Of a stretch of 64,000 bases of DNA, positions 1 to 64,000 are shown one piece after another. Made by a program: the position numbers and the translations under genes. Position 1 is the stretch's first letter. Every line of letters starts with the position of its first letter. The notes beneath the pieces are model-generated. The model was not told where the DNA came from. It did not search any database and worked only from the letters and a program-made list of their open reading frames with translations. Source of the stretch: Sutcliffiella sp. FSL R7-0096 (GTDB taxonomy: Bacteria > Bacillota > Bacilli > Bacillales > Bacillaceae_I); contig NZ_CP152003.1 of assembly GCF_038595065.1 (NCBI RefSeq), positions 4,072,001 through 4,136,000 of the forward strand, written 5' to 3'.

Positions 1-2
1 TG

Positions 3-74
3 CTGACCAATATGATAGCCATGGGAATTGTCATGAGTGTCAAATATCGGACGAAGAAGTTTATGTTTAACTAA
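3..74 (+). CDS. C-terminal end of an FtsW/RodA/SpoVE-type protein (partial)
   Basis: Only the last 23 codons of a plus-strand gene that begins before the window are present, ending in TAA at 72-74. The peptide is one hydrophobic stretch (LTNMIAMGIVMSV) followed by a basic tail. This resembles the last membrane segment and tail of FtsW/RodA/SpoVE peptidoglycan glycosyltransferases. A terminator hairpin follows directly. The family call rests on a very short stretch and is tentative. Confidence 0.45.
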   Translation: MTNMIAMGIVMSVKYRTKKFMFN

Positions 75-75
75 G

Positions 76-112
76 AAAAAACACTTTTCCGTATCTAGGA
101 AAAGTGTTTTTT
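76..112. terminator. Bidirectional rho-independent terminator
   Basis: A 15-bp perfect stem (AAAAAACACTTTTCC paired with GGAAAAGTGTTTTTT) with a 7-nt loop has A- and T-tracts on both sides. It lies between convergent genes, so it can stop both the partial upstream gene and the YueH-like gene. Confidence 0.9.
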
Positions 113-123
113 CTTTTACTCAT

Positions 124-363
124 TCACATCTCGCGAACCCACTGTCCAATCTTTAATGAAAGATGAGTCGCGTCTTCGCTTTCTAATGTAGATTGGAATT
201 CGTCCTCCAAACGCTTTGTCAAAGAGCTATTATCCTCTTCATAGGAAATAACCGTGGACCATTTAATGAATGGGATGGCAATCAACGTTTGTTCCTCTTT
301 TTTATTTTCATGTATGTACACACTGAAAGTATTTACTTGCAAGTTAGCTTTTCTTATCTTCAT
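124..363 (-). CDS. yueH: YueH-like small conserved protein
   Basis: A 79-residue soluble protein starting MKIRKANLQ, with the segments YIHENKKEE and KWSTVISYEED that I associate with the Bacillus YueH family, whose function is unknown. There is no signal peptide or membrane segment. The complementary-strand start is preceded by GAAGGGGAGGGA, a strong ribosome-binding site. It is a single gene, divergent from bioY and convergent with the partial gene at the window edge. The family name is from recognition only. Confidence 0.6.
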   Translation of the reverse strand: MKIRKANLQVNTFSVYIHENKKEEQTLIAIPFIKWSTVISYEEDNSSLTKRLEDEFQSTLESEDATHLSLKIGQWVREM

Positions 364-445
364 AGTGGGTCCCTCCCCTTCTTTTCTCTTGCTATGAATA
401 TTTTAGCTAGACTAAAGTAAATATTCAAGGTTTAATAACTCTATA

Positions 446-533
446 TGTAAACCCTTATTAAAATGATGTTGACATCTATTAGACTTTTAGATTATTATTT
501 TATTGTTAACTACACACAGCAAAGGGGTTTACA
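446..533 (+). promoter_or_regulatory. bioY promoter with two BirA-type operators
   Basis: A sigma-A-like promoter TTGACA (469-474)-N18-TATTAT (493-498) precedes bioY. Two interrupted palindromes match the BirA box pattern TGTWAAC-N15/16-GTTWACA. Site 1 is TGTAAAC (446-452)-N15-GTTGACA (468-474) and overlaps the -35 box. Site 2 is TGTTAAC (504-510)-N16-GTTTACA (527-533) and covers the start of the transcript and the ribosome-binding site. BirA-biotin binding here would repress biotin uptake. Confidence 0.7.
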
Positions 534-535
534 TT

Positions 536-1132
536 ATGAAACGTTCACTTTCAACATTGGATATCACGTATGCAGCTATGTTTGTGGCATTGATGGCTAT
601 TGGTGCCAACATTGTATCTTGGATTCCATTTCTACAAATCGGAAATGTCCCACTATCCATGCAACCATTCTTCTGTGTGCTTGCAGGTATTTTACTTGGC
701 TCACGCCTAGGCGCCATTTCGATGATTGTTTATTTATTGGTAGGGATCGCAGGTGCACCTGTTTTTGCTGGATTCGGTTCCGGATTCGCGCCTATCATTG
801 GACCGACTGGCGGATTCCTTTTATCCTACGTCATTACCGCCTTTGTTGCCGGATTGATTGTGGAAAAGAAGTCACAGCCTAAAGCCGGAACATTTATGTT
901 TGCATCTTTTATAGGTATCATTCTTATTTATTTCATTGGAACAAACTACATGTACATGATTATCAATTATGTGTTAGAGGCCGACATGGCATATTCTACA
1001 GCCTGGCTAACAATGGCATGGTTTTCCGTTAAAGACTTTGTTTTTACTATTTTCTGCGGAATCATTGCCACTAAACTGTACTATGTCGTGAATAAAACAA
1101 GTAAAACTCCTTATACGCCCAAAGCTGCGTAA
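536..1132 (+). CDS. bioY: BioY, biotin transporter S component
   Basis: A 198-residue polytopic membrane protein, the substrate-binding S unit of the biotin ECF transporter. It has about six hydrophobic segments and the glycine-rich FAGFGSGFAPIIGPTGGF region (about residues 83-100) typical of BioY. The start chosen is the ATG at 536, after AAAGGGG at 521-527; an upstream in-frame ATG at 503 lacks a good ribosome-binding site. No ECF ATPase genes are nearby, so it would use shared EcfAA'T components or act alone. Two BirA-like operators in the promoter region support the biotin role. It corresponds to yuiG of B. subtilis. Confidence 0.93.
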   Translation: MKRSLSTLDITYAAMFVALMAIGANIVSWIPFLQIGNVPLSMQPFFCVLAGILLGSRLGAISMIVYLLVGIAGAPVFAGFGSGFAPIIGPTGGFLLSYVITAFVAGLIVEKKSQPKAGTFMFASFIGIILIYFIGTNYMYMIINYVLEADMAYSTAWLTMAWFSVKDFVFTIFCGIIATKLYYVVNKTSKTPYTPKAA

Positions 1133-1143
1133 TAAAATGAATG

Positions 1144-1180
1144 AAGCCAAGCTGCAACGATAAGCAGCCTGGCTTTTTTT
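1144..1180 (+). terminator. Rho-independent terminator of bioY
   Basis: A 12-bp stem, AAGCCAAGCTGC with GCAGCCTGGCTT and one mismatch, is followed by a run of T. It lies between the convergent bioY and yuiF genes. Confidence 0.85.
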
Positions 1181-1185
1181 TAGGT

Positions 1186-2517
1186 TTATAATATAACTGC
1201 TGCAATACAACCAAAGATAATTAAAGGGATATTGTAGTGTAGGAAAGTCGGTACACATGTATCCCAGATGTGATTGTGCTGACCATCTGCATTCAAACCG
1301 GAAGTCGGTCCAAGTGTGCTGTCTGATGCAGGAGATCCAGCATCACCAAGTGCTGCCGCTGTTCCGACAATCGCAATGGTTGCCATGGCACTGAAACCAA
1401 GTTCTGCACATAATGGTACAAATATAGCTGCAATAATGGGAATGGTAGAGAAGGAAGACCCAATCCCCATCGTGATAAGAAGTCCTACTGTCAACATGGC
1501 AAGCGCGGCAATCAGCTGATTAGACCCAATCCATTCAGCAGAAGTGGACACTAATGTTTCAATATGTCCCGTCTCCCTTAATACGCTTGCAAAACCGGAA
1601 GCTGCAATCATGACAAATCCGATAAATGCCATCATGCGCATACCCGATGTTAGAATGACATCTGTTTCATTGAATTTCATCGCTCCACCAATATAAAGAA
1701 TGATGATTCCAACAAGGGAACCGTAAATCATTCCTTGAACCCCTACCACTTCTGTCAAGTATACTTGGGTAACAAGTGATACTACTACGGCCAATAATGC
1801 AAATGTAATAGATTTAAACGTATAGGTAGCCGTCTCCTGATCAGCTATAGCTTTCTGTTCATAGGTTCTAGGCTTTCTATAGCTAAAGAATACTGCTATC
1901 AATAGACCCACTACCATACCTGAAACCGGGATCATCATGGCAGTCGGAATGGAAGATAGACTGATATCCAATCCACTCTCCCCCATATTTGTTCTCAGGA
2001 TGTCATGGAAGATTCCACCGAATCCAACAGGCAAAAGGATGTACGGCGCTGTTAGGCCAAAGGTGATAATGGTCGCTGTCAACCTTCTATCAATGTTCAG
2101 TTCGTTCAATATTTTTAGTAATGGCGGTATTAATATCGGAATGAATGCGATGTGAACAGGAATAACGTTCTGTGACATAATGGATACTGCTAAAAGAATA
2201 AGGAGAATAAGTACTTTGGATAACCCTTTTTTGCGTGTATCTTCTTTTGTTCCGACAAGACTGATCGCACTTTCCACCAGTGCATCTGGAAGGCCTGTTT
2301 TAGATAACGCTACTGCAAAGGCTCCCAAAAGCGCATAGCTCAGGGCAACCGCTGCATTCCCCCCAAGACCTTCTGTGAACGTATTGATGGTGGTCTCCAA
2401 GCCCAAACCGCCAACCATTCCACCGATGAATGCACCAGTAACGAGTGCGAGAACTACATTTATTCTAAGTAAGCTCAGTGTGAGCATAACCAAAACGGCT
2501 ATGATTACTGCGTTCAT
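1186..2517 (-). CDS. yuiF: YuiF, Na+/H+ antiporter family membrane transporter
   Basis: A 443-residue integral membrane protein with ten or more hydrophobic segments, matching the Na+/H+ antiporter family that includes B. subtilis YuiF, a putative amino-acid/ion antiporter. The segment ALGDAGSPASDSTLGPTSGL (about residues 385-405) is the conserved polar transport motif. It stands alone between bioY and pepA, and no riboswitch is seen upstream. The substrate cannot be told from sequence; the neighbouring biotin gene is regulated separately. Confidence 0.8.
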   Translation of the reverse strand: MNAVIIAVLVMLTLSLLRINVVLALVTGAFIGGMVGGLGLETTINTFTEGLGGNAAVALSYALLGAFAVALSKTGLPDALVESAISLVGTKEDTRKKGLSKVLILLILLAVSIMSQNVIPVHIAFIPILIPPLLKILNELNIDRRLTATIITFGLTAPYILLPVGFGGIFHDILRTNMGESGLDISLSSIPTAMMIPVSGMVVGLLIAVFFSYRKPRTYEQKAIADQETATYTFKSITFALLAVVVSLVTQVYLTEVVGVQGMIYGSLVGIIILYIGGAMKFNETDVILTSGMRMMAFIGFVMIAASGFASVLRETGHIETLVSTSAEWIGSNQLIAALAMLTVGLLITMGIGSSFSTIPIIAAIFVPLCAELGFSAMATIAIVGTAAALGDAGSPASDSTLGPTSGLNADGQHNHIWDTCVPTFLHYNIPLIIFGCIAAVIL

Positions 2518-2671
2518 AATAAAGACGTCCTTTCTTTTATGTGAATCTTGTTGATTTCGCTTTAGTTAATTAAATCATTAGAGAATTAGAGTGAAAAAGC
2601 ATAAAGATAAATTAACATAGAGTGGTAATGGCTGTCAACGGAAAAGTTAGGAAGCTTGCAGGGGAAAATAA

Positions 2672-2704
2672 AAATGCGCATCCCTAGCAATAGGATGCGC
2701 ATTT
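2672..2704. terminator. Terminator-like hairpin, left partner of a duplicated pair
   Basis: ATGCGCATCC...GGATGCGCAT forms a perfect stem flanked by A and T runs. A diverged copy of the same hairpin lies at about 2915-2950, and a 210-bp element fills the space between them. Either hairpin could terminate pepA, which ends at 2972. Confidence 0.65.
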
Positions 2705-2914
2705 CAGACTGTTGACAAACTATAAGGTAGTTAGGTTAACTGTTGGAAGAGTTGATCTTCGTTGCAGGAGCTTCGCTTTCCGCGGGCAGTCCGGAAGCCT
2801 CCTCGGGCTACGCCCTGCGGGGTCTTCCATGTCCTTTCCTCCCGCAGGAGTCTTCGCTCCTTCCACTGCGATCAACTAGAGAATATCATTATTTTAAGCT
2901 TTGTCTATACAATG
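2705..2914. repeat. 210-bp hairpin-flanked repeat element, copy A
   Basis: A 210-bp non-coding unit nearly identical (about 95% by eye) to the reverse complement of 12347-12556. The ends are imperfect inverted repeats: CAGACTGTTGACAAAC at the left, and the complement of CATTGTATAGACAAAGC at the right. The interior (about 2749-2880) is a GC-rich palindromic core bounded by GTTGATC and GATCAAC. Similar hairpins flank the unit on both sides. No transposase is encoded. It looks like a non-autonomous mobile element. Confidence 0.8.
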
Positions 2915-2950
2915 AAAAACGCATCCCTTGCAAAAGGAGGCGACGCATTT
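2915..2950. terminator. Terminator-like hairpin, right partner, next to the pepA stop
   Basis: AACGCATCCCTTGCAAAAGG continues into GGCGACGCATTT. It is a diverged copy of the hairpin at 2672-2704, is less well paired, and lies directly downstream of pepA. Confidence 0.5.
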
Positions 2951-2971
2951 ATCTACTTTAATATTGAACTC

Positions 2972-4480
2972 TTACTCTTCCACCTGTCCAAAACGCTCCA
3001 CCAAGGTAACAAGTGTTCTTACCATCGCCCCGGTTCCGCCACTCGGACCAAGATCATGGGCAGATTTTGCAGTTGCGGTACCCGCGATATCCAAGTGGAC
3101 CCATGGAGTACCCTCGGCAAACTCCCCAATAAATGCTCCTGCAAAAATGGCATGGCCATCACGACCTGGAGAGTTGTTCAAGTCCGCTACCTTACTGCTG
3201 CGGACACGCTCTTTTGCATGGTCGAAAATTGGCAGGCGCCACATTTCCTCTCCGGCTTCGTGGGATGCTTCCAACACTTCTTCAAACCATGCTTCATCAT
3301 TTGTCATCGCCCCTGTTGTATGGTTTCCAAGTGCGATGATTACTCCTCCTGTCAGTGTGGCAACGTCAACTAAATAATTGGCGCCATGCTGCTTCGCATA
3401 AGTTACAGCATCCGCTAGAACAAGGCGTCCCTCCGCATCCGTGTTCAGGATCTCGATAGTTTTACCACTCATGGAAGTGATGACATCATCTGGCTTAAAG
3501 GCATTTCCACTGATCATATTGTCAGTCGATGCGATAACTGCCAATACATTTTGATCTGGTTTCAACTCGCCAATCGCTTCCATTGCACCAAGGACAGTTG
3601 CAGCTCCGCCCATATCGGTTTTCATGCCTACGATACCATCTTTAGGCTTAATGGAATATCCACCAGTATCAAAGGTGATTCCCTTTCCAACCAGACCAAT
3701 TACATCTGTCCATTCGTCTTTTCCTTGATATTTCAGGACAATCATCTTAGGAGGTTCTACGGACCCTTTGTTCACGGCAAGCAATGCGCCCATCCCGAGC
3801 TTTTCCATCTCTTCTTTTTCCAGGATTTCCAGTTCGAATCCGTATTTCTCAGCCAAGCCGGCAGCATGGTTTGCCAAATCAGTTGCAGTCAGCATATTCC
3901 CTGGCAGGTTCACGAGAGTACGGGCACTGTTCGTCCCCTTTGCATACACATATCCTACATGTGCACTTGCTTCAACTTCTCCCTGATCGTGATTTGTCAG
4001 CAAGATAACCTGCTCTAGTTTCACTTCAGGTTCATTCGATTTCTGTTTATATCCATCATATTTATAGGTGGACAAAGGGATGGATTCCCCTAATGCATGA
4101 GCGGCATCTAACACGTCTACATCTTCTGTTACAAAGGTATCCAATGCCACTACAACATGTGCAAGCTTTGATTCTTGAAGTGTTTTTCCAACTTTACCGA
4201 ACACTTTACGTAACTCTACGAAAGTAAGCTTCTCTTCTCGGCCAGTACCCACTACAAAAATTCTTTTATAGGAGGTTTTGCCAAATGTATGTATTCTAGC
4301 AAGCTTTCCTTTTTTGGCAGACACATCCCCATCCTTCAATAGCTGTGAAAGGTAGCCTTCCAATTGCTTATCCAGTTCCCCTACAAAACCACTTAATGTA
4401 CTATGTTTCTCGGAAAGGCCTACTACAACAGCCTCCTGTTGCTCCTCTGTAAAACTCTCTACATTATGTACGACAAACAT
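2972..4480 (-). CDS. pepA: Leucyl aminopeptidase (M17 family)
   Basis: A 502-residue cytosolic metallopeptidase that removes N-terminal residues from peptides. The C-terminal catalytic domain has the two-metal binding segments: [15 protein letters not shown] (about 263-277), the MKTDMGGAA stretch, and the M17 signature [13 protein letters not shown] (about 346-358). The N-terminal half is the variable oligomerisation domain. Length is normal for the family. The complementary-strand ATG is preceded by ACAGGAGGTG. It corresponds to yuiE of B. subtilis. It is transcribed alone, with the duplicated hairpins and element A downstream. Confidence 0.95.
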
Positions 4481-4543
4481 GTTTCTGCACCTCCTGTTTA
4501 TTATAGTTTTATTATAGCGAACTTACGGAAATATTTCGACTTT

Positions 4544-4924
4544 CTAATCATCTTCTAAAAAAAGGACCAGTGATGGCAACCGAGGTAAGGTAGATATCTC
4601 TTCAAAGGGCACCCTGTCTATATTTTTCGGCATAAGCTCTATGCAACGAAGGATGAAGTGATGAACCTTCTCAAGGTCTACCCCCCAATATCTTGGTCTG
4701 TATTTTTGGATATACACCCGCCCGGCTTCCATCATCAAGCGAGCTCCTTTCACATTCCCATATTCATAGTGATAGATGGCAACAGTCATTTGCAATAAGC
4801 CTTTCAGAAAATAATTCCCTTTATCTGTCATCCATATTTCTTCCAATAAATCGTGGCAGGTATAATAATCCCCTTCATTGAAGGAAACAAAAAATTCATA
4901 GTATTCTTCCGGGTATATTGCCAT
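4544..4924 (-). CDS. DUF309 family protein
   Basis: A 126-residue protein. The start chosen is the ATG at 4924, preceded by AAAGGGG; an upstream in-frame ATG at 4969 has no such site. The segment FNEGDYYTCHDLLEEIW followed by KGLLQMTVAIYHYEYGN is the conserved core of DUF309, a helical family of unknown function in Bacillaceae. It is divergent from yuiD and has no membrane segment or signal peptide. Confidence 0.75.
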   Translation of the reverse strand: MAIYPEEYYEFFVSFNEGDYYTCHDLLEEIWMTDKGNYFLKGLLQMTVAIYHYEYGNVKGARLMMEAGRVYIQKYRPRYWGVDLEKVHHFILRCIELMPKNIDRVPFEEISTLPRLPSLVLFLEDD

Positions 4925-5095
4925 TTTTTCTGCCCCTTTAATCAATTTGTCCTGTCTACATCTTAACAAATCCTGTATTATGATTCATAATAATAAGAAA
5001 ATTGTCTATACATAATACTCTTTCTTCACGTGCTACATCTTGGAAGAAAGGGTATAGTAATAGAAACAACCGCAGAGAAAGGACGATTCTATCAG

Positions 5096-5578
5096 ATGGA
5101 GTTATTTTCTAATTTTCCTTTATGGGCTGCATTGGCAGCAATCGGATTTGCACAATTTGTAAAAGTTCCCATTCAATATATCGGGACTCGGAGAATTGAT
5201 TGGTCATTGATTACAAGTACAGGGGGAATGCCGAGCTCCCATTCTGCTGCTGTTACTGCATTGGCTACAGGCGTAGCGATTGAAACCGGATTGGAATCGC
5301 CCATTTTCGCAGTTGCAACCGTATTTGCCATCATTGTCATGTTCGATGCAACTGGAGTCAGAAGACACGCCGGTGAGCAAGCGATCGTATTGAATAAGCT
5401 GGTGGGGGATTTTAACCGTTTTGTAGAAGAAACCAAAAAATGGCCCAATATGGATGAGCAGGAGAAAGTAAAAGATTTAAAGGAACTGCTTGGTCATAAA
5501 CCGATTGAAGTATTTTTTGGAGCGATAACAGGTATCTTATTGACTATTGTGTTACATTACTTAGTTCATGGCTTGTAG
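5096..5578 (+). CDS. yuiD: YuiD, divergent PAP2 family membrane protein
   Basis: A 160-residue protein of the divergent acid phosphatase/vanadium-dependent haloperoxidase-related family. Features are GGMPSSHSAAVTALA (about residues 42-56), FDATGVRRHAGEQA, and hydrophobic N- and C-terminal segments. The start at 5096 follows AGAAAGGACG with somewhat long spacing; it gives the usual family length, whereas the 5030 start adds a non-conserved tail. Substrate unknown. The next gene starts 15 nt downstream, so the two are probably co-transcribed. Confidence 0.85.
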   Translation: MELFSNFPLWAALAAIGFAQFVKVPIQYIGTRRIDWSLITSTGGMPSSHSAAVTALATGVAIETGLESPIFAVATVFAIIVMFDATGVRRHAGEQAIVLNKLVGDFNRFVEETKKWPNMDEQEKVKDLKELLGHKPIEVFFGAITGILLTIVLHYLVHGL

Positions 5579-5593
5579 GGGAGGTCGAAAACG

Positions 5594-6403
5594 ATGCGTC
5601 TAATATCTATATGTCCAAGCAATACAGAACTGCTTCATTATCTTGGCCTCACTGGCAGACTTGTCGGAGTGGACGATTTTTCTGATTGGCCAGAAGCTGT
5701 TTCCGACCTCCCGAGACTCGGTCCAGATTTGAATATTGATATGGATAGACTCGAAGCGTTGGAGCCCGATTTGGTTTTAGCCAGCTTAAGTGTTCCGGGA
5801 ATGGAGCGAAATGTTCAAGAGCTCAAAGAACGCAAGATTCCTCATATCGTCCTTGATCCACAATCGCTTGAAGATATTATGCGGGACTTGCTGGCGGTGG
5901 GAGAACTGACACACACTTCAGCTAAAGCGGACGAGGTTGCTTCCTCCATGAGGGAGATTATCCATACATACAAGCAACACGCTGCAACGAGTAACGATAC
6001 GCCTGCCTTGTACTGGGAATGGTGGCCAAAACCCATTTTTACTCCTGGCAGGGTCAACTGGCTTACAGAGTTAAGTGAACTGGCTGGGGCGGTCAATATC
6101 TTTTCAGATAAAGAAGTGGCTAGTTACCAGGCAGACTGGGCAGAAGTGGTGGATAAGAACCCGGATGCGATTTGTATGATCTGGGTTGGGGTGAAGGAGT
6201 CAAAAATGAACCCAAAGCATGTGATGAAACGGGAAAATGCCGACACCATCAATGCCGTTCGGAATTCCAACATCCATGTACTTGAGGAAAGTCTCTATTG
6301 CAGACCTTCCCCAAGGCTGATTATGGGCTTACAGAAGCTAGCTTCCCTCCTCCACCCAACAATCTATCCCGAGTATAAGGGAGACGATCCTTTATTGAAA
6401 TGA
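5594..6403 (+). CDS. Cytoplasmic BtuF-like cobalamin-binding protein
   Basis: A 269-residue protein with the periplasmic-binding fold of the B12/iron-siderophore family: SICPSNTELLHYLGLTGRLVGVDDFSDWP at the start, a LEALEPDLVLA segment (about 53-63), and PSPRLIMGLQKLASLLHP near the end. Unlike transport receptors it has no signal peptide or lipobox, so it should stay in the cytosol. Ribosome-binding site GGGGAGG at 5577-5583. No permease or ATPase genes are adjacent. Ligand and role are open; B12 binding is inferred from family only. Confidence 0.7.
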   Translation: MRLISICPSNTELLHYLGLTGRLVGVDDFSDWPEAVSDLPRLGPDLNIDMDRLEALEPDLVLASLSVPGMERNVQELKERKIPHIVLDPQSLEDIMRDLLAVGELTHTSAKADEVASSMREIIHTYKQHAATSNDTPALYWEWWPKPIFTPGRVNWLTELSELAGAVNIFSDKEVASYQADWAEVVDKNPDAICMIWVGVKESKMNPKHVMKRENADTINAVRNSNIHVLEESLYCRPSPRLIMGLQKLASLLHPTIYPEYKGDDPLLK

Positions 6404-6454
6404 CCAATTGTTGATGCAGATTTTAGGATGATTGAAGTGGAAGGAACTAAGATA

Positions 6455-6498
6455 AAAAAGCCGTACCTTCAGGTAACCCCTGAAAGGTACGGCTTTTT
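6455..6498. terminator. Bidirectional rho-independent terminator
   Basis: AAAAAGCCGTACCTT pairs with AAGGTACGGCTTTTT, with an extra AGG/CCT step inside. It lies between the convergent cobalamin-binding-like gene and yuiC. Confidence 0.9.
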
Positions 6499-6503
6499 CC
6501 ATA

Positions 6504-7223
6504 CTACTCCTCGTTGCCCCTATACTGCTGACGGAACACCTGCATGCTTTCCTCTTCATTCAATTGCGTCAACTCTTCCTCAGTCAATGTACCATCGCCT
6601 TTTTTAACAATATACACATCAATGGTACGCTTGCCCCAATCATTGAAAACGTCATCCACTGTATCGTAATACAGGTCAATTTTATTCCCTTTGATTGCCC
6701 CGCCAATATCAGCGACCACCCCATACCCATATCCCGGGATGAAAAGGATAGTCCCTATCGGAAAGACATTGATATCTGCTGCAATCGTGGAATAGAGGTC
6801 CCTTTTGACTTTAAGTCCTGAGTATGTAATTCCATAGCTTGGGTCGCCAGGATTCTTTCCTGTTGATTCATAGCCTGCGGTATAACCTGTTGCATGCACT
6901 TTATGTGTGGGATATTGGGCCCAATCTAGTTCCTCTAGTGTTATTGGCTTCTCTATCGCTTCTTCTGCTGAGACCAGTGTAGGCGTTGCCGATAAGAAAT
7001 TTAGTTGTTTGAAGTTCAGCCCCATCCTTTTAAGTAGGCCGTCTTCGTCTTCTTTTGTCTCTTGTCCATCAATGGCATATATATTGTTCTCTTTTAGCCA
7101 ATTGTGAATGGTTGATGCTTCAACTCCTGATATGGATTGGAAGGTAACAGACAATGCTAGTACAAAAAGTACCGCCATAACAGACCTTCGGCATATCATT
7201 TTCGCCGTTTTCATGTGATACAC
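6504..7223 (-). CDS. yuiC: YuiC, secreted 3D-domain protein
   Basis: A 239-residue protein with an N-terminal signal sequence (basic residues, then [19 protein letters not shown]) and a C-terminal 3D domain (about residues 105-205). The domain contains [38 protein letters not shown] and [15 protein letters not shown], with the three conserved Asp residues. 3D domains occur in MltA-like lytic enzymes and Rpf-like stationary-phase survival proteins. A GTG at 7223 sits about 5 nt after AGGAG and is used here. An ATG at 7214 is the alternative start, with longer spacing. Confidence 0.85.
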
Positions 7224-7324
7224 TCACTCTCCTCTCACAAGATATTCCTTCCCTCTTTTCAGAAAAAGTATTCCTATTTTGTGAGATTTGAGTAATATGC
7301 AACTATATTTACCATAAAAATAGA

Positions 7325-7494
7325 GGCTTTAATGTTACAGCAAGTAACCAAGTTGATTGTAGTGGAAGTGCGCAGACTCCATCGCGGGAGGAAGGGACAT
7401 GGGAGACCCAGCAGGCTTGCCGAGGAGACTCCCGGACCGCCCCCAGGAAAGCGAAGCACCTGGAACGGAAATCAACTGCTTTATAGAAAAGCAC
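7325..7494. repeat. Repeat element with GC-rich core, copy D
   Basis: The GC-rich core at 7351-7477 (AGTTGATTGTAGTGGAAGTG to GGAAATCAACT) shares CGCGGGAGGAAGGGACATG, GAGGAGACTCCCGGAC and GGAAAGCGAAGCACCTGGA with the other copies in this window. It sits inside outer ends starting GGCTTT and ending AAAGCAC. Flanking octamers AAAATAGA and AAAAAAGA match at 7 of 8 positions and may be a decayed target duplication. Non-coding. Confidence 0.65.
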
Positions 7495-7527
7495 AAAAAA
7501 GAACCGGTTATAGAACCGATTCTTTTT
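7495..7527 (-). terminator. Terminator of yuiB
   Basis: AAAAGAACCGGT pairs with AACCGATTCTTTT with one G-T step and has U-rich flanks. It lies just downstream of yuiB. Confidence 0.8.
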
Positions 7528-7532
7528 GAACA

Positions 7533-7862
7533 TTAAAACATTTGATATCCATTTTTGCGAAGCATCCTAATGACAATACCAGAGCAGACCGCGCCAAGAA
7601 AGCCGCAGACCAAAATGGTGATATCCGCAACCTGCAAGGAAGCAATCTCTGACCCAAGTGTTGAAAAAGCAGTACCAGGCTGTCTGAAATAATCAATAAG
7701 CCTTACATCATCCTGAGCGATGATCCATACACAAACCAACGGATATATGATGGCCATAATCCAGGACATTCGCAATAACATATTTAAAAGGAATCCAATT
7801 CCAAAGAAAAGCACAAAAAACAAGACGACAGATATAAGTAAAATTGGTATGTTCAATACCAA
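7533..7862 (-). CDS. yuiB: YuiB family membrane protein
   Basis: A 109-residue protein with an N-terminal pair of hydrophobic segments (IPILLISVVLFFVLFFGIGF, then MSWIMAIIYPLVCVWII) and a third near the C terminus (ITILVCGFLGAVCSGIVI). It matches the YuiB family by length and context between yuiC and yuiA. Function unknown. A ribosome-binding site, GGAGGTGCTTGGT, precedes the ATG. The terminator follows directly. Confidence 0.8.
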   Translation of the reverse strand: MVLNIPILLISVVLFFVLFFGIGFLLNMLLRMSWIMAIIYPLVCVWIIAQDDVRLIDYFRQPGTAFSTLGSEIASLQVADITILVCGFLGAVCSGIVIRMLRKNGYQMF

Positions 7863-8020
7863 GCACCTCCATTACACATCTTTTCTTAGTGTACTGAAAG
7901 CGTTGAGACGAGTCAATTACTTTTGGAATACAAACAAAAACACAATCGCAATTGTCCTAAATACGTCATAATTGACCTATCGTAGAACGGACGCGATTGT
8001 GCCTGAGTATGAAACGAAGT

Positions 8021-8143
8021 CTATTTTCTTCCGCTTCCTCCACAGCAGGAGCAAGTTTCAGATCCGCCTAGCAATAACTGAAAGTAACCTTTACCTGAGC
8101 AATACGGGCAATCCTTTTTCTCTGTTTGCAGTTGATTTTTCAT
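8021..8143 (-). CDS. yuiA: YuiA, 40-residue zinc-ribbon-like protein
   Basis: A short ORF of 40 codons read from the complementary strand. It contains two Cys pairs, CPYCSGKGYF (about residues 12-21) and CSCCGGSG, spaced like a DnaJ-type CxxCxGxG zinc-binding ribbon. The ATG at 8143 is preceded by TGGAGGGATT, a strong ribosome-binding site. It sits where yuiA lies in B. subtilis, upstream of yuiB. Function unknown; metal binding is inferred from the cysteines. Confidence 0.8.
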   Translation of the reverse strand: MKNQLQTEKKDCPYCSGKGYFQLLLGGSETCSCCGGSGRK

Positions 8144-8317
8144 TCCCAATCCCTCCAGATGATTTTTCTCAAAACAGAATTTAATTTAATTTTCTGATAA
8201 TATACCATCCTTCCAAGGGTAAAGGAAAGGGACGAAATCGGCTGAAATGAATGATGTAAGCGAATACATCTTATCCAATCTACTTATATCTTTCTTTTTC
8301 TTAAATTTACAGAATTA

Positions 8318-8797
8318 TTAGAAAAATAACTTATACGAGCTATAATTAAAAATTTGTCCCGGATCCATGGAATTTGTTTCTTTTAAAACAGATAGATTTG
8401 AGAGATTTGCACAGTAGTGGATCAAGAGAGAAGAATCTGGGTCATTCTCCAATTCGTCTAGCGTTTTAAACGCAGCATCAGAGAGTTCACTCTCCTGATA
8501 AACCACTTCTGTATGTAGAGGGCTGCATAAAAACAGAAGCATATTGTCGCTGATGCTCTCCTTGATGACACCAGACCTTACTCCCACCAGACCTTCCACC
8601 TTCACATTAACCCCTGTTTCTTCTAATACCTCTCGTTTTACCGCCTCATCCACCGTTTCATCTGCTTCCACAAATCCTGCAGGAAAGGACCACTTACCTT
8701 TCAGACCACCGTATCGTTTTTTAACGACAAGCCACTTGCCGTCATCGGTTACTACAATTCCGGCAACTGCCAGCCAAACATTCTCTCTTTTTCCCAT
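8318..8797 (-). CDS. NUDIX hydrolase
   Basis: A 159-residue protein. The start is the ATG at 8797 (MGKRENVW), after AAAGGGGAATGATGCT; the longer frame from 8875 has a hydrophobic, non-conserved extension. The Nudix box is complete: GFVEADETVDEAVKREVLEE then TGV (about residues 41-63), including the REVLEE metal-binding residues. Such enzymes hydrolyse nucleoside-diphosphate-linked compounds; the substrate is not predictable. It lies downstream of the yumB NADH dehydrogenase gene on the same strand, about 100 nt away, and may be co-transcribed. Confidence 0.85.
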   Translation of the reverse strand: MGKRENVWLAVAGIVVTDDGKWLVVKKRYGGLKGKWSFPAGFVEADETVDEAVKREVLEETGVNVKVEGLVGVRSGVIKESISDNMLLFLCSPLHTEVVYQESELSDAAFKTLDELENDPDSSLLIHYCANLSNLSVLKETNSMDPGQIFNYSSYKLFF

Positions 8798-8896
8798 AGC
8801 ATCATTCCCCTTTCCATCTATATCTAATGGTATCAGGAAAAAAGGCAAAATGAAAAGCCGCACGTTGTTGAACATGCAGCTTTTACTAAACTTATC

Positions 8897-10114
8897 TTAT
8901 AATACGTTGAATTTACCTTTTTTCATTACAAGTCCAGCTCCACCAATCATGTAAAGAGCACGGTTATCCACCATTTTCTTCATGAAGGATGCTTTTGAGC
9001 CCCAGATTTTGCGACCGAATACGACACCGATTGCATCATCTTCCCCTAAAGAACAAACTGTTCCTTTAAGGTCAGGAGTGAAGGTTTGTAATTCACCTTG
9101 GCCACGAACCAATACTGCCAAGTTTTTCGCACATACTTCCCCTTGTTGCATCGCGATTTGTGCAGTTGGAGGATATGGACGGTTGATTTCTTCGTTGATG
9201 ATTAGTGAACAGTCTCCAACGATGAATACATCCTCATGTCCAGGAGCGCGTAAGTAAGGATCTACTTTCACGCGGCCACGCATGTTTTCGAATCCGGAAT
9301 CTTCCACCAAGTGGTTTCCACGTACACCGGCAGCCCAAACAACTGTACCAGCTTTGATTTCTTCCACTTCTTCGTCTTTTGCAACGATGATTCCTTCTTC
9401 TGTCGCTTCTTTGATTGCAGTACCAATCTTGAATTCTACGCCTTTACGCTCTAGTGTGTTTACAGCGTATTCTACCAGTTCAGGATCAAACCCAGGAAGA
9501 ACAGTTGGTGCTGCCTCTACACAGACGATACGAACTTTTTCTTTCGGGATATCGAACTCTTGGCAAAGCTCAGGAACACGATTAACAAGTTCTCCAAGGA
9601 ACTCGATACCAGTAAATCCAGCTCCACCAACAACGATTGTCAAACGATCGTCGCGACGGTGTGCTTCTGTGTTGTAAGTAGCAAATTGATATTCGATGTG
9701 CTCACGGATTTTACGAGCAACATTTAGGTTTGCGATCGTGAACGCATGCTCTTTCAAGCCCTTGATGCCAAAAGTCTCTGCTTCATATCCAAGACCAACT
9801 ACTAGGTAGTCATAAGAGATTTCTCCACCCTTTGTCAAAGCAACAGTTTTCGCTTCACGGTTGATGCCTGTTACTGTGTCATGTAAGAAGTGGACTTTGC
9901 TGCGATCGATGACATCGGAAATTTTGTAGCGAGTGCGATCAGCTGGCAAAGTACCTGCAGACGCTTCATGTAACCATGTTGACTCATAATGATAGTCGTT
10001 TTTGTTTACTAACGTGATATCGGCCTCATTGACACCGATCATTTTTTGAAGACGAACTGCCGTTACCAGACCACCGTAACCTGCACCTAAAATAACTATA
10101 CTTGGCTTTTTCAA
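8897..10114 (-). CDS. yumB: Type II NADH dehydrogenase (NDH-2)
   Basis: A 405-residue FAD-dependent NADH:quinone oxidoreductase of the non-proton-pumping type. The N-terminal FAD fold is [17 protein letters not shown]; the NADH fold is [18 protein letters not shown] (about residues 160-177); a second FAD contact is [10 protein letters not shown]; the C-terminal membrane-association region ends in KKGKFNVL. The start chosen is the TTG at 10114, preceded by AAAGGTGTGATT, which gives [14 protein letters not shown] as in the family; the longer frame to 10189 is not conserved. A Rex-type operator lies about 120 bp upstream, fitting NADH-responsive control. Confidence 0.93.
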
Positions 10115-10233
10115 ATGAATCACACCTTTTATATTGAAATTTTTTATAAAATAAATATGAAGACATGAAACAAATCTCACTGTACCCATTCTTACTATCC
10201 ACTATAAAGATAAAATTTATTAGATATAAATGA

Positions 10234-10286
10234 TTGTGAAATACTTCACGAATATGGACGGCAAAAAAGTGCGAAATTTGTCACAA
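10234..10286. promoter_or_regulatory. Rex-type operator and second weaker site in the yumB-yumC intergenic region
   Basis: TTGTGAAATACTTCACGA at 10234-10251 is a near-perfect inverted repeat (TTGTGAA-N4-TTCACGA) matching the Rex consensus TTGTGAA-N4-TTCACAA except at one position. A weaker match, GTGCGAA-N4-GTCACAA (10269-10286, 11 of 14), lies 35 bp away centre to centre. Both sit in the 419-bp divergent region between the NDH-2 and ferredoxin-NADP reductase genes. The rest of that region is AT-rich with no gene. Confidence 0.75.
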
Positions 10287-10533
10287 AGAAACTTAACCTA
10301 CATACCATCATATTCTTTTTCGGTCTTTTTTTCAAGACAAAATCATAGTTTAAAAAGCTTTAAAATATTCGGAAAAATAGGCAATCTCTGTTATAACTAT
10401 CCTTTGTATTTCAAAAATTCTACCTATTTTCAGTATATGTTCCCCTTTTTCTAAGGTTGAAAACAGAAATTGTGAGAAAATTATGCTATGATAAAGAAAG
10501 AAAGTAAACAATCGTTTAGGGGGATAGGTACAG

Positions 10534-11526
10534 ATGAGCGAAGAACAAAAAGTATTTGACATCACCATCATTGGTGGAGGTCCTACAGGCTTATTCACTG
10601 CTTTCTACGGAGGTATGAGGCAGGCAAGCGTCAAAATCATTGAAAGTCTACCACAATTGGGTGGGCAGTTATCCGCGTTATACCCTGAAAAGTACATATA
10701 TGATATTGCCGGGTTCCCGAAAATCCGTGCACAGGAATTAATCAACAACCTGAAAGAGCAAATGGCCAAATTTGAGCCAACGGTTGCATTGGAGCAATCC
10801 GTTCAAACACTCGAAAAAATGGGCGATGGCACCTTTAAAATTGTGACGGACAAAGAAACTCATTATTCCAAAGCAGTTATCATCACTGCTGGAAATGGAG
10901 CCTTCCAACCGCGCCGCCTTGAGCTTGAAAACGCAACTGATTACGAAAACAAGAACATCCACTACTTTGTTGATGATATGAACAAGTTTGCCGGTAAAAA
11001 AGTCGTCGTATTCGGTGGCGGAGATTCCGCAGTTGACTGGGCACTAATGCTAGAACCGATTGCTGAGAAAGTGACACTTGTTCACCGTCGTGACAAGTTC
11101 CGTGCACATGAGCACAGTGTGGAAACATTAATGAATTCCAAAGTTGAAATCAAAACGCCTTACGTACCGGCAGAACTAATCGGTGACGACAATGCAATCA
11201 ATCAAGTTGTCCTCGAAAAAGTGAAATCAGAAGAGCGTGAAGTGCTAGATGTCGATGATGTGATTGTCAACTACGGATTCGTTTCCTCTCTTGGTCCTAT
11301 CAAGGATTGGGGACTTGAAATCGAAAAGAATTCCATTGTGGTCAACTCCAAAATGGAAACAAACATCTCCGGAATCTATGCAGCTGGTGATATCTGCACA
11401 TACGAAGGAAAAGTGAAACTAATTGCTTGTGGTTTTGGTGAAGCACCAACTGCAGTAAACAATGCAAAATCTTATATCGATCCAAAAGCGAAAGTACAAC
11501 CACTTCATAGTACTAGTTTATTCTAA
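10534..11526 (+). CDS. yumC: Ferredoxin/flavodoxin-NADP+ reductase, thioredoxin-reductase type
   Basis: A 330-residue flavoprotein. The FAD fold is [20 protein letters not shown] at residues 9-28, and the NADPH fold is [17 protein letters not shown] (about 152-168). The C-terminal [20 protein letters not shown] region closes the FAD site. It lacks the CxxC pair of thioredoxin reductase, as expected for YumC-type ferredoxin-NADP reductases that pass electrons between NADPH and ferredoxin or flavodoxin. The ATG at 10534 follows GGGGGATAGGT. It is transcribed divergently from yumB and followed by a terminator. Confidence 0.93.
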
Positions 11527-11544
11527 GCCTGCTATGAAAGTGCA

Positions 11545-11579
11545 GCCAACTCTTGTATAAAAAAGGGTTGGTTTTTTTG
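11545..11579 (+). terminator. Terminator of yumC
   Basis: CCAAC and GTTGG form the stem around an A-rich loop, followed by seven T. The stem is short but the T-run is strong. Confidence 0.65.
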
Positions 11580-11772
11580 TCTTTAGAAGAGGGCGCAGGG
11601 ATAAAAACAATTAAAACCTGAATTCTGGTCTCAGATTGTCTTCATATACTACGGTTACCAAACAGGCGACTATCAAACACTCCAACAGACTAACATTTTA
11701 TAAACCACTGTAACCTCTTTCCACCGCTCAACGTCTAACATATTAACAACCCCTAAAGAGGTGATCTGCAAA

Positions 11773-12306
11773 ATGAAACTTTTCAAGCTCGCTCTGCTTG
11801 CTTTTTTCTTCACCATTCTATCGTTTACATCCCTCTCATCTACAGGCTTTGCGTGCTCCTGCCTTCCACCCGGCACGCCACAGGAAGAGCTGGCAAAGAT
11901 GGATGCCGTATTCACTGGAAAAGTGTTAGATGTAAAAGAAAAATTCAACAGTACAACACAAGTAAAATTAAGTGTGACAGAAACATGGAAAGGTGTGAGC
12001 ACTAAGGAAGTAGTCATATACACCGCCATGGATTCCGCAGCCTGCGGTGTTTATTTTGAAAAAGACAAAGAATACTTGGTCTATGCCCATTTGGAAGATG
12101 GAGAATATACGACCTACCTTTGTTCCAGGACAGCGGAGCTTCTACATGCACAGTCCGATTTGAAGGAACTCGGTGAAGGTACTGTTCCTCCAGATGATAG
12201 TAAATCAATCGCTACCTTCTCCACGCAAAACGCTGTAATAGGAACTCTTGGCTTGGCACTGGTTCTAGGTGCATGTTTCTTCTATCGATGGAAAGGTACA
12301 AAATAA
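11773..12306 (+). CDS. Secreted, C-terminally anchored protein with TIMP-like N-terminal domain
   Basis: A 177-residue protein. The start is the ATG at 11773, placed after AAGAGGTGAT (the GTG at 11761 lies within that site). A signal peptide (LALLAFFFTILSFTSLSSTG) is followed by ACSCLPPGTPQEELAKMDAVFTGKV. A mature N terminus beginning Cys-x-Cys, with an ADAVFxGKV-like strand, is the pattern of the tissue-inhibitor-of-metalloproteinase-like fold seen in some Firmicutes. Further Cys residues lie in SAACGVYF and TYLCSRT. A C-terminal hydrophobic segment (IGTLGLALVLGACFF) plus basic RWKGTK would anchor it. Function is unknown; protease inhibition is only a fold-based guess. Confidence 0.6.
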   Translation: MKLFKLALLAFFFTILSFTSLSSTGFACSCLPPGTPQEELAKMDAVFTGKVLDVKEKFNSTTQVKLSVTETWKGVSTKEVVIYTAMDSAACGVYFEKDKEYLVYAHLEDGEYTTYLCSRTAELLHAQSDLKELGEGTVPPDDSKSIATFSTQNAVIGTLGLALVLGACFFYRWKGTK

Positions 12307-12319
12307 GATAACAGCAGAA

Positions 12320-12346
12320 AAGCACCCTTCCATTAGAAAGGTGCTT
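12320..12346. terminator. Terminator-like hairpin, left copy of a perfect 27-bp duplication
   Basis: AAGCACC pairs with GGTGCTT, forming a hairpin downstream of the TIMP-like gene. The same 27 bp recur exactly at 12557-12583, with element B filling the space between. Confidence 0.75.
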
Positions 12347-12556
12347 CAGTGTGTAGACAAAGCTTAAAATAATGAAATACTCTAGTTGATCGCAGTGGAA
12401 GGAGCGAAGACTCCTGCGGGAGGAAAGGACATGGAAGACCCCGCAGGGCGTAGCCCGAGGAGGCTTCCGGACTGCCCGCGGAAAGCGTAGCTCCTGGAAC
12501 GAAGATCAACTCTTCCAACAGATAACCTAATTAGTTTATAGTTTGTCAACAGTCTG
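12347..12556. repeat. 210-bp hairpin-flanked repeat element, copy B
   Basis: An inverted-orientation copy of the element at 2705-2914, also exactly 210 bp, with about 11 differences by eye. The ends are CAGTGTGTAGACAAAG and the complement of CAGACTGTTGACAAAC, matching each other at 12 of 16 positions. The interior carries the GC-rich palindromic core. It lies precisely between two identical 27-bp hairpin copies, which look like a long target-site duplication. No coding capacity. Confidence 0.85.
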
Positions 12557-12583
12557 AAGCACCCTTCCATTAGAAAGGTGCTT
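12557..12583. terminator. Terminator-like hairpin, right copy of the 27-bp duplication
   Basis: Identical to 12320-12346. It lies next to the stop of the following convergent gene and probably terminates it. Confidence 0.75.
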
Positions 12584-12591
12584 TTATCGTC

Positions 12592-13254
12592 CTACCACCA
12601 GACAACGATTTTTCCATTATCCATTGTGATGACATACCCTATATAATCGCCAAGATCCACTCTCACTTCTTGACCCGTTTCCACTACCTCATGGATACCC
12701 TCCACAATTCCAGGATACTCTGTCCAATTCCCGGTAGAAAAATAATCAATTATCACATCTGCATTTGCAAGCTCTGCCACTGCAGCGCCTGTACTCATAA
12801 AAAGTAAAGTGCCTACTGTATCATGGTAAATCATGAACCCGTCTGATTCCGGTATCCCATAGAGGCTGGCACCATACTTTTCTGCAATGGCTATGGTACT
12901 TGTAAATCTATCGTCAACTATTTTATGGTAGGTGTAGTCTCCAATAGAGACTGTTTGAGGTTCAGTCTGTTCTTTAACCTCATCCTCTCTGTGGTTAACT
13001 GTTTCAGGTTCTGGGGGGGCTCCGGCCACTTCTGTTGGATTAGTAATAACCTCGGTAACTTCTTCTACTTTATTGCCATCTATGTGAAATGTATTAGTTG
13101 GGACCGCCATGCGTACATACTGATTGGAAGGTTTTATTGAATGAAAATCGTATGACTTACTTGCCTGAGTTTCCACTCCTTGACAGGAAGCTCCGATACT
13201 TGCAAATCCTAGTGCCGACAATAGGACAATTGCCATGCTCTTTTTACCTTTCAA
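12592..13254 (-). CDS. Exported protein of unknown function
   Basis: A 220-residue protein that I do not recognise. The start chosen is a TTG at 13254, eight bases after AAGGAG; a GTG at 13263 overlaps that site. The N terminus is an export signal (KGKKSMAIVLLSALGFASIGASC). The Cys may be a lipid-attachment site, although the preceding residues are not a classic lipobox. A Pro/Glu-rich linker (about 70-100) leads to a globular domain rich in Asp and Gly (from about 105), ending in GYVITMDNGKIVVWW. It is a single gene ending at the element B hairpins. Confidence 0.6.
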   Translation of the reverse strand: MKGKKSMAIVLLSALGFASIGASCQGVETQASKSYDFHSIKPSNQYVRMAVPTNTFHIDGNKVEEVTEVITNPTEVAGAPPEPETVNHREDEVKEQTEPQTVSIGDYTYHKIVDDRFTSTIAIAEKYGASLYGIPESDGFMIYHDTVGTLLFMSTGAAVAELANADVIIDYFSTGNWTEYPGIVEGIHEVVETGQEVRVDLGDYIGYVITMDNGKIVVWW

Positions 13255-13338
13255 TGTGACCACTCCTTCTTTTTTACCTAACTATATAGACGCTAATAAG
13301 AGGAAGATGGTTTCATAATTTTGGTAATTAAATTCAAC

Positions 13339-13379
13339 AAAAAAACTTGGATAACCCCACAGGCTATCCAAGTTTTTTA
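13339..13379 (-). terminator. Original terminator of yutM
   Basis: ACTTGGATA pairs with TATCCAAGT, with A- and T-runs on both sides. It lies directly downstream of the displaced yutM 3' end. It was probably the yutM terminator before the island separated it from the intact gene. Confidence 0.85.
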
Positions 13380-13384
13380 TATTT

Positions 13385-13505
13385 TTAGCATTCTTCCGGC
13401 TTCCCTGCTTCCGTCGCTGTACGGAAAGACGAGCCACACCCACAATTTGCGATGGCGTTTGGATTGTCGATGGTAAATCCGCCGCCCATCATGGACTGTT
13501 TGAGA
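13385..13505 (-). pseudogene. Displaced 3' end of yutM (attachment-site copy)
   Basis: A fragment encoding the last ~37 codons of the A-type Fe-S carrier, in frame and still ending in a stop: [20 protein letters not shown], then GCGSSF and a tail [10 protein letters not shown] that differs from the TPEDC tail of the intact gene. Bases 13404-13503 match 16427-16526 at 96 of 100 positions. It has no start codon and an in-frame stop upstream. It is the original gene end left behind when the island inserted. Confidence 0.85.
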
Positions 13506-13628
13506 ATGCTGATGTATCAAGGCTTTTTGGTGTTTGGGGAGATTATGAATTGGAATCAAGGTTGTTAATTGCAAGCCAACTCGATTGTTAATGTAGTTGA
13601 CTGAATCGTACAAGGATCTATGTAAAGT

Positions 13629-14387
13629 CTAATTGAAATGATAAAATTGATTTAGCTTTTCATCAAATTCCTTCCAAGTAAATAAAGTGTACGGTTCTTT
13701 CATATCTAGTATTGTTTTTACATTCTTGGCTACTACATTAATCCGTTTTGTTGAGTTATCTCTTTTTCCCGCTGGAAAGATTGCTAATTTCTGCATTTCT
13801 TTTTTTCCGTTACACCATGTCCAATCTTTAAGTGGTAATTGTATGATTTCTTCTTTAGAAGGAATTACCTTTCCTTGCCAATCACATATTTCAAAAAGAG
13901 GATATTTATCTCCTGTCCATTGTTCAATAATACCAATAACCTTAAGAATAATATAATCCCCAGACAGTAATTGATAGCTAATGGCATCACCTGCTTTTAA
14001 ATACGTATCAGTTACAAACCTCTTTGGTACTTTTTTAGTTTTTGGTTGTGAAGAATTTAATTGTTCTTTAAGTTTAAGTAGAACCGCTTCACGCTTCTTT
14101 TTTAATTTAGAGTCTTCTTCCCAGCGTTCAAGGTCAGCACCACTATCAATAATTTGAAGTGCTTTATTTTTTACTTGCTCTTGAAGTCTTCCTAATTTCC
14201 ATTGTATTAAAGCAAATGATAACCAAAAAGCCGTGATTTCTTCATCATCTAATTCATTCAGAAATTCTTCAATCACTATTTTACTTGCTTCTTCATTCGA
14301 ATAATTATCACCCAATAAATCCTTATATCTAAAGCTAACATCTTCGGCTACATCTTCGGATAATATTGCAACTCCCCAGGCACCCAT
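13629..14387 (-). CDS. DUF4259-like protein, island cargo
   Basis: A 252-residue soluble protein starting MGAWGVAILSEDVAEDV, the MGAWG signature of the DUF4259-type family. A helical stretch FWLSFALIQWKLGRLQEQVK and DSGADLERWEED (about residues 54-95) are also typical of it. The C-terminal half (about 120-252) has SH3/PUA-like beta character and is rich in Trp and Lys. The ATG is preceded by GGAGGAGTAAAAA-like spacing on the complementary strand. It shares strand with, and lies 64 nt downstream of, the 459-residue gene, so the two may form an operon. Function unknown; immunity or stress roles are conjecture. Confidence 0.6.
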   Translation of the reverse strand: MGAWGVAILSEDVAEDVSFRYKDLLGDNYSNEEASKIVIEEFLNELDDEEITAFWLSFALIQWKLGRLQEQVKNKALQIIDSGADLERWEEDSKLKKKREAVLLKLKEQLNSSQPKTKKVPKRFVTDTYLKAGDAISYQLLSGDYIILKVIGIIEQWTGDKYPLFEICDWQGKVIPSKEEIIQLPLKDWTWCNGKKEMQKLAIFPAGKRDNSTKRINVVAKNVKTILDMKEPYTLFTWKEFDEKLNQFYHFN

Positions 14388-14451
14388 TTTTTACTCCTCC
14401 AAAATGTCGCTAAATTTCTAACAACTGATGATTAACCGTTAGCATACACCT

Positions 14452-15831
14452 TCAATATTGATTCACAAACAGTTCATGAAACTGAATTTTGTACTCACTA
14501 GGTGCTTTTTCGCTTGAACGATAAATTTCGGCTCTTAATCCTGTTCTCCCCTTAATTTTGACTTGTTTCTTAGTAAGACTAATACTGCCCAAAACATAAG
14601 GAACATTAAATATTTCGAAGACCCCAAGAGAAATCACACGCTCTTCTCCTGTTGCCTTTTGGAAAATGTGTAAATTATAATTGGCTTTTACATAGTTTCT
14701 GATGATATTCTCTCTTGTTACTTTATATTGGATTTTCACCTCATATTCTTCATTCTCTTTTATGACATAAATAAGCGGTGTTTGCAGCTTATGATTTTGA
14801 ATATACTTAATTGCACTTTCAATTTTGTCCTTTTCCAAGTGGTCAAAATCTGTAATATACCTTAGTCCTTCAATTAAACTATTTAATAATAATTGTTCTT
14901 TCATTTCTTGTGATGAATGTTTAAATCGTGTGTAATCTAATATTGCATGAGTGTACTGAAACCAGTCTTCCTTACTAGTACTAATATCAATAGCTTCTTC
15001 TAAAGAATTTACTAAATGGATATAAATTTCCTTATAGTTAGGTAAACGGATATCATATCTGCGGAGAACATCAGATAAGATGGTTGCATACATATTCTGA
15101 TAGAAATAAACATCATCATCATGAAATCTAAAATTGTTAGAGATACGAACTCCTATAAGCCTTGTATCTAAAGGTCTTGGATTCTCCCTAAAATTTTGAA
15201 TTATCCTCAATTTGTAATTCATACGATTTTGTATGGTTAGTTGTTGTTTGTTATCCTCCAAATGTTTGAGTTCTTCTTTGGAATGAGGGGCATCTTTAGC
15301 AGCCGTACTAATATCCCTCAAAAGTCCTTCCACATCAAAATCAAATTCTTTTTTAGCAGGGGCATGTGGTATACGAGGAATTGCTTCTTGCATCAAACCT
15401 AGTACAAGATGAAATGATTCTACGGACAATTTCCCATTGCCTTCAAAATTTGAGAGAATCTCTACCTCAGGATGAATTCCATAAGGCATAAGTACTTTTG
15501 CTTCCCGCTTCCTCGGTGGGTTATTCAAAAATTTAAATGATATACTATTGTATACACTACTATAGTTATTCATGATAATGTGTTTGTTAAGGAATAACTC
15601 CAGGATTGCTAAAGTCCTGTTGGATTCACTCTTATCTTTATAATCATGAAAATAAATATCAATTCTCAAATCATTACCCCATTCCACTCTTTTTTCAACT
15701 ACAATTCTTATTTCATAATACAAGGGGGGAAAGTCTTGCCGCAAGTAGCAAAATTTCGTGACGTGTGAATGTAGTAGCCTATCACATTTCTCAACTAAGA
15801 CTCCAGTGAAAATGTGGAAATATACCCCCAC
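14452..15831 (-). CDS. Uncharacterised island protein of 459 residues
   Basis: I recognise no domain. The frame is long and has codon use like a real gene. The protein is soluble and highly charged, with predicted helices around residues 190-330 (EELKHLEDNKQQL, LRRYDIRLPNYKEIY) and a beta-rich C terminus (about 340-459: YEVKIQYKVTRENIIRNY, VISLGVFEIFNVPYVLGS). No signal peptide or membrane segment. The only start available upstream is a GTG at 15831 without a good ribosome-binding site, so the 5' end may be truncated or mis-set. It is adjacent to recombinase remnants and to the DUF4259-like gene. Confidence 0.65.
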   Translation of the reverse strand: MGVYFHIFTGVLVEKCDRLLHSHVTKFCYLRQDFPPLYYEIRIVVEKRVEWGNDLRIDIYFHDYKDKSESNRTLAILELFLNKHIIMNNYSSVYNSISFKFLNNPPRKREAKVLMPYGIHPEVEILSNFEGNGKLSVESFHLVLGLMQEAIPRIPHAPAKKEFDFDVEGLLRDISTAAKDAPHSKEELKHLEDNKQQLTIQNRMNYKLRIIQNFRENPRPLDTRLIGVRISNNFRFHDDDVYFYQNMYATILSDVLRRYDIRLPNYKEIYIHLVNSLEEAIDISTSKEDWFQYTHAILDYTRFKHSSQEMKEQLLLNSLIEGLRYITDFDHLEKDKIESAIKYIQNHKLQTPLIYVIKENEEYEVKIQYKVTRENIIRNYVKANYNLHIFQKATGEERVISLGVFEIFNVPYVLGSISLTKKQVKIKGRTGLRAEIYRSSEKAPSEYKIQFHELFVNQY

Positions 15832-15854
15832 CTCTACAAATGAAAAGAGTCCCC

Positions 15855-15953
15855 TTAACTAACTTGTTGATGTTCCTTAATTAACTTATCTAATGTTGGT
15901 CTTGATATATCCAATTCTTTAGCAAGCTGAGTCTTCGATACTTCTCGATTCAT
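15855..15953 (-). pseudogene. Resolvase/HTH C-terminal fragment
   Basis: A 32-codon open stretch, NREVSKTQLAKELDISRPTL then DKLIKEHQQ, looks like the helix-turn-helix tail of a serine resolvase or a similar recombinase. In-frame codons HYKRY extend it slightly upstream before a stop. No catalytic domain is present. It is a fragment lying between the broken integrase and the 459-residue gene. Confidence 0.5.
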
Positions 15954-16003
15954 ATACCGTTTATAATGCTAATCGAAGTCGGAAAATGTATTTGAACACA
16001 ATA

Positions 16004-16242
16004 TTAAGCTAGATAATCAGGTGAAAGTTCATCCAGTGTTTCGATTTCATAATTCTTTCAAGCCAAGTAACGAAATATTTCCAATCCTTTCTGTAATCCC
16101 TTAAGGTTCTTTCTCTTAAACCTTCTGCACTCTTTCCCGCAATAACTAAGTCAATTGTTTGTTCCATTGTTAATTTTGGATATTCCTTTTGATTTGACAT
16201 TTTTCCAACTGGTTTTTTCCTAATTCGCTTGTTCAAAGACAT
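16004..16242 (-). pseudogene. Broken tyrosine recombinase (N-terminal fragment, frameshifted)
   Basis: An ATG at 16242, after GGAGGCTTTTTT, opens MSLNKRIRKKPVGK...LTMEQTIDLVIAGKSAEG, LRERTLRDYRKDWKYFVTWL. This is the SAM-like core-binding domain found at the start of phage-type integrases. After about 60 residues the frame shifts: the next frame reads NYEIETLDELSPDYLA and then stops at 16004. The whole catalytic domain (R-H-R-Y) is missing. Its position beside the intact yutM end is where an integrase is expected. Confidence 0.7.
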
Positions 16243-16407
16243 AAAAAAGCCTCCTCAAATAGTTTTGTTTTTCAACATTAACTATCGAGAAGGCATGTAA
16301 TTCACAACTTTGATTTGGTGCATTTAGGGTTGTTATTATACATTTTGAGGATTGTGTACATTCAAAATTCCAATATAACTCATAACCCTTACCATTTCTT
16401 CAAAACC

Positions 16408-16770
16408 TTAGCAGTCCTCAGGTGTTCCTGCTTCCGTCGCTGTACGGAAAGACGAGCCACACCCACAATTTGCGATGGCGTTCGGGTTGTCGATCGTAAA
16501 TCCGCCGCCCATCATGGATTGTTTGAAATCAATTTTCACATCCTGAAGAATCGGCTTGCTCTCAGCATCGATTAGAATTTTGATACCGTGCTGTTCTAAT
16601 TCAATGTCCTTTTCGCTTTTCTCTTCTTCAAAACCCATTCCATAAGAAAGACCGCTACACCCTCCACCTTTAACGCCTACACGTAAGAAGACGGATTCAT
16701 CTCCATGTTCTTTCATCATATCTTTTATTTGAAAAGCTGCTGCTTCTGTAATTGTGATTACATCACTCAT
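16408..16770 (-). CDS. yutM: A-type iron-sulfur carrier (HesB/IscA/ErpA family)
   Basis: A 120-residue Fe-S cluster carrier. It has the three conserved cysteines: one in KGGGCSGLSYGM (about residue 38) and two in NCGCGSSF near the C terminus (about 103 and 105). The ATG follows TAGGAGGTGTAATAT. The last ~37 codons are duplicated at 13385-13505, so the C terminus (AGTPEDC) is supplied by the inserted island and the native end (AGKPEEC) lies 3 kb away. The gene should still be functional. No terminator hairpin is visible just downstream. Confidence 0.93.
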   Translation of the reverse strand: MSDVITITEAAAFQIKDMMKEHGDESVFLRVGVKGGGCSGLSYGMGFEEEKSEKDIELEQHGIKILIDAESKPILQDVKIDFKQSMMGGGFTIDNPNAIANCGCGSSFRTATEAGTPEDC

Positions 16771-16884
16771 ATATTACACCTCCTAATGTATTTCCAGTTC
16801 ACTTTTCTTCATTATATCGTGAAATACATATCTTCTCAATCTAACTGCTTCTATAGTATATGCAATTGGACCAAGCTGGTGTGA

Positions 16885-17739
16885 TTAATAGTAAAAGGTT
16901 CCTGAGCAAATTACCTCTGCCGGACCACGCATTTTAACAGAACCTTCCTTCGTCCAGGTAATAAAGAGGTCCCCTCCTGCCAAATGAACAACCGTCTCTC
17001 TCTCTTGGGCCGTCTTTTCATTAAGTACCGAAGCCACTACTGCCGCACAAGCCCCTGTGCCACAAGCCTGCGTAATCCCTGAACCCCTCTCCCATACCCG
17101 GAAATGTAGCTCATCCTCTGAAACAACCTCCACAAACTCAACATTTACCCCCTCAGGGAATCGAGGGTCCTTTTCTACAATAGGACCAAGGGTTGTAAGA
17201 GGAGCATCCTTGATATTGTCTAGATAAAAAATGACGTGTGGATTCCCCATGGACACGGTAGTTATTTCGTAAGTTTCTCCGTCCACTGTAAATGGTTCCG
17301 CAATCAATGCTTCTTTTTCCTCCACCAGTATCGGTATTTCTTTGGTAGAGAGTCTCGGTTCTCCCATGTCTACAGTGACAGAGATAACCTTCCCACCTTC
17401 CACTTCTACTTCCGCTTCTACTAGGCCGGAGAGTGTTTCTATTTTAAAAGTTTTTGCATGGACGATTCCTTGCTCGTAAGCGTATTTGGCAACACAGCGA
17501 AGACCATTCCCGCAGTTTTTCCCTTCGGATCCATCATTATTGAAGATCCGCATTTTTACTGGCGCTATCTCTGATGGACATATCAATATCATTCCATCAG
17601 ACCCGATGCCTGTATGAATGTTCGCGACCTTGACGGCAAGATTTGATAACTCTTCTTCTTTTAATTTTTCTTCGAACATATTCACATATATATAGTTGTT
17701 TCCTAATCCGTGCATCTTGGTGAATTCAAAGGAGCGCAT
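16885..17739 (-). CDS. dapF: Diaminopimelate epimerase
   Basis: A 284-residue cofactor-independent epimerase converting LL- to meso-diaminopimelate for lysine and cell-wall synthesis. The two catalytic cysteines are visible in [17 protein letters not shown] (first NCGNG, about residue 76) and [14 protein letters not shown] (about 224-237). The two homologous halves are of normal length. The ATG at 17739 follows TTGGAGGAATAATAAAG. It lies about 115 nt upstream of yutM on the same strand. Confidence 0.95.
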
Positions 17740-17827
17740 CTTTATTATTCCTCCAAAAATAATTTATTTCTTCAAGTATAAATACATAAAGGAATGAACA
17801 CAATAGAAATATCCCCCGTTTTATATG

Positions 17828-17879
17828 AAAAACCCATGTATCGTTTGCTTCTGTGGAAGCATGATAACATGGGTTTTTC
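17828..17879. terminator. Terminator-like hairpin between yutK and dapF
   Basis: AAAAACCCATGT pairs with ACATGGGTTTTT, with A- and T-runs on both sides. It is the second of two hairpins downstream of yutK. Confidence 0.8.
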
Positions 17880-17965
17880 TGGTTATGGTAAAAGGATTGT
17901 AAAGAAGAAGACCTGTTTCGTTAAAAAACCTTCTCTAGAAGGTCCTTCATCCACATTTTCATAAA

Positions 17966-18001
17966 AAATCCACCCGCCTATACATATAGACGAGTGGATT
18001 T
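17966..18001 (-). terminator. Terminator of yutK
   Basis: AAATCCACCCGCC pairs with GACGAGTGGATTT with two wobble positions. It lies just past the yutK stop. Confidence 0.75.
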
Positions 18002-18008
18002 GTCATTT

Positions 18009-19244
18009 TTAGAACAAGAACATACCTGCAATCGCAGCACTTAACAGGTTGGAAAGCGTACCTGCGATGATTGCACGGAACCCTAATCTTGCAATATCAG
18101 GACGACGGCTTGGAGCTAAGTTCCCAAGACCACCAAGTAAAATTGCCAAGGAAGAAAGGTTCGCGAATCCACATAGTGCGAACGATATTACCGCGATGGA
18201 CTTATCACTGAATATATCTAGCTGTGCAGAGAATGTAGAGTATGCTACAAACTCGTTCAATACAAGCTTTTGACCGATTAAGTTACCAGCCGCTACCGCT
18301 TCACTCCAAGGGATACCGATTACGAATGCCAATGGCGCGAATAGATAACCGAGGATAAAGTCTAGGGAGAAGTTATCGGCACCGAACCAGCCACCTACTC
18401 CACCAAGAATACCGTTGATAAGTGCAATCAATGCGATAAATGCAAGTAGCATCGCACCAACGTTCAATGCAAGTTTTAAACCATCAGAAGCCCCGCGAGC
18501 TGCAGCGTCGATAACGTTAGTCGCTCTGTCTTCTTCAGATTCACCGATTTGGGCATTTGGATCTGTTTTTGGTTCTTCCGTTTCAGGAATAAGCATTTTT
18601 GCCATAATCAACCCACCAGGAGCTGCCATGAAACTAGCTGCCAAGAGGTACTCCAAAGGAATTCCAAGTGCAGCATAACCAAACAATACAGAACCGGCAA
18701 CAGATGCCAGTCCACCTGTCATAACTGCAAACAATTCAGATTTTGTCATGCCCGCGATATAAGGGCGGATTACTAAAGGTGCTTCTGTTTGTCCAACGAA
18801 AATGTTAGCAGAAGCGGATAGGGATTCTGTTCTGCTTGTCCCTAAAAGTTTTGCAAGTCCGCCTCCAAGGAAGCGAATGACAATTTGCATGATACCAAGA
18901 TAATATAAAACAGAAATTAAAGCAGAGAAGAAAATGATGATCGTCAGTACGTGAAACGCGAATACGAAACCAGTCGCTTCTGCGCCAGGGTTACCAAGTA
19001 CAGGACCGAAAAGGAAACCAATCCCTTCGTTTGCGTAATTGATGATATTCTGAACTAGTTCAGTCAAGCCAAGGAAAACTTTTCGACCTAACTCCCACTT
19101 CAAAACGATAAATGCGAATAACAATTGAATAGCTAAACCGCCTATAATAGTGCGGACCTTGATCTTTCTTTTGTTTTCTGAAAGTAGGAATGCGATTACA
19201 AAAATAACGGCAATCCCCATTAATCCCCAAAGGATATTATTCAT
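18009..19244 (-). CDS. yutK: CNT-family nucleoside transporter (NupC-like)
   Basis: A 411-residue concentrative nucleoside transporter. The ATG at 19244 follows TAGAGGTGAATTTT; the longer frame from 19304 is not conserved. Family features are [26 protein letters not shown] (about residues 90-115), the [14 protein letters not shown] motif (about 149-162) that lines the substrate site, and the C-terminal [17 protein letters not shown] (about 361-377). It is expected to import nucleosides with Na+ or H+. A cre-like site lies upstream. Confidence 0.92.
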
Positions 19245-19324
19245 AAAATTCACCTCTATTAGAAATTTCTGCAAGTTGTTTGTCGTCAGACATCTAACTA
19301 TCACATTAACACTTTACTACGAAA

Positions 19325-19338
19325 TGAAAGCGTTTGAA
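19325..19338. promoter_or_regulatory. Possible cre (CcpA) site upstream of yutK
   Basis: TGAAAGCGTTTGAA matches the cre pattern TGWAANCGNTNWCA at 12 of 14 positions. It lies 81 bp before the yutK start. It is plausible for a carbon-source transporter but a weak match. The rest of the 300-bp gap to the DUF2225 gene is AT-rich with no gene seen. Confidence 0.35.
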
Positions 19339-19544
19339 AGAACTTTTTTCTGTAAAAATGTTACAGGTAGAACGAAACCGTTATCAAACCAAGTTCCTCT
19401 TAAATAAATTACCCAACTTTTACAAAATAATGTATCGTCAATGAAAAAAACACACTTTATATATAGGTATATGGATTCATTAAAGTTGTTATAAGTTAGG
19501 ATTTATGGTACTTTTGTATTAAATTATCAAGAAAGGGTGTTTGG

Positions 19545-20237
19545 ATGGAACAATATTATAAACGCGATATTTCATGTGGTAATTGCAAACATTCATATAG
19601 TACATTGAAAATAAAATCCCGTTTCATTCGCCCTTTAACACACGATACGGATTTTTGCTCCACTTATCACTCCGAAGAGACAAACCCTCTCCTCTATTAT
19701 GTATCTGTCTGTCCACAATGTGGATATGCTGTCACAGATGAATTTAGCGACAAGTTCACGTCAGAATCTCTTCAGGCAATTCGGACAAAAATACAAAAAC
19801 ATTGGCAATTCAAAGACTTCGGTCAGACACGAACGGTCAAAACCGCCATCAATGCCTACAAGCTGGGTATATATTCTGGAATAATAAAGAAAGAAACGGC
19901 TATCGTCATGGCAGGACTATACCTTCGACTTGCCTGGATCTACCGTACCGTTGAAAAAAACATCACCCAGGAACAACGATTTCTTAAGCTTGCTGTAGAT
20001 CAATTTGAAACCTCTTATTCCACAGAGGATTTTGAAGAAAAAGAAATGTCCGAAATCAAGCTTCTCTATTTAATTGGAGATCTTCATACCAGGCTCAAAA
20101 ACGAAAGACAGGCAATCCGGTATTTTCAATTGGTCATCCAGCATAGAACAAAAGAAAAGGAAAAGCGGCTAGTTGAAAAAGCAAGGGAACGCTGGTATGA
20201 GATTCGGACTGCCTCCAAACTGCCGGCTACAAGTTAA
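19545..20237 (+). CDS. DUF2225 family protein
   Basis: A 230-residue cytosolic protein. The N-terminal ISCGNCKHSY (residues 9-18) and SVCPQCGYAV (about 58-67) supply two CxxC pairs, consistent with a zinc ribbon. The C-terminal part (about 100-225) is helical and repeat-like (LRLAWIYRTVEK, KLLYLIGDLHTRLKNE, AIRYFQLVIQHR), suggesting TPR-type packing. This layout matches DUF2225 of Bacillales. The ATG follows AAGAAAGGGTGTTTGG. It is a single gene with its own terminator; function unknown. Confidence 0.8.
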   Translation: MEQYYKRDISCGNCKHSYSTLKIKSRFIRPLTHDTDFCSTYHSEETNPLLYYVSVCPQCGYAVTDEFSDKFTSESLQAIRTKIQKHWQFKDFGQTRTVKTAINAYKLGIYSGIIKKETAIVMAGLYLRLAWIYRTVEKNITQEQRFLKLAVDQFETSYSTEDFEEKEMSEIKLLYLIGDLHTRLKNERQAIRYFQLVIQHRTKEKEKRLVEKARERWYEIRTASKLPATS

Positions 20238-20245
20238 GCATTAAT

Positions 20246-20285
20246 AAAAAAGCATGGAACCAAATTGTTGGTTCCATGCTTTTAT
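20246..20285. terminator. Bidirectional terminator
   Basis: GCATGGAACC pairs with GGTTCCATGC, with A- and T-runs on both sides, between the convergent DUF2225 gene and yuzB. Confidence 0.9.
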
Positions 20286-20303
20286 TATGAGTAAAGAGTC
20301 TTA

Positions 20304-20540
20304 TTAAAACATTGGGTTTTCTTCCAAATAGATGTATATGTTGTCTACCAGTTGGTCCGGCGTTTCACCGGAGACGACATCACCGTTCACAAGCGCAAAA
20401 AGCGTGTCGAAGCATTTACCGCAATAACCTAGACATCCATATTCCACTATATCCAGATTCGGATCTTTTTCCAATACTTCTCTCGCCTTTTGTGAACCAC
20501 TGGCTAGATTGCTTATACAAAATTCGATGATCGGCTTCAC
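20304..20540 (-). CDS. yuzB: YuzB family protein (DUF1450)
   Basis: A 78-residue protein. The start chosen is the GTG at 20540 ([15 protein letters not shown]), six bases after AGGGGTG; the GTG at 20549 lies within that site. The conserved [20 protein letters not shown] segment (about residues 33-52) has three cysteines (CxxxCxxC) and leads to the typical ending EENPMF. The cysteines suggest a metal or Fe-S site, not proven. It lies next to NADH-dehydrogenase-like and NifU-like genes. Confidence 0.85.
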
Positions 20541-20897
20541 TATTTTCACCCCTCTATTGCACTTTCATGCTACCTTTTTTTCCTTAAAACGTCAATTATC
20601 AAGCGTCATTTTTGTCGCTGACGGATAAATGAGATACTTAGCGGAAGCTGAACTATTTTCTGAAAGAATGTTGTTATTTTGTCATAATTTCGATATACTT
20701 TTAATGTTATTTTATTTAATCGTGTTATACATTTTGTCGAATGAAAGCGCAATTGTATCATAATATGTATTTTTCTTCACATAAAACTATAAGATATTAC
20801 TAGATTCCTACTATTATATTCCAAAAACACCTTTTAATAGGTGTACGTTCATTATATTATGGAGATTTTACTAGCTTGAAAAGGGGTTTTAGCTGCT
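20541..20897. other. Divergent intergenic region yuzB-yutJ
   Basis: A 357-bp AT-rich region with no ORF of note. A possible yutJ promoter is TTGTCG (20734-20739) with TATCAT (20756-20761) or CATAAT (20759-20764). A small hairpin, ACACCTTTTAATAGGTGT, lies at about 20828-20845 in the yutJ leader. No riboswitch pattern was recognised. Confidence 0.4.
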
Positions 20898-21965
20898 ATG
20901 AAAAAACTTGTTGTGCTTGGCGCAGGTTATGGTGGAATGCGTATTCTACACCGTCTGCTACCTAATCAATTACCATCTGATACTGAAATTGTGCTAGTGG
21001 ACAGGGCTCCCTACCATAGTTTGAAAACGGAATTCTATGCGTTGGCTGCGGGAACGATTTCAGACCATCATGTACGTGTCTCTTTTCCAGAACATGAAAG
21101 ACTTTCTGTTAAATACGGAGAAGTTACTAAAGTGGATTTGGAGGAGAAAGTGGTTCACTTTGAAGATCAGAGTACCCTTGCTTTTGACGATCTGATCATT
21201 GGACTTGGCTGTGAGGATAAGTATCATGATATTCTTGGGGCGGAAGAGTACACATATAGTATCCAGACCATCAATAAATCCAGAAAAGCATATCAGGCGT
21301 TAAATGATTTGCCGGCCAACAAAGTTGTAGCAATCGTTGGAGGGGGATTAAGCGGCGTTGAAATTGCCAGTGAACTGCGCGAAAGCCGTCCCGATTTAAC
21401 CATCAAACTATTCGACCGTGGAAAAATCATCCTTTCAAGCTTCCCGGAAAGACTTAGCAAATATGTACAGAATTGGTTTGAAACACACGGTGTGGAGGTA
21501 GTGAACGGTTCCAACATTACCCGTGTGGAAGAGAATACACTCTATAACCATGACGAACCGGTTCATTGTGATGTCATTGTCTGGACTGCTGGAATTCAGC
21601 CGAATAAAGTAGTGCGAGATCTTGAAGTAGAGAAAGATGGACAAGGACGTGTCGTACTGACAAAGCAACATAACATCCCTGGTCATGAAAACGTCTATGT
21701 GGTCGGGGACTGCGCAAGCCTCCCTCACGCTCCAAGCGCACAGCTGGCGGAAGGACAAGCAGAACAAATTGTCCAAGTATTAATGAAACGCTGGAACGGA
21801 GAAACGCCTCCTGAAGAGTTTCCTGCTATCAAGCTTAAAGGTGTACTTGGGTCTCTTGGAAAAAAACACGGCTTTGGACTCGTAAACGAACGTCCACTAA
21901 CAGGACGAGTGGCAAGGCTATTGAAATCCGGTATCTTGTGGATGTATAAATATCATAATGGATAA
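20898..21965 (+). CDS. yutJ: YutJ, NADH dehydrogenase-like flavoprotein
   Basis: A 355-residue protein of the FAD/NAD(P)-dependent disulfide-reductase fold, related to NDH-2 but shorter. It has KLVVLGAGYGGMRILHRL at the N terminus, AIVGGGLSGVEIASEL (about residues 144-159) for NAD(P)H, and VYVVGDCASLPHAPSAQLA for FAD. It lacks the C-terminal membrane-binding extension of YumB. The ATG follows AAAGGGGTTTTAGCTGCT. The electron acceptor is unknown. It is followed by a terminator shared with yuzD. Confidence 0.88.
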   Translation: MKKLVVLGAGYGGMRILHRLLPNQLPSDTEIVLVDRAPYHSLKTEFYALAAGTISDHHVRVSFPEHERLSVKYGEVTKVDLEEKVVHFEDQSTLAFDDLIIGLGCEDKYHDILGAEEYTYSIQTINKSRKAYQALNDLPANKVVAIVGGGLSGVEIASELRESRPDLTIKLFDRGKIILSSFPERLSKYVQNWFETHGVEVVNGSNITRVEENTLYNHDEPVHCDVIVWTAGIQPNKVVRDLEVEKDGQGRVVLTKQHNIPGHENVYVVGDCASLPHAPSAQLAEGQAEQIVQVLMKRWNGETPPEEFPAIKLKGVLGSLGKKHGFGLVNERPLTGRVARLLKSGILWMYKYHNG

Positions 21966-22009
21966 AAAAGAATCCCCATAAGTCCAACGACTCTTGGGGA
22001 TTCTTTTTA
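21964..22009. terminator. Bidirectional terminator
   Basis: AAAAGAATCCCCA pairs with TGGGGATTCTTTT. It lies between the convergent yutJ and yuzD genes. Confidence 0.88.
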
Positions 22010-22333
22010 CGATGCCACGTATCCGTGTTTTTCCATTTCAGAGTAGATTGTTTTTAACTTAGGGTTTCCTTCTCCCACAATCTCTCCTTCAATTACCACT
22101 ACTGGATAAAACATATCCTCTTCCACGACTCTTGTGGCGAATTCTTTCTTCTCTCCGTCACATTCCTGCGTGTTGAAAATATCTATATAGGAGATGGTGA
22201 ATTCCTGTTCTGGGAATTTTCTTGCCACTGCAGCCTCCAGCCATTCATATGTCTCTTTCGATGATGGCAGGTTGACACAGCTTGGACAAAGCACTTCTGC
22301 ACCATACACACAAATTTCTACCGTTTTTTTCAT
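22007..22333 (-). CDS. yuzD: YuzD family protein (DUF1462)
   Basis: A 108-residue protein with a thioredoxin-like layout. The segment VEICVYGAEVLCPSCVNLPS (residues 4-23) carries a CPSC motif in the position of a redox CxxC. The ATG at 22333 follows GGGGGATGTCGCCTT. The C-terminal half (PVVVIEGEIVGEGNPKL) resembles the cis-Pro region of thioredoxin-like proteins. It is divergent from yutI, a NifU-like protein. Role unknown; redox or Fe-S connection inferred from motif and context. Confidence 0.85.
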   Translation of the reverse strand: MKKTVEICVYGAEVLCPSCVNLPSSKETYEWLEAAVARKFPEQEFTISYIDIFNTQECDGEKKEFATRVVEEDMFYPVVVIEGEIVGEGNPKLKTIYSEMEKHGYVAS

Positions 22334-22499
22334 AAGGCGACATCCCCCAACATTCACAGCATTTTCTCCATTTTACCGTAAAACGCTTACTTTTTCATGG
22401 AATTAATTTCGATTTCCTAAAAAGACCCAGTGCAGAGTCATAGATTTTTTTGGAGGTTTTCTTTATAATAGAATTATGTAAGGAAAGGAGCGATAACTT

Positions 22500-22736
22500 A
22501 TGTCTAACCCGGAAATCAATGCGCAAGTTCAGGAAGTACTAGATAAATTACGTCCATTTCTTCTTCGTGACGGAGGGGACTGTGAATTAGTAGATGTGGA
22601 AGATGGCATTGTAAAGTTGCGTCTTTTAGGTGCATGCGGTTCTTGCCCAAGTTCCACCATCACATTAAAAGCTGGTATTGAGCGTGCATTACTTGAAGAA
22701 GTACCAGGCATCATCGAAGTAGAGCAAGTATTCTAA
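22500..22736 (+). CDS. yutI: NifU C-terminal-like Fe-S scaffold/carrier
   Basis: A 78-residue NifU-like domain protein. The conserved [20 protein letters not shown] (about residues 40-59) carries the CxxC pair that holds a [4Fe-4S] cluster between subunits. The ATG at 22500 follows AAGGAAAGGAGCG. The length is that of the stand-alone Nfu domain. Together with YutM and the SUF operon it belongs to Fe-S assembly and delivery. Confidence 0.93.
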
Positions 22737-22744
22737 TTAATGAT

Positions 22745-22784
22745 AAAAAACCTGCAAGCACATATAAGTCTTGCAGGTTTTTTT
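22745..22784. terminator. Terminator of yutI (probably once shared with thrB)
   Basis: AAACCTGCAAG pairs with CTTGCAGGTTT, with seven T. Removing the 186-bp element downstream plus one target copy would place it about 10 bp from the thrB stop, so it was probably shared by both convergent genes. Confidence 0.88.
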
Positions 22785-22789
22785 CATTT

Positions 22790-22975
22790 GGCTGTTTTCT
22801 AAAAAATTGTTGTCCTTGGCTATAAAATTTGTCTGTTCCTTTTCGCTGCTGTCACCCGCTTTACTCGGGGCGATCCTTGAGCCTCATCACTTCGTTGCGT
22901 GGTCTCAAGTCTACCGCTACCTCCCGCAGGAGTCGTGTGACTTCCGCTCCAATCCACTCATTTGTAAAATCAGCC
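22790..22975. repeat. 186-bp MITE-like element with ISL3-like ends and GC-rich core (copy E)
   Basis: The left end GGCTGTTTTCTAAAAAATTG and the right end TTTGTAAAATCAGCC are imperfect inverted repeats. The unit is bounded by a perfect 8-bp direct repeat TTTCATTT (22782-22789 and 22976-22983). The interior is a diverged copy of the GC-rich palindromic core (CTCCCGCAGGAGTC, GGTCTCAAGTCTACCGCT). The right target copy includes most of the thrB stop codon. No transposase. Confidence 0.8.
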
Positions 22976-22981
22976 TTTCAT

Positions 22982-23902
22982 TTATATGGAAGATACCCTA
23001 CATAAATGATTCGAATGCACCTCGCTGCCCATTTTACTTACTTGCAGCAGTTCTACCTTATACTGTGGGAACTCGAAAGCAAGCGCACTTACTACGTTTC
23101 TCCCCTTTCCTTTTTCACAAAAGCAGATGACGGTAGGTCCTGCGCCGCTGATCGTGACACCGAACGCTCCTGACTTCCCTGCCCTCTCCTTCAGTTTTTG
23201 AAATTCTGGAAACAGCTTCTGACGATATGGCTCATGGAAGATATCACTTTCCATCATTTTCCCGACAAGATCCCATTTCTTCAACATAAATGCACCTAGC
23301 ATAACATTTGCATGGCTGCTTCCCGCAACCGCTTCACCAAAAGCAAGCCTTTCCGGCAACAAACCTCGGGAGTCCTTTGTTTTCGCCTCGAAATCTGGAA
23401 TGACCGCGACCATCTCCAAATCCTCTACAGGAAGCTTTACATACTCCCAATTATCATTCTGATAGGTAGAGACAACAAGGCCACCATATAGGGAGGCCGC
23501 AACATTATCGGCATGGCCTTCAAATTTGGCTGCAAGCTGCAGCTTTTCATCGGGACACAAATTTTTGTTACAAAGAACATTCATGATCTCAATGGCACCG
23601 ACAATAGCTGCGGCACTACTACCAAGGCCCCTTGCCAAGGGGATATCACTCATGGTTAAAACGTGTACAGGGGGAGCTTCCCCCCCCCAGAGCTTTTGCA
23701 ATTCCTGACAAACGGTCCAAAGGATGTTTTCTTCTTTTTTTATGGAGAGTGGCGGGACACTTGTAAACTTCCACTCGTCTGAATGGTTGACAAAAAGGGT
23801 GACATATTTATTGACGGCCATTCCGATTGAATCAAATCCAGGTCCTAAATTGGCAGAGCTTCCGGGGACTTTGATGACAAATCCGTCTCTGTATTCTTTC
23901 AT
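22982..23902 (-). CDS. thrB: Homoserine kinase
   Basis: A 306-residue GHMP-family kinase phosphorylating homoserine with ATP in threonine synthesis. The phosphate-binding loop is [18 protein letters not shown] (about residues 88-105). The N-terminal motif is [19 protein letters not shown], and the C-terminal motif [17 protein letters not shown] (about 246-262). It is the last gene of hom-thrC-thrB and overlaps thrC by 4 nt (ATGA type). Its stop codon sits in the target duplication of a MITE-like element. Confidence 0.95.
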
Positions 23903-24957
23903 ACGGTTACCCCTGCGAATGATTTTACCAGTTGTGAATAGTCGTTCGGGATCTGCTGTACTTTTACATTGGCATAGTTAGTGGCAGTGACAGGGTCCTT
24001 CAACCCGTTTCCTGTCAGCACACAGACAATCTGTTTTCCCTTAGAAAGTTCCCCTGTCTTCAGTTGCTTTATGACTCCGGCAACAGATGCACTTGATGCT
24101 GGTTCTGCAAACACACCCTCCGTCTGTGCAAGGAGTTTATATGCGTACAACATTTCTTCATCGGTAACAAAATCAATCTTCCCATTGGACTCTTCTCCTG
24201 CCTGGACAGCGTATTCCCAGCTTGCTGGGTTTCCAATCCGGATGGCAGTCGCAATTGTTTCTGGATTCGGTATGACTCGGTTCTGCACGATTGCCGCAGC
24301 ACCTTCTGCCTCGAATCCTCGCATTTCCGGTAAGCCTGATGCGCGAATGCGATGATATTCTTGAAATCCTCGCCAATAGGCTGTGATATTTCCAGCGTTC
24401 CCAACAGGTAGAGCTAGTACATCTGGCGCCTTCCCAAGTTGGTCGCACACTTCGAATGCAGCGGTCTTCTGCCCTTCGATCCGATAAGGATTCAAAGAGT
24501 TTACTAGTGTGATAGGAAGCTCTTCTGATAATCTGCGTACCATCTGCAGTGCCTCATCAAAATTTCCATCCAAGGAGTAGATTTCTGCTCCATACATCAC
24601 AGCCTGTGCAAGCTTCCCTTGGGCGATTTTTCCGTCCGGGATGACCACGATACATTTCATTCCCGCTCTTGCCGCATAAGCAGCTGCTGAGGCGGAAGTG
24701 TTTCCCGTTGAGGCACAAACAACCGTTGTACTTCCTTCCTCCTTCGCTTTGGCTACAGCAAGTGCCATGCCTCTATCCTTAAAGGAGCCGGTCGGGTTCG
24801 CCCCTTCCACTTTCACATGGAGCTCCACACCAAGCTGATCAGAGAGTTTTTCAAGAAAAAGAAGGGGCGTGTTGCCTTCCTGAAGGGAGACGTTAGGTGT
24901 ATGTTCATTTACTGGCAAATAGCTGCTATATTCCTTGACTAGACCTTTCCACATCAT
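23899..24957 (-). CDS. thrC: Threonine synthase
   Basis: A 352-residue PLP enzyme turning O-phosphohomoserine into threonine. The PLP lysine lies in [20 protein letters not shown] (about residues 53-72). The phosphate loop is [16 protein letters not shown] (about 181-196) and the C-terminal [10 protein letters not shown] is also conserved. It is the short class II-type enzyme common in Bacillus. It overlaps both neighbours by 4 nt, implying translational coupling. Confidence 0.95.
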
Positions 24958-26252
24958 ACAGCCACTTCTCCTTCCACCCGGTAACTGCTCTTGATTTCTT
25001 TCACATACTTCATATCGGCAAGCTCCTCTAGCAAATTCTCATACCGCTGAAGGGAGGCATGGTGTGTGACAACCACCACTTCCGCTAAAGCGTCTTCTTT
25101 TAATGGAAGTTGCAAGATTTTCTCGAAGCTAACCCCTTTCTGAGAAAAAAGATTCGTAATATGGGAGAGTACCCCGACTTCATCTTCTACATGAACGCGG
25201 AGGAAATGCTTTGCCTGGACCTCTTCCTTATCCTTTAATGTTTTCTGGAATTGAGGGGAGACCATGCTTTTTCCATTAACACCAAGGCGCATGTTCTTCA
25301 TTACTCCTACTAAGTCGGATACAACGGCTGTTGCAGTCGGAAGGCTACCGGCACCTGGTCCATAGAACATCGTTTCCCCCACTGCTTCCCCGTATACATA
25401 GACTGCATTGTATTCGTTTTGAACACTCGCCAATGGATGTGCATGCGGTAGGAGTGTTGGCTGTACGCTGACCTCGACCTTTTCTTTTTCACGGTGGGCA
25501 ATGCCGATTAGCTTCATCGTGTAGCCAAGCTTTTTGCTGTAGTTCAAATCTTCTTCTGATACGGCACTGATACCCTTCACCTGCACATCTTTGAGTTCAA
25601 TATTCATAGAAAATCCTAGTGTGGAGAGGATGGCCATTTTCCTTGCGGCGTCAATTCCTTCCACATCTGCAGTTGGATCTGCTTCGGCAAATCCAAGTGC
25701 CTGTGCTTCCTTCAATACTTCCTCATAGGAAGAACCTTCGTTATTCATCTTTGTCAGGATGAAGTTTGTCGTTCCGTTCACAATCCCCATCATTTTGGTA
25801 ATTCTATCTGATGCAAGGCCATCAACTAAACTTCTTAAGATCGGAATCCCGCCTGCGACACTCGCTTCATAAAATAAATCACAATTGTTCTCGGCTGCCG
25901 CTGCCAGTAATTCAGAGCCGTATACAGCCATCAGATCTTTATTGGCAGTGACCACATGTTTCTTATTATGAAGTGCCCTTAAAATGTGATGCCGCGTCTC
26001 TTCCACCCCACCCATCACTTCAATGACCACATCAATCTCCGGATCATCCAATACTTCCTCCGCATGTAACGTCAACAGTTCAGAATTTAAATCTACCAGC
26101 CGCTCCTTATGCAAATCCTTCACAAGCGCCTTCTTCACCCTAACCGGACATCCCACCTGATGCATCAACTTATCCTGATGACTCTCCACAATCTTCACAA
26201 CCCCACAACCAACCGTACCTAATCCCAACAAACCAACCGAAATCACATTCAC
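24954..26252 (-). CDS. hom: Homoserine dehydrogenase
   Basis: A 432-residue NAD(P)-dependent enzyme making homoserine from aspartate semialdehyde. The nucleotide fold is [16 protein letters not shown] at residues 6-21. The catalytic region includes [13 protein letters not shown] (about 102-114) and [16 protein letters not shown]-terminal ACT domain (about 350-425, [20 protein letters not shown]) is for feedback control by threonine. The start is a GTG at 26252 after GGGGAGTGAAGC. It is the first gene of the threonine operon, with a good promoter about 110 bp upstream. Confidence 0.95.
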
Positions 26253-26269
26253 TACGCTTCACTCCCCTG

Positions 26270-26322
26270 AAGGGGGTCTGACCCTCACCGCTCTAATGCG
26301 TTAAAGGGGGTCTGACCCCTTT
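26270..26322. repeat. GGGTCTGACCC palindrome doublet, copy 1
   Basis: Two palindromes, GGGGTCTGACCC and AGGGGGTCTGACCCCTTT, are separated by a spacer TCACCGCTCTAATGCG with following TTAAAG. The same doublet with almost the same spacer recurs at 28872-28925. It lies in the 5' leader of hom, between promoter and start codon, and could form hairpins in the mRNA. The layout is like REP doublets (REPINs) mobilised by RAYT transposases; no such gene is in the window. Confidence 0.7.
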
Positions 26323-26367
26323 TTAAATTGTCTTTTCTACGTGTACATTTGTTTTTATATAATGGAC

Positions 26368-26434
26368 ATTATAATTTGGTTTTGTATGCTTGACAAGGGG
26401 TATTTTTAACGTTTTTTATGTGTAAGCGTTTACT
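26368..26434 (-). promoter_or_regulatory. hom promoter with upstream cre-like site
   Basis: On the complementary strand TTGTCA (26396-26391)-N17-TATAAT (26373-26368) is a strong sigma-A promoter. TGTAAGCGTTTACT at 26421-26434 matches the cre pattern at 13 of 14 positions. It is centred about 66 bp upstream of the expected transcription start, a position used for CcpA activation. The remaining part of this 388-bp gap, up to the terminator at 26585, holds no recognisable gene. Confidence 0.6.
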
Positions 26435-26584
26435 GCGTTGGGGGAGTAAAGGAAAAATAATTGTTTGAATGAGAGAATGTTACGACGATAGTATTTTTAC
26501 TTGAAACTTTTTCCAACTTACTTCGTACTAGTAGGAGGTATGGATGGTGAAAATACCGGTTAGCCCATCATGAAACATATGAAC

Positions 26585-26644
26585 AAAAAAAGCCGGATTT
26601 TAGCCCTCACATGCAGGTGGACTAAAATTCGGCTTCTTTTTTAT
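26585..26644. terminator. Terminator of the D-2-hydroxyacid dehydrogenase gene
   Basis: AAAGCCGGATTTTAG pairs with CTAAAATTCGGCTT, with an inner CCC/CACATGCAGGTGG loop. It overlaps the end of the gene. Confidence 0.85.
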
Positions 26645-27606
26645 CTAACTTTCGTTTTTGGTTCTTCCCCATGAAGCACCGCCATAATATTATCACGGCA
26701 TAACTTCATCATCGTCGTTCTCGTTTCCACACTTGCACTTCCGATATGTGGGATCGCTACAACCTGCGGGAATTTCAATAGTGGATGATCTGACCCGATC
26801 GGTTCTTGGTAGAATACATCAAGGCCAGCCCCAGCAATATCTTTTTGCCCCAGTGCTTCTATCAATGCCTCCTCATCAACAACCTGCCCCCTGCCGACAT
26901 TGATAAAGAAAGCGGACTTTTTCATTCGATTGAAAGCATCCTGATCAAACAAGTGTCGAGTTGCTTCCGTTAGGGGAGTCAGACAAACAACGAAATCGGA
27001 TTCTTCGAGTAACTTTTCAAAGGCACGATAAGATGCACCTACCTCCTGCTCCGCTTCCATATGGCGGTTTCTGTTATGATAAAGCACTTCCATCCCAAAG
27101 CCTCTTGCTCGCCTTGCCACTGCCTGACCTATTTTCCCCATGCCCACAATCCCGATTGTCTTATGATACACATCCGCCCCAGCAAGTAAGTACGGACTCC
27201 AGCTTTGCCATTGCCCAGCCTTTACAAATCCTTGAGCTTCTGTAATTCGTCTTGCCGTTGCCAGCAATAAAGCAAAGGTAAGATCAGCGGTTGTTTCTGT
27301 CAGTACATCCGGCGTATTACAAACCTTGATCCCCTTCTCAGAGGCAGCATCCACATCAATGTTGTCATAGCCGACTGCAAGGTTCGCCACCACTTTAAGA
27401 TTAGGCGATTGATCTAATAACTCTCTATCCACTTTGTCGGAAAGCATTGTCAGCAATGCGTCCGCTTTATGTGCCTCTTGCATCAAAACTTCAGGAGGGA
27501 CTGCCTCGCTTTCACTATTCCACATCTTCACATCTGCCATTTCCCTTAATGGGACCAATATCTCATCTGATAGCTTTCTCGTAATGAATACATAAGGCCT
27601 TGTCAT
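26641..27606 (-). CDS. D-2-hydroxyacid dehydrogenase (glyoxylate/2-ketogluconate reductase type)
   Basis: A 321-residue NAD(P)H-dependent enzyme. The start is the ATG at 27606 after GGGAGAGAAGAAG; the upstream frame is not conserved. The Rossmann motif is GIVGMGKIGQAVARRARGFG (about residues 150-169). The catalytic Arg is in NVGRGQVVDEEALIEAL, Glu in DVFYQEP, and His in AIPHIGSAS (about 287-295). Residues are those of the GyaR/GhrB group, but the exact substrate (glyoxylate, hydroxypyruvate or 2-ketogluconate) cannot be told. It is a single gene between the threonine operon and yutH. Confidence 0.88.
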   Translation of the reverse strand: MTRPYVFITRKLSDEILVPLREMADVKMWNSESEAVPPEVLMQEAHKADALLTMLSDKVDRELLDQSPNLKVVANLAVGYDNIDVDAASEKGIKVCNTPDVLTETTADLTFALLLATARRITEAQGFVKAGQWQSWSPYLLAGADVYHKTIGIVGMGKIGQAVARRARGFGMEVLYHNRNRHMEAEQEVGASYRAFEKLLEESDFVVCLTPLTEATRHLFDQDAFNRMKKSAFFINVGRGQVVDEEALIEALGQKDIAGAGLDVFYQEPIGSDHPLLKFPQVVAIPHIGSASVETRTTMMKLCRDNIMAVLHGEEPKTKVR

Positions 27607-27710
27607 CTTCTTCTCTCCCTGCTTCATGTTGTCTGGAATGATTGCTATTTCAATTATTGTCATTTTATCACTCATGGCTTTTCCGATACATACCTATATA
27701 GGGAAAATGC

Positions 27711-28718
27711 TTAATTTTTCACCCAGTCCAGTATTGGGATGCCATAAGTCTTGGCAGGCACACCAGCCAGATCATAAAAATTCCCAAGGAACTGTTCATA
27801 ATAGCTGGATGATTGCAAAACACCTCTCATCCTATCTTCATGCCATTTTTTGTCCGTCACAGGACCACTCGTATAATAATCCTCCACACATTCTAAATAG
27901 TGGACCGGGAATACGAGGCGTGCATATAAAAGTCTCCAGGAAAAACTGGAAAGTGGGGAGACTCTTTCATAGTCTTGCAAGAAGGTCTGTATTTTCGCCG
28001 GGTTCATATCTATTCCTTTTCTACACTCGGTCCGTATCCATTCAGACAGGTCTCTGCTGGCATGATCGAATATCCAGTCTGTCGGAAGCTTCATCCACTG
28101 GTTCTGTTGCCAAGTAAGATCTGTGAATCGATGGTGACATAAGGTTGCCGCATCATTAATCATCGGGCTATCATCTAGCTCCGTGTCAACCAAATACTGT
28201 ATGGCATTTTCGGTTAAACCTAAATAGTAAGGAAAAGATTCTACAAATTGGGTATCAAACACATCTACCGGATTGCTTCTTACTTTTTCCCTGAAAAAGC
28301 TTTCCATTTGATCGATTCTTTTCACCCATAAATCTTTCCACTGTCCAACCCGGTTAATGGCTGTCACTTTTGACGGGAAGCCTCTTGCATGGTAATGGAA
28401 GGTTGCCAATTCTTTTCCGACATAAAGTTGGAGAGTGTTATTGTTGTAGGGCATTCTGAAAAGGGCAATCTTCTTTCCATCTATGTCCGTAATATACGAA
28501 TCACTTTTATTTTTCACAAATGAACTAACATATATATCTTGGTGCGTGCGTATCATATAGTCACTTATCTTTTGAAGTTCATCAACTTCCTCCTCCTCCA
28601 AGTGACCAACAGGTACCATGATGTAGAGCACCCGATTAGCCCAGAAAGCATCAAACTGCCGCACCCTTTGTTTCCTTTCCACCCTTAAATCATAATGTTC
28701 ATAGATAGTCTGCTTCAA
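27711..28718 (-). CDS. yutH: YutH, spore coat-associated kinase-like protein
   Basis: A 335-residue protein of the CotS/YutH group, distantly related to aminoglycoside phosphotransferase-type kinases and known as spore-coat-associated. It shows QLYVGKELATFHYHARGFP (about residues 96-114), CHHRFTDLTW where the kinase catalytic loop lies, and DWIFDHASRDLSEWIR. The typical HxDxxxxN catalytic set is altered (HHRFTDLTWQQ), so activity is doubtful. The start is a TTG at 28718 after GGAGGGAACTTAG. Confidence 0.8.
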   Translation of the reverse strand: MKQTIYEHYDLRVERKQRVRQFDAFWANRVLYIMVPVGHLEEEEVDELQKISDYMIRTHQDIYVSSFVKNKSDSYITDIDGKKIALFRMPYNNNTLQLYVGKELATFHYHARGFPSKVTAINRVGQWKDLWVKRIDQMESFFREKVRSNPVDVFDTQFVESFPYYLGLTENAIQYLVDTELDDSPMINDAATLCHHRFTDLTWQQNQWMKLPTDWIFDHASRDLSEWIRTECRKGIDMNPAKIQTFLQDYERVSPLSSFSWRLLYARLVFPVHYLECVEDYYTSGPVTDKKWHEDRMRGVLQSSSYYEQFLGNFYDLAGVPAKTYGIPILDWVKN

Positions 28719-28871
28719 CTAAGTTCCCTCCTTTATCCCTAGTACCAACTATATGAAGTAAATGGAGAAAACTTGTTAGAAATAAACTTTAGACAAACAC
28801 CTATATCAACAAAAATCACACCAACAGCTATTATTTCTTGCCGATAAGGGAATAAAGGGTAAAGAGAGAAA

Positions 28872-28925
28872 AAAGAGGGGTCTGACCCTCACTGCTCTAA
28901 TGCGTTAAAGAGGGGTCTGACCCCC
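28872..28925. repeat. GGGTCTGACCC palindrome doublet, copy 2
   Basis: Two GAGGGGTCTGACCC palindromes are separated by TCACTGCTCTAATGCG and following TTAAAG, nearly identical to 26270-26322 and in the same orientation. It lies just upstream of the yutG start region. Confidence 0.7.
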
Positions 28926-28956
28926 TCGACTATAATATAGAAGATGGGTGAGCCGG

Positions 28957-29457
28957 ATGAAGAATTTTGAGAGTATGGATGAAGTAGAGAGAAAGGCTAG
29001 GGCTTTGTTGGAGGAACGCGGGGTGACGATGGATGATATTGCCGAGTTGGTGTACTTCTTGCAGTCGAAGTACCATCCTGCGCTTGAGCGTTCTGAGTGT
29101 CTGGAAAATGTCGATCGCGTTCTTTCCAAACGCGAGGTTCAAAATACCATTCTTACAGCAATTGAGTTAGACATTTTAGCCGAGCAAGGAAAGATACAGG
29201 AGCCGCTTCTGCGGATATTGCGTGATGATGAAGGGTTGTATGGAGTCGATGAAGTTTTGGCATTATCCATTGTTAACGTTTATGGCTCCATCGGCTTCAC
29301 CAATTACGGGTATATTGACAAACTAAAGCCTGGAATTCTAGAAAGCCTCAATGACAAAAGCTCTGGTAAAGTACACACATTCCTTGATGATATCGTCGGA
29401 GCGATTGCCGCTGCAGCATCAAGCCGCTTGGCGCATAGAGCTGCAAATACTGAGTAA
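28957..29457 (+). CDS. yutG: YutG, phosphatidylglycerophosphatase A-like protein
   Basis: A 166-residue protein with the PgpA-type segments SIVNVYGSIGFTNYGYIDK (about residues 103-121) and KVHTFLDDIVGAIAAAASSR (about 138-157). The enzyme family removes phosphate from phosphatidylglycerophosphate, but the YutG group is soluble-looking and its activity is less certain. The ATG at 28957 follows GGGTGAGCCGG; a GTG at 28948 is an alternative start. A terminator and a 182-bp MITE-like element follow. Confidence 0.85.
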   Translation: MKNFESMDEVERKARALLEERGVTMDDIAELVYFLQSKYHPALERSECLENVDRVLSKREVQNTILTAIELDILAEQGKIQEPLLRILRDDEGLYGVDEVLALSIVNVYGSIGFTNYGYIDKLKPGILESLNDKSSGKVHTFLDDIVGAIAAAASSRLAHRAANTE

Positions 29458-29462
29458 CAAAT

Positions 29463-29512
29463 AAAAACCAGACTGGAGCTATAACTTAAATAGCGAAAAG
29501 TCTGGTTTTTTA
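29463..29512. terminator. Terminator of yutG
   Basis: AAAAACCAGACT pairs with AGTCTGGTTTTT around a 24-nt loop, followed by TATT. A MITE-like element is inserted directly after it. Confidence 0.8.
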
Positions 29513-29516
29513 TTAT

Positions 29517-29698
29517 GGCTCTTTTCTCAAAGATTGTTGCTATTCACTAGTAAAAAGTCGGCAATTGGACTTTTTACAGCTGGATACTCTCGATATGCAT
29601 GAAATATAATTAGTGTTCCAGCGAAAAGAGCACGACAGTAAGTAATATTACGGATGGTTTAAAAATACGTAATAGCAACAAAGTTTATCAAAACAGCC
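29517..29698. repeat. 182-bp MITE-like element with ISL3-like ends, copy K1
   Basis: The left end GGCTCTTTTCTCAAAGATTG and the right end CAACAAAGTTTATCAAAACA with following GCC form inverted repeats. A perfect 8-bp direct repeat TTTATTAT flanks it (29509-29516, 29699-29706). The interior has the hairpin GTAAAAAGTCGGCAATTGGA with CTTTTTAC, and AAAGAGCACGACAGTAAG, both shared with 55827-56011 and 41207-41363. No coding capacity. Confidence 0.85.
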
Positions 29699-29722
29699 TT
29701 TATTATAAGGTCAAAAGTTAGC

Positions 29723-30493
29723 TTATATTTTCTCTATCCATTCAGAAAGAGACTGCGCCGTATACGTTGGCTGCTCTACATACGTTCCCAGATGTGCCAT
29801 GGTTGTCACACCAGTATGCACAAGTAACGTGTCCATTCCAGCATTCATCCCTGCCTTAATATCCGTTTGATAGTTATCCCCCACCATCAACACCTCTTCA
29901 CGTGCAACGCCTAACACCTTCAAAGCCTGCTCCATAATAACTTTTTCAGGCTTCCCAATGAAGGTTGGCTGCGTTTCTGTTGAAACCGTCAGGACGGAAG
30001 TCAACGAACCATTACCTGGCAAAAGCCCACGTTCAGTCGGGATGGCAATATCGCCGTTTGTGGAAATAAATCGTGCACCATTGCGAATATTAATGGCACC
30101 AAGCGCAAGCTTTTCGTAGTTGATGGAGCGGTCAATTCCGCTTACGACAACATCTGCCCCTTCTTCCACCAATTCAAAACCCTTCTCCATCAAAGCAGTT
30201 TTGATTCCTTCCTCACCGATCACATAGATTTTTGCTTCAGGCTTATACTCATAAATATAGTTAGCGGTAGCATTGCTTGTCGTAAACACTTGCTCGTCCA
30301 AAGTCGGGATGCCGAAATCCCTTAATTTTTGTGCAACCTGCTGTGGCGTTCTAGAGGAATTATTGGTTACAAAAAGGTATGGTATCTTTTTATCGTATAA
30401 TGCCTTTACAAAATGGCTTGCCTCTTCAATCTTATCTTTTCCTCTGTACATTGTCCCGTCTAGGTCAATCAGATATCCTTGGTACTTTTTCAT
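29723..30493 (-). CDS. yutF: YutF, HAD-superfamily sugar/nucleotide phosphatase
   Basis: A 256-residue NagD-type HAD phosphatase. Motif I is LIDLDGTMYRGKD at residues 8-20, with the nucleophile and acid Asp in DLDGT. Motif II is LFVTNNSSRTP (about 40-50), with the C2 cap in the middle. Motif III/IV is GDNYQTDIKAGMNAGMDTLLV (about 202-222). The ATG at 30493 follows GTGTGAAAATAG, a weak site. The substrate is uncertain; it belongs to the nucleotide/sugar-phosphate group. Confidence 0.9.
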   Translation of the reverse strand: MKKYQGYLIDLDGTMYRGKDKIEEASHFVKALYDKKIPYLFVTNNSSRTPQQVAQKLRDFGIPTLDEQVFTTSNATANYIYEYKPEAKIYVIGEEGIKTALMEKGFELVEEGADVVVSGIDRSINYEKLALGAINIRNGARFISTNGDIAIPTERGLLPGNGSLTSVLTVSTETQPTFIGKPEKVIMEQALKVLGVAREEVLMVGDNYQTDIKAGMNAGMDTLLVHTGVTTMAHLGTYVEQPTYTAQSLSEWIEKI

Positions 30494-30594
30494 CTATTTT
30501 CACACTCCACTACTGTATGGTCATTGCATTAGTTTAAGTATTTTTCAACCTGTTCATGTTAGCACAATTTGCTAATCCTTTAAAAGGAAAAACT

Positions 30595-30683
30595 CTGTTT
30601 TCCACCGCAGGTAATTTCCGCACCAGACTTCGCTTTCCGCTGGGCGCCGCTAGAGTCTAGCCTTTTCACTCCAACCTCCAGCT
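30595..30683. repeat. Truncated GC-rich core repeat, copy F
   Basis: TTCCGCACCAGACTTCGCTT, then TCCGCTGGGCGCCGCTAGAG and TCTAGCC, matches parts of the GC-rich core (the GCGGAAAGCGAAG arm and the AGACTC arm) with the middle deleted. It lies between yutF and yutE in otherwise featureless intergenic DNA. Confidence 0.5.
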
Positions 30684-30757
30684 TATGTTACTAACTTAAT
30701 CCTTTAATATAAAGTAAAGTAAAAGAACGCCCTCTTAATGAAGAAAGCGTTCCCATT

Positions 30758-31195
30758 TCAATTCCTAAATGCGGACACAGGTCCAAGCTCATTTTCTAAA
30801 TAGCTACGGACAGCATCACAAAATTTCACTACCGGATCTTTCACATCTTCCAGACTCTGCTCCACCTCGGAGTGGTCAATTAAAAGATAATCCTGCACAA
30901 GCGTTTTTCGCATTCGTACTAGCACTTTAAGTTGTTGCGCCAGGCCGACTGTCACCACTTTCTCATCTTCGAGAATATCAATGATGTCCTCATAGCTGCC
31001 AGGGTCACGCATAATAAAGCCGTCAATCATCGCATTTCCCACATCCAGTATGCCTTCGATAACCGCTACCGCAATTCGTTCAAGGGCCATCTTTTCAATG
31101 GAGGTGCTCCATGATGGATGCATGTCAAAAACCTTGATATTTTCTTCAATATAAAGCAAGGTCTGTCCGATTTTCTCCCTATCCACAAAGTACAT
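30758..31195 (-). CDS. yutE: YutE, DUF86/HepT-like HEPN protein
   Basis: A 145-residue helical protein of the DUF86 (HepT-like) family. The start is the ATG at 31195 (MYFVDREKI), after GGAGATAGGGAT. The family segment ALERIAVAVIEGILDVGNAM (about residues 38-57) is followed by the site where HEPN RNases carry RNxLVHxY; here it reads RKTLVQDYLLID (about 98-109), so the catalytic His is Gln. No MNT-type nucleotidyltransferase partner is adjacent. It is probably not a ribonuclease toxin but a housekeeping relative. Confidence 0.85.
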   Translation of the reverse strand: MYFVDREKIGQTLLYIEENIKVFDMHPSWSTSIEKMALERIAVAVIEGILDVGNAMIDGFIMRDPGSYEDIIDILEDEKVVTVGLAQQLKVLVRMRKTLVQDYLLIDHSEVEQSLEDVKDPVVKFCDAVRSYLENELGPVSAFRN

Positions 31196-31364
31196 ATCCC
31201 TATCTCCTTTGTTTATCATCTTGGTTGTTGTTTTAAGCTGTGTAATATCTTTATTTTATCACAAATAATCAGCCCATATATGACAGGGGCGGAAAATATC
31301 TGCTAACAAGAAACCGCTTGTATTTGTTATACTAAGAAAAGATGCACGGAGGAGGTTTTCCATA

Positions 31365-31631
31365 ATGGGAGAAAAATTCTTTTTATACGATGATACAGTA
31401 GATACAAAAACTCGCTTTGTCAGCTTTATGGGGGAAAGTAATCGTTTTGATTTGGCCATTGTCAAGTCCGACCGATACTACGGAAAAAGCCTTGTTCTAG
31501 ATATACAAGGTAACCGCTTTGCCATTATCGGAAGCGACGACTTGGACGAACCAGGTTACTTGGAGCACGCATACCAGTTATCGGAAGAGGATGCAGCCGA
31601 ATTGCGTTCGTTTTTATATGAGGTAGTGTGA
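31365..31631 (+). CDS. DUF3055 family protein
   Basis: An 88-residue acidic cytosolic protein with the segments DDTVDTKTRFVSFMGESNRF and DLAIVKSDRYYGKSLVLDIQ and the ending EDAAELRSFLYEVV, recalled as the DUF3055 family. The ATG follows GGAGGAGGTTTTCCATA, a strong site. No known function, signal peptide or membrane segment. It is divergent from yutE and read toward the next small gene, 78 nt downstream. Confidence 0.75.
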   Translation: MGEKFFLYDDTVDTKTRFVSFMGESNRFDLAIVKSDRYYGKSLVLDIQGNRFAIIGSDDLDEPGYLEHAYQLSEEDAAELRSFLYEVV

Positions 31632-31709
31632 ATTTTTTATGCCTTACTAAATAATCCCCTTTTGTATAGGAAAAACTAACGGTAATCTTAGACAGAGGGG
31701 ATGTTTTTT

Positions 31710-32018
31710 ATGCATGAACGAGAAAAAGATAAAGAAGCTGAACAATATACTGATTTTTCCAATGTGGAAATCCAACATAACTTTTTAATTCCTGAAACAC
31801 TTCCAGAAGGGCCTTATGGCTCCCCACGTGGTAAAGATACGCCCGTTGAAAATAAAAGTACGCCATGGCGTGAAGGACAGCGTTACTATAGTGCCTTCAA
31901 TTATGAAAATAAGAATTTACATCAGGATTTACCTAGGCAAGACCCTGGTGCACATCCGACTCATGACGATAAGAGTGAGAATGAAGAACCTCCATATGGT
32001 GGTAAGGAATCTGAATAA
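31710..32018 (+). CDS. Small acidic cytosolic protein conserved in Bacillaceae
   Basis: A 102-residue hydrophilic protein rich in Asp, Glu, Pro and Lys, likely disordered. Segments are PETLPEGPYGSPRGKDTPVE, STPWREGQRYYSAFNYENKN and LHQDLPRQDPGAHPTHDD. I recall close relatives annotated only as cytosolic protein. The ATG at 31710 is used because GAGGGG at 31695-31700 abuts the alternative ATG at 31701. It has no recognised domain. Confidence 0.7.
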   Translation: MHEREKDKEAEQYTDFSNVEIQHNFLIPETLPEGPYGSPRGKDTPVENKSTPWREGQRYYSAFNYENKNLHQDLPRQDPGAHPTHDDKSENEEPPYGGKESE

Positions 32019-32116
32019 AATAACTGGGTAGTTTTCTCCATTAGCACAACTCCCCTACTGAATCATGAAAAAATCCCATGGACCTCCGCAAAACGGTCAA
32101 TGGGATTTAAATTTAT

Positions 32117-32298
32117 GGCTGTTAAAGTTGCCTGTTGATAATGAGCAAGTTTCCAGCTGTTGATTGGAGCAAGAGGCGTAGACTCCTGCGGGAGAGTAGC
32201 GACAATCTTGAGACCCCGCAGTGAAACGAGGAGGCTCAAGGTCGCCCCGCGGAAAGCGAAGCCTATTGCGGAAATCAACAGCGGCCTTTACCAGAGCG
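32117..32298. repeat. 182-bp MITE-like element with GC-rich core (copy G)
   Basis: The outer left end is GGCTGTTAAAGTTGCCTGTT and the right end GGCCTTTACCAGAGCG. They are bounded by a perfect 8-bp direct repeat AAATTTAT (32109-32116, 32299-32306). Inside, the GC-rich core at 32156-32282 is bounded by GCTGTTGATT and AATCAACAGC and contains ACTCCTGCGGGAG and CCGCGGAAAGCGAAGC. Same length as the K1 element. Confidence 0.75.
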
Positions 32299-32314
32299 AA
32301 ATTTATAGTGCCAC

Positions 32315-32608
32315 TCACTTTGCCTCAGCAGCAGGCTTCTTCACTTTTTTCAAGACAAAATAAGCACAGCCAAAGTTGCAGTATTCTAAAATGTAATCAG
32401 GCAAGGTGCTGATTTTTGTGTCATGGGTGGACTTATGATTCTGATCTTCAAAAAATCCGCGCAGTCGCAGTTGATTATAGCCCCAGTCTCCAACTATGTA
32501 ATCGTATTTGTTCAATACATCGATATATCTTGCTCGAAAGGTTTCTTCGTTAAAGCCATCTCGATTTTCTTCCAACAGTTCGTAGCAATGGTTTCCAATA
32601 CAAATCAT
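32315..32608 (-). CDS. yutD: YutD family protein (DUF1027)
   Basis: A 97-residue cytosolic protein. The start is the ATG at 32608 (MICIGNHCYELLEENRDGF), after GGAGGATCGACTC; the ATG at 32623 overlaps that site. Conserved features are KYDYIVGDWGYNQLRLRGFF (about residues 35-54) and EYCNFGCAYFVLKK near the end. Function unknown. It lies next to lipA and yutC as in B. subtilis, with a MITE-like element at its 3' end. Confidence 0.88.
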   Translation of the reverse strand: MICIGNHCYELLEENRDGFNEETFRARYIDVLNKYDYIVGDWGYNQLRLRGFFEDQNHKSTHDTKISTLPDYILEYCNFGCAYFVLKKVKKPAAEAK

Positions 32609-32718
32609 GAGTCGATCCTCCATTTCTGCTCTTATTTACATTATAGACCATTCTCCATCAATTTCTAAGTCAAATTTTTCACTATCGGGAAACCCTATTG
32701 ATTAAGGGGGTGTTTCCA

Positions 32719-33405
32719 TTGAGGAAAACAATGAAAGTGTTAGCAGTTTGCAGCTTAATCACAGCTTCTATGACAGCTTGTGCCTTTGACCCAACGCCAG
32801 AAGAGCGTCAAGCCAGAAGTGTGATTTATGGGCGCGATGGCAAGCCGAGGTTTACTAATACTGGTCACCGCTACGATATGTATGATGCCAGGGATGTCAA
32901 CCATAATCAAAGTCGTTTCGGTTATGTTCGGGACCAAGCTGAGCCTGTGAGAAATTCACAGCGCTATAATGAAAATATCGCCGCAGTGGACTATGGTGAA
33001 ATTGCGAATATCATTAATAAAATGGTGGTACAATTACCTGCTATCGAAGATTCTGCGACACTTGTTACCGATGAAGAGGTGCTGATCGCTTATGAAACAA
33101 ATAGTGATGACCGCGAATTGACGGCAGATCAGGTAAGTAAGACAGGTCTTTCCATCGTTCCACGTTATTATCATGTTTACATTTCCGATAACCCGGAGAT
33201 GATTCACGAAATCGAGCGTTTCCGTTCACTTGCTGTCACAAGCCCAAGGGTGGACGAGATTTTGGATACCACGATTAAGCAAATGCTCAAATCCCCTCAA
33301 GGTAAAAAGTTGAGTAACGGAGAAAATGCAAACGGGGAAGCGGAAGGCGAAATGAACGAAGAAACAGATAAAACTGAATTTGGAAAACAAATGAGAAACG
33401 AATAG
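32719..33405 (+). CDS. yutC: YutC, YhcN/YlaJ-type sporulation lipoprotein
   Basis: A 228-residue lipoprotein. The start is a TTG at 32719, after AAGGGGGTG. Signal peptide KVLAVCSLITASMTAC has lipobox-like SMTAC, with Cys at about residue 21. The mature part has a basic, Asn/Arg/Tyr-rich stretch (RYDMYDARDVNHNQSRFGYV) and a domain VDYGEIANIINKMVVQLPAI (about 92-111) with LVTDEEVLIAYETNS, typical of YhcN/YlaJ spore lipoproteins. The C-terminal tail (190-228) is highly charged. Expected in the forespore membrane. Confidence 0.85.
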   Translation: MRKTMKVLAVCSLITASMTACAFDPTPEERQARSVIYGRDGKPRFTNTGHRYDMYDARDVNHNQSRFGYVRDQAEPVRNSQRYNENIAAVDYGEIANIINKMVVQLPAIEDSATLVTDEEVLIAYETNSDDRELTADQVSKTGLSIVPRYYHVYISDNPEMIHEIERFRSLAVTSPRVDEILDTTIKQMLKSPQGKKLSNGENANGEAEGEMNEETDKTEFGKQMRNE

Positions 33406-33414
33406 CATCCACAA

Positions 33415-33460
33415 GAAAAAGGTACAAATCCCTGCATAATGGATCTGTACCTTTTCTTTT
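33415..33460. terminator. Bidirectional terminator
   Basis: AGAAAAAGGTACA(A)ATCC pairs with GGATCTGTACCTTTTCTTTT. It lies between the convergent yutC and lipA genes. Confidence 0.85.
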
Positions 33461-34356
33461 TATGCTTGGGCTTGTCTAGCTTTTGAAGCTTCGTTAACCT
33501 GCTCGTCTGCATGATAGGAAGAACGGACAAGCGGGCCAGCCTCACAATGGCTGAATCCTTTTGTCATCGCAATTTCCTTTAACTCCGCAAACTCATCTGG
33601 ATGGTAATATTTTTGCACTTTGATGTGTTTCTTGGATGGTTGCAGGTATTGCCCGATCGCCATAATGTCTACATTATTTGCGCGAAGGTCATCCATTGTT
33701 TCAATGATTTCCTCTTTAGTTTCCCCAAGTCCGATCATGATGCTCGATTTTGTAGGGATATCGGGTTGCAATTCTTTTGCTCGACGTAAAAGTTCAAGTG
33801 AACGGTCATATGTTGCTCTCGCACGAACTCTTGGAGTCAAAGAACGGACCGTTTCAATATTGTGGTTAAGTATGTCAGGTCTTGCAGCCATCAACATTTC
33901 AATATTTTCAAATACTCCTCCCATATCGGATGGAAGAACTTCAATGGTTGTAAAAGGGTTTTCGCGGCGAACGGCTCTGATGGTCTCAGCAAAAATTGCG
34001 GCACCACCATCTTTCAAGTCATCGCGGGCCACTGCCGTAATGACAGCGTGCTTTAAATTCATCAATTTCACGGACTCTGCTACACGTTCCGGCTCTTGTG
34101 TATCAAGTTCGGTTGGAAGTCCCGTCTTGACAGCACAGAAACGACAGGCGCGGGTACAAACAGCTCCAAGGATCATGAATGTAGCTGTACGTCTCACAGC
34201 CCAACATTCATGGATATTGGGACATTTTGCTTCTTCACATACCGTATTTAAGTTATGCTCTCTCATCAATTTTTTAAGACCTGTATAGTTTTCGTTCGTA
34301 TTCAGCTTGATTTTAAGCCAATCCGGTTTACGTATGTACTCTTCTTTTTTAGCCAT
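33460..34356 (-). CDS. lipA: Lipoyl synthase
   Basis: A 298-residue radical-SAM enzyme inserting sulfur into protein-bound octanoyl groups. The auxiliary cluster cysteines are in [13 protein letters not shown] (about residues 41-53). The radical-SAM cluster is in [10 protein letters not shown] (CxxxCxxC, about 67-74). The conserved C-terminal RSSYHADEQ supplies the serine ligand. The ATG at 34356 follows GGAGTTGAGCAT. It is a client of the Fe-S assembly proteins encoded in the same window. B. subtilis name yutB. Confidence 0.96.
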
Positions 34357-34601
34357 ATGCTCAACTCCAACTTGTCTTATTTTCAAAGAATAATTTATCT
34401 ATATATTTTTACTATTCTCACTAATCTTATGGGGAAAATGACATGTTTCATCTGTCACTTTACCAAACATCCAAGGAAGAAACAAGTCCAAAAGCTTCCA
34501 CAGAATCATGTCCGACAATCTTCCATGAATTAGTATAAATGAAATAGAAAAAACTCACCACACTAACAGTAGGAAATGAAAGTAAAGGAAGGAGTGGGAT
34601 T

Positions 34602-35588
34602 TTGATAAGACTACTTTTATGCGTCATCATTCTATTTGCCTCTATACCTGCTGATGCCTCTGCTGCCGAAAAAAGTTTAACGGACGAGCAGATTTATGCC
34701 AAGAGGCAGGAGCTATATACTAGAATGCAGTCTGTTACACAAATTCCGTGGCAGTATTTTGCGGCAATCGATCAATATGAAAGAAATGTAAGAAGGGTTA
34801 GAAGAGATATACCAAAAGCTACCGGGGTCATTGGGATTTACTATAAACCAGAGATTTGGGCCGGTCCATTGAATCCTAATGCACTGGATACCAATCCTTC
34901 AAGCATTCAATTTTTTGGCGGTAGGGGATTGGATGGAAACGGAGATGGAGTGGCAGATTCCACAAATGACGAGGATGTCTTGTTTACCTTTGCATCCTAC
35001 CTCAAGAATTATGGAACCGACAAAGAAAATTTAAAAATTGCCCTTTGGGACTATTATCAGCGGGATAAAACGGTCGGCCTGATAATGGGTCACTTAAAGC
35101 TTTACAGTACTTACGGCACATTGAAACTAGATACACATGCCTTCCCATTACCGATCCGCTCCAATTTCAGTTACCGCAACACATGGGGAGATGCACGCGG
35201 ATGGGGTGGTCGCAGAATGCATGAGGGTACCGATATTTTTGCAAGCTATGGGGTTCCTGTCCGCTCCACCTGTTATGGCATCATTGAAATCAAGGGTTGG
35301 AATAAATTCGGTGGATGGCGACTTGGGATCCGTGATATCAATAATACGTATCATTATTTTGCCCACCTGAACGGTTTTGCCAAAGATTTAGAAGTAGGAC
35401 AAGTAGTAGAACCCGGGCAGATTATCGGTTCTGTAGGTAGTTCAGGATATGGACCCCCTGGCACGGCTGGGAAGTTCCCGCCGCATTTGCACTATGGCAT
35501 GTATAAAGACAATGGTTATTCCGAATGGTCCTTTGATCCATTCCCTCACCTAAAATCATGGGAACGCGGAGAAAGAAGGAAGCGCTAA
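34602..35588 (+). CDS. lytH: LytH, sporulation M23 peptidase
   Basis: A 328-residue secreted peptidase of the LytH (L-Ala-D-Glu endopeptidase) type that trims spore cortex side chains. A short signal peptide (LLLCVIILFASIPADASAA) precedes an N-terminal region with IPWQYFAAIDQYERN. The C-terminal M23 domain has the zinc ligands in GGRRMHEGTDIFA (HxxxD, about residues 202-214) and PPHLHYGMY (about 298-306). The start is a TTG at 34602 after AAGGAGTGGGATT. It corresponds to yunA of B. subtilis. Confidence 0.9.
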   Translation: MIRLLLCVIILFASIPADASAAEKSLTDEQIYAKRQELYTRMQSVTQIPWQYFAAIDQYERNVRRVRRDIPKATGVIGIYYKPEIWAGPLNPNALDTNPSSIQFFGGRGLDGNGDGVADSTNDEDVLFTFASYLKNYGTDKENLKIALWDYYQRDKTVGLIMGHLKLYSTYGTLKLDTHAFPLPIRSNFSYRNTWGDARGWGGRRMHEGTDIFASYGVPVRSTCYGIIEIKGWNKFGGWRLGIRDINNTYHYFAHLNGFAKDLEVGQVVEPGQIIGSVGSSGYGPPGTAGKFPPHLHYGMYKDNGYSEWSFDPFPHLKSWERGERRKR

Positions 35589-35623
35589 CGGATATCTTGA
35601 CTTTTCAAATTCAGTGATATATA

Positions 35624-35739
35624 GCTGTGGATTCGAGCACAGAGCGTAGTCTCTAGCGAGAGGTAGCGCGAGAGATCCCTGAAGCGTTGTGAGGAGGCTC
35701 CGTATGCGCCCTGCGAAGCCCGGTGCGGAAATTAACAGC
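35624..35739. repeat. GC-rich core repeat, copy H
   Basis: A 116-bp palindromic unit from GCTGTGGATT to AATTAACAGC, containing AGCGTAGTCTCTAGCGAGAG, GTTGTGAGGAGGCTC and GCGGAAATTAACAGC. It is a diverged member of the same family as the copies at 7351, 32156, 39833 and 55681. It lies between lytH and metS; no clear outer ends or target duplication were found. Confidence 0.65.
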
Positions 35740-35764
35740 AGTGTTTAATATAGTCCTTTAAGTA

Positions 35765-35803
35765 AAGAAAGCTGCTGACCGCTCAATTGACGGTCAACAG
35801 CTC
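35765..35803 (-). terminator. Terminator of the NSS transporter-metS operon
   Basis: GCTGCTGACCG pairs with CGGTCAACAGC with one mismatch and is T-rich on the complementary-strand exit side. Confidence 0.8.
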
Positions 35804-35811
35804 TTGTATTT

Positions 35812-35916
35812 TTAAGCTTCTTTATTCTTTTTCACTGCCCACAAGATACTTCCTGCAAGGCCACCCCAAATGATGACAATACCGACAACCATCATGACAA
35901 TCGCACTTGCTTCCAT
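35812..35916 (-). CDS. MetS-type small subunit of an NSS amino-acid transporter
   Basis: A 34-residue ORF encoding a single membrane segment: SAIVMMVVGIVIIWGGLAGS then ILW and a basic tail KKNKEA. Its ATG overlaps the stop of the upstream NSS transporter gene by one base (TAATG), and GGAGG lies just before the junction. Such short MetS subunits accompany MetP-type methionine/alanine importers of the neurotransmitter:sodium symporter family and are needed for activity. Size, topology and coupling all fit. Confidence 0.8.
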   Translation of the reverse strand: MEASAIVMMVVGIVIIWGGLAGSILWAVKKNKEA

Positions 35917-37451
35917 TATTTATTAACCTCCTTTGACGAGGAAGATGACAATTCCAACGTGTCTTTTTTCCATTTGATAAGGGAGAAGGCGATACCTACA
36001 AGCAATGCAATCACTGCTACTACCACTCCATATTGGACGGTGAAGATACGACTATATCCGTCAGCCGCTCCATATACATCACGGATATTTGTACGAATAA
36101 GATCAATCATCATATAACCAAGTACAAGTGGTGTGATGACTGCTAAGGACCATGTCCACCATTGGCCAAGGAATCCTGTCAATTTAATATCAGAAATTTC
36201 ATTTGCATGGCTTTGCAAGGTCTTAAGCTGTCTTGCAAAATATACAACAACGATAACTTGAACAAGACCAGCAAGCGCTACACCGAATTGGTTAATGAAG
36301 TAGTCTGCAACATCCAATACATTCAAGCCGCCTTGAGTAGCAAATACCAAGGAAATGACTGCAGATAAACCTCCACCGAAGGCTACTGCTTTTGTACGGG
36401 ATACCTTGAATTTATCCTGTACCCCTGCAACAAATGTTTCTACAATGGAAATTAATGAAGATAATCCGGCAAGTACTAAAGATCCAAAGAATAGGAAACC
36501 GAACAACTGATTGAAAGCCGGGAATTCATTGATGATTTGCGGGAACACGACGAATGCCAATCCGACACCACCTGCAACCACTTGATCCACACCGACCCCT
36601 TGTTGTACAGCCATGAAACCTAGAATACTGAATACCCCGATACCAGCCAATAACTCAAAACCTGAGTTGCTGAATCCAGTGATAAAGGCATTATTGGTGA
36701 TATCAGATTTCTTCGGTAGATAACTCGAATACGTGATCATAATCGCAAATGCGATGGATAAACTGAAGAAAATCTGTCCATATGCAGCAACCCAAACCTT
36801 ACCGTTAGCTATCGTGCTCCAGTCAGGCTTGAAGAAAGCATTTAGACCAGTCCCTGCTCCCTCTAATGTTAAAGCACGGATAACGATGATCAAGAATAGA
36901 ACGACTAGTGTAGGAATAAAGATTTTGTTTGCAACCTCTACACCTTTCTTTACTCCCTTGAATAATACGCCAAGGGTTACCACCCAAACGATGATTAATG
37001 GAAGTAGTACAGAAGGAACCAAGCTTCCAAATTCACCAGGTGCAGATACCTGAAGATATTCTCCGATCAGGAATCCACCTGTATCGTCTCCCCACTTCAA
37101 GTTAAGTGAGAATACAGAGTAAGACATAGCCCAAGCAATGATGACGGCATAATAAGTAGAAATTACGAATGCGATACCAACTTGCCACCAGCCAAGCCAT
37201 TCATACTTTTTGTTCATTCTTGCATAGGAAAGCGGTGCAGATCCGCGGTACTTATGACCCATAGTGAATTCAAGGATCAATAGTGGAATACCTGCTGTTA
37301 GAAGGGCGAATAAATAAGGTACGAAGAAAGCCCCTCCTCCATTTTCATAAGCAGTAGCCGGAAAACGCCAAATGTTCCCTAAACCGATGGCCGATCCAAC
37401 CGCTGCCAAAATAAATCCTGCTCTTGTCCCCCATTGCGGTCGATTATCCAT
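35916..37451 (-). CDS. Neurotransmitter:sodium symporter (NSS) family amino-acid transporter
   Basis: A 511-residue transporter of the LeuT fold with about 11-12 membrane segments. TM1 carries the family hallmark VGSAIGLGNIWRFPATAYENGGG (from about residue 18) that forms the Na+ and substrate sites. TM6 has YGQIFFSLSIAFAIMITYSSYLP. Linked by TAATG overlap to a MetS-type subunit, it is probably an importer of methionine, alanine or a similar neutral amino acid. The ATG follows AGGGGGAGAAAGA. Promoter seen at 37550-37578. Confidence 0.9.
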   Translation of the reverse strand: MDNRPQWGTRAGFILAAVGSAIGLGNIWRFPATAYENGGGAFFVPYLFALLTAGIPLLILEFTMGHKYRGSAPLSYARMNKKYEWLGWWQVGIAFVISTYYAVIIAWAMSYSVFSLNLKWGDDTGGFLIGEYLQVSAPGEFGSLVPSVLLPLIIVWVVTLGVLFKGVKKGVEVANKIFIPTLVVLFLIIVIRALTLEGAGTGLNAFFKPDWSTIANGKVWVAAYGQIFFSLSIAFAIMITYSSYLPKKSDITNNAFITGFSNSGFELLAGIGVFSILGFMAVQQGVGVDQVVAGGVGLAFVVFPQIINEFPAFNQLFGFLFFGSLVLAGLSSLISIVETFVAGVQDKFKVSRTKAVAFGGGLSAVISLVFATQGGLNVLDVADYFINQFGVALAGLVQVIVVVYFARQLKTLQSHANEISDIKLTGFLGQWWTWSLAVITPLVLGYMMIDLIRTNIRDVYGAADGYSRIFTVQYGVVVAVIALLVGIAFSLIKWKKDTLELSSSSSKEVNK

Positions 37452-37549
37452 TCTCTTTCTCCCCCTACTCAGACTCTTTTTTTACCAAATAATAGATAAA
37501 AGAGTCCAAATGTTTTATTTTTTCTGATTATTTAATATAATTTATACAT

Positions 37550-37578
37550 AGTATAACTAGACTTTATGACTATGTCAA
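37550..37578 (-). promoter_or_regulatory. Promoter of the NSS transporter operon
   Basis: On the complementary strand TTGACA (37578-37573)-N17-TATACT (37555-37550), about 100 bp before the start codon. No riboswitch or operator was recognised in the rest of this 352-bp gap, which otherwise holds only AT-rich DNA and a terminator. Confidence 0.7.
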
Positions 37579-37719
37579 AACAAACTTTTCAGTTATATTA
37601 GTCGACATTATGCGACAATACTCTACAATGCATATTTATTAATATATTTTGTTCAATCAAACTAATCAGTTGCTATTAAAGGCTTTATCATTGAATATTT
37701 ATTCATTTTAATTTTCAAT

Positions 37720-37779
37720 AAAAAAACACCTCTCTCTTTATCACTTTTTAAAAAGTAGATAAAAAGGAGGTGTTTTTTA
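37720..37779. terminator. Terminator of the NhaC-type transporter gene
   Basis: AAAAAACACCTC pairs with GAGGTGTTTTTT; inside, ACTTTTT and AAAAAGT extend the hairpin. It lies just beyond the gene's stop. Confidence 0.85.
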
Positions 37780-37803
37780 CTTTATTCCAAAAGTAATAGT
37801 AGC

Positions 37804-39366
37804 TTATTCTGCCATTTTCAGTGCTTTAAAGCCAAATCCTATGAAGATAAAGGCTACAAATACAACCAAGAGTCCTAGTAGAGTACTTCCAGTAAGTCCT
37901 AGAACAATATAGCCAACAATTGCTACCAAGGCACTAATCAGCGCATATGGTAACTGTGTTAGCACGTGATCGATATGATTACATCCCGCACCTGTTGAAG
38001 ATAGGATGGTCGTATCTGAAATCGGTGAACAATGATCTCCAAATACAGCTCCCGCAAGAACTGCAGCCAACGCCGGCAGTAACATATTGATATCGGTCGC
38101 TGCAGAAATTTGTCCTGCGATAGGTAATAGCAAGGCAAATGTTCCCCAAGACGTACCGGTTGAAAATGCCGTGATACCTGCAATGATGAAAATGATAACA
38201 GGTAAAAATGCAATATTCATATTGGAATTTTCCACTACCGCTGCAAGGTAGCCGCCTGTATCTAACTCATCAATCAAACCTGTGATCGTCCATGCAAATA
38301 GAAGAATGTAAATGGCAGGCATCATCGCCTTCACTCCTGCTTTAACCCCTCTACCAACAACATTTCCATCAATTCCACCTTTGGAAACCTGCTGAAAGAA
38401 TAAGATAAACGTTACAATCAGAGCAAAAATACCACCATAGAATAATGCTGCAGATGGATCTGTGTTTTCAAAAATCGCTAGGAGTGATACATCACCTTCT
38501 GTGGCCGTGTAACCTGTCCAAAGCATCGCACTTACCACACCGACTACAAGGGAAACGATCGGCCATACAAGGTTTCCGACCTTTCCTTTTGAACTTGTCG
38601 GAAGGTCATCATCCAACTCTCCCGGTACTTCCTTAGAAGTATCCAATACTTCTCCTGTTTCCATGGCACGAGTTTCATGTTTTTTCATCGCACCGAAATT
38701 CACATTAAAGTAACTAACTAAGAACACCATGATGATTGCAGAGAAAACATATAGATTCATCGGTATCATTTGAATAAATGCACTAAAAGCAGAGATATTC
38801 GTTACACTGTGCGTCGCTAGAATTCCACCAATGATTCCAATGATATACGCACCCCAACTTGAAATCGGAGAAACGACACAAATCGGTGCAGACGTGGAAT
38901 CAATCAAGTAAGCCAGTTTTGCTCTGGACACTTTATGACGGTCTGTTAGTGGTCTGCTGATTTGCCCCACTGCCAAACTGTTAAAATAATCATCAATGAA
39001 AATGATTAATCCTAAAACAGTCGTCAACAGTTTGGATCCTCTTCTAGTTTTGACACGTTGAAGTGCCCATTCACCAAATGCACGACTTCCCCCAGTGATA
39101 GAGATAAAAGCTGTAATAATTCCTAATAATAATAAAAATAGCAAGATGAAAATGTTCCAAAGATTAAGCTCTTTATCTTCTACAGAATAAAATAGTCCCA
39201 CTACCGTATCCCAGATCAACACTACCATTGTCAACGGATTGAAATCAGCCAACATAAGTGCCGAAGCTAAAATACCTACTCCAAGTGACAGCAATACTCT
39301 CCTGGTCAAAATAACCATCAAGATTGCAAGCACTGGAGGAATTAATGAATAAATCGTTCCTTCCAT
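37804..39366 (-). CDS. lysW: NhaC-family transporter under lysine riboswitch, probable lysine transporter
   Basis: A 520-residue integral membrane protein of the NhaC/Na+:H+ antiporter superfamily, with twelve or more segments. Conserved polar motifs are FIDDYFNSLAVGQISRPLTD (about residues 122-141), ITAFSTGTSWGTFALLLPIA (about 404-423) and GAVFGDHCSPISDTTILSST (about 442-461). The ATG at 39366 follows GGGGGTTTTTG. The leader carries an L-box lysine riboswitch with terminator, so lysine import is the likely role; NhaC-type carriers under L-boxes have been proposed as LysW. Confidence 0.85.
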   Translation of the reverse strand: MEGTIYSLIPPVLAILMVILTRRVLLSLGVGILASALMLADFNPLTMVVLIWDTVVGLFYSVEDKELNLWNIFILLFLLLLGIITAFISITGGSRAFGEWALQRVKTRRGSKLLTTVLGLIIFIDDYFNSLAVGQISRPLTDRHKVSRAKLAYLIDSTSAPICVVSPISSWGAYIIGIIGGILATHSVTNISAFSAFIQMIPMNLYVFSAIIMVFLVSYFNVNFGAMKKHETRAMETGEVLDTSKEVPGELDDDLPTSSKGKVGNLVWPIVSLVVGVVSAMLWTGYTATEGDVSLLAIFENTDPSAALFYGGIFALIVTFILFFQQVSKGGIDGNVVGRGVKAGVKAMMPAIYILLFAWTITGLIDELDTGGYLAAVVENSNMNIAFLPVIIFIIAGITAFSTGTSWGTFALLLPIAGQISAATDINMLLPALAAVLAGAVFGDHCSPISDTTILSSTGAGCNHIDHVLTQLPYALISALVAIVGYIVLGLTGSTLLGLLVVFVAFIFIGFGFKALKMAE

Positions 39367-39445
39367 AACAAAAACCCCCATTAAGCTGTAATATGTTTGA
39401 CCAGTTCAAACGGGTTACAACAATGGAAGGCGCTGAAAGAGAACA

Positions 39446-39482
39446 AAATAAAAAGTAATGATAGAAAATAACTATCATTACC
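39446..39482 (-). terminator. Expression-platform terminator of the lysine riboswitch
   Basis: On the complementary strand GTAATGATAG pairs with CTATCATTAC, followed by TTTTTATTTT. It sits between the L-box aptamer and the transporter start. Confidence 0.85.
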
Positions 39483-39504
39483 TATGTAATGTGTTATCCT
39501 CCAT

Positions 39505-39703
39505 CCGATCAGTAGCCCTCCACTATTAAACCGTCCGTACCGGTCATAATGGCAGTGTTATCCTTATTCAAGATAACCCCAGCAATATAAGTTCGACAGC
39601 CTATATCGCTTCGGCACAGCATCCTTTCTTCTACCATCCTTGGTGTCACCCTCCAGTAGTATTACTCTTATGCTATGCAGCCTCTACCTCATCGTATGAT
39701 AAG
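39505..39703 (-). ncRNA. Lysine riboswitch (L-box)
   Basis: Read on the complementary strand, the conserved L-box blocks occur in order: GATGAGGTAGAGGCTGCA, AGAGTAATAC, GGAGGGTGACACCAAGGATG, TGTGCCGAAGCGATATAGG, TTGCTGGGGTTATC, GATAACACTGCCATTATGAC, GGACGG and GTGGAGGGCTACTG. A terminator hairpin follows at 39446-39482. High lysine would stabilise the aptamer and favour termination, lowering transporter expression. Confidence 0.93.
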
Positions 39704-39727
39704 GGAAGTATATTATTTTATGAATTC

Positions 39728-39756
39728 ACTATATCACATATCCACTAATAGGACAA
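39728..39756 (-). promoter_or_regulatory. Promoter of the lysine-riboswitch transcript
   Basis: On the complementary strand TTGTCC (39756-39751)-N17-TATAGT (39733-39728). It places the transcript start about 15-20 nt before the L-box. Confidence 0.65.
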
Positions 39757-39832
39757 AGGAAATATATTCCCATCTCGATTTGTTTTTTTTCTAGGGAAAC
39801 TGGACGATTTCTACTATATGAGATTTCCCAGA

Positions 39833-39954
39833 AGATTGTAGTGCAAGGTGTGAGATTCCGGCACGGTAGGTAGCGGTAGGTTGTGGCCCCTGAAGCGTTG
39901 TGAGGAGGCTCAAGCATCGCCCTCTGGATAAGCGAACACCTGGAAAGGCAATCT
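39833..39954. repeat. GC-rich core repeat, copy I
   Basis: A 122-bp unit from AGATTGTAGTG to AGGCAATCT, containing GGTAGCGGTAGGTTGTGGCC, GCGTTGTGAGGAGGCTCAAG and ATAAGCGAACACCTGGA. It is a diverged member of the core family, lying between the HD-GYP gene's 3' end and the L-box promoter. Confidence 0.65.
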
Positions 39955-39965
39955 ACAGGAGTTTT

Positions 39966-41072
39966 TCAGCTTACCGCTGCTATGCTATCTTGCCTGTCAC
40001 AATCCACGATGGCAAGATTTAGGTGATCCTTCAGATTGAGATCATAAGGCTTTTCTAAATCTTCCCCTTCTTCTTCCACAATCCTGATAACAGGTCGCTC
40101 AGTCAAATCCTTGTTTTGTCCGACAACCAGCCCTTTTCTGCCATCATTCAAGGTAATCATCAACCCGTATGGATAGATGGCGACCGATTTACGGAAAGCT
40201 TCGATAATTGCAGGCTCGTAAAGGGTTCCAGCCCCTGCATACAGTATCTCCAAACCTTCATGCGGTAGCATGGCACTCCGGTAGATTCGGTGGGAAGTCA
40301 CTGCATCGAAAACATCCGCAACAGCAAGTATCTTTCCGAACAGATGGATGTCATCCGTTTTGATCCCACGTGGATAGCCGCTTCCATTAAGGCGTTCATG
40401 ATGCTGGAAAGCACAATGTGCCACCATCAGTGGGATGGATTGCATATTGCGAAGGATATCATAACCGTATGTGGCATGTCTTTTCATCTCTGCAAATTCG
40501 TCGCTTGAGAGTTTACCAGGCTTGAAGAGGATATCATTGGGGACAAGCATCTTCCCGATATCGTGGAGAATACCACCAAGGCCCAAGGTTTCCAAGTCTT
40601 TTTGTGACAATCCAAGCTTCAGTCCAATCGACAGGGCATATAGCGTCACATTAAGTGAATGGGTGAATACATAATTGTCATGTACATAAACATCCGTCAA
40701 TAAAGCGGAAACTTCATCGTTGGATTTCATATCTGTAAGCAGATGTTGAATAAGGGACTTCAGGGTCTTTGAGGACTTGTCCATTACAAACCACTTACTT
40801 AAGGCATGTTCATGCTCCACCGATTTGAAGGTATCCGTTATGGTCTTTATCGCCTCCTTCCGGACTTTATCCGAAATGATGGTCGGTACGTCCATCCCAT
40901 TTGTACGGGAATCTTCTATATATACATACGTAACATTCAGTTGTTGCAGGCGTGAAATCATTCGTGAAGTGACAGAAATCCCCTCGCTCAACAGCACCCT
41001 GCCGGAATCATTGTAGATCGATCTAGCCAATACCATTCCCGGTTTCATTGATCTTGTAGGTAATAGTCTCAT
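39966..41072 (-). CDS. HD-GYP domain protein (probable cyclic-di-GMP phosphodiesterase)
   Basis: A 368-residue cytosolic protein. The start is the ATG at 41072 (MRLLPTRS), after AGGAGAAGTT. An N-terminal domain (1-110) of the kind found before HD-GYP domains precedes the catalytic HD-GYP region (about 130-310). This contains ILHDIGKMLVPNDILFKPG, HHERLNGSGYPRG and ILAVADVFDAVTSHRIYR. Metal ligands and the GYP loop are intact. It would hydrolyse c-di-GMP. Its 3' end lies close to repeat copy I; no terminator hairpin was seen. Confidence 0.9.
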   Translation of the reverse strand: MRLLPTRSMKPGMVLARSIYNDSGRVLLSEGISVTSRMISRLQQLNVTYVYIEDSRTNGMDVPTIISDKVRKEAIKTITDTFKSVEHEHALSKWFVMDKSSKTLKSLIQHLLTDMKSNDEVSALLTDVYVHDNYVFTHSLNVTLYALSIGLKLGLSQKDLETLGLGGILHDIGKMLVPNDILFKPGKLSSDEFAEMKRHATYGYDILRNMQSIPLMVAHCAFQHHERLNGSGYPRGIKTDDIHLFGKILAVADVFDAVTSHRIYRSAMLPHEGLEILYAGAGTLYEPAIIEAFRKSVAIYPYGLMITLNDGRKGLVVGQNKDLTERPVIRIVEEEGEDLEKPYDLNLKDHLNLAIVDCDRQDSIAAVS

Positions 41073-41206
41073 AACTTCTCCTATCTTCACATTTCGACAA
41101 AATCTATATATTTCCTATTATAGTAAAAATTCTATGATAAAGCTTGGTAATTTTGAAAAAAGTTATGAAGATTTTTTAAAATATGTATAGATAATTGTTT
41201 ATACAA

Positions 41207-41363
41207 AGCTGTATACGTAAACTTTTTTGCATTTTCGTATTATTACATTAACCGTTCTATTCCTTACTGTCGTGCTCTTTTCCCTGCTGTACTTAAAAAT
41301 ACTACTTGCAATCTTTAGAGTGTGTAAGCAGTAAAAAGTCCAACTGCCGACTTTAAAAGAGCC
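41207..41363. repeat. MITE-like element with ISL3-like ends, copy K3 (internally deleted)
   Basis: A reverse-orientation relative of the elements at 29517 and 55827. Shared interior blocks are CTTACTGTCGTGCTCTTTTC and GCAGTAAAAAGTCCAACTGC with CGACTTT, and the right end is AAAAGAGCC. About 28 bp next to the GGCTCTTTT end are missing. Flanking octamers are not clean repeats. The rest of this 427-bp gap holds only the yunC terminator. Confidence 0.7.
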
Positions 41364-41371
41364 TTACAAAC

Positions 41372-41411
41372 AAAATACCACCGTGCTATTCAGCAAACGG
41401 TGGTATTTTTC
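41372..41411 (-). terminator. Terminator of yunC
   Basis: AAATACCACCGT pairs with ACGGTGGTATTT, with A- and T-runs on both sides. Confidence 0.85.
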
Positions 41412-41499
41412 CCTATATGATCCGATAAGAATGACATAAGCCTCTTACCAGTTATATGAAAAGATAAGTCATGCATTCCAAGCACCATCTTATCCTCTG

Positions 41500-41802
41500 T
41501 TAAAGCATTCTCAGCAATGCATCTTTGCCTGTCATGCCTACGGTAATACCTACATTTTCAGCCTCGTACGTAATGGATTCCAAAGGGGCCTCTATTAATT
41601 GCTCGATGGTACGCACTCCAACTGCCCGCCCTGCAATGATTTTTCGGTCCTTCAGCTTGGCATTCAACAAGCCGACATCCAATGCACCGCACATAATGTA
41701 TCCTTTTTCGCTTGTAACTGCCATAAAATTGGTCTTTGGCAATTTTACTGTAATGGCAGTAAACGTATGGCCTTCGATTGTAATTGGTGTCATTTCAATC
41801 AT
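41500..41802 (-). CDS. yunC: YunC family protein (DUF1805)
   Basis: A 100-residue protein with VKLPKTNFMAVTSEKGYIMC, GALDVGLLNAKLKDRKIIAG and RAVGVRTIEQLIEAPLESIT: the small, compact DUF1805 fold of unknown function. Ribosome-binding sequence GGGAGCGTGAC is about 10 nt from the ATG. It is adjacent to yunD on the same strand, 67 nt apart, as in B. subtilis. Confidence 0.88.
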   Translation of the reverse strand: MIEMTPITIEGHTFTAITVKLPKTNFMAVTSEKGYIMCGALDVGLLNAKLKDRKIIAGRAVGVRTIEQLIEAPLESITYEAENVGITVGMTGKDALLRML

Positions 41803-41869
41803 AGATAATTGTCACGCTCCCTTCCCATATCAATTTATGTGATGTTATGGAAAGGGTGTGAAAAATAGG

Positions 41870-43237
41870 TTAATTCCCCGAGAAGGAATGTGCCAGCACA
41901 TCCCGGAGCAATTCTGGTAAGAAGAATTCTTTCTCTTTTGCATGACTGATGCTTGGATACAGCCTCCCGAAAGTGAACATATCAATGGTACCGATTGTAA
42001 CCCTATCAGAAGCTTCCAACTTTCGGTCACCCACATAAATTGCAGTTATTTGTTCGGTTCCACCGGTTATTTCCGCTTTGTCAAAGCGAACCCCACTGAA
42101 TGCCATTTTGCCCATTACTTCACCACGGAAACCAAGTCCTTTGACCAGGAGCTGCTCCATTTCCGGATGGAGGGCCTGCTGGACTACCTCTTTCAACTCC
42201 TCACAGGTTAAGGTGACCCGGCATGGGTTGATGGGATGGGGACAAATCCGGTGCAACATCTCAAGCGTCACATCTCCTGCCTCAAGACCATCCAGCAGTA
42301 CTCCAGCATTGACCATCCCGATATCAGCCTGGCACCACTCTTTTAACCTTTCTGCAAGAAAATCAGGAAAAATGGAAGGGGCAAACCACTCTACAGGTAA
42401 AGATTGCTCTATTCTACCGATTTTCTTGTGAAGAGCCCGTTTTGCCGCTTGCTGCATTTCTTTTATCAGCCCAGCCATTTCCTTGTCCGGTTCATAGAGT
42501 TCCAATTTATGAAGCCTTGCGGTGGATTTAACAAGAGACTTTGTATTCCTATCATAGGTGATGTCGACTTGTCCGATATATTGTCCATACTTCCCTGCTC
42601 CACAAATCAGTGTATCACCGATTAGCCTGCCGTCCGGTAAGACGTGATGAGTATGGCCCCCAAGGATGACATCTATTTCCGGAAAGCGCCTTGCCAGCTC
42701 CTCATCATCCGAAATGCCAAGATGGGAGAGAACCACGATCACGCCAGCCTCTTCTTTTAATAGAGAGAGGTATTTTTCCAAAATAGTAAAAGGATCTTCT
42801 ATTTTCCATCCCAATAAGGAGTAGAAATGTTGATAGAAAACAGTCACTCCGATAAAAGCGACTTTGACGCCATCCAATTCTCTAATTTCATAGGGCTTCA
42901 CCCAGTGGGGATATTCACCATCTTCTTCAAAAAGGTTGGCTGCCAGAACAGAAAATTCGGCCTCCTCATAGAGTTCCGATAACCCCTGATAGTCTAAAGT
43001 TATCCCTTCATTATTTCCAAAAGTGGCAAAATCATATTGTAGCTTGTTTAAGAGTCTGGTATTGGCTTTACCACCGGTAGCTTCCGTGATAGGGTGAAAA
43101 CGATCCATATTATCGCCAATATCGACAAGTGTCGATGGTAATGTGGACGCCTGTTCTTTTAAAAAAGTTGCTAACTTCGGGTAGGCGTCAAAATGACTAT
43201 GTATGTCATTAGTATGTAAAATTCTAATCTGCTGCAC
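41870..43237 (-). CDS. yunD: YunD, metallophosphoesterase/5'-nucleotidase-like protein
   Basis: A 455-residue calcineurin-like phosphoesterase. Metal-binding motifs in order are ILHTNDIHSHFD (residues 5-16), LVDIGDNMDR (about 37-46), ATFGNNEG (about 71-78), VVLSHLGISDDEE and VILGGHTHH (about 190-198). The C-terminal 5'-nucleotidase-type domain (from about 280) binds the base. There is no signal peptide, so it is cytosolic, unlike secreted UshA-type enzymes. The start is a GTG at 43237 after AGAGGAGAGAACC. Confidence 0.88.
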   Translation of the reverse strand: MQQIRILHTNDIHSHFDAYPKLATFLKEQASTLPSTLVDIGDNMDRFHPITEATGGKANTRLLNKLQYDFATFGNNEGITLDYQGLSELYEEAEFSVLAANLFEEDGEYPHWVKPYEIRELDGVKVAFIGVTVFYQHFYSLLGWKIEDPFTILEKYLSLLKEEAGVIVVLSHLGISDDEELARRFPEIDVILGGHTHHVLPDGRLIGDTLICGAGKYGQYIGQVDITYDRNTKSLVKSTARLHKLELYEPDKEMAGLIKEMQQAAKRALHKKIGRIEQSLPVEWFAPSIFPDFLAERLKEWCQADIGMVNAGVLLDGLEAGDVTLEMLHRICPHPINPCRVTLTCEELKEVVQQALHPEMEQLLVKGLGFRGEVMGKMAFSGVRFDKAEITGGTEQITAIYVGDRKLEASDRVTIGTIDMFTFGRLYPSISHAKEKEFFLPELLRDVLAHSFSGN

Positions 43238-43250
43238 ACGGTTCTCTCCT

Positions 43251-44099
43251 CTAAAATAAATCTAATTGCCTCGGGGCCAAGCCCTTGTACTCTAGTCCCA
43301 TCAGGTCAATCATCTGCTTGGCATTTCCAGCAGCATGACCTCCAGAATTATTGTTGAATAGCATATAAATGTTTTGGGATAACGAGGTCAGCTTCTCCAA
43401 GTTTTCTTTCCATTCCAACAGCTCTTCCTTGTTATAGTCATACAGATAACGGACCTCCCGCCAGTCCTTCCCTGATACAGACTTTGTCCAGCCATGGATG
43501 TTCCGACCATGCAGTCGCACTAAAGTATTGTCAGGATCGGTTGGGTGCAGTACCGTCGGAATCGAACCCGTCCCAGCTTGTGGTTCGTCACAGATGCTAT
43601 GTATCCAGCCTTCCTCTTCCATAAAGGTAAGCGTCCTGTCATGGTATGCGGGCTGAAACCAGCTTTGGTTGCGGAACTCAAGCGCTACCTTCGTGTCGCC
43701 CATCTGTTCCTTACACCATCTTATATAGTCGACATTTTCCTTTTTGCATTCAAACCATGGTGGAAATTGAAATAAGACCATCGCCAATTTACCTGCATTT
43801 TCGTACGGCATAAGAGATTCATTAAAGGCGGCGAACATCTTTTCTTTCGAGTCAAAAGGAATCTCCCCCCGCTGATGTCCAGTCATTCCTTGATAAGCTT
43901 TCACTATGAATTGGAAACTATCAGGAGTATCTTCAACCCACTTTTCAACGTTCCGCTTCGGCTGAATGGCATAAAAGGAGGCATCTACTTCCACTGTAGG
44001 AAAATGAGCCCCATATTCCTGTAACTTATCTCTCGCTGCCACTCCAGTTGTATATAACGAATCATGATCTCCCCAGCCTGTCACACCAACATAAATCAT
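43251..44099 (-). CDS. yunF: YunF, DUF72 family protein
   Basis: A 282-residue TIM-barrel-like DUF72 protein. The start is the ATG at 44099, after GAGGTGAAACGA. Typical features are IYVGVTGWGDHDSLY at the N terminus, FPTVEVDASFYAIQ (about residues 33-46), LFQFPPWFECKKENVDYIRW (about 110-129), KVALEFRNQSWF and YMLFNNNSGGHAAGNAKQM. It ends in APRQLDLF, as in relatives. The biochemical role is unknown. It lies 13 nt upstream of yunD, so they are co-transcribed. Confidence 0.88.
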   Translation of the reverse strand: MIYVGVTGWGDHDSLYTTGVAARDKLQEYGAHFPTVEVDASFYAIQPKRNVEKWVEDTPDSFQFIVKAYQGMTGHQRGEIPFDSKEKMFAAFNESLMPYENAGKLAMVLFQFPPWFECKKENVDYIRWCKEQMGDTKVALEFRNQSWFQPAYHDRTLTFMEEEGWIHSICDEPQAGTGSIPTVLHPTDPDNTLVRLHGRNIHGWTKSVSGKDWREVRYLYDYNKEELLEWKENLEKLTSLSQNIYMLFNNNSGGHAAGNAKQMIDLMGLEYKGLAPRQLDLF

Positions 44100-44215
44100 T
44101 CGTTTCACCTCATTTTTTTCATTTTATCATAATCGGCTGGTATTTCTCATGTTTGTAGTGCGGTTTATGGGAGTAATTGGTATGATAAATGTATATTTAC
44201 TTTTTCGGAGGCGCT

Positions 44216-44869
44216 ATGAAAAACAAAATTGTTGTATTCGATTTACTATTTTACTTGGCTTTACCCTATTTAATTTGGAAATTTGGACAAGAGCCGCTTG
44301 GGGATTATTATGCGATACTCCTTTCTACTGCGCCGGGTTTTGTTTACACCATTGTCCGATTCGCTGTAGAGAGACAGTTTAACGTGACAGGCATGTTCAT
44401 TTTGGTTTCCCTCTTCATCAGTACTTGCGTTGATATCCTTTCCGGCGATGCCTTTACCATGCTCCAGAACTCAGTATACGTGTCTGCCGGCTTCGGATTG
44501 TTTATATTGGGCACGATGATTGTAAAGAAGCCACTGGCGCTATACTTTGGCGCTGACATTGCCTATTTGCAGGGACATAAGCGGGAGGACAGTTTAAAGC
44601 TCTATCGTCAAAAAAACATTCTTCCTGCGTTCTATTTCATCACGGGCATATTTGCTTTACGGGGACTTGTCGGGGCAGGACTGAAGTATTATCTTATTGG
44701 TGTTTATGGAGTGCAAGGATATGATAGGATCCTGTTCTTCATGAAGGTGAATGGTTGGGTGTTTGGAGCGTTGATTGCTGTGGGGTTCATTTATTCTAGT
44801 TTGAAAATCAATGAACATTTGGAACACTCAAAGGTCGTGGATACAAAGGATAGTAATTTTGTAGGGTAG
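44216..44869 (+). CDS. VC0807-like polytopic membrane protein
   Basis: A 217-residue membrane protein. The start is the ATG at 44216, directly after GGAGGCGCT. About six hydrophobic segments are visible (VVFDLLFYLALPYLIW, MFILVSLFISTCVDIL, SVYVSAGFGLFILGTMI, YFITGIFALRGLVGAGL, GWVFGALIAVGFIYSSL). The overall pattern fits the VC0807 family of unknown function. It is a single gene, divergent from yunF, with its own terminator. Confidence 0.6.
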   Translation: MKNKIVVFDLLFYLALPYLIWKFGQEPLGDYYAILLSTAPGFVYTIVRFAVERQFNVTGMFILVSLFISTCVDILSGDAFTMLQNSVYVSAGFGLFILGTMIVKKPLALYFGADIAYLQGHKREDSLKLYRQKNILPAFYFITGIFALRGLVGAGLKYYLIGVYGVQGYDRILFFMKVNGWVFGALIAVGFIYSSLKINEHLEHSKVVDTKDSNFVG

Positions 44870-44889
44870 ACTTTTAAAGAAATGAAGTA

Positions 44890-44934
44890 AAAAACAAATG
44901 CCTACAACGATTGATGCGTTGCAGGCATTAATTA
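44890..44934. terminator. Terminator between the VC0807-like gene and the ger operon
   Basis: AATGCCTACAACG pairs with CGTTGCAGGCATT with one mismatch, with A-rich and T-rich flanks. Confidence 0.85.
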
Positions 44935-44955
44935 AGGAAATCCACTCTATATTAA

Positions 44956-46041
44956 TTATGCTTGGGATTCCTTCCCCGCCGGCATCTTTAAATTTCCTTC
45001 ATTCTGTATATTTATTATGATTTCTTGTGTAAATACTAGTTCGGGATAATACTTCGAACGCCATTCCTTTAATTCTTCTCTCGATATCTCCTTTCGGAAG
45101 TGTTGACCAATTCCAAAGATATCAGCTTCACTTGATTGGATTTTAGAGAACATCCTATTATATCTTTCGAGCAACAAGGTTGTTAACGCCTGCTTTATCT
45201 CTTCACTAGAAGCTTCTCCTCTTGTTTCTAACACCATCACATTCAACCGCAGTTTTGAATGAAAGTGCGGTTTTCCATCTACTAGTTTTCCATCATGATT
45301 CATTCTATTTCCTAAAATCATGACACTCCCTTCATCCAACACTTCAATTTTCCCTTGATTGCTTTCATCATTGAATGCATTGTAGAGCAAGGTTTCATTC
45401 GGGTCTATCATCTCTACCATTTTACCATTCTTAATGACGGCGCCTCCGACAAATTCACATATAGAATTTTCTCCCTTGTTTATCATTGCGACGGAGACAT
45501 CTTTTGTATAGGAATGAATACTCTGATACACTTGCCAAACCCTTGTAAGGGGAATTTGCGGATTCCACCCTGCGTTTTTTTCAAAGAAATCCAATAGCAC
45601 CGTTTCTTCTGAATGCTCCTGGTTCTCCAAAGCAGTGAATATATCTTCTATATCATTTTGGCTAATGACCATTAGAGCCTTAGAAGGAACATCCCGTGAC
45701 CTCATGAAGCCTGAAATAAAATCTTTCATTCCTTCCTCAGCCAAACTCCTGTCAACAATGATGACCTTTGCATGTAGAAGATCGACACTGCTCTCCAAAT
45801 TCGCACTCATTTTATCAATAATTTGGTTAATCGTGGTCCCGGTCTCTCTCACGATAATTGTTTGTATCTGCCCCCTGGCTGCTTTTGGTATCTGTAAGAA
45901 CAGTTTGTATTCTTCTTGTTCCTTGCTTATCCCCAAAACCACAGGCATCATCCTATGGTTGATATCCTTATTATCCCAGCAGCCTGTTAGACTAAAAAGG
46001 GAAGCAATTAATATACAAAAAAACAACTTCTTAAGCATCAT
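44956..46041 (-). CDS. GerC-type spore germination lipoprotein
   Basis: A 361-residue Ger(x)C family protein, the lipoprotein C subunit of a GerA-type nutrient receptor in the spore inner membrane. The signal peptide has lipobox SLTGC (Cys at about residue 21), followed by WDNKDINHRMMPVVLGISKE. The ending LVFTQEIIINIQNEG is typical. ATGATG start after GGGAGGGAAAGAAC. The gene overlaps gerB upstream by 11 nt. It is the last gene of the tricistronic operon. Confidence 0.9.
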   Translation of the reverse strand: MMLKKLFFCILIASLFSLTGCWDNKDINHRMMPVVLGISKEQEEYKLFLQIPKAARGQIQTIIVRETGTTINQIIDKMSANLESSVDLLHAKVIIVDRSLAEEGMKDFISGFMRSRDVPSKALMVISQNDIEDIFTALENQEHSEETVLLDFFEKNAGWNPQIPLTRVWQVYQSIHSYTKDVSVAMINKGENSICEFVGGAVIKNGKMVEMIDPNETLLYNAFNDESNQGKIEVLDEGSVMILGNRMNHDGKLVDGKPHFHSKLRLNVMVLETRGEASSEEIKQALTTLLLERYNRMFSKIQSSEADIFGIGQHFRKEISREELKEWRSKYYPELVFTQEIIINIQNEGNLKMPAGKESQA

Positions 46042-47107
46042 GTTCTTTCCCTCCCTTTGACAGCTTCCCGATGCACAGCAATGATAATGGCACTGTTATA
46101 AGAACATAAAACCTTAAAAAGGTATTCCAGGTGAAGAGCCTTTGAACATCACTCCAGTTAGGAATGAACAGGCAAATCAAAAAAATGGAACTAGTAAAAA
46201 AGATAACAAGGTAAGACGCTTTTACAACAGGAAAAAAAGCATTGGTGATTCTTACCGCTTTCCACATTACTAAAGAAAGAAACAACATGATGAACGTTAT
46301 CAAACTCAATAGGAAAAAAATCGTGACTCGATCAAATATCAACCAAGTTATGTTGATTGCATCCAATGTCATGACAAAAGGAAAGAAAAAAGTGGATGCA
46401 GTAGCCTGACCATAAGTCAGTATAGGGACATAAACCGACAGGAAGAAACAAGGCACAACTAAAGCAATTCCTAGAAATACTTTCTTCTTTTTGAAAGTAA
46501 AATATGGTTGTACAAATCCAAGGAACAAATACCCTCCGCCTATAGCAAAAAAACTATTTAAAAAATCTTGTTTTGTTAAGAAGGATAAATCGGAATTCCA
46601 AGCAGGATAAATATAGTTCCAATCCACATTTTGAAACGAAAAAATCATGACAAAGATAATAAGAGGTAAAAAAAGGAAAGCGATTATTACTCCAGTCCTA
46701 AATATGGTTTCTATCCCCTTTATAGCCATGTAACAGGTGATGACCAATAGTAAAAGCATAATGGCCCAGAGCGGAGTGTTAGATAAAAACACAATGGTGA
46801 TGATTTCTGAATAAGCACGTATGGAAATGATGATTGCCATGATAAAATATGCAAATATCGGGAGAAGGAAGGATATTTTTACAATCATGCCTGCTTTGGT
46901 ATAAATTTCTATTATGTCCTTTCCCGGAAACAACGATAAACCCTTCAAGTACATATACACAACAAAAATATGAAACAATACTCCTGTTAAAATGGGAATC
47001 CAATGGGCCTCATCCGTACTGCCAATGATATTCGCAGGATAAAGAAAAAATATCAGCCCAAGATGAGTCAACAAATATATGAAAACTACCTGCCAGCTTT
47101 TATCCAC
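46031..47107 (-). CDS. GerB-type spore germination permease subunit
   Basis: A 358-residue, ten-segment membrane protein of the GerAB/YndE family in the APC transporter superfamily, which binds the germinant. It begins DKSWQVVFIYLLTHLGLIFF and carries DIIEIYTKAGMIVKISFLLP (about residues 76-95). The start is a GTG at 47107 after AAGGGTGAT. It overlaps the gerA stop by 8 nt. Germinant specificity is not predictable. Confidence 0.9.
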   Translation of the reverse strand: MDKSWQVVFIYLLTHLGLIFFLYPANIIGSTDEAHWIPILTGVLFHIFVVYMYLKGLSLFPGKDIIEIYTKAGMIVKISFLLPIFAYFIMAIIISIRAYSEIITIVFLSNTPLWAIMLLLLVITCYMAIKGIETIFRTGVIIAFLFLPLIIFVMIFSFQNVDWNYIYPAWNSDLSFLTKQDFLNSFFAIGGGYLFLGFVQPYFTFKKKKVFLGIALVVPCFFLSVYVPILTYGQATASTFFFPFVMTLDAINITWLIFDRVTIFFLLSLITFIMLFLSLVMWKAVRITNAFFPVVKASYLVIFFTSSIFLICLFIPNWSDVQRLFTWNTFLRFYVLITVPLSLLCIGKLSKGGKEHDA

Positions 47108-48434
47108 TATTTATATCACCCTTAGAAAAATCCATATTTAAATACGGCACGCCAAGTGTTGTTATACTGGCAAAATATCCACAAATCAAAAACACTCCCG
47201 CCATGATACCTAAAACACCAAATAAAGATGCTAAAATCAAAATGGTATACTTCAACATCCGAATGGTGATCAAATTCTGGTAGCCGATGACGGTCGCGTT
47301 GGCAATGGTTGTTGCTGCCAACACTATGATGAGTAGATTGCTGACCAATTGAGCATCAACTGCTGCTTGCCCAAGGATAATCCCCCCTACCATGGTGATG
47401 GTCGGCCCGATACTTTTAGGCAGGCGGACACTTGCTTCTACGATTAACTCCAAAATCACCAACATCAGGATGATTTCCACCAAAGCAGGATATGGGACAC
47501 CATTTCGGCTTTGTGCAATTGATAAGGCCAATTCAATCCGTAAGACCTCCGGGTTGACAGCAACCAGAGCAACATATAATCCAGGAGCTATTAACGCAAT
47601 CATCACTCCGATTAATCTTAATACCCGAATGGAAACAGTAATCGGCATAGGAAAGTTTTTATCATTTTCTAAAATAAAAATATCCCAAAAAGTACTCGGC
47701 AGTATATAAGCAAACGGAAAACCATCTATAAAAACAACCACTTTCCCTTTCATCAAACAACTAGCGGCTTGTTGGGGTATTTCTGTTGCATGAATTCTAC
47801 CCACCGCACTCCAAGGAGAAAGTTTCAGTACTTTCATCACATCCTGTATCGATTGCAATTCTAGCTCTGACCCGTTCTCTAACAGTTCTATTGTTTTTTG
47901 TAAAAGCTTTTTATCTACACTTTTGGCATCGTAGCTGATCGATATATTTTTCTTCAGTCTTTTGCCTATCATAAAATCTTTCACACGGAGCTGATCGGAT
48001 ACCATACTTTTTCTGAGTATCCCAATATTCACTAACCTTTCTTCATTGAAAGAGTTTAATGGACCTTGCAAAACACTGCCATTCGTAGGTTGCTCCACCG
48101 GTCTGCTCAATGACACTCTTATTGGTTCTACACTTACCACGAATTCTTCACAATCATTGAAAACTAGTATCAATTCACCTTCTAAAACCGCAGTGATGAT
48201 TTCCTGTTCTTTGCTCATTTTCTTTCCATTACTGATTAAGTAGTCCAGTACTTCTTTATGCATGAGGGTCGCTGTCGTCACATGTTTTTCAATCAGTTCC
48301 AATGATTTGGCTATATCAACTAGACTCCGTACACCAATAACCTCAAACTTGGTCTGATGGAATTCCTCTTCTATTACAAAGAAATCATCACTATCACTTA
48401 ATTTATCCTTTAAGGAGTCTAATAGAGAGCTCAT
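47100..48434 (-). CDS. GerA-type spore germination receptor subunit
   Basis: A 444-residue GerAA family protein. The start is the ATG at 48434, after GAAAGGAGGCATGAT. A hydrophilic N-terminal region (1-230) contains KVVVFIDGFPFAYILPSTFW near its end. The C-terminal part has about five membrane segments, including the conserved RNGVPYPALVEIILMLVILE (about 317-336) and LPKSIGPTITMVGGIILGQA. It is the first gene of the gerA-gerB-gerC operon; no sigma-G promoter could be confirmed by eye. Confidence 0.9.
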   Translation of the reverse strand: MSSLLDSLKDKLSDSDDFFVIEEEFHQTKFEVIGVRSLVDIAKSLELIEKHVTTATLMHKEVLDYLISNGKKMSKEQEIITAVLEGELILVFNDCEEFVVSVEPIRVSLSRPVEQPTNGSVLQGPLNSFNEERLVNIGILRKSMVSDQLRVKDFMIGKRLKKNISISYDAKSVDKKLLQKTIELLENGSELELQSIQDVMKVLKLSPWSAVGRIHATEIPQQAASCLMKGKVVVFIDGFPFAYILPSTFWDIFILENDKNFPMPITVSIRVLRLIGVMIALIAPGLYVALVAVNPEVLRIELALSIAQSRNGVPYPALVEIILMLVILELIVEASVRLPKSIGPTITMVGGIILGQAAVDAQLVSNLLIIVLAATTIANATVIGYQNLITIRMLKYTILILASLFGVLGIMAGVFLICGYFASITTLGVPYLNMDFSKGDINSG

Positions 48435-48635
48435 ATCATGCCTCCTTTCACCTTTTTTAGGTACTCCCACTATTTCCAATTAGTGTTTCCTTGAAGGAAT
48501 TTTATATGTAGACTCCTCATTTATTGGTTGGGATAAATGTTCCATCACAGTTCTTATTACATAAAATTTTTATTGTTTTACAATAAATAATGTGGTAAAT
48601 TCAATAAATAATATTATATTTGTGAGGTGTCATTA

Positions 48636-49115
48636 ATGATACGCGAAACACTTTTTTTGAAAATTGCAGTGTTCCTTATCGGAGCTCCTGTACTTGCTTT
48701 ATGTATCTTCTTTTTACCTTGGGTACCAAAGGAAGGTGCGGAATTTTTTCCAAAATTGGCGTTTATGCAATACCCATTTCTAATCGGTGTGTCTGCCACC
48801 GCCATTGCCTTTTTCATGGCATTGTATCAGGCCTTAAAATTGTTAAGCTATATTGACAAGAACAATGCATTTTCCGAGCTATCTGTAAAAGCGTTAAAAA
48901 CAATTAAATATTGCGCAGTCATTATTAGCTCGATATATGTTCTATTTCTTCCACTCTTTTACATCATCGGTGAGGTAGACGACGCTCCGGGTATCATCGT
49001 ACTCGGTCTGGTCATCATTTTTGCTTCTGCGGTGATTGCGGTATTTGCAGCCGTTCTTCAAAAGCTCCTGAAGAATGCCATTGATATAAAATCAGAAAAT
49101 GATTTAACAGTCTGA
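48636..49115 (+). CDS. DUF2975 family membrane protein
   Basis: A 159-residue protein with four hydrophobic segments (FLKIAVFLIGAPVLALCIFF, PFLIGVSATAIAFFMALY, AVIISSIYVLFLPLFYIIG, GLVIIFASAVIAVFAAVL). It has the LLSYIDKNNAFSELSVKALK loop (about 70-89) characteristic of DUF2975. The start at 48636 follows GTGAGGTGTC. The next gene, an XRE-type regulator, follows after 9 nt; this pairing is frequent in Firmicutes. Function unknown. Confidence 0.82.
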   Translation: MIRETLFLKIAVFLIGAPVLALCIFFLPWVPKEGAEFFPKLAFMQYPFLIGVSATAIAFFMALYQALKLLSYIDKNNAFSELSVKALKTIKYCAVIISSIYVLFLPLFYIIGEVDDAPGIIVLGLVIIFASAVIAVFAAVLQKLLKNAIDIKSENDLTV

Positions 49116-49124
49116 GGTGAGAAC

Positions 49125-49352
49125 ATGGCGATTATTATAAATGTGGATGTAATGTTGGCAAAACGGAAAATGAGTGTGACAGAACTATCCGAGAGGGTAG
49201 GGATTACAATGGCTAACCTCTCTATCTTAAAAAATGGAAAGGCTAAGGCTATACGTTTTTCTACTTTGGAGGCTATCTGTAAGGCGTTGGATTGTCAGCC
49301 TGGAGATATCTTAGAATATCGAAGTGATGATGAGGAAATCCAAAATGGCTAG
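49125..49352 (+). CDS. Small XRE-family transcriptional regulator (YozG-like)
   Basis: A 75-residue protein made almost only of a Cro/CI helix-turn-helix: VMLAKRKMSVTELSERVGIT (residues 9-28), NLSILKNGKAKAIRFSTLEA and ICKALDCQPGDILEY. The ATG follows GAGGTGAGAAC. It probably controls its own operon with the DUF2975 membrane protein upstream; the following DUF817 gene starts inside its last codons. Confidence 0.88.
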   Translation: MAIIINVDVMLAKRKMSVTELSERVGITMANLSILKNGKAKAIRFSTLEAICKALDCQPGDILEYRSDDEEIQNG

Positions 49353-50196
49353 GAGCATGGAGCTTGGCTCAGGGAAAAAAATAAGGGTATGGTCCATGGT
49401 TAGCGCATTCAAGCAACTTGTTCGATTTGGTTGGCAACAAGCATTATCCTGTGTGTTTCCTGTCGTCATATTTGCGTCTTTGGCCATAACTCAAGTGATT
49501 CCTCTCCCTTTCTTGCCCCGTTATGATTGGCTCCTGATTATCTGTATACTGATGCAGTGGTGGATGTTACGAGCTGGACTGGAAACCCGCGATGAATTAA
49601 AAGTCATCACCTTGTTCCACCTTATCGGGCTGGCACTTGAGATCTTCAAGGTGCACATGGGATCGTGGTCTTATCCAGAGGAAGGCTACTCCAAGATTTT
49701 TGGAGTGCCATTATATAGCGGATTTATGTATGCAAGCGTGGCAAGTTATCTTTGTCAGGCGTGGAGAAGGTTGAATGTGGAGCTTGTTGACTGGCCTCCT
49801 TTTTGGGCGGTGGTATCACTCGCAGCTGCCATTTATCTTAATTTTTTCACCCATCATTATTGGGTGGATATTCGATGGTGGCTATCTGCAGCAGTCATTA
49901 TCCTGTTTTGGAAGTCTTGGGTACGTTATGAAGTTGGTGTGAAGAGTTACCGTATGCCTATCGCCCTTTCCTTTGTGCTCATCGGTTTTTTCATTTGGGT
50001 CGCGGAAAATATTGCAACATTTTTCGGTGCCTGGGAATATCCGAATCAAACAGAGGCATGGAGCCTTGTGCACCTAGGAAAGGTCAGCTCTTGGCTTTTG
50101 TTGGTGATTGTAAGCTTTCTAATTGTGGCGACTTTGAAGCGGGTAAAAGGGAGAGACTCAAGTAAGATAAATGGCAAGATAGCTATCCATAAATAA
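49345..50196 (+). CDS. DUF817 family membrane protein
   Basis: A 283-residue polytopic protein. The start chosen is the ATG at 49345, after GAGGAAATCCAAA, overlapping the XRE gene by 8 nt; ATGs at 49357 and 49396 are alternatives. About eight membrane segments are visible. It has the conserved stretch FKVHMGSWSYPEEGYSKIFG, then VPLYSGFMYASVASYLCQAW, and later FTHHYWVDIRWWL and FFGAWEYPNQ. This matches DUF817; the role is unknown. Confidence 0.8.
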   Translation: MARSMELGSGKKIRVWSMVSAFKQLVRFGWQQALSCVFPVVIFASLAITQVIPLPFLPRYDWLLIICILMQWWMLRAGLETRDELKVITLFHLIGLALEIFKVHMGSWSYPEEGYSKIFGVPLYSGFMYASVASYLCQAWRRLNVELVDWPPFWAVVSLAAAIYLNFFTHHYWVDIRWWLSAAVIILFWKSWVRYEVGVKSYRMPIALSFVLIGFFIWVAENIATFFGAWEYPNQTEAWSLVHLGKVSSWLLLVIVSFLIVATLKRVKGRDSSKINGKIAIHK

Positions 50197-50231
50197 CAAC
50201 TGGGCAAGACCCGCCTGGTCCTTTTATAGTT

Positions 50232-50266
50232 AAAAAACCTTGGCAAATGCATGCCAAGGTTTTTTG
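50232..50266. terminator. Bidirectional terminator at the end of the suf operon
   Basis: AAAAAACCTTGGCA pairs with TGCCAAGGTTTTTT. It lies between the convergent DUF817 and sufB genes. Confidence 0.92.
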
Positions 50267-50274
50267 TATCGTTA

Positions 50275-51672
50275 TTACCCAATAGAACCTTCCATTTCGA
50301 ACTTGATTAGACGGTTCATTTCTACTGCGTATTCCATTGGTAGTTCTTTTGTGAATGGCTCGATGAAGCCCATTACGATCATTTCTGTTGCTTCTTCTTC
50401 GGAAAGACCGCGGCTCATTAGATAGAACAGTTGCTCTTCGGATACTTTGGATACCTTCGCTTCGTGTTCAAGAGAAACGTTGTCGTTGAACACCTCGTTG
50501 TAAGGGATTGTATCAGAAGTGGATTGGTTATCCATGATTAGTGTGTCACACTCAATGTTGGAGCGTGCGCCGGAAGCTTTTTTACCAAAATGTACGATTC
50601 CACGGTATGTTACTTTACCACCTTGCTTGGAAATGGATTTAGAAACGATGGTGGAAGACGTATTTGGTGCAAGGTGAATCATTTTCGCACCTGCATCCTG
50701 GTGTTGCCCTTTACCAGCCAATGCGATGGAAAGAGTCATACCGCGAGCGCCTTCTCCTTTAAGGATGACCGCTGGGTATTTCATCGTCAGCTTGGAACCG
50801 ATGTTACCATCAATCCATTCCATTGTCGCATTTTCTTCACACACTGCACGCTTCGTTACTAGGTTGTATACGTTGTTCGCCCAGTTTTGAATCGTCGTGT
50901 AACGGCAGTAAGCATCCTTCTTGATGATGATTTCTACTACCGCACTGTGCAGGGAGTTCGTTGTATAAACAGGTGCTGTACAGCCTTCTACATAGTGTAC
51001 GTGTGCGCCTTCGTCAACGATGATAAGCGTACGTTCGAATTGCCCCATGTTCTCAGAGTTGATTCGGAAGTATGCTTGTAGTGGAGTTTCCACTTTTACA
51101 CCTTTAGGAACGTAGATGAAAGATCCACCAGACCATACTGCAGAGTTAAGTGCAGAGAACTTGTTATCTGTTGGCGGGATTACTTTCGCCCAGTGCTCAC
51201 GGAAGATGTCTTCGTTTTCTTTTAACGCTGTGTCTGTGTCTTTAAACACTACACCAAGATCTTCTAAGTCTTCTTGCATGTTGTGGTATACAACCTCAGA
51301 TTCATATTGAGCAGATACACCTGCAAGATACTTTTGTTCTGCTTCAGGGATACCTAATTTGTCAAACGTCTGCTTGATCTCTTCAGGTACTTCATCCCAA
51401 GAACGCTCAGACTTCTCGGATGGCTTTACGTAATACGTAATTTCATCAAAGTTCAAGCTGTTCAAATCGCCGCCCCATTGTGGCATTGGCAAGTTATAGA
51501 AATGTTCTAATGATTTAAGACGGAAATCCAGCATCCATTGAGGCTCTTCCTTCATACGAGAGATTTCTTCTACGATCTCTTTCGTAAGACCACGGCCGGA
51601 ACGGAAAATGGAAACGTCTTTGTCCTTAAAACCATACTTGTAATCGCCGATTTCAGGCATTTTTTTCGCCAT
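50275..51672 (-). CDS. sufB: SufB, Fe-S cluster assembly scaffold subunit
   Basis: A 465-residue protein of the SufBC2D complex. The start is the ATG at 51672, after GGAGGGAATAAA. The N-terminal part has [20 protein letters not shown] then [12 protein letters not shown] long beta-helix core follows ([40 protein letters not shown]). The C-terminal ending has [20 protein letters not shown] and [19 protein letters not shown]. It is the last gene of sufCDSUB, the sole Fe-S assembly system seen here. Confidence 0.96.
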
Positions 51673-51747
51673 TTTATTCCCTCCATTCAAGAGGTGAGCA
51701 ACAGTGCGGCACAAATTGCCACACTACCACTCCCTATCTTGCCTTGC

Positions 51748-54684
<2,937 letters not shown>

Positions 54685-54699
54685 GATAATCCTCCTTGC

Positions 54700-55482
54700 T
54701 TACGCTTCTTGACCGACTGTTTCGTCTTCGATACCTAATTCTTGCTTAATCCAATCGTAACCTTCTGCTTCTAGACGTTGCGCTAATTCCTTACCACCGG
54801 ACTTCACGATACGGCCTTGCATCATTACGTGAACGTGGTCAGGAGTGATGTAGTTCAATAAACGTTGGTAGTGAGTGATGATAAGGCAACCGAAGTCGTC
54901 TCCGCGCATTTCGTTGATTCCTTTAGAAACAACTTTCAATGCATCAATATCAAGACCAGAGTCAATCTCATCAAGGATAGCGATCTTGGGCTCGATCATC
55001 ATCAATTGAAGGATCTCGTTACGCTTCTTTTCCCCACCGGAAAAACCTTCGTTTAGATAACGCTGTGCCATTGCTTGATCCATTTCCAAGAAGTCCATGT
55101 TTTTATCCATTTTACGGATGAATTTCATAAGTGAAATCTCATCGCCCTCTTCACGGCGAGCATTGATAGCAGAACGCAAGAAGTCCGCGTTTGTAACACC
55201 ACTGATTTCACTTGGGTATTGCATTGCAAGGAATAAGCCAACTTGTGCGCGCTCATCCACTTCCATTTCAAGAACATCTTCCCCATCAAATGTGATGCTT
55301 CCGCTTGTTACTTCATATTTTGGGTGTCCCATGATTGCAGAAGAAAGCGTTGACTTTCCTGTTCCGTTAGGACCCATGATTGCGTGAATCTCTCCGCCTT
55401 TTACTTCAAGATTTACACCCTTTAAAATCTCTTTATCATTAATGGATACATGCAAATCTTTAATTGTTAACGTTGAACCCAT
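54700..55482 (-). CDS. sufC: SufC, ATPase of the SUF system
   Basis: A 260-residue ABC-type ATPase. The start is the ATG at 55482, after GGAGGTTACAGTT. Walker A is MGPNGTGKSTLSSAIMG (about residues 35-51), signature FSGGEKKRNEILQLM (about 147-161), and Walker B IAILDEIDSGLDIDAL (about 167-182). It is the first gene of the operon; a good promoter lies about 60 bp upstream. Confidence 0.96.
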   Translation of the reverse strand: MGSTLTIKDLHVSINDKEILKGVNLEVKGGEIHAIMGPNGTGKSTLSSAIMGHPKYEVTSGSITFDGEDVLEMEVDERAQVGLFLAMQYPSEISGVTNADFLRSAINARREEGDEISLMKFIRKMDKNMDFLEMDQAMAQRYLNEGFSGGEKKRNEILQLMMIEPKIAILDEIDSGLDIDALKVVSKGINEMRGDDFGCLIITHYQRLLNYITPDHVHVMMQGRIVKSGGKELAQRLEAEGYDWIKQELGIEDETVGQEA

Positions 55483-55542
55483 AACTGTAACCTCCAATGT
55501 TCTTGTGTTCCTATATGAAAACACATTGTTGTTTTAATTCTC

Positions 55543-55571
55543 ATTTTATTCTCATTACAATCTTATAACAA
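55543..55571 (-). promoter_or_regulatory. suf operon promoter with ATGAGAAT repeats
   Basis: On the complementary strand TTGTTA (55571-55566)-N17-TAAAAT (55548-55543). Two copies of ATGAGAAT, 11 bp apart, overlap the -10 region. The repeat period of one helical turn could mark a regulator site. It does not fit a standard Fur box well. Confidence 0.55.
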
Positions 55572-55680
55572 ATAGAAAGTGATAGCAACCTTTTCCGCCT
55601 TGTGTAAGATACCCTCAAATTATAACGAATATAAGGGATGGAAGTCGAATTTTCGCAGGATTTTTTATTTTGTTTAACTC

Positions 55681-55809
55681 CTGGTTATTTTCCGTTCCAG
55701 TTATTCGCTTTCCGCGGGGCAGTGCTTGAGCCTCCTCACAATGCTCGGGGGTCTCAAGTCTACCGCTGCCTCCCGCTGGAGTCTCATAACTTGCACTACA
55801 ATTAACCAG
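55681..55809. repeat. GC-rich core repeat, copy J
   Basis: A 129-bp unit with ends CTGGTTATTTTCC and AATTAACCAG. Inside are TTCGCTTTCCGCGGGGCAGT, GCTTGAGCCTCCTCACAATG and GGTCTCAAGTCTACCGCTGC, ending in CTCCCGCTGGAGTC. It belongs to the core family and lies 17 bp from the MITE-like element K2. Confidence 0.7.
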
Positions 55810-55826
55810 GGAAAACTTTATAAATA

Positions 55827-56011
55827 GGCTCTTTTCTCATAGATTGTTGTTATTTACTTGTAAAAAGTCGGCAATTGGACTTTTTACTGCTTCCATACTC
55901 TATAAGGTGCAAGTAGTCTCTTATGTATAGAAGAAAAAAGAGCACGACAGTAAGGAAAATAACGGTTGATGTATCCATTCGAAAAAGCAACAAAGTTTTA
56001 CGAAAAGAGCC
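55827..56011. repeat. 185-bp MITE-like element with ISL3-like ends, copy K2
   Basis: The left end GGCTCTTTTCTCATAGATTG and the right end CAAAGTTTTACGAAAAGAGC plus C are inverted repeats. A perfect 8-bp direct repeat TATAAATA flanks it (55819-55826, 56012-56019). The interior matches K1 (GTAAAAAGTCGGCAATTGGA with CTTTTTAC; AAAAGAGCACGACAGTAAGG). No coding capacity. It lies between the suf promoter region and a small-gene terminator. Confidence 0.85.
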
Positions 56012-56020
56012 TATAAATAA

Positions 56021-56073
56021 CAAAAAGGGTCTGCGTCATTCTCAGTTTAAAGAGAATGACACGAACCCTTTTC
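56021..56073 (-). terminator. Terminator hairpin downstream of the small ORF
   Basis: AAAAAGGGTCTGCGTCATTC pairs with GAATGACACGAACCCTTTT with few mismatches. The strong stem and T-run on the complementary strand imply a transcript arriving from the small ORF at 56118-56270. Confidence 0.85.
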
Positions 56074-56117
56074 ATCTATATTTATATGGTCAATCTTCCA
56101 GCTTTTCACTGCACGTT

Positions 56118-56270
56118 CTATGGACGGTAATTACGGTCTATTTCTTCAACAATCTCCAAGCTCTTTTGGTAATCCTCTTCTCGTTTCTGCTCAACTTCCA
56201 GAAGTTTTGAGAGCTTCTTTGAGTACTCCTCATAACCAAAACCGTATGCTTGAAACATCGCCTTCTCCAT
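56118..56270 (-). CDS. Small charged helical protein, unrecognised
   Basis: A 50-codon ORF: MEKAMFQAYGFGYEEYSKKL, SKLLEVEQKREEDYQKSLEI, VEEIDRNYRP. It is rich in Glu and Lys and predicted to be one long helix. Two starts are possible: the ATG at 56270, or the ATG at 56258 six bases after GGAG. The frame stays open upstream for about 17 more codons (EWFIIHQVQVKYTG) without ATG, GTG or TTG. A separate GGAAGGG-ATG in another frame gives only nine codons. A past frameshift or a rare start codon is possible. A strong terminator follows. I do not recognise the family. Confidence 0.55.
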   Translation of the reverse strand: MEKAMFQAYGFGYEEYSKKLSKLLEVEQKREEDYQKSLEIVEEIDRNYRP

Positions 56271-56635
56271 TTCACCTGTGTACTTAACTTGTACCTGATG
56301 GATAATAAACCATTCCCTTCCTATTTATAAGTGTTTATTTTTTGCACCAGTTTTCTGATACCCTCAAAGTATTTGTTATAAACACTTTATTAATCATAGC
56401 AGGGATGGTTATTTTATCCAAACAAAGTATGGGGCGATTACTGAGGATATTGTGGGTTGTGGAGGGATTAGGGGAGGTAGTTGAAAGGAGACTTAGTATT
56501 TCTCTGGATTGCTAAGGCGTTCTGGGTGTCCTGATATTAACTTCATGGATGGTAGTATTTACATGTAATGTGGAGACATGATAGTGGACGCTGATCATGC
56601 TGGTTATTGTTGATATTTAGCCTGCCCTACCCAAA
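56271..56635. other. Intergenic stretch without recognisable gene
   Basis: About 365 bp upstream of the small ORF. It is AT-rich, with GTGTTTATAACAAATACTTT and other AT-rich runs that could contain promoter elements. No convincing ORF, hairpin or riboswitch pattern was seen. The TGTCCGAA array begins at its right edge. Confidence 0.4.
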
Positions 56636-56781
56636 TGTCCGAAGTTTCCCGTTACTTGTCCGAACCAAATTTTCAAATGTCCGAATGCTCTTATATTCTT
56701 GTCCAAACGGTCTCGTCAATTGTCCGAACACCCCTTAAAACTAGTGTAAGAATGTCCGAAATAACGGAAAGTTTGGCCGAA
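56636..56781. repeat. Helically phased TGTCCGAA octamer array
   Basis: Seven octamers start at 56636, 56657, 56678, 56700, 56721, 56753 and 56774. Five are exactly TGTCCGAA, one is TGTCCAAA and one TGGCCGAA. Start-to-start distances are 21, 21, 22, 21, 32 and 21 bp, that is two or three turns of B-DNA. All point the same way. The sequence between them is not conserved. Confidence 0.75.
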
Positions 56782-56974
56782 CCATTTGAAACATGTTTAA
56801 AAGCCCAACCTTTTTTTGTTTTTCGCCAATTATCCACTAAAATTAAGCAAACCTAAGCACCAAGTTGTAATTCGTTTTGCTGATCCGTTCCCCATCTCCC
56901 TGGTACTAAATCCGTCCGCTTTGTATTTCCTAAATATGAAAAAGCCCAACCCCAAAAGGTCAGACTCTCGAAAA

Positions 56975-57346
56975 TCAATGCTTCAATTCATTAAAATCGC
57001 TGATACAAGACTGCACCAAGGTTACGGATTGGCTCATTGCCGCGCCACCACCAAATGCTGCTGTCACACCACATACTTCCAAGATTTCTTGCTCTGTGGC
57101 ACCTTGGTCCAAACAACCTTTTGTGTGATACACAATACAATACTCATCTTGGGAATACACACTAACACCAAGAGCTATCAATTGTTTCTGCTTTTTATCG
57201 AGTACGCCCTCTTTAAAACAAGCTTCCGTGAACTCGTTGTAATGATGTGCAAGCTCAGGCATCTTTTCGCTAAAGACACCAAGACCTGCTTTATAATCAT
57301 GAAGTGCTGCTTCTGCATAGTTTTTCGGCTCATCATGTTGTTCCAT
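56975..57346 (-). CDS. yurZ: YurZ, carboxymuconolactone decarboxylase/AhpD-like protein
   Basis: A 123-residue helical protein of the CMD family. The start is the ATG at 57346, nine bases after GGGAG; the TTG at 57355 abuts that site. The core is LDKKQKQLIALGVSVYSQDE followed by YCIVYHTKGCLDQGATEQEI (about residues 70-89), with a Cys-x3-His arrangement where AhpD has CxxCxxxH. A thiol-based peroxidase-like role is possible, not proven. It lies between the suf and met operons, close to its B. subtilis position. Confidence 0.82.
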   Translation of the reverse strand: MEQHDEPKNYAEAALHDYKAGLGVFSEKMPELAHHYNEFTEACFKEGVLDKKQKQLIALGVSVYSQDEYCIVYHTKGCLDQGATEQEILEVCGVTAAFGGGAAMSQSVTLVQSCISDFNELKH

Positions 57347-57431
57347 TGAAGACAACTCCCATCCTTATTTTTCACAGAGTTAGTATTTGTTTAGGTGGGA
57401 GGTAAGTATTCATGAGCGACAAATATTTTAA

Positions 57432-57465
57432 ATTAAAACCCCGTGCCTATATAGCACGGGGTTCT
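57432..57465 (-). terminator. Terminator of the metNPQ operon
   Basis: AACCCCGTGC pairs with GCACGGGGTT; on the complementary strand it is followed by TTTTAATTT. Confidence 0.88.
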
Positions 57466-57472
57466 CAAATGT

Positions 57473-58330
57473 TTACTCCTCATCAGCAGCTTTTGCTGGT
57501 AGTACGGAGCCTTTATATTTTTCTTCGATGAACGCTTTGATTTCATCAGACTGGAGCACTTCCACCAATGCTTTGATTTGCTCGTTGTCTTTGTCTTCCT
57601 CACGTACAACAATTAGGTTTACGTACGGGTTGTTTTCACCAGATTCTAATGCAATTGCTTCTTCTTCTGGATCAATTTCTGCACCCAAGGCATAGTTCCC
57701 ATTAATCAATACTGCATCTCCATCACCATTCAAGTATGCTTGAGGTAGAAAAGCTGCGTCAAATTGTGTGTTGAATTGCAGGTCTTTCGGATTGTCTTCA
57801 ATATCATCAATTGTAGCGGATGTAGTTTCTACACCCTCTTTTAGAGTGATCAAACCTTTTTCCTCTAGCATCGCCAAAATACGACCATGATCTGCAACTG
57901 AATTACTCATTAAAATTTGTGCACCTTCAGGAAGTTCCTCAAGGCTATCATATTTTTGAGAATATACACCGATAGGTTCAATGTGCACACCGCCAGCACT
58001 TACAAAGTCGTAATTATTTTCTGCAATTTGAGATTTTAAATATGGCTCATGTTGAAAATAGTTTGCATCAATATCTCCATCACGAAGTGTTTGGTTTGGA
58101 AGAATATAGTCTGTAAATGTCTTAATCTCTAATTCGATTCCTTTTTCTTCAAGCAAAGCCTTTGCTTCTTCCAGAACCTCTGAATGTGGCACATTGGAAG
58201 CCCCAATAACGAGTTTACCTTCCTCAATGTTTGAACCTGTACCACTTTCTCCACCTTCATTGCTTGTACCACAAGCAGCCAAAACCAGTACTAATAATGA
58301 AACCACTGCATAACTTAATAACTTTTTCAT
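57473..58330 (-). CDS. metQ: MetQ, methionine-binding lipoprotein
   Basis: A 285-residue NlpA-family substrate-binding protein. The signal peptide ends in lipobox VLAAC (Cys at about residue 20). The mature protein has LVIGASNVPHSEVLEEAKAL (about 39-58) and DANYFQHEPYLKSQIAENNY (about 88-107), both typical of methionine-binding proteins. It is the last gene of metNPQ, 19 nt after metP, under the SAM-I riboswitch. B. subtilis name yusA. Confidence 0.95.
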   Translation of the reverse strand: MKKLLSYAVVSLLVLVLAACGTSNEGGESGTGSNIEEGKLVIGASNVPHSEVLEEAKALLEEKGIELEIKTFTDYILPNQTLRDGDIDANYFQHEPYLKSQIAENNYDFVSAGGVHIEPIGVYSQKYDSLEELPEGAQILMSNSVADHGRILAMLEEKGLITLKEGVETTSATIDDIEDNPKDLQFNTQFDAAFLPQAYLNGDGDAVLINGNYALGAEIDPEEEAIALESGENNPYVNLIVVREEDKDNEQIKALVEVLQSDEIKAFIEEKYKGSVLPAKAADEE

Positions 58331-58349
58331 CTGAAAAATCCCCGCTTTC

Positions 58350-59003
58350 TTATCGTTTGTCTAGTTTATTTGTAACCAAATCTCCAATAAATTGGATGAT
58401 AAACACAATGATTAAAATGATGACAGTACATACAAGTGTTACTTCCCAGTTGTTACGCTGGAACCCATCTAAGAATGCCAGGTTACCCAACCCACCTGCA
58501 CCGATGATTCCCGCCATCGCCGTGTAACTTACGATTGCAATGGCAGTTACGGTTATACCGGAAACCAATGCTGGCATCGATTCCGGAATCAATACTTTCC
58601 AGATGATTTCTGTTGTTTTAGCTCCCATGGAACGTGCTGCTTCAATGACACCTTTATCAATTTCACGTAGCGCAATTTCAACCATACGGGCGTAGAATGG
58701 TGCAGCCCCTATAATCAAAGCAGGCAGGGCAGCGTTGGCACCGATGATGGTATCCATGATGAACCTTGTGAAAGGAATAAGTAAAAATATTAAAATGACA
58801 AATGGGATGGAACGGAAGATATTCACAAACGCCGCTACAATTCCATTAATGATACGACTTTCCCAAATATTGCCCTTCGATGTTAAAAACAATAACAGTC
58901 CTAAGACGATCCCTAAGATGAAAGTGGCAACAACAGATATACTACTCATATAAAGGGTTTCTAAGGTAGCATCCCACATTTTGTCCCAATTAACGCGTTC
59001 CAT
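58350..59003 (-). CDS. metP: MetP (MetI-like), methionine ABC transporter permease
   Basis: A 217-residue permease with about five membrane segments. The ABC-interacting EAA loop is in VIEAARSMGAKTTEIIWKVL (about residues 137-156) and leads into IPESMPALVSGITVTAI. The ATG follows ATTGGGACAAAATG-type spacing with GGAGGTGATGAC further upstream. It overlaps metN by 14 nt. It works with MetN and MetQ to import methionine. Confidence 0.95.
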   Translation of the reverse strand: MERVNWDKMWDATLETLYMSSISVVATFILGIVLGLLLFLTSKGNIWESRIINGIVAAFVNIFRSIPFVILIFLLIPFTRFIMDTIIGANAALPALIIGAAPFYARMVEIALREIDKGVIEAARSMGAKTTEIIWKVLIPESMPALVSGITVTAIAIVSYTAMAGIIGAGGLGNLAFLDGFQRNNWEVTLVCTVIILIIVFIIQFIGDLVTNKLDKR

Positions 59004-60021
59004 GTGTCATCACCTCCAACTCCACTTGCTGCTCACGGATAAATGCCAATGCCTCTTGTACTTGGGCTTCTTCTCCATCAAGATGTACAAAAAGAGTGCC
59101 GTATGCTCCGTTTTGAGTCTGTGATATTTTACCTTGAAGAATGTTCACATCAATCGGAAACCTGCGAATCAAGTTCGTTATCAAAGGCTGTTCCGCCGAA
59201 GTACCTACAAATGTTAACTGTATCACTTTACCTTGCGGATATTCTGCCAAAAGATGTTCCACTGTCTCTTGTGTATCTTCCGGTTCTGTCACCTGCTTGA
59301 CGAAGCGTTTCGTGATAGGCTGCTCGGGCTTGCGGAATACATTTAGAACATCACCTTGTTCCACGACTTTCCCATTCTCCATGACAGCTACGCGATGACA
59401 GATTTTACGGATGACATGCATTTCATGTGTGATCAGTACGATCGTCAGAGATAATCGCTTATTGATATCGACCAAGAGGTCTAAGATGGAATCCGTGGTT
59501 TGTGGATCCAAAGCAGAAGTCGCTTCATCACATAAAAGTACTTTTGGGTTATTTGCAAGCGCCCTTGCAATCCCGACTCTTTGCTTTTGTCCCCCACTTA
59601 GTTGAGATGGATAAGAGTCTCCCCTTCCTTCTAACCCTACAAGTTTGATAAGTTCATCTACTCGCTTATTGCGTTCTGTCCTACTGACTCCAGCAATCTC
59701 AAGCGGAAACGCGATGTTTTCCTTTACCGTCCTTGACCATAAAAGATTGAAATGTTGGAAAATCATACTGATTTCCTGGCGTGCTTGTCTCAGTTCCCTG
59801 CCCTTTACCTTCGCAAGGTTTCTTCCTGCTACATCCACCACCCCATCTGTAGGAGTTTCCAGTCCGTTTAGCATGCGGATCAGGGTACTTTTCCCTGCTC
59901 CACTGTATCCAATCACACCAAATATTTCGCCATGGTTGATGGATAAATCTATATTATCAACAGCTGTAACCGGTCCATTTTTCGTTTTAAAAACTTTTTT
60001 AACACCTTGAAGTGAAATCAT
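58990..60021 (-). CDS. metN: MetN, methionine ABC transporter ATPase
   Basis: A 343-residue ATPase. The start is the ATG at 60021, after AAGGAAGGTGC. Walker A is GYSGAGKSTLIRMLNG (about residues 37-52), signature LSGGQKQRVGIARALANNPK (about 140-159), Walker B VLLCDEATSALDPQTT. The C-terminal NIL domain (about 265-340: VIQLTFVGTSAEQPLITNLI; VDINILQGKI-like segment) senses methionine. It is the first gene of the operon, downstream of a SAM-I riboswitch. B. subtilis name yusC. Confidence 0.96.
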   Translation of the reverse strand: MISLQGVKKVFKTKNGPVTAVDNIDLSINHGEIFGVIGYSGAGKSTLIRMLNGLETPTDGVVDVAGRNLAKVKGRELRQARQEISMIFQHFNLLWSRTVKENIAFPLEIAGVSRTERNKRVDELIKLVGLEGRGDSYPSQLSGGQKQRVGIARALANNPKVLLCDEATSALDPQTTDSILDLLVDINKRLSLTIVLITHEMHVIRKICHRVAVMENGKVVEQGDVLNVFRKPEQPITKRFVKQVTEPEDTQETVEHLLAEYPQGKVIQLTFVGTSAEQPLITNLIRRFPIDVNILQGKISQTQNGAYGTLFVHLDGEEAQVQEALAFIREQQVELEVMTHGTR

Positions 60022-60102
60022 GCATGCACCTTCCTTCTTACATTTGCTTTGTTTTAGCTTACCCAATTAGGTTTAATCAAACGTTTTGGTTCCCACTTGA
60101 AA

Positions 60103-60143
60103 AATAAAAAATCCCTTCCGCAATAATGAGCAGAAAGGATTAA
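60103..60143 (-). terminator. Expression-platform terminator of the SAM-I riboswitch
   Basis: On the complementary strand AATCCTTTCTGC and GCGGAAGGGATT form the stem, followed by TTTTTATTTTT. It lies between the aptamer and metN. Confidence 0.85.
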
Positions 60144-60159
60144 ATGAGAAAAGTCCTTT

Positions 60160-60279
60160 CTCTCATCTATCAAAGCAAATAACTTTACTTTGTGTGAATT
60201 GGCACCATTTCAACAATTCCTTGTTGACGGTTGCCGGGTTTCATCGGGCACGTCCCTCCACCTCTCTCGATAAGAGATT
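60160..60279 (-). ncRNA. SAM-I riboswitch (S-box)
   Basis: Read on the complementary strand, the S-box blocks occur in order: CTTATCGAGAGAGGTGGAGG, GACGTGCCCGATGAAACCCG, GCAACC, AATGGTGCCAATTC, CAAAG and GATGAGAG. P1 pairs TCTTATC with GATGAGA. A terminator follows at 60103-60143. Bound S-adenosylmethionine would stop transcription into metNPQ. Confidence 0.95.
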
Positions 60280-60283
60280 AACA

Positions 60284-60312
60284 TATATAATTTAAGTTAA
60301 GTATTTGGGCAA
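60284..60312 (-). promoter_or_regulatory. Promoter of the metNPQ leader
   Basis: On the complementary strand TTGCCC (60312-60307)-N17-TATATA (60289-60284), which places the transcript start just before the S-box. A second, more distal TTGACA lies at about 60360. Confidence 0.6.
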
Positions 60313-60370
60313 TTTGAATTAACGAATGTTATCGTATCACGGGTGCAAATAACATGTCAATTAAAAACTT

Positions 60371-61252
60371 TTATAAAACTCTCAGTCCGTTCTTTTTTAT
60401 TCTGAAATCCCTTCCCCCACTTCGTATTATTTCCCCATCACACTGCATGATTAAAGGTTCCTCTGGTTTCACTTGAATGGATGATCCCCTAAGCATCGTC
60501 ACATGCCGATGATTTACGTGCTTCCCCTTAAAGGCTAGTGGGAAAACGAAAAGCAGCTCCCATCTCCCAATTCCGGATACCACACACACATCCAATAACC
60601 CATCATCCGCTTTGGCTTCCGGACATATCTTGATCCCCCCGCCATAGTAGGGCAGATTAGCAATTGCCACGAGCCAGACATCATCGTATTCGCTAATTTT
60701 GCCATCCACTATTATGGAGACCTTAGAAGATTTATATGTAAACAGAACTTTAAAGATATTTATTATATAGGACAAACCACCAAGTCCTATTTTATTCAAA
60801 AAACGCTTCGATTTCGACTTATTCGTAACTTCCGCAACCTGCCCGTCAAAGCCTAAACCTGCAATGGAAATAAAATACTCCTCCCCTACCTTAGGGATAT
60901 CGATGCTAAAAACTTCTCCAGCTAAAATTCGATCCAACGCCCCTTTAGCAACAAAAGGGACCCCCAGGCTTCTTGCCAGGTCATTACCAGATCCAGCAGG
61001 AACAATCCCGAGAGCCACCTCTTTTGCAACCAATCGATTCACTACTTCATGGATCGTTCCATCTCCCCCAACCACTATTACCGCAGTTATCACGTCATCT
61101 ATCTGTTCCATTAATTTACCGGCATGACCTTTATATTCAGTAAAGGAAACCTTATACACTACTTTTTTAACCTTTAACAACTTTTCCGTAGCTTCCCAAA
61201 CACGCAGTCCTTTTCCGTTACCAGCCGTCTTATTTACAATAAAATAATACAC
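60371..61252 (-). CDS. Diacylglycerol kinase-family lipid kinase
   Basis: A 293-residue DAGK-catalytic-domain protein. The start is a GTG at 61252 (YYFIVNKTAGNGKG), after AGGCGGTGTAAGATT. The nucleotide loop is VIVVGGDGTIHEVVNRL (about residues 58-74), and the second motif is LGIVPAGSGNDLARSLGVP (about 80-98). The C-terminal half is the lipid-binding sandwich (NLPYYGGGIKICPEAKADDG; CVVSGIGRWELL). It phosphorylates a lipid, substrate unknown. The gene upstream encodes a small protein on the same strand, 70 nt away. Confidence 0.88.
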   Translation of the reverse strand: MYYFIVNKTAGNGKGLRVWEATEKLLKVKKVVYKVSFTEYKGHAGKLMEQIDDVITAVIVVGGDGTIHEVVNRLVAKEVALGIVPAGSGNDLARSLGVPFVAKGALDRILAGEVFSIDIPKVGEEYFISIAGLGFDGQVAEVTNKSKSKRFLNKIGLGGLSYIINIFKVLFTYKSSKVSIIVDGKISEYDDVWLVAIANLPYYGGGIKICPEAKADDGLLDVCVVSGIGRWELLFVFPLAFKGKHVNHRHVTMLRGSSIQVKPEEPLIMQCDGEIIRSGGRDFRIKKNGLRVL

Positions 61253-61322
61253 AATCTTACACCGCCTATAATCTTCTCTTTTTCTACCTCTTCTTATTTC
61301 GCTATAGGCGTGCACAATTCCT

Positions 61323-61658
61323 TTACGAGACCTCTTTTCTTTCTGAACGGTTCACTAAAGTAAAAAGGGAATCAAGCAACAGGTAATGTCTGAAGGAACC
61401 CTTGAATGACAACCCTTTAATCTCCCTCATTTTGGTACCATTCAATAATTTGATGATTTCTTCTGTAGACCCCTCTATCACTATATCCACCATGTTTGCT
61501 TCTTCCTCGACCTTCAGAACATTTTTACATAGCGAAAAGACTGTCTTTTCTCCATAGGCGACCAAGCAGCAGCGCAGACTGTAGTAAGGTAAGATTTCCA
61601 ACACATGCAATTTCCCTTTTGCTTTTGCGATAAATATTTCCAAGCTCTCTTTTACCAT
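61323..61658 (-). CDS. Small cytosolic protein, possibly SCP2-like
   Basis: A 111-residue protein. The segment VDIVIEGSTEEIIKLLNGTK (about residues 57-76), followed by GLSFKGSFRHYLLLDSLFTL, resembles the end of SCP2-type sterol-carrier domains (a strand, then LLNG, then a Gly-turn and an amphipathic helix). The match is weak and the protein is shorter than usual SCP2 domains. It is followed by a lipid kinase gene on the same strand, which makes a lipid link attractive but unproven. Confidence 0.5.
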   Translation of the reverse strand: MVKESLEIFIAKAKGKLHVLEILPYYSLRCCLVAYGEKTVFSLCKNVLKVEEEANMVDIVIEGSTEEIIKLLNGTKMREIKGLSFKGSFRHYLLLDSLFTLVNRSERKEVS

Positions 61659-61714
61659 ACAAACCCGCCCCCTTTGCCTATTAGATTCCGTATAAGTTAA
61701 CTGAATCCCTGCAA

Positions 61715-61757
61715 TTTAAAAAGAACAATTACCGAGTATTTCCGATAACTGTTCTTC
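61715..61757 (-). terminator. Terminator of the MFS transporter gene
   Basis: AAGAACAATTACCG pairs with CGATAACTGTTCTT with two wobble pairs, followed by T-rich sequence on the complementary strand. Confidence 0.8.
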
Positions 61758-61779
61758 ATTTCCCAAGAAATATGTCAGA

Positions 61780-63048
61780 CTATGATGTCTTTACCATAGT
61801 CTTTTGATAGGTTGCCGTCGATTTTTCTCTAAACATCAAATAAAAGAAAATAGAACTTGTCAGATAAAGCACCGCCGTGATGGAGAAAACAATCGAATAT
61901 CCCCAATATTCCCCATACAAAAGCACAATCGTCATAGACACCGGACCCATGCTTGCCCATCCGAGTGAGAACACCATCTGATTAATGGAGTTGGCAAAGC
62001 CTTTTAGAGAGTTATCCACTCGCTCCATCATCATGGAAGAAATAATCGGGTTTGCGGCATTCATGAGCGCCTGCCTGAAAAGGAATCCCAGTGCTGCCAA
62101 CCAGAATATTTGGGTGAAGGCTGTTAATAGCATGAAGGGCAAGGAAAGTAGCTGCAAAATGACAACCGCTCTCATTTCTCCCACTCTCCGGACTACCGCC
62201 GGGCCTATGATCATGGCAACAGCAGTTACAGCCTGACCGAGTGAGAGCACGATACCGATAGTCGAGTTGGATGTCCCAAAGCGGTCCGCAAAGTACATGT
62301 TCAGATAAGGAATAACCAGACCAGACCCAAAACCTACCAAAATGGAGGCAAAGGAAAAAGCGAAAATCAATTTCCACTGCCCTTTAGGGATGGAGGATCG
62401 GAAGCTTTTAAACGAAAAAGCCTTGTTTTCTTGCTTTCGTGGAACTTCTGTCGTTTTAAGTAAAGGGAAGATTCCGACCATGAAGATGATGCTTCCGATA
62501 AGCAATGTCAGTCTTATACTCCAGACTGGGCTAAGACCTACTAGATGTAAAAATAGATCTGTCAAAGTCCCTCCAAGGAGATTCCCGACTACATTCGCAC
62601 CCATCATGACCGCAAAATGGTAACTGAAAAGTTTTACCCGCTGCTCTTTTGTAGAGCTTTCCGCAAGCCACGGAACTGCCGTTACCTGAATAAAAGCCAT
62701 GGCAATACCAGCTATAAATGCACTGATTAGAAGTAGCGATTCCAACTCAAAAATACTTCTCAAAAACATAAAGATTCCGCTGAAAAACACACCATAGATC
62801 ATCATTTTCCTGCGTCCAATTTTATCACTTAAAATTCCCGCTGGTATTAGAATAATGGCTGCGGCCAGTGATGACATTGCAATAACATTTCCGTTCACCG
62901 TTTCTGCAAAGCCTAGCTCTCTGATATAAAAATTATAAACAATCATAAAGATCCCAAGCCCGATCTGGGTCAGGATGTTAACGATAAACAATTGCTGAAT
63001 GTTGTGGTTATAGCGCCTGAAAGATTGAAACCAATTTACATTTTTCAA
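61780..63048 (-). CDS. MFS transporter
   Basis: A 422-residue major facilitator with 12 hydrophobic segments. The loop 2-3 signature is GILSDKIGRRKMMIYG (about residues 72-87), repeated weakly in the second half as GPAVVRRVGEMRAVVI. The start is a TTG at 63048 after GAGGGGTTACATAC. It is similar in build to drug/metabolite exporters; the substrate is unknown. It is a single gene with its own terminator. Confidence 0.85.
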   Translation of the reverse strand: MKNVNWFQSFRRYNHNIQQLFIVNILTQIGLGIFMIVYNFYIRELGFAETVNGNVIAMSSLAAAIILIPAGILSDKIGRRKMMIYGVFFSGIFMFLRSIFELESLLLISAFIAGIAMAFIQVTAVPWLAESSTKEQRVKLFSYHFAVMMGANVVGNLLGGTLTDLFLHLVGLSPVWSIRLTLLIGSIIFMVGIFPLLKTTEVPRKQENKAFSFKSFRSSIPKGQWKLIFAFSFASILVGFGSGLVIPYLNMYFADRFGTSNSTIGIVLSLGQAVTAVAMIIGPAVVRRVGEMRAVVILQLLSLPFMLLTAFTQIFWLAALGFLFRQALMNAANPIISSMMMERVDNSLKGFANSINQMVFSLGWASMGPVSMTIVLLYGEYWGYSIVFSITAVLYLTSSIFFYLMFREKSTATYQKTMVKTS

Positions 63049-63155
63049 AGTATGTAACCCCTCGTCTGTTTAGGTGAATATTTCGCATCCCTAAACAAAT
63101 TTACTTCTTTTTCAGAAAAATGGCAATAGGCGATTGTGTCGAAATAAAAATAAAA

Positions 63156-63214
63156 AACACCATAGAATGGTGTTCCAGACTGTTGAGGTTATCTGTTGGA
63201 AGAGTTGATCTTCT
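63156..63214. repeat. Truncated copy of the 210-bp hairpin-flanked element, copy C
   Basis: A hairpin AACACCATAGAATGGTGTT is followed by CAGACTGTTGA, then after an 18-bp deletion GGTTATCTGTTGGAAGAGTT and GATCTTC. These match the left end of element B in its complementary orientation. The GC-rich core and right end are missing. The following CAGGTGTTTTC may be the remnant of the right-hand hairpin copy. Confidence 0.7.
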
Positions 63215-63231
63215 TTTCAGGTGTTTTCTAA

Positions 63232-63546
63232 TCACTTCCCGTCATACTCCTTAAAGAGACCATACAAATACTCCACAGAACGGAAAGCATATATTTTTTC
63301 TTTTATTTCTCCATTTTTGAAAATCATCAAACAAGGGACACTTTCAATTTCCCATTGCATGGCTAGATCCTGTATATAATTCACATCCAGCATTCCGAAT
63401 GTAAACTCTGGGAAAAGTTCTTTTGTCACATCCATCATGCGCTTGGCAACCTGACACGTTCCACACATGGGGGTGTAAAAATAGACCACAGTCAGTTGGT
63501 CTTGGTTAATTTCGTTTACTAGTTCATTCTTCGTCCAATCTTTCAT
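63232..63546 (-). CDS. yusE: YusE, thioredoxin-like protein
   Basis: A 104-residue thioredoxin-fold protein. The active site is TPMCGTCQVAKRM (Cys-Gly-Thr-Cys at about residues 28-31), and the cis-Pro is in WEIESVPCLMIFKNGEI. It is a short stand-alone thioredoxin without signal peptide. The ATG follows GAGGATGAGAAA. It lies 26 nt downstream of yusF, so they are co-transcribed. Confidence 0.9.
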   Translation of the reverse strand: MKDWTKNELVNEINQDQLTVVYFYTPMCGTCQVAKRMMDVTKELFPEFTFGMLDVNYIQDLAMQWEIESVPCLMIFKNGEIKEKIYAFRSVEYLYGLFKEYDGK

Positions 63547-63572
63547 TTTCTCATCCTCTAGTAAAGCCTTTA

Positions 63573-63920
63573 TTACAAGTACTGTGCATGAATATCTATG
63601 TTGGCACTTAACAACACCGTTGCTATATGGTGGTGTGGCGCAGAGGCCACTTCTCGATACATTTTATCAATATAGAGATGTTCCGCTTCGGGAAACTCCC
63701 TTTTGAACAGCTTACGGAGTTTTTCACCTGAACTGTCAGCATCCACCAGGATATAAACTTCTTTATCCATGATATCCTCTATCAATTCATCTAACTTGGT
63801 GACGCTGATGGTACCATTGGTGCATATTATATGAACCGGTTCATTGATGACTTCCTGTATGCGTTTTTTATCTGATTTCCCCTCGACAATGATGATCTTT
63901 TCCTCATATATAAAATCCAT
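63573..63920 (-). CDS. yusF: YusF, Toprim-domain protein
   Basis: A 115-residue single Toprim domain. The catalytic Glu is in IIIVEGKSDKKRIQEVI (about residues 9-25), and the DxD pair in VYILVDADSSGEKLRKLF (about 54-71). Stand-alone Toprim proteins resemble the RNase M5/OLD/DnaG metal-binding core; the exact role is unknown. The start is the ATG at 63920, after CAGGTGATGGAT. A promoter presumably lies in the last 80 bp of the window. Confidence 0.88.
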   Translation of the reverse strand: MDFIYEEKIIIVEGKSDKKRIQEVINEPVHIICTNGTISVTKLDELIEDIMDKEVYILVDADSSGEKLRKLFKREFPEAEHLYIDKMYREVASAPHHHIATVLLSANIDIHAQYL

Positions 63921-64000
63921 ATCCATCACCTGTTCTAAAAAGATGTATAAAGATAAGTTGCTTTATACTATAACTATTCTGAGTGGCGGTAATGTACACT

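Follow-up and report, generated by a model that had tools for sequence, protein, structure and literature searches.

In the 64,000-nucleotide window of the Sutcliffiella sp. FSL R7-0096 genome analysed here (a single contig of 4.9 Mb), a 210-bp element, B (12347–12556), lies between two identical 27-nt hairpins, AAGCACCCTTCCATTAGAAAGGTGCTT (12320–12346 and 12557–12583), which raises the question of what kind of element this is and how the same hairpin came to stand on both of its sides. A first-pass annotation, made from the letters of the window, had described B, with inverted repeat ends between identical hairpins; a second element, A, of about 95% identity and opposite orientation between two differing hairpins; and a truncated copy, C, behind a third hairpin. 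All three descriptions hold, B in its coordinates and its copies, A with 95.2% identity to B and one decayed hairpin, and C at about 63176–63213 behind the hairpin at 63156–63174. The features are as follows.

2672–2704: hairpin copy at A; the unfilled site in relative G004 has one hairpin, with the identical sequence
2705–2914, minus strand: element A, 95.2% identical to B; its joined flanks align with a split of ~209 bp in G009 (filled) and continuously in G004 (unfilled)
~2915–2950: second hairpin copy at A, decayed by mutation, from comparison with the unfilled site
12320–12346: left hairpin copy at B, terminator-like, 27 nt; in G003 and G004 the orthologous site is unfilled and has a single diverged copy
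12347–12556, plus strand: element B, an apparent IS1182-type MITE of 210 bp, with 43 end-to-end copies and no open reading frame above 62 aa
12347–12362, plus strand: left terminal repeat CAGTGTGTAGACAAAG, a motif also found at the ends of IS1182-family elements
12385–12510, plus strand: GC-rich core, belonging to a repeat that is abundant across the genus and occurs also without IS1182-type ends
12541–12556, minus strand: right terminal repeat CAGACTGTTGACAAAC (minus-strand reading), from end-motif search, copy alignment and IS comparison
12557–12583: right hairpin copy at B, identical to the left copy, followed by a T tract
63156–63174: hairpin adjoining copy C, from the sequence at that copy
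63176–63213, minus strand: copy C, truncated, with one terminal repeat and part of the interior left

Used as a query together with its hairpins, B has at least 40 matches in its own genome (40 scored, 235 candidates). The end motif CAGNNTGTNGACAAA occurs 80 times there against once for a reversed control, so that these are copies of an element rather than chance matches. End-to-end alignment yielded 43 copies with 77–100% identity to B, a set in which L046 is counted though ~40 bp of its interior is missing; copy L002 is 100% identical to B across 210 bp, which suggests recent movement. The element has the features of a MITE, being short (210 bp), bounded by terminal inverted repeats, associated with a target duplication and present in many copies. 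The longest open reading frames that overlap it, both on the minus strand, measure 61 and 62 aa. Rfam models at gathering thresholds gave no match at the element and only two riboswitches in the window, lysine and SAM, both on the minus strand (39505–39694 and 60160–60276).

The core of B is related to a GC-rich repeat, GACCC.GCAGG..CGAGGAGGCT, with 12–148 strict-pattern matches per genome in all 16 genomes of the genus; another related copy, at 7351–7477 in the window, has no IS1182-type ends. The MITE thus looks like a pair of IS1182-type ends around a captured copy of this repeat. Listed copies of the repeat vary in the apical loop, and the arms seem to stay paired. Counts of the end motif are uneven across the genus, with 222 in G003, 80 in the window's own genome (G000), 79 in G009, 57 in G010 and nine or fewer in each of the other 12 genomes.

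The direct-repeat threshold was passed by 40 of the 43 MITE copies, each with a different hairpin, and 38 of these 40 duplications are centred on the hairpin axis; the remaining copies (L036, L040, which is A, and L046) have hairpin-like sequence on either side, differing between the two sides and falling below the threshold. To see the sites in relatives, we queried the joined flanks of 21 of the 43 sites and aligned 32 rows (18 + 14), one of which is partial and three of which, from the own genome, are uninformative. An unfilled counterpart with a single hairpin was found at 15 of the 21 sites, including those of A and B, in 22 site-by-genome alignments. A scripted count over 100 nt around the aligned stretch returned exactly one near-copy of the hairpin in 21 of these alignments and none above the script's threshold in the other; there, at the L019 site in G009, a hairpin can be seen but has diverged. 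In six rows, from genomes more distantly related, the site is unfilled and the hairpin is not conserved. Of the 21 sites, G009, which is the closest relative there, has 10 continuous (unfilled), four split by ~200–220 bp (filled) and seven unresolved. At the site of B, G003 and G004 are unfilled, and the alignment in G009 is likewise continuous. At the site of A in G004, also unfilled, the lone hairpin is identical to window positions 2672–2704, so that 2915–2950 is the decayed copy. The relatives thus carry one hairpin and not two, which is what the first-pass annotation had proposed to look for when it read B as a non-autonomous transposon that enters terminator-like hairpins and duplicates them whole, a proposal borne out by both the 40 copies and the 15 unfilled sites.

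An element with the same kind of ends that encodes a transposase, likewise suggested at that stage as something to seek, does exist, and it belongs to the IS1182 family. NF033551, the NCBIfam model for IS1182 transposases, scores above its cut-off in six of the 16 genus genomes; searched with this one family model, the window's own genome yielded no intact transposase of the subgroup and only two weak fragments, one of them lying inside a MITE copy and assigned by its adjoining end sequence to another IS1182 subgroup. At L061/L049 (C1:1668466–1668854 in the own genome), an apparent remnant of an IS1182 element of the loop-targeting subgroup described below lies within the MITE core. On the S. 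horikoshii plasmid pBH-BAT-167 (NZ_CP082921.1), L062 has an intact transposase gene (a 448-aa open frame, annotated as 445 aa) between the ends CAGCTTGTAGACAAAG and CAGACCGTAGACAAAC, and is flanked by identical copies of a 30-bp hairpin. The NF033551 scores of L062, L104 and L131 are 477.4, 478.6 and 480.9 bits against a cut-off of 270, and L062 and L131 both match Pfam DUF772 and DDE_Tnp_1_6; a search of solved structures with the transposase profile gave no match at E 0.1.

The same evidence overturns the comparison with the IS1202 group that had first been drawn. Among NCBIfam models the transposase matches IS1182 at 477 bits and the next model at 127, no IS1202-named model is among the matches, and the ends read CAG..CTG rather than the 5'-TGT..ACA-3' of the ISAjo2 type of the IS1202 family (in the portion of PMC10132070 available to us); membership in IS1202 was rejected. 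The long-duplication group of that family likewise makes long duplications, of 16–28 bp, but with another type of transposase, modelled on TnsB of Tn7, and according to the same portion its authors found no specific target for the group (PMC10132070).

A search with the L062 protein across a sample of 397 genomes of the order (E 1e-50, with at most a few candidates scored per genome) gave matches in at least 76 genomes. We measured 80 distinct IS loci (L062, L091 and L104–L181), picked from the genus and order matches rather than comprising all of them, and scored a duplication in 67. Twelve of the other 13 fell below the threshold and one lacked ends; re-inspection by eye, which left out L126, L127, L129, L177 and L178, revealed hairpin-like sequence at one end or more in each of eight (L111, L119, L121, L138, L149, L162, L165, L179). 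Among three further named plasmid copies, L276 (Peribacillus) has a 24-bp hairpin duplication and L277 (Exiguobacterium) has different hairpins on its two sides. The third, L278, is ISEfa7 of Enterococcus faecium, an IS1182-like element with a transposase 58.9% identical to that of S. horikoshii and a left end CAGACTGTAGACAAAG; its one copy, which has another IS gene alongside, shows no scorable duplication and no obvious hairpin at the left end. Viral contigs hold four relatives, L273 and L274 with the same 24-bp hairpin duplication and two without a scorable one. The MITE and the autonomous elements have the terminal repeat CAGNNTGTNGACAAA in common, with a good match only over about the outer 16 nt and low identity beyond (17–20 of the first 30 positions in the 12 best IS rows), and we infer that the MITE is cross-mobilized by a transposase of the IS1182 type.

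Pooling the 40 MITE and 67 IS insertions with a scored duplication gives 107 insertions, all 107 with distinct duplication sequences. Detection relied on terminal and direct repeats and not on palindromes, so the symmetry of the duplications was not selected for. In 101 of the 107 the axis of the hairpin deviates from the centre of the duplication by no more than 1 nt, and in 103 (65 of the 67 IS cases) by no more than 2 nt; the off-centre insertions are L009, L014, L128 and L167, of which L128 (8 bp) and L167 (44 bp, not palindromic) are spurious. Duplication length has a median of 24 bp and a range of 8–44 bp, or 15–42 bp without these two. The mean paired fraction is 0.895 in frame and falls to 0.393 or 0.447 when the frame slides by −1 or +1 base (n = 107). 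Length follows the GC-bounded core of the hairpin (r = 0.75; 100 of 107 scorable) and shows a plain correlation of 0.51 with maximal hairpin length (n = 107). Up to 10 additional pairs lie outside the duplication in 79 of the 102 insertions that are at least half paired; the duplication is therefore not always the longest possible stem, which speaks against a simple rule. Of 214 windows adjoining the hairpin, each of which takes in the final 3 nt of the duplication, 138 contain a T tract (at least five of six positions); 20 nt farther out, 20 of 214 windows do. At 93 of the 107 sites there is one on at least one side. As far as sequence goes, then, the insertions are into palindromic hairpins, mostly with an adjoining T tract as in intrinsic terminators.

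That duplications so different in length and sequence are all but uniformly centred on the hairpin speaks for recognition of DNA in folded form. We consider it very likely that the MITE moves in trans through IS1182-type transposases of the subgroup with CAG..TGT.GA.AAA ends, and that this movement involves such recognition. In the mechanism we propose, the transposase would recognize folded hairpin DNA, strand transfer would occur at the two 5' feet of a cruciform, and gap filling would then copy the unfolded hairpin on both sides, leaving one on each. The data fit ‘pathway b’ of Wan et al. (2017), drawn in the accessible part of that paper (PMC5678879) as an alternative to the replacement of the hairpin by IS1272, and favour transfer at the 5' feet. 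Within the same explanation, the target could instead be a hairpin on one exposed single strand, at a replication fork or in a transcription bubble. Terminators with a T tract fold readily in one strand, and symmetry is all that sequence data make visible, but the duplication pattern requires that both strands be joined at their 5' foot, and a cruciform places these two feet directly side by side; moreover, the T tract is equally frequent on either side (22 and 22 of the 40 MITE sites, 47 and 47 of the 67 IS sites), with no bias in orientation; we regard this variant as somewhat unlikely.

It is improbable that the transposase reads a linear palindrome, or a protein bound there, and cuts with a variable stagger. 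The termini of the duplications are indeed biased, with A first in 95 of 107 and T last in 95 of 107, yet all the sequences differ and, the two spurious cases aside, run from 15 to 42 nt while the axis keeps within 2 nt of the centre in 103 of 107. We give very little credence to the idea that the elements insert without duplication, or between two hairpins already present, with the doubling arising by other means: one matching hairpin stands at the 15 unfilled sites (22 alignments), which refutes it at those sites, and the two hairpin copies are identical in 65 of the 67 IS and 25 of the 40 MITE insertions. We found no pre-existing pair; at the L022 site in G009, a second, unrelated hairpin lies in a 45-bp insert beside the matching one. 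Finally, nearly every copy is flanked by hairpins, as it would be if these were part of the element itself, a possibility that the first-pass annotation had raised against its own reading. The 107 insertions have 107 distinct hairpins, however, and the same hairpins occur in relatives free of the element, so that this reading is refuted and its probability is negligible.

Other IS1182-family elements in the genus leave different traces from those of the hairpin-duplicating subgroup. One group, with ends GAGGCCACTGAAAAA or similar, makes duplications of 8–9 bp (L064–L067, L071, L072, L076, L081, L085); when the joined flanks are folded, the duplication lies over the apical loop in eight of the nine, L071 being off-centre, and the targets are for the most part copies of a single GC-rich repeat and hence not independent. 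L070 (in G008) and L063 (in G004) are IS1182-family elements without a duplication, and the hairpin that relatives have at the site of L070 is missing. The L070-type transposase is ~50% identical to those of IS1182 and ISSau3, as measured on its near relative L063.

At the gene end that carries MITE copy L019, a single hairpin stands in G009, and the MITE sits between two hairpins in both the window's genome and G003; G005, G006, G007 and G014 have one such hairpin with a copy of the GC-rich repeat behind it, and in G008 L070 occupies the place where the hairpin would be, without a duplication. Judged from these relatives, the hairpin was probably lost in G008. That the site is unfilled in G009 and filled in the more distant G003 would reflect either independent insertions or clean loss. 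Signs of all three outcomes are thus seen within one genus, and a single orthologous terminator shows two of them.

A tree of 46 transposases, 43 of them different, separates the duplication outcomes into three groups. The hairpin-duplicating group has support of 80/75, which does not reach the program's starred level; the loop group has 100/95, and the two rows without duplication have 100/100. L068 stands alone, ISEfa7 (L278) and L277 were placed in the hairpin-duplicating group by their ends alone, and the program warns of long branches meeting. Each of the three outcomes corresponds to one branch of the model of Wan et al. (2017), as given in the accessible part of the paper. We tentatively suggest, as a possibility falling somewhat short of even odds, that one structure-guided reaction on a cruciform underlies all of them, with the clade setting the outcome: joining at the 3' feet would lose the hairpin, joining at the 5' feet would duplicate it whole, and joining in the loop would give 8–9 bp.

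Parts of this picture are already known. In the passages of PMC4923244 and PMC5678879 available to us, IS1272/TnSha1, of the IS1182 family, targets hairpins, several of them confirmed terminators, with no sequence consensus, and IS1272 deletes or replaces the hairpin without a duplication. The elements here, by contrast, duplicate the whole hairpin, a duplication being present in 40 of the 43 MITE copies and at 67 of the 80 IS loci. Duplication of the whole hairpin (pathway b) and of the loop (pathway c) is drawn only as model branches in what we have of Wan et al. (2017; PMC5678879). Some IS1182-family members are said to target palindromes, without detailed data (Siguier 2015, as cited in portions of PMC5678879 and PMC4923244), and a palindromic or hairpin target is likewise found at the IS loci here. 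The excerpts at hand also state that the action of IS1182-related transposases may or may not duplicate or delete the target, which can be a sequence or a DNA structure (2025; PMC12056078), and tabulate a 4-bp duplication for ISPse1 of the same family (PMC3281130).

NF033551 is common to the IS1182 family and the autonomous partner described here, while the subgroup, its ends, the exact centring and the MITE are absent from the passages seen of PMC5678879, PMC4923244 and PMC12056078. In the sections available of a review of prokaryotic MITEs from 2024, terminator-like elements are mentioned, whereas IS1182 and hairpin duplication are not (PMC10969869). No report of whole-hairpin duplication as an observed outcome was found in the open-licence literature searched; as far as that search goes, the systematic duplication of whole hairpins, the subgroup that makes it and the MITE are new. 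DDE transposases generally make a fixed stagger and hence a duplication of nearly fixed length, in contrast to which the duplication here would be set by the fold of the DNA. A published but untested model branch thus becomes directly testable, with more than 100 natural events to draw on.

With a terminator-like hairpin left on either side of the element, insertion next to genes could do almost no harm. Most of the autonomous elements that we examined also bring hairpins of their own, which face inward and look like terminators. A strong hairpin (z below −3 against single-base shuffles) is present at both ends in 45 of 46 distinct IS end pairs, compared with 1 of 138 internal windows. At the left end the helix begins with nucleotide 2 in 38 of 46 and has a T tract behind it in 44 of 46, so that the left ends look like inward-facing terminators; at the right end a T tract follows in only 15 of 46. 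The MITE has no end hairpins of this kind, which suggests that they probably serve as insulation and are not needed for movement. At L272, near position 1436, the end of an element abuts the hairpin end of another IS, as if the hairpin of that IS had been the target.
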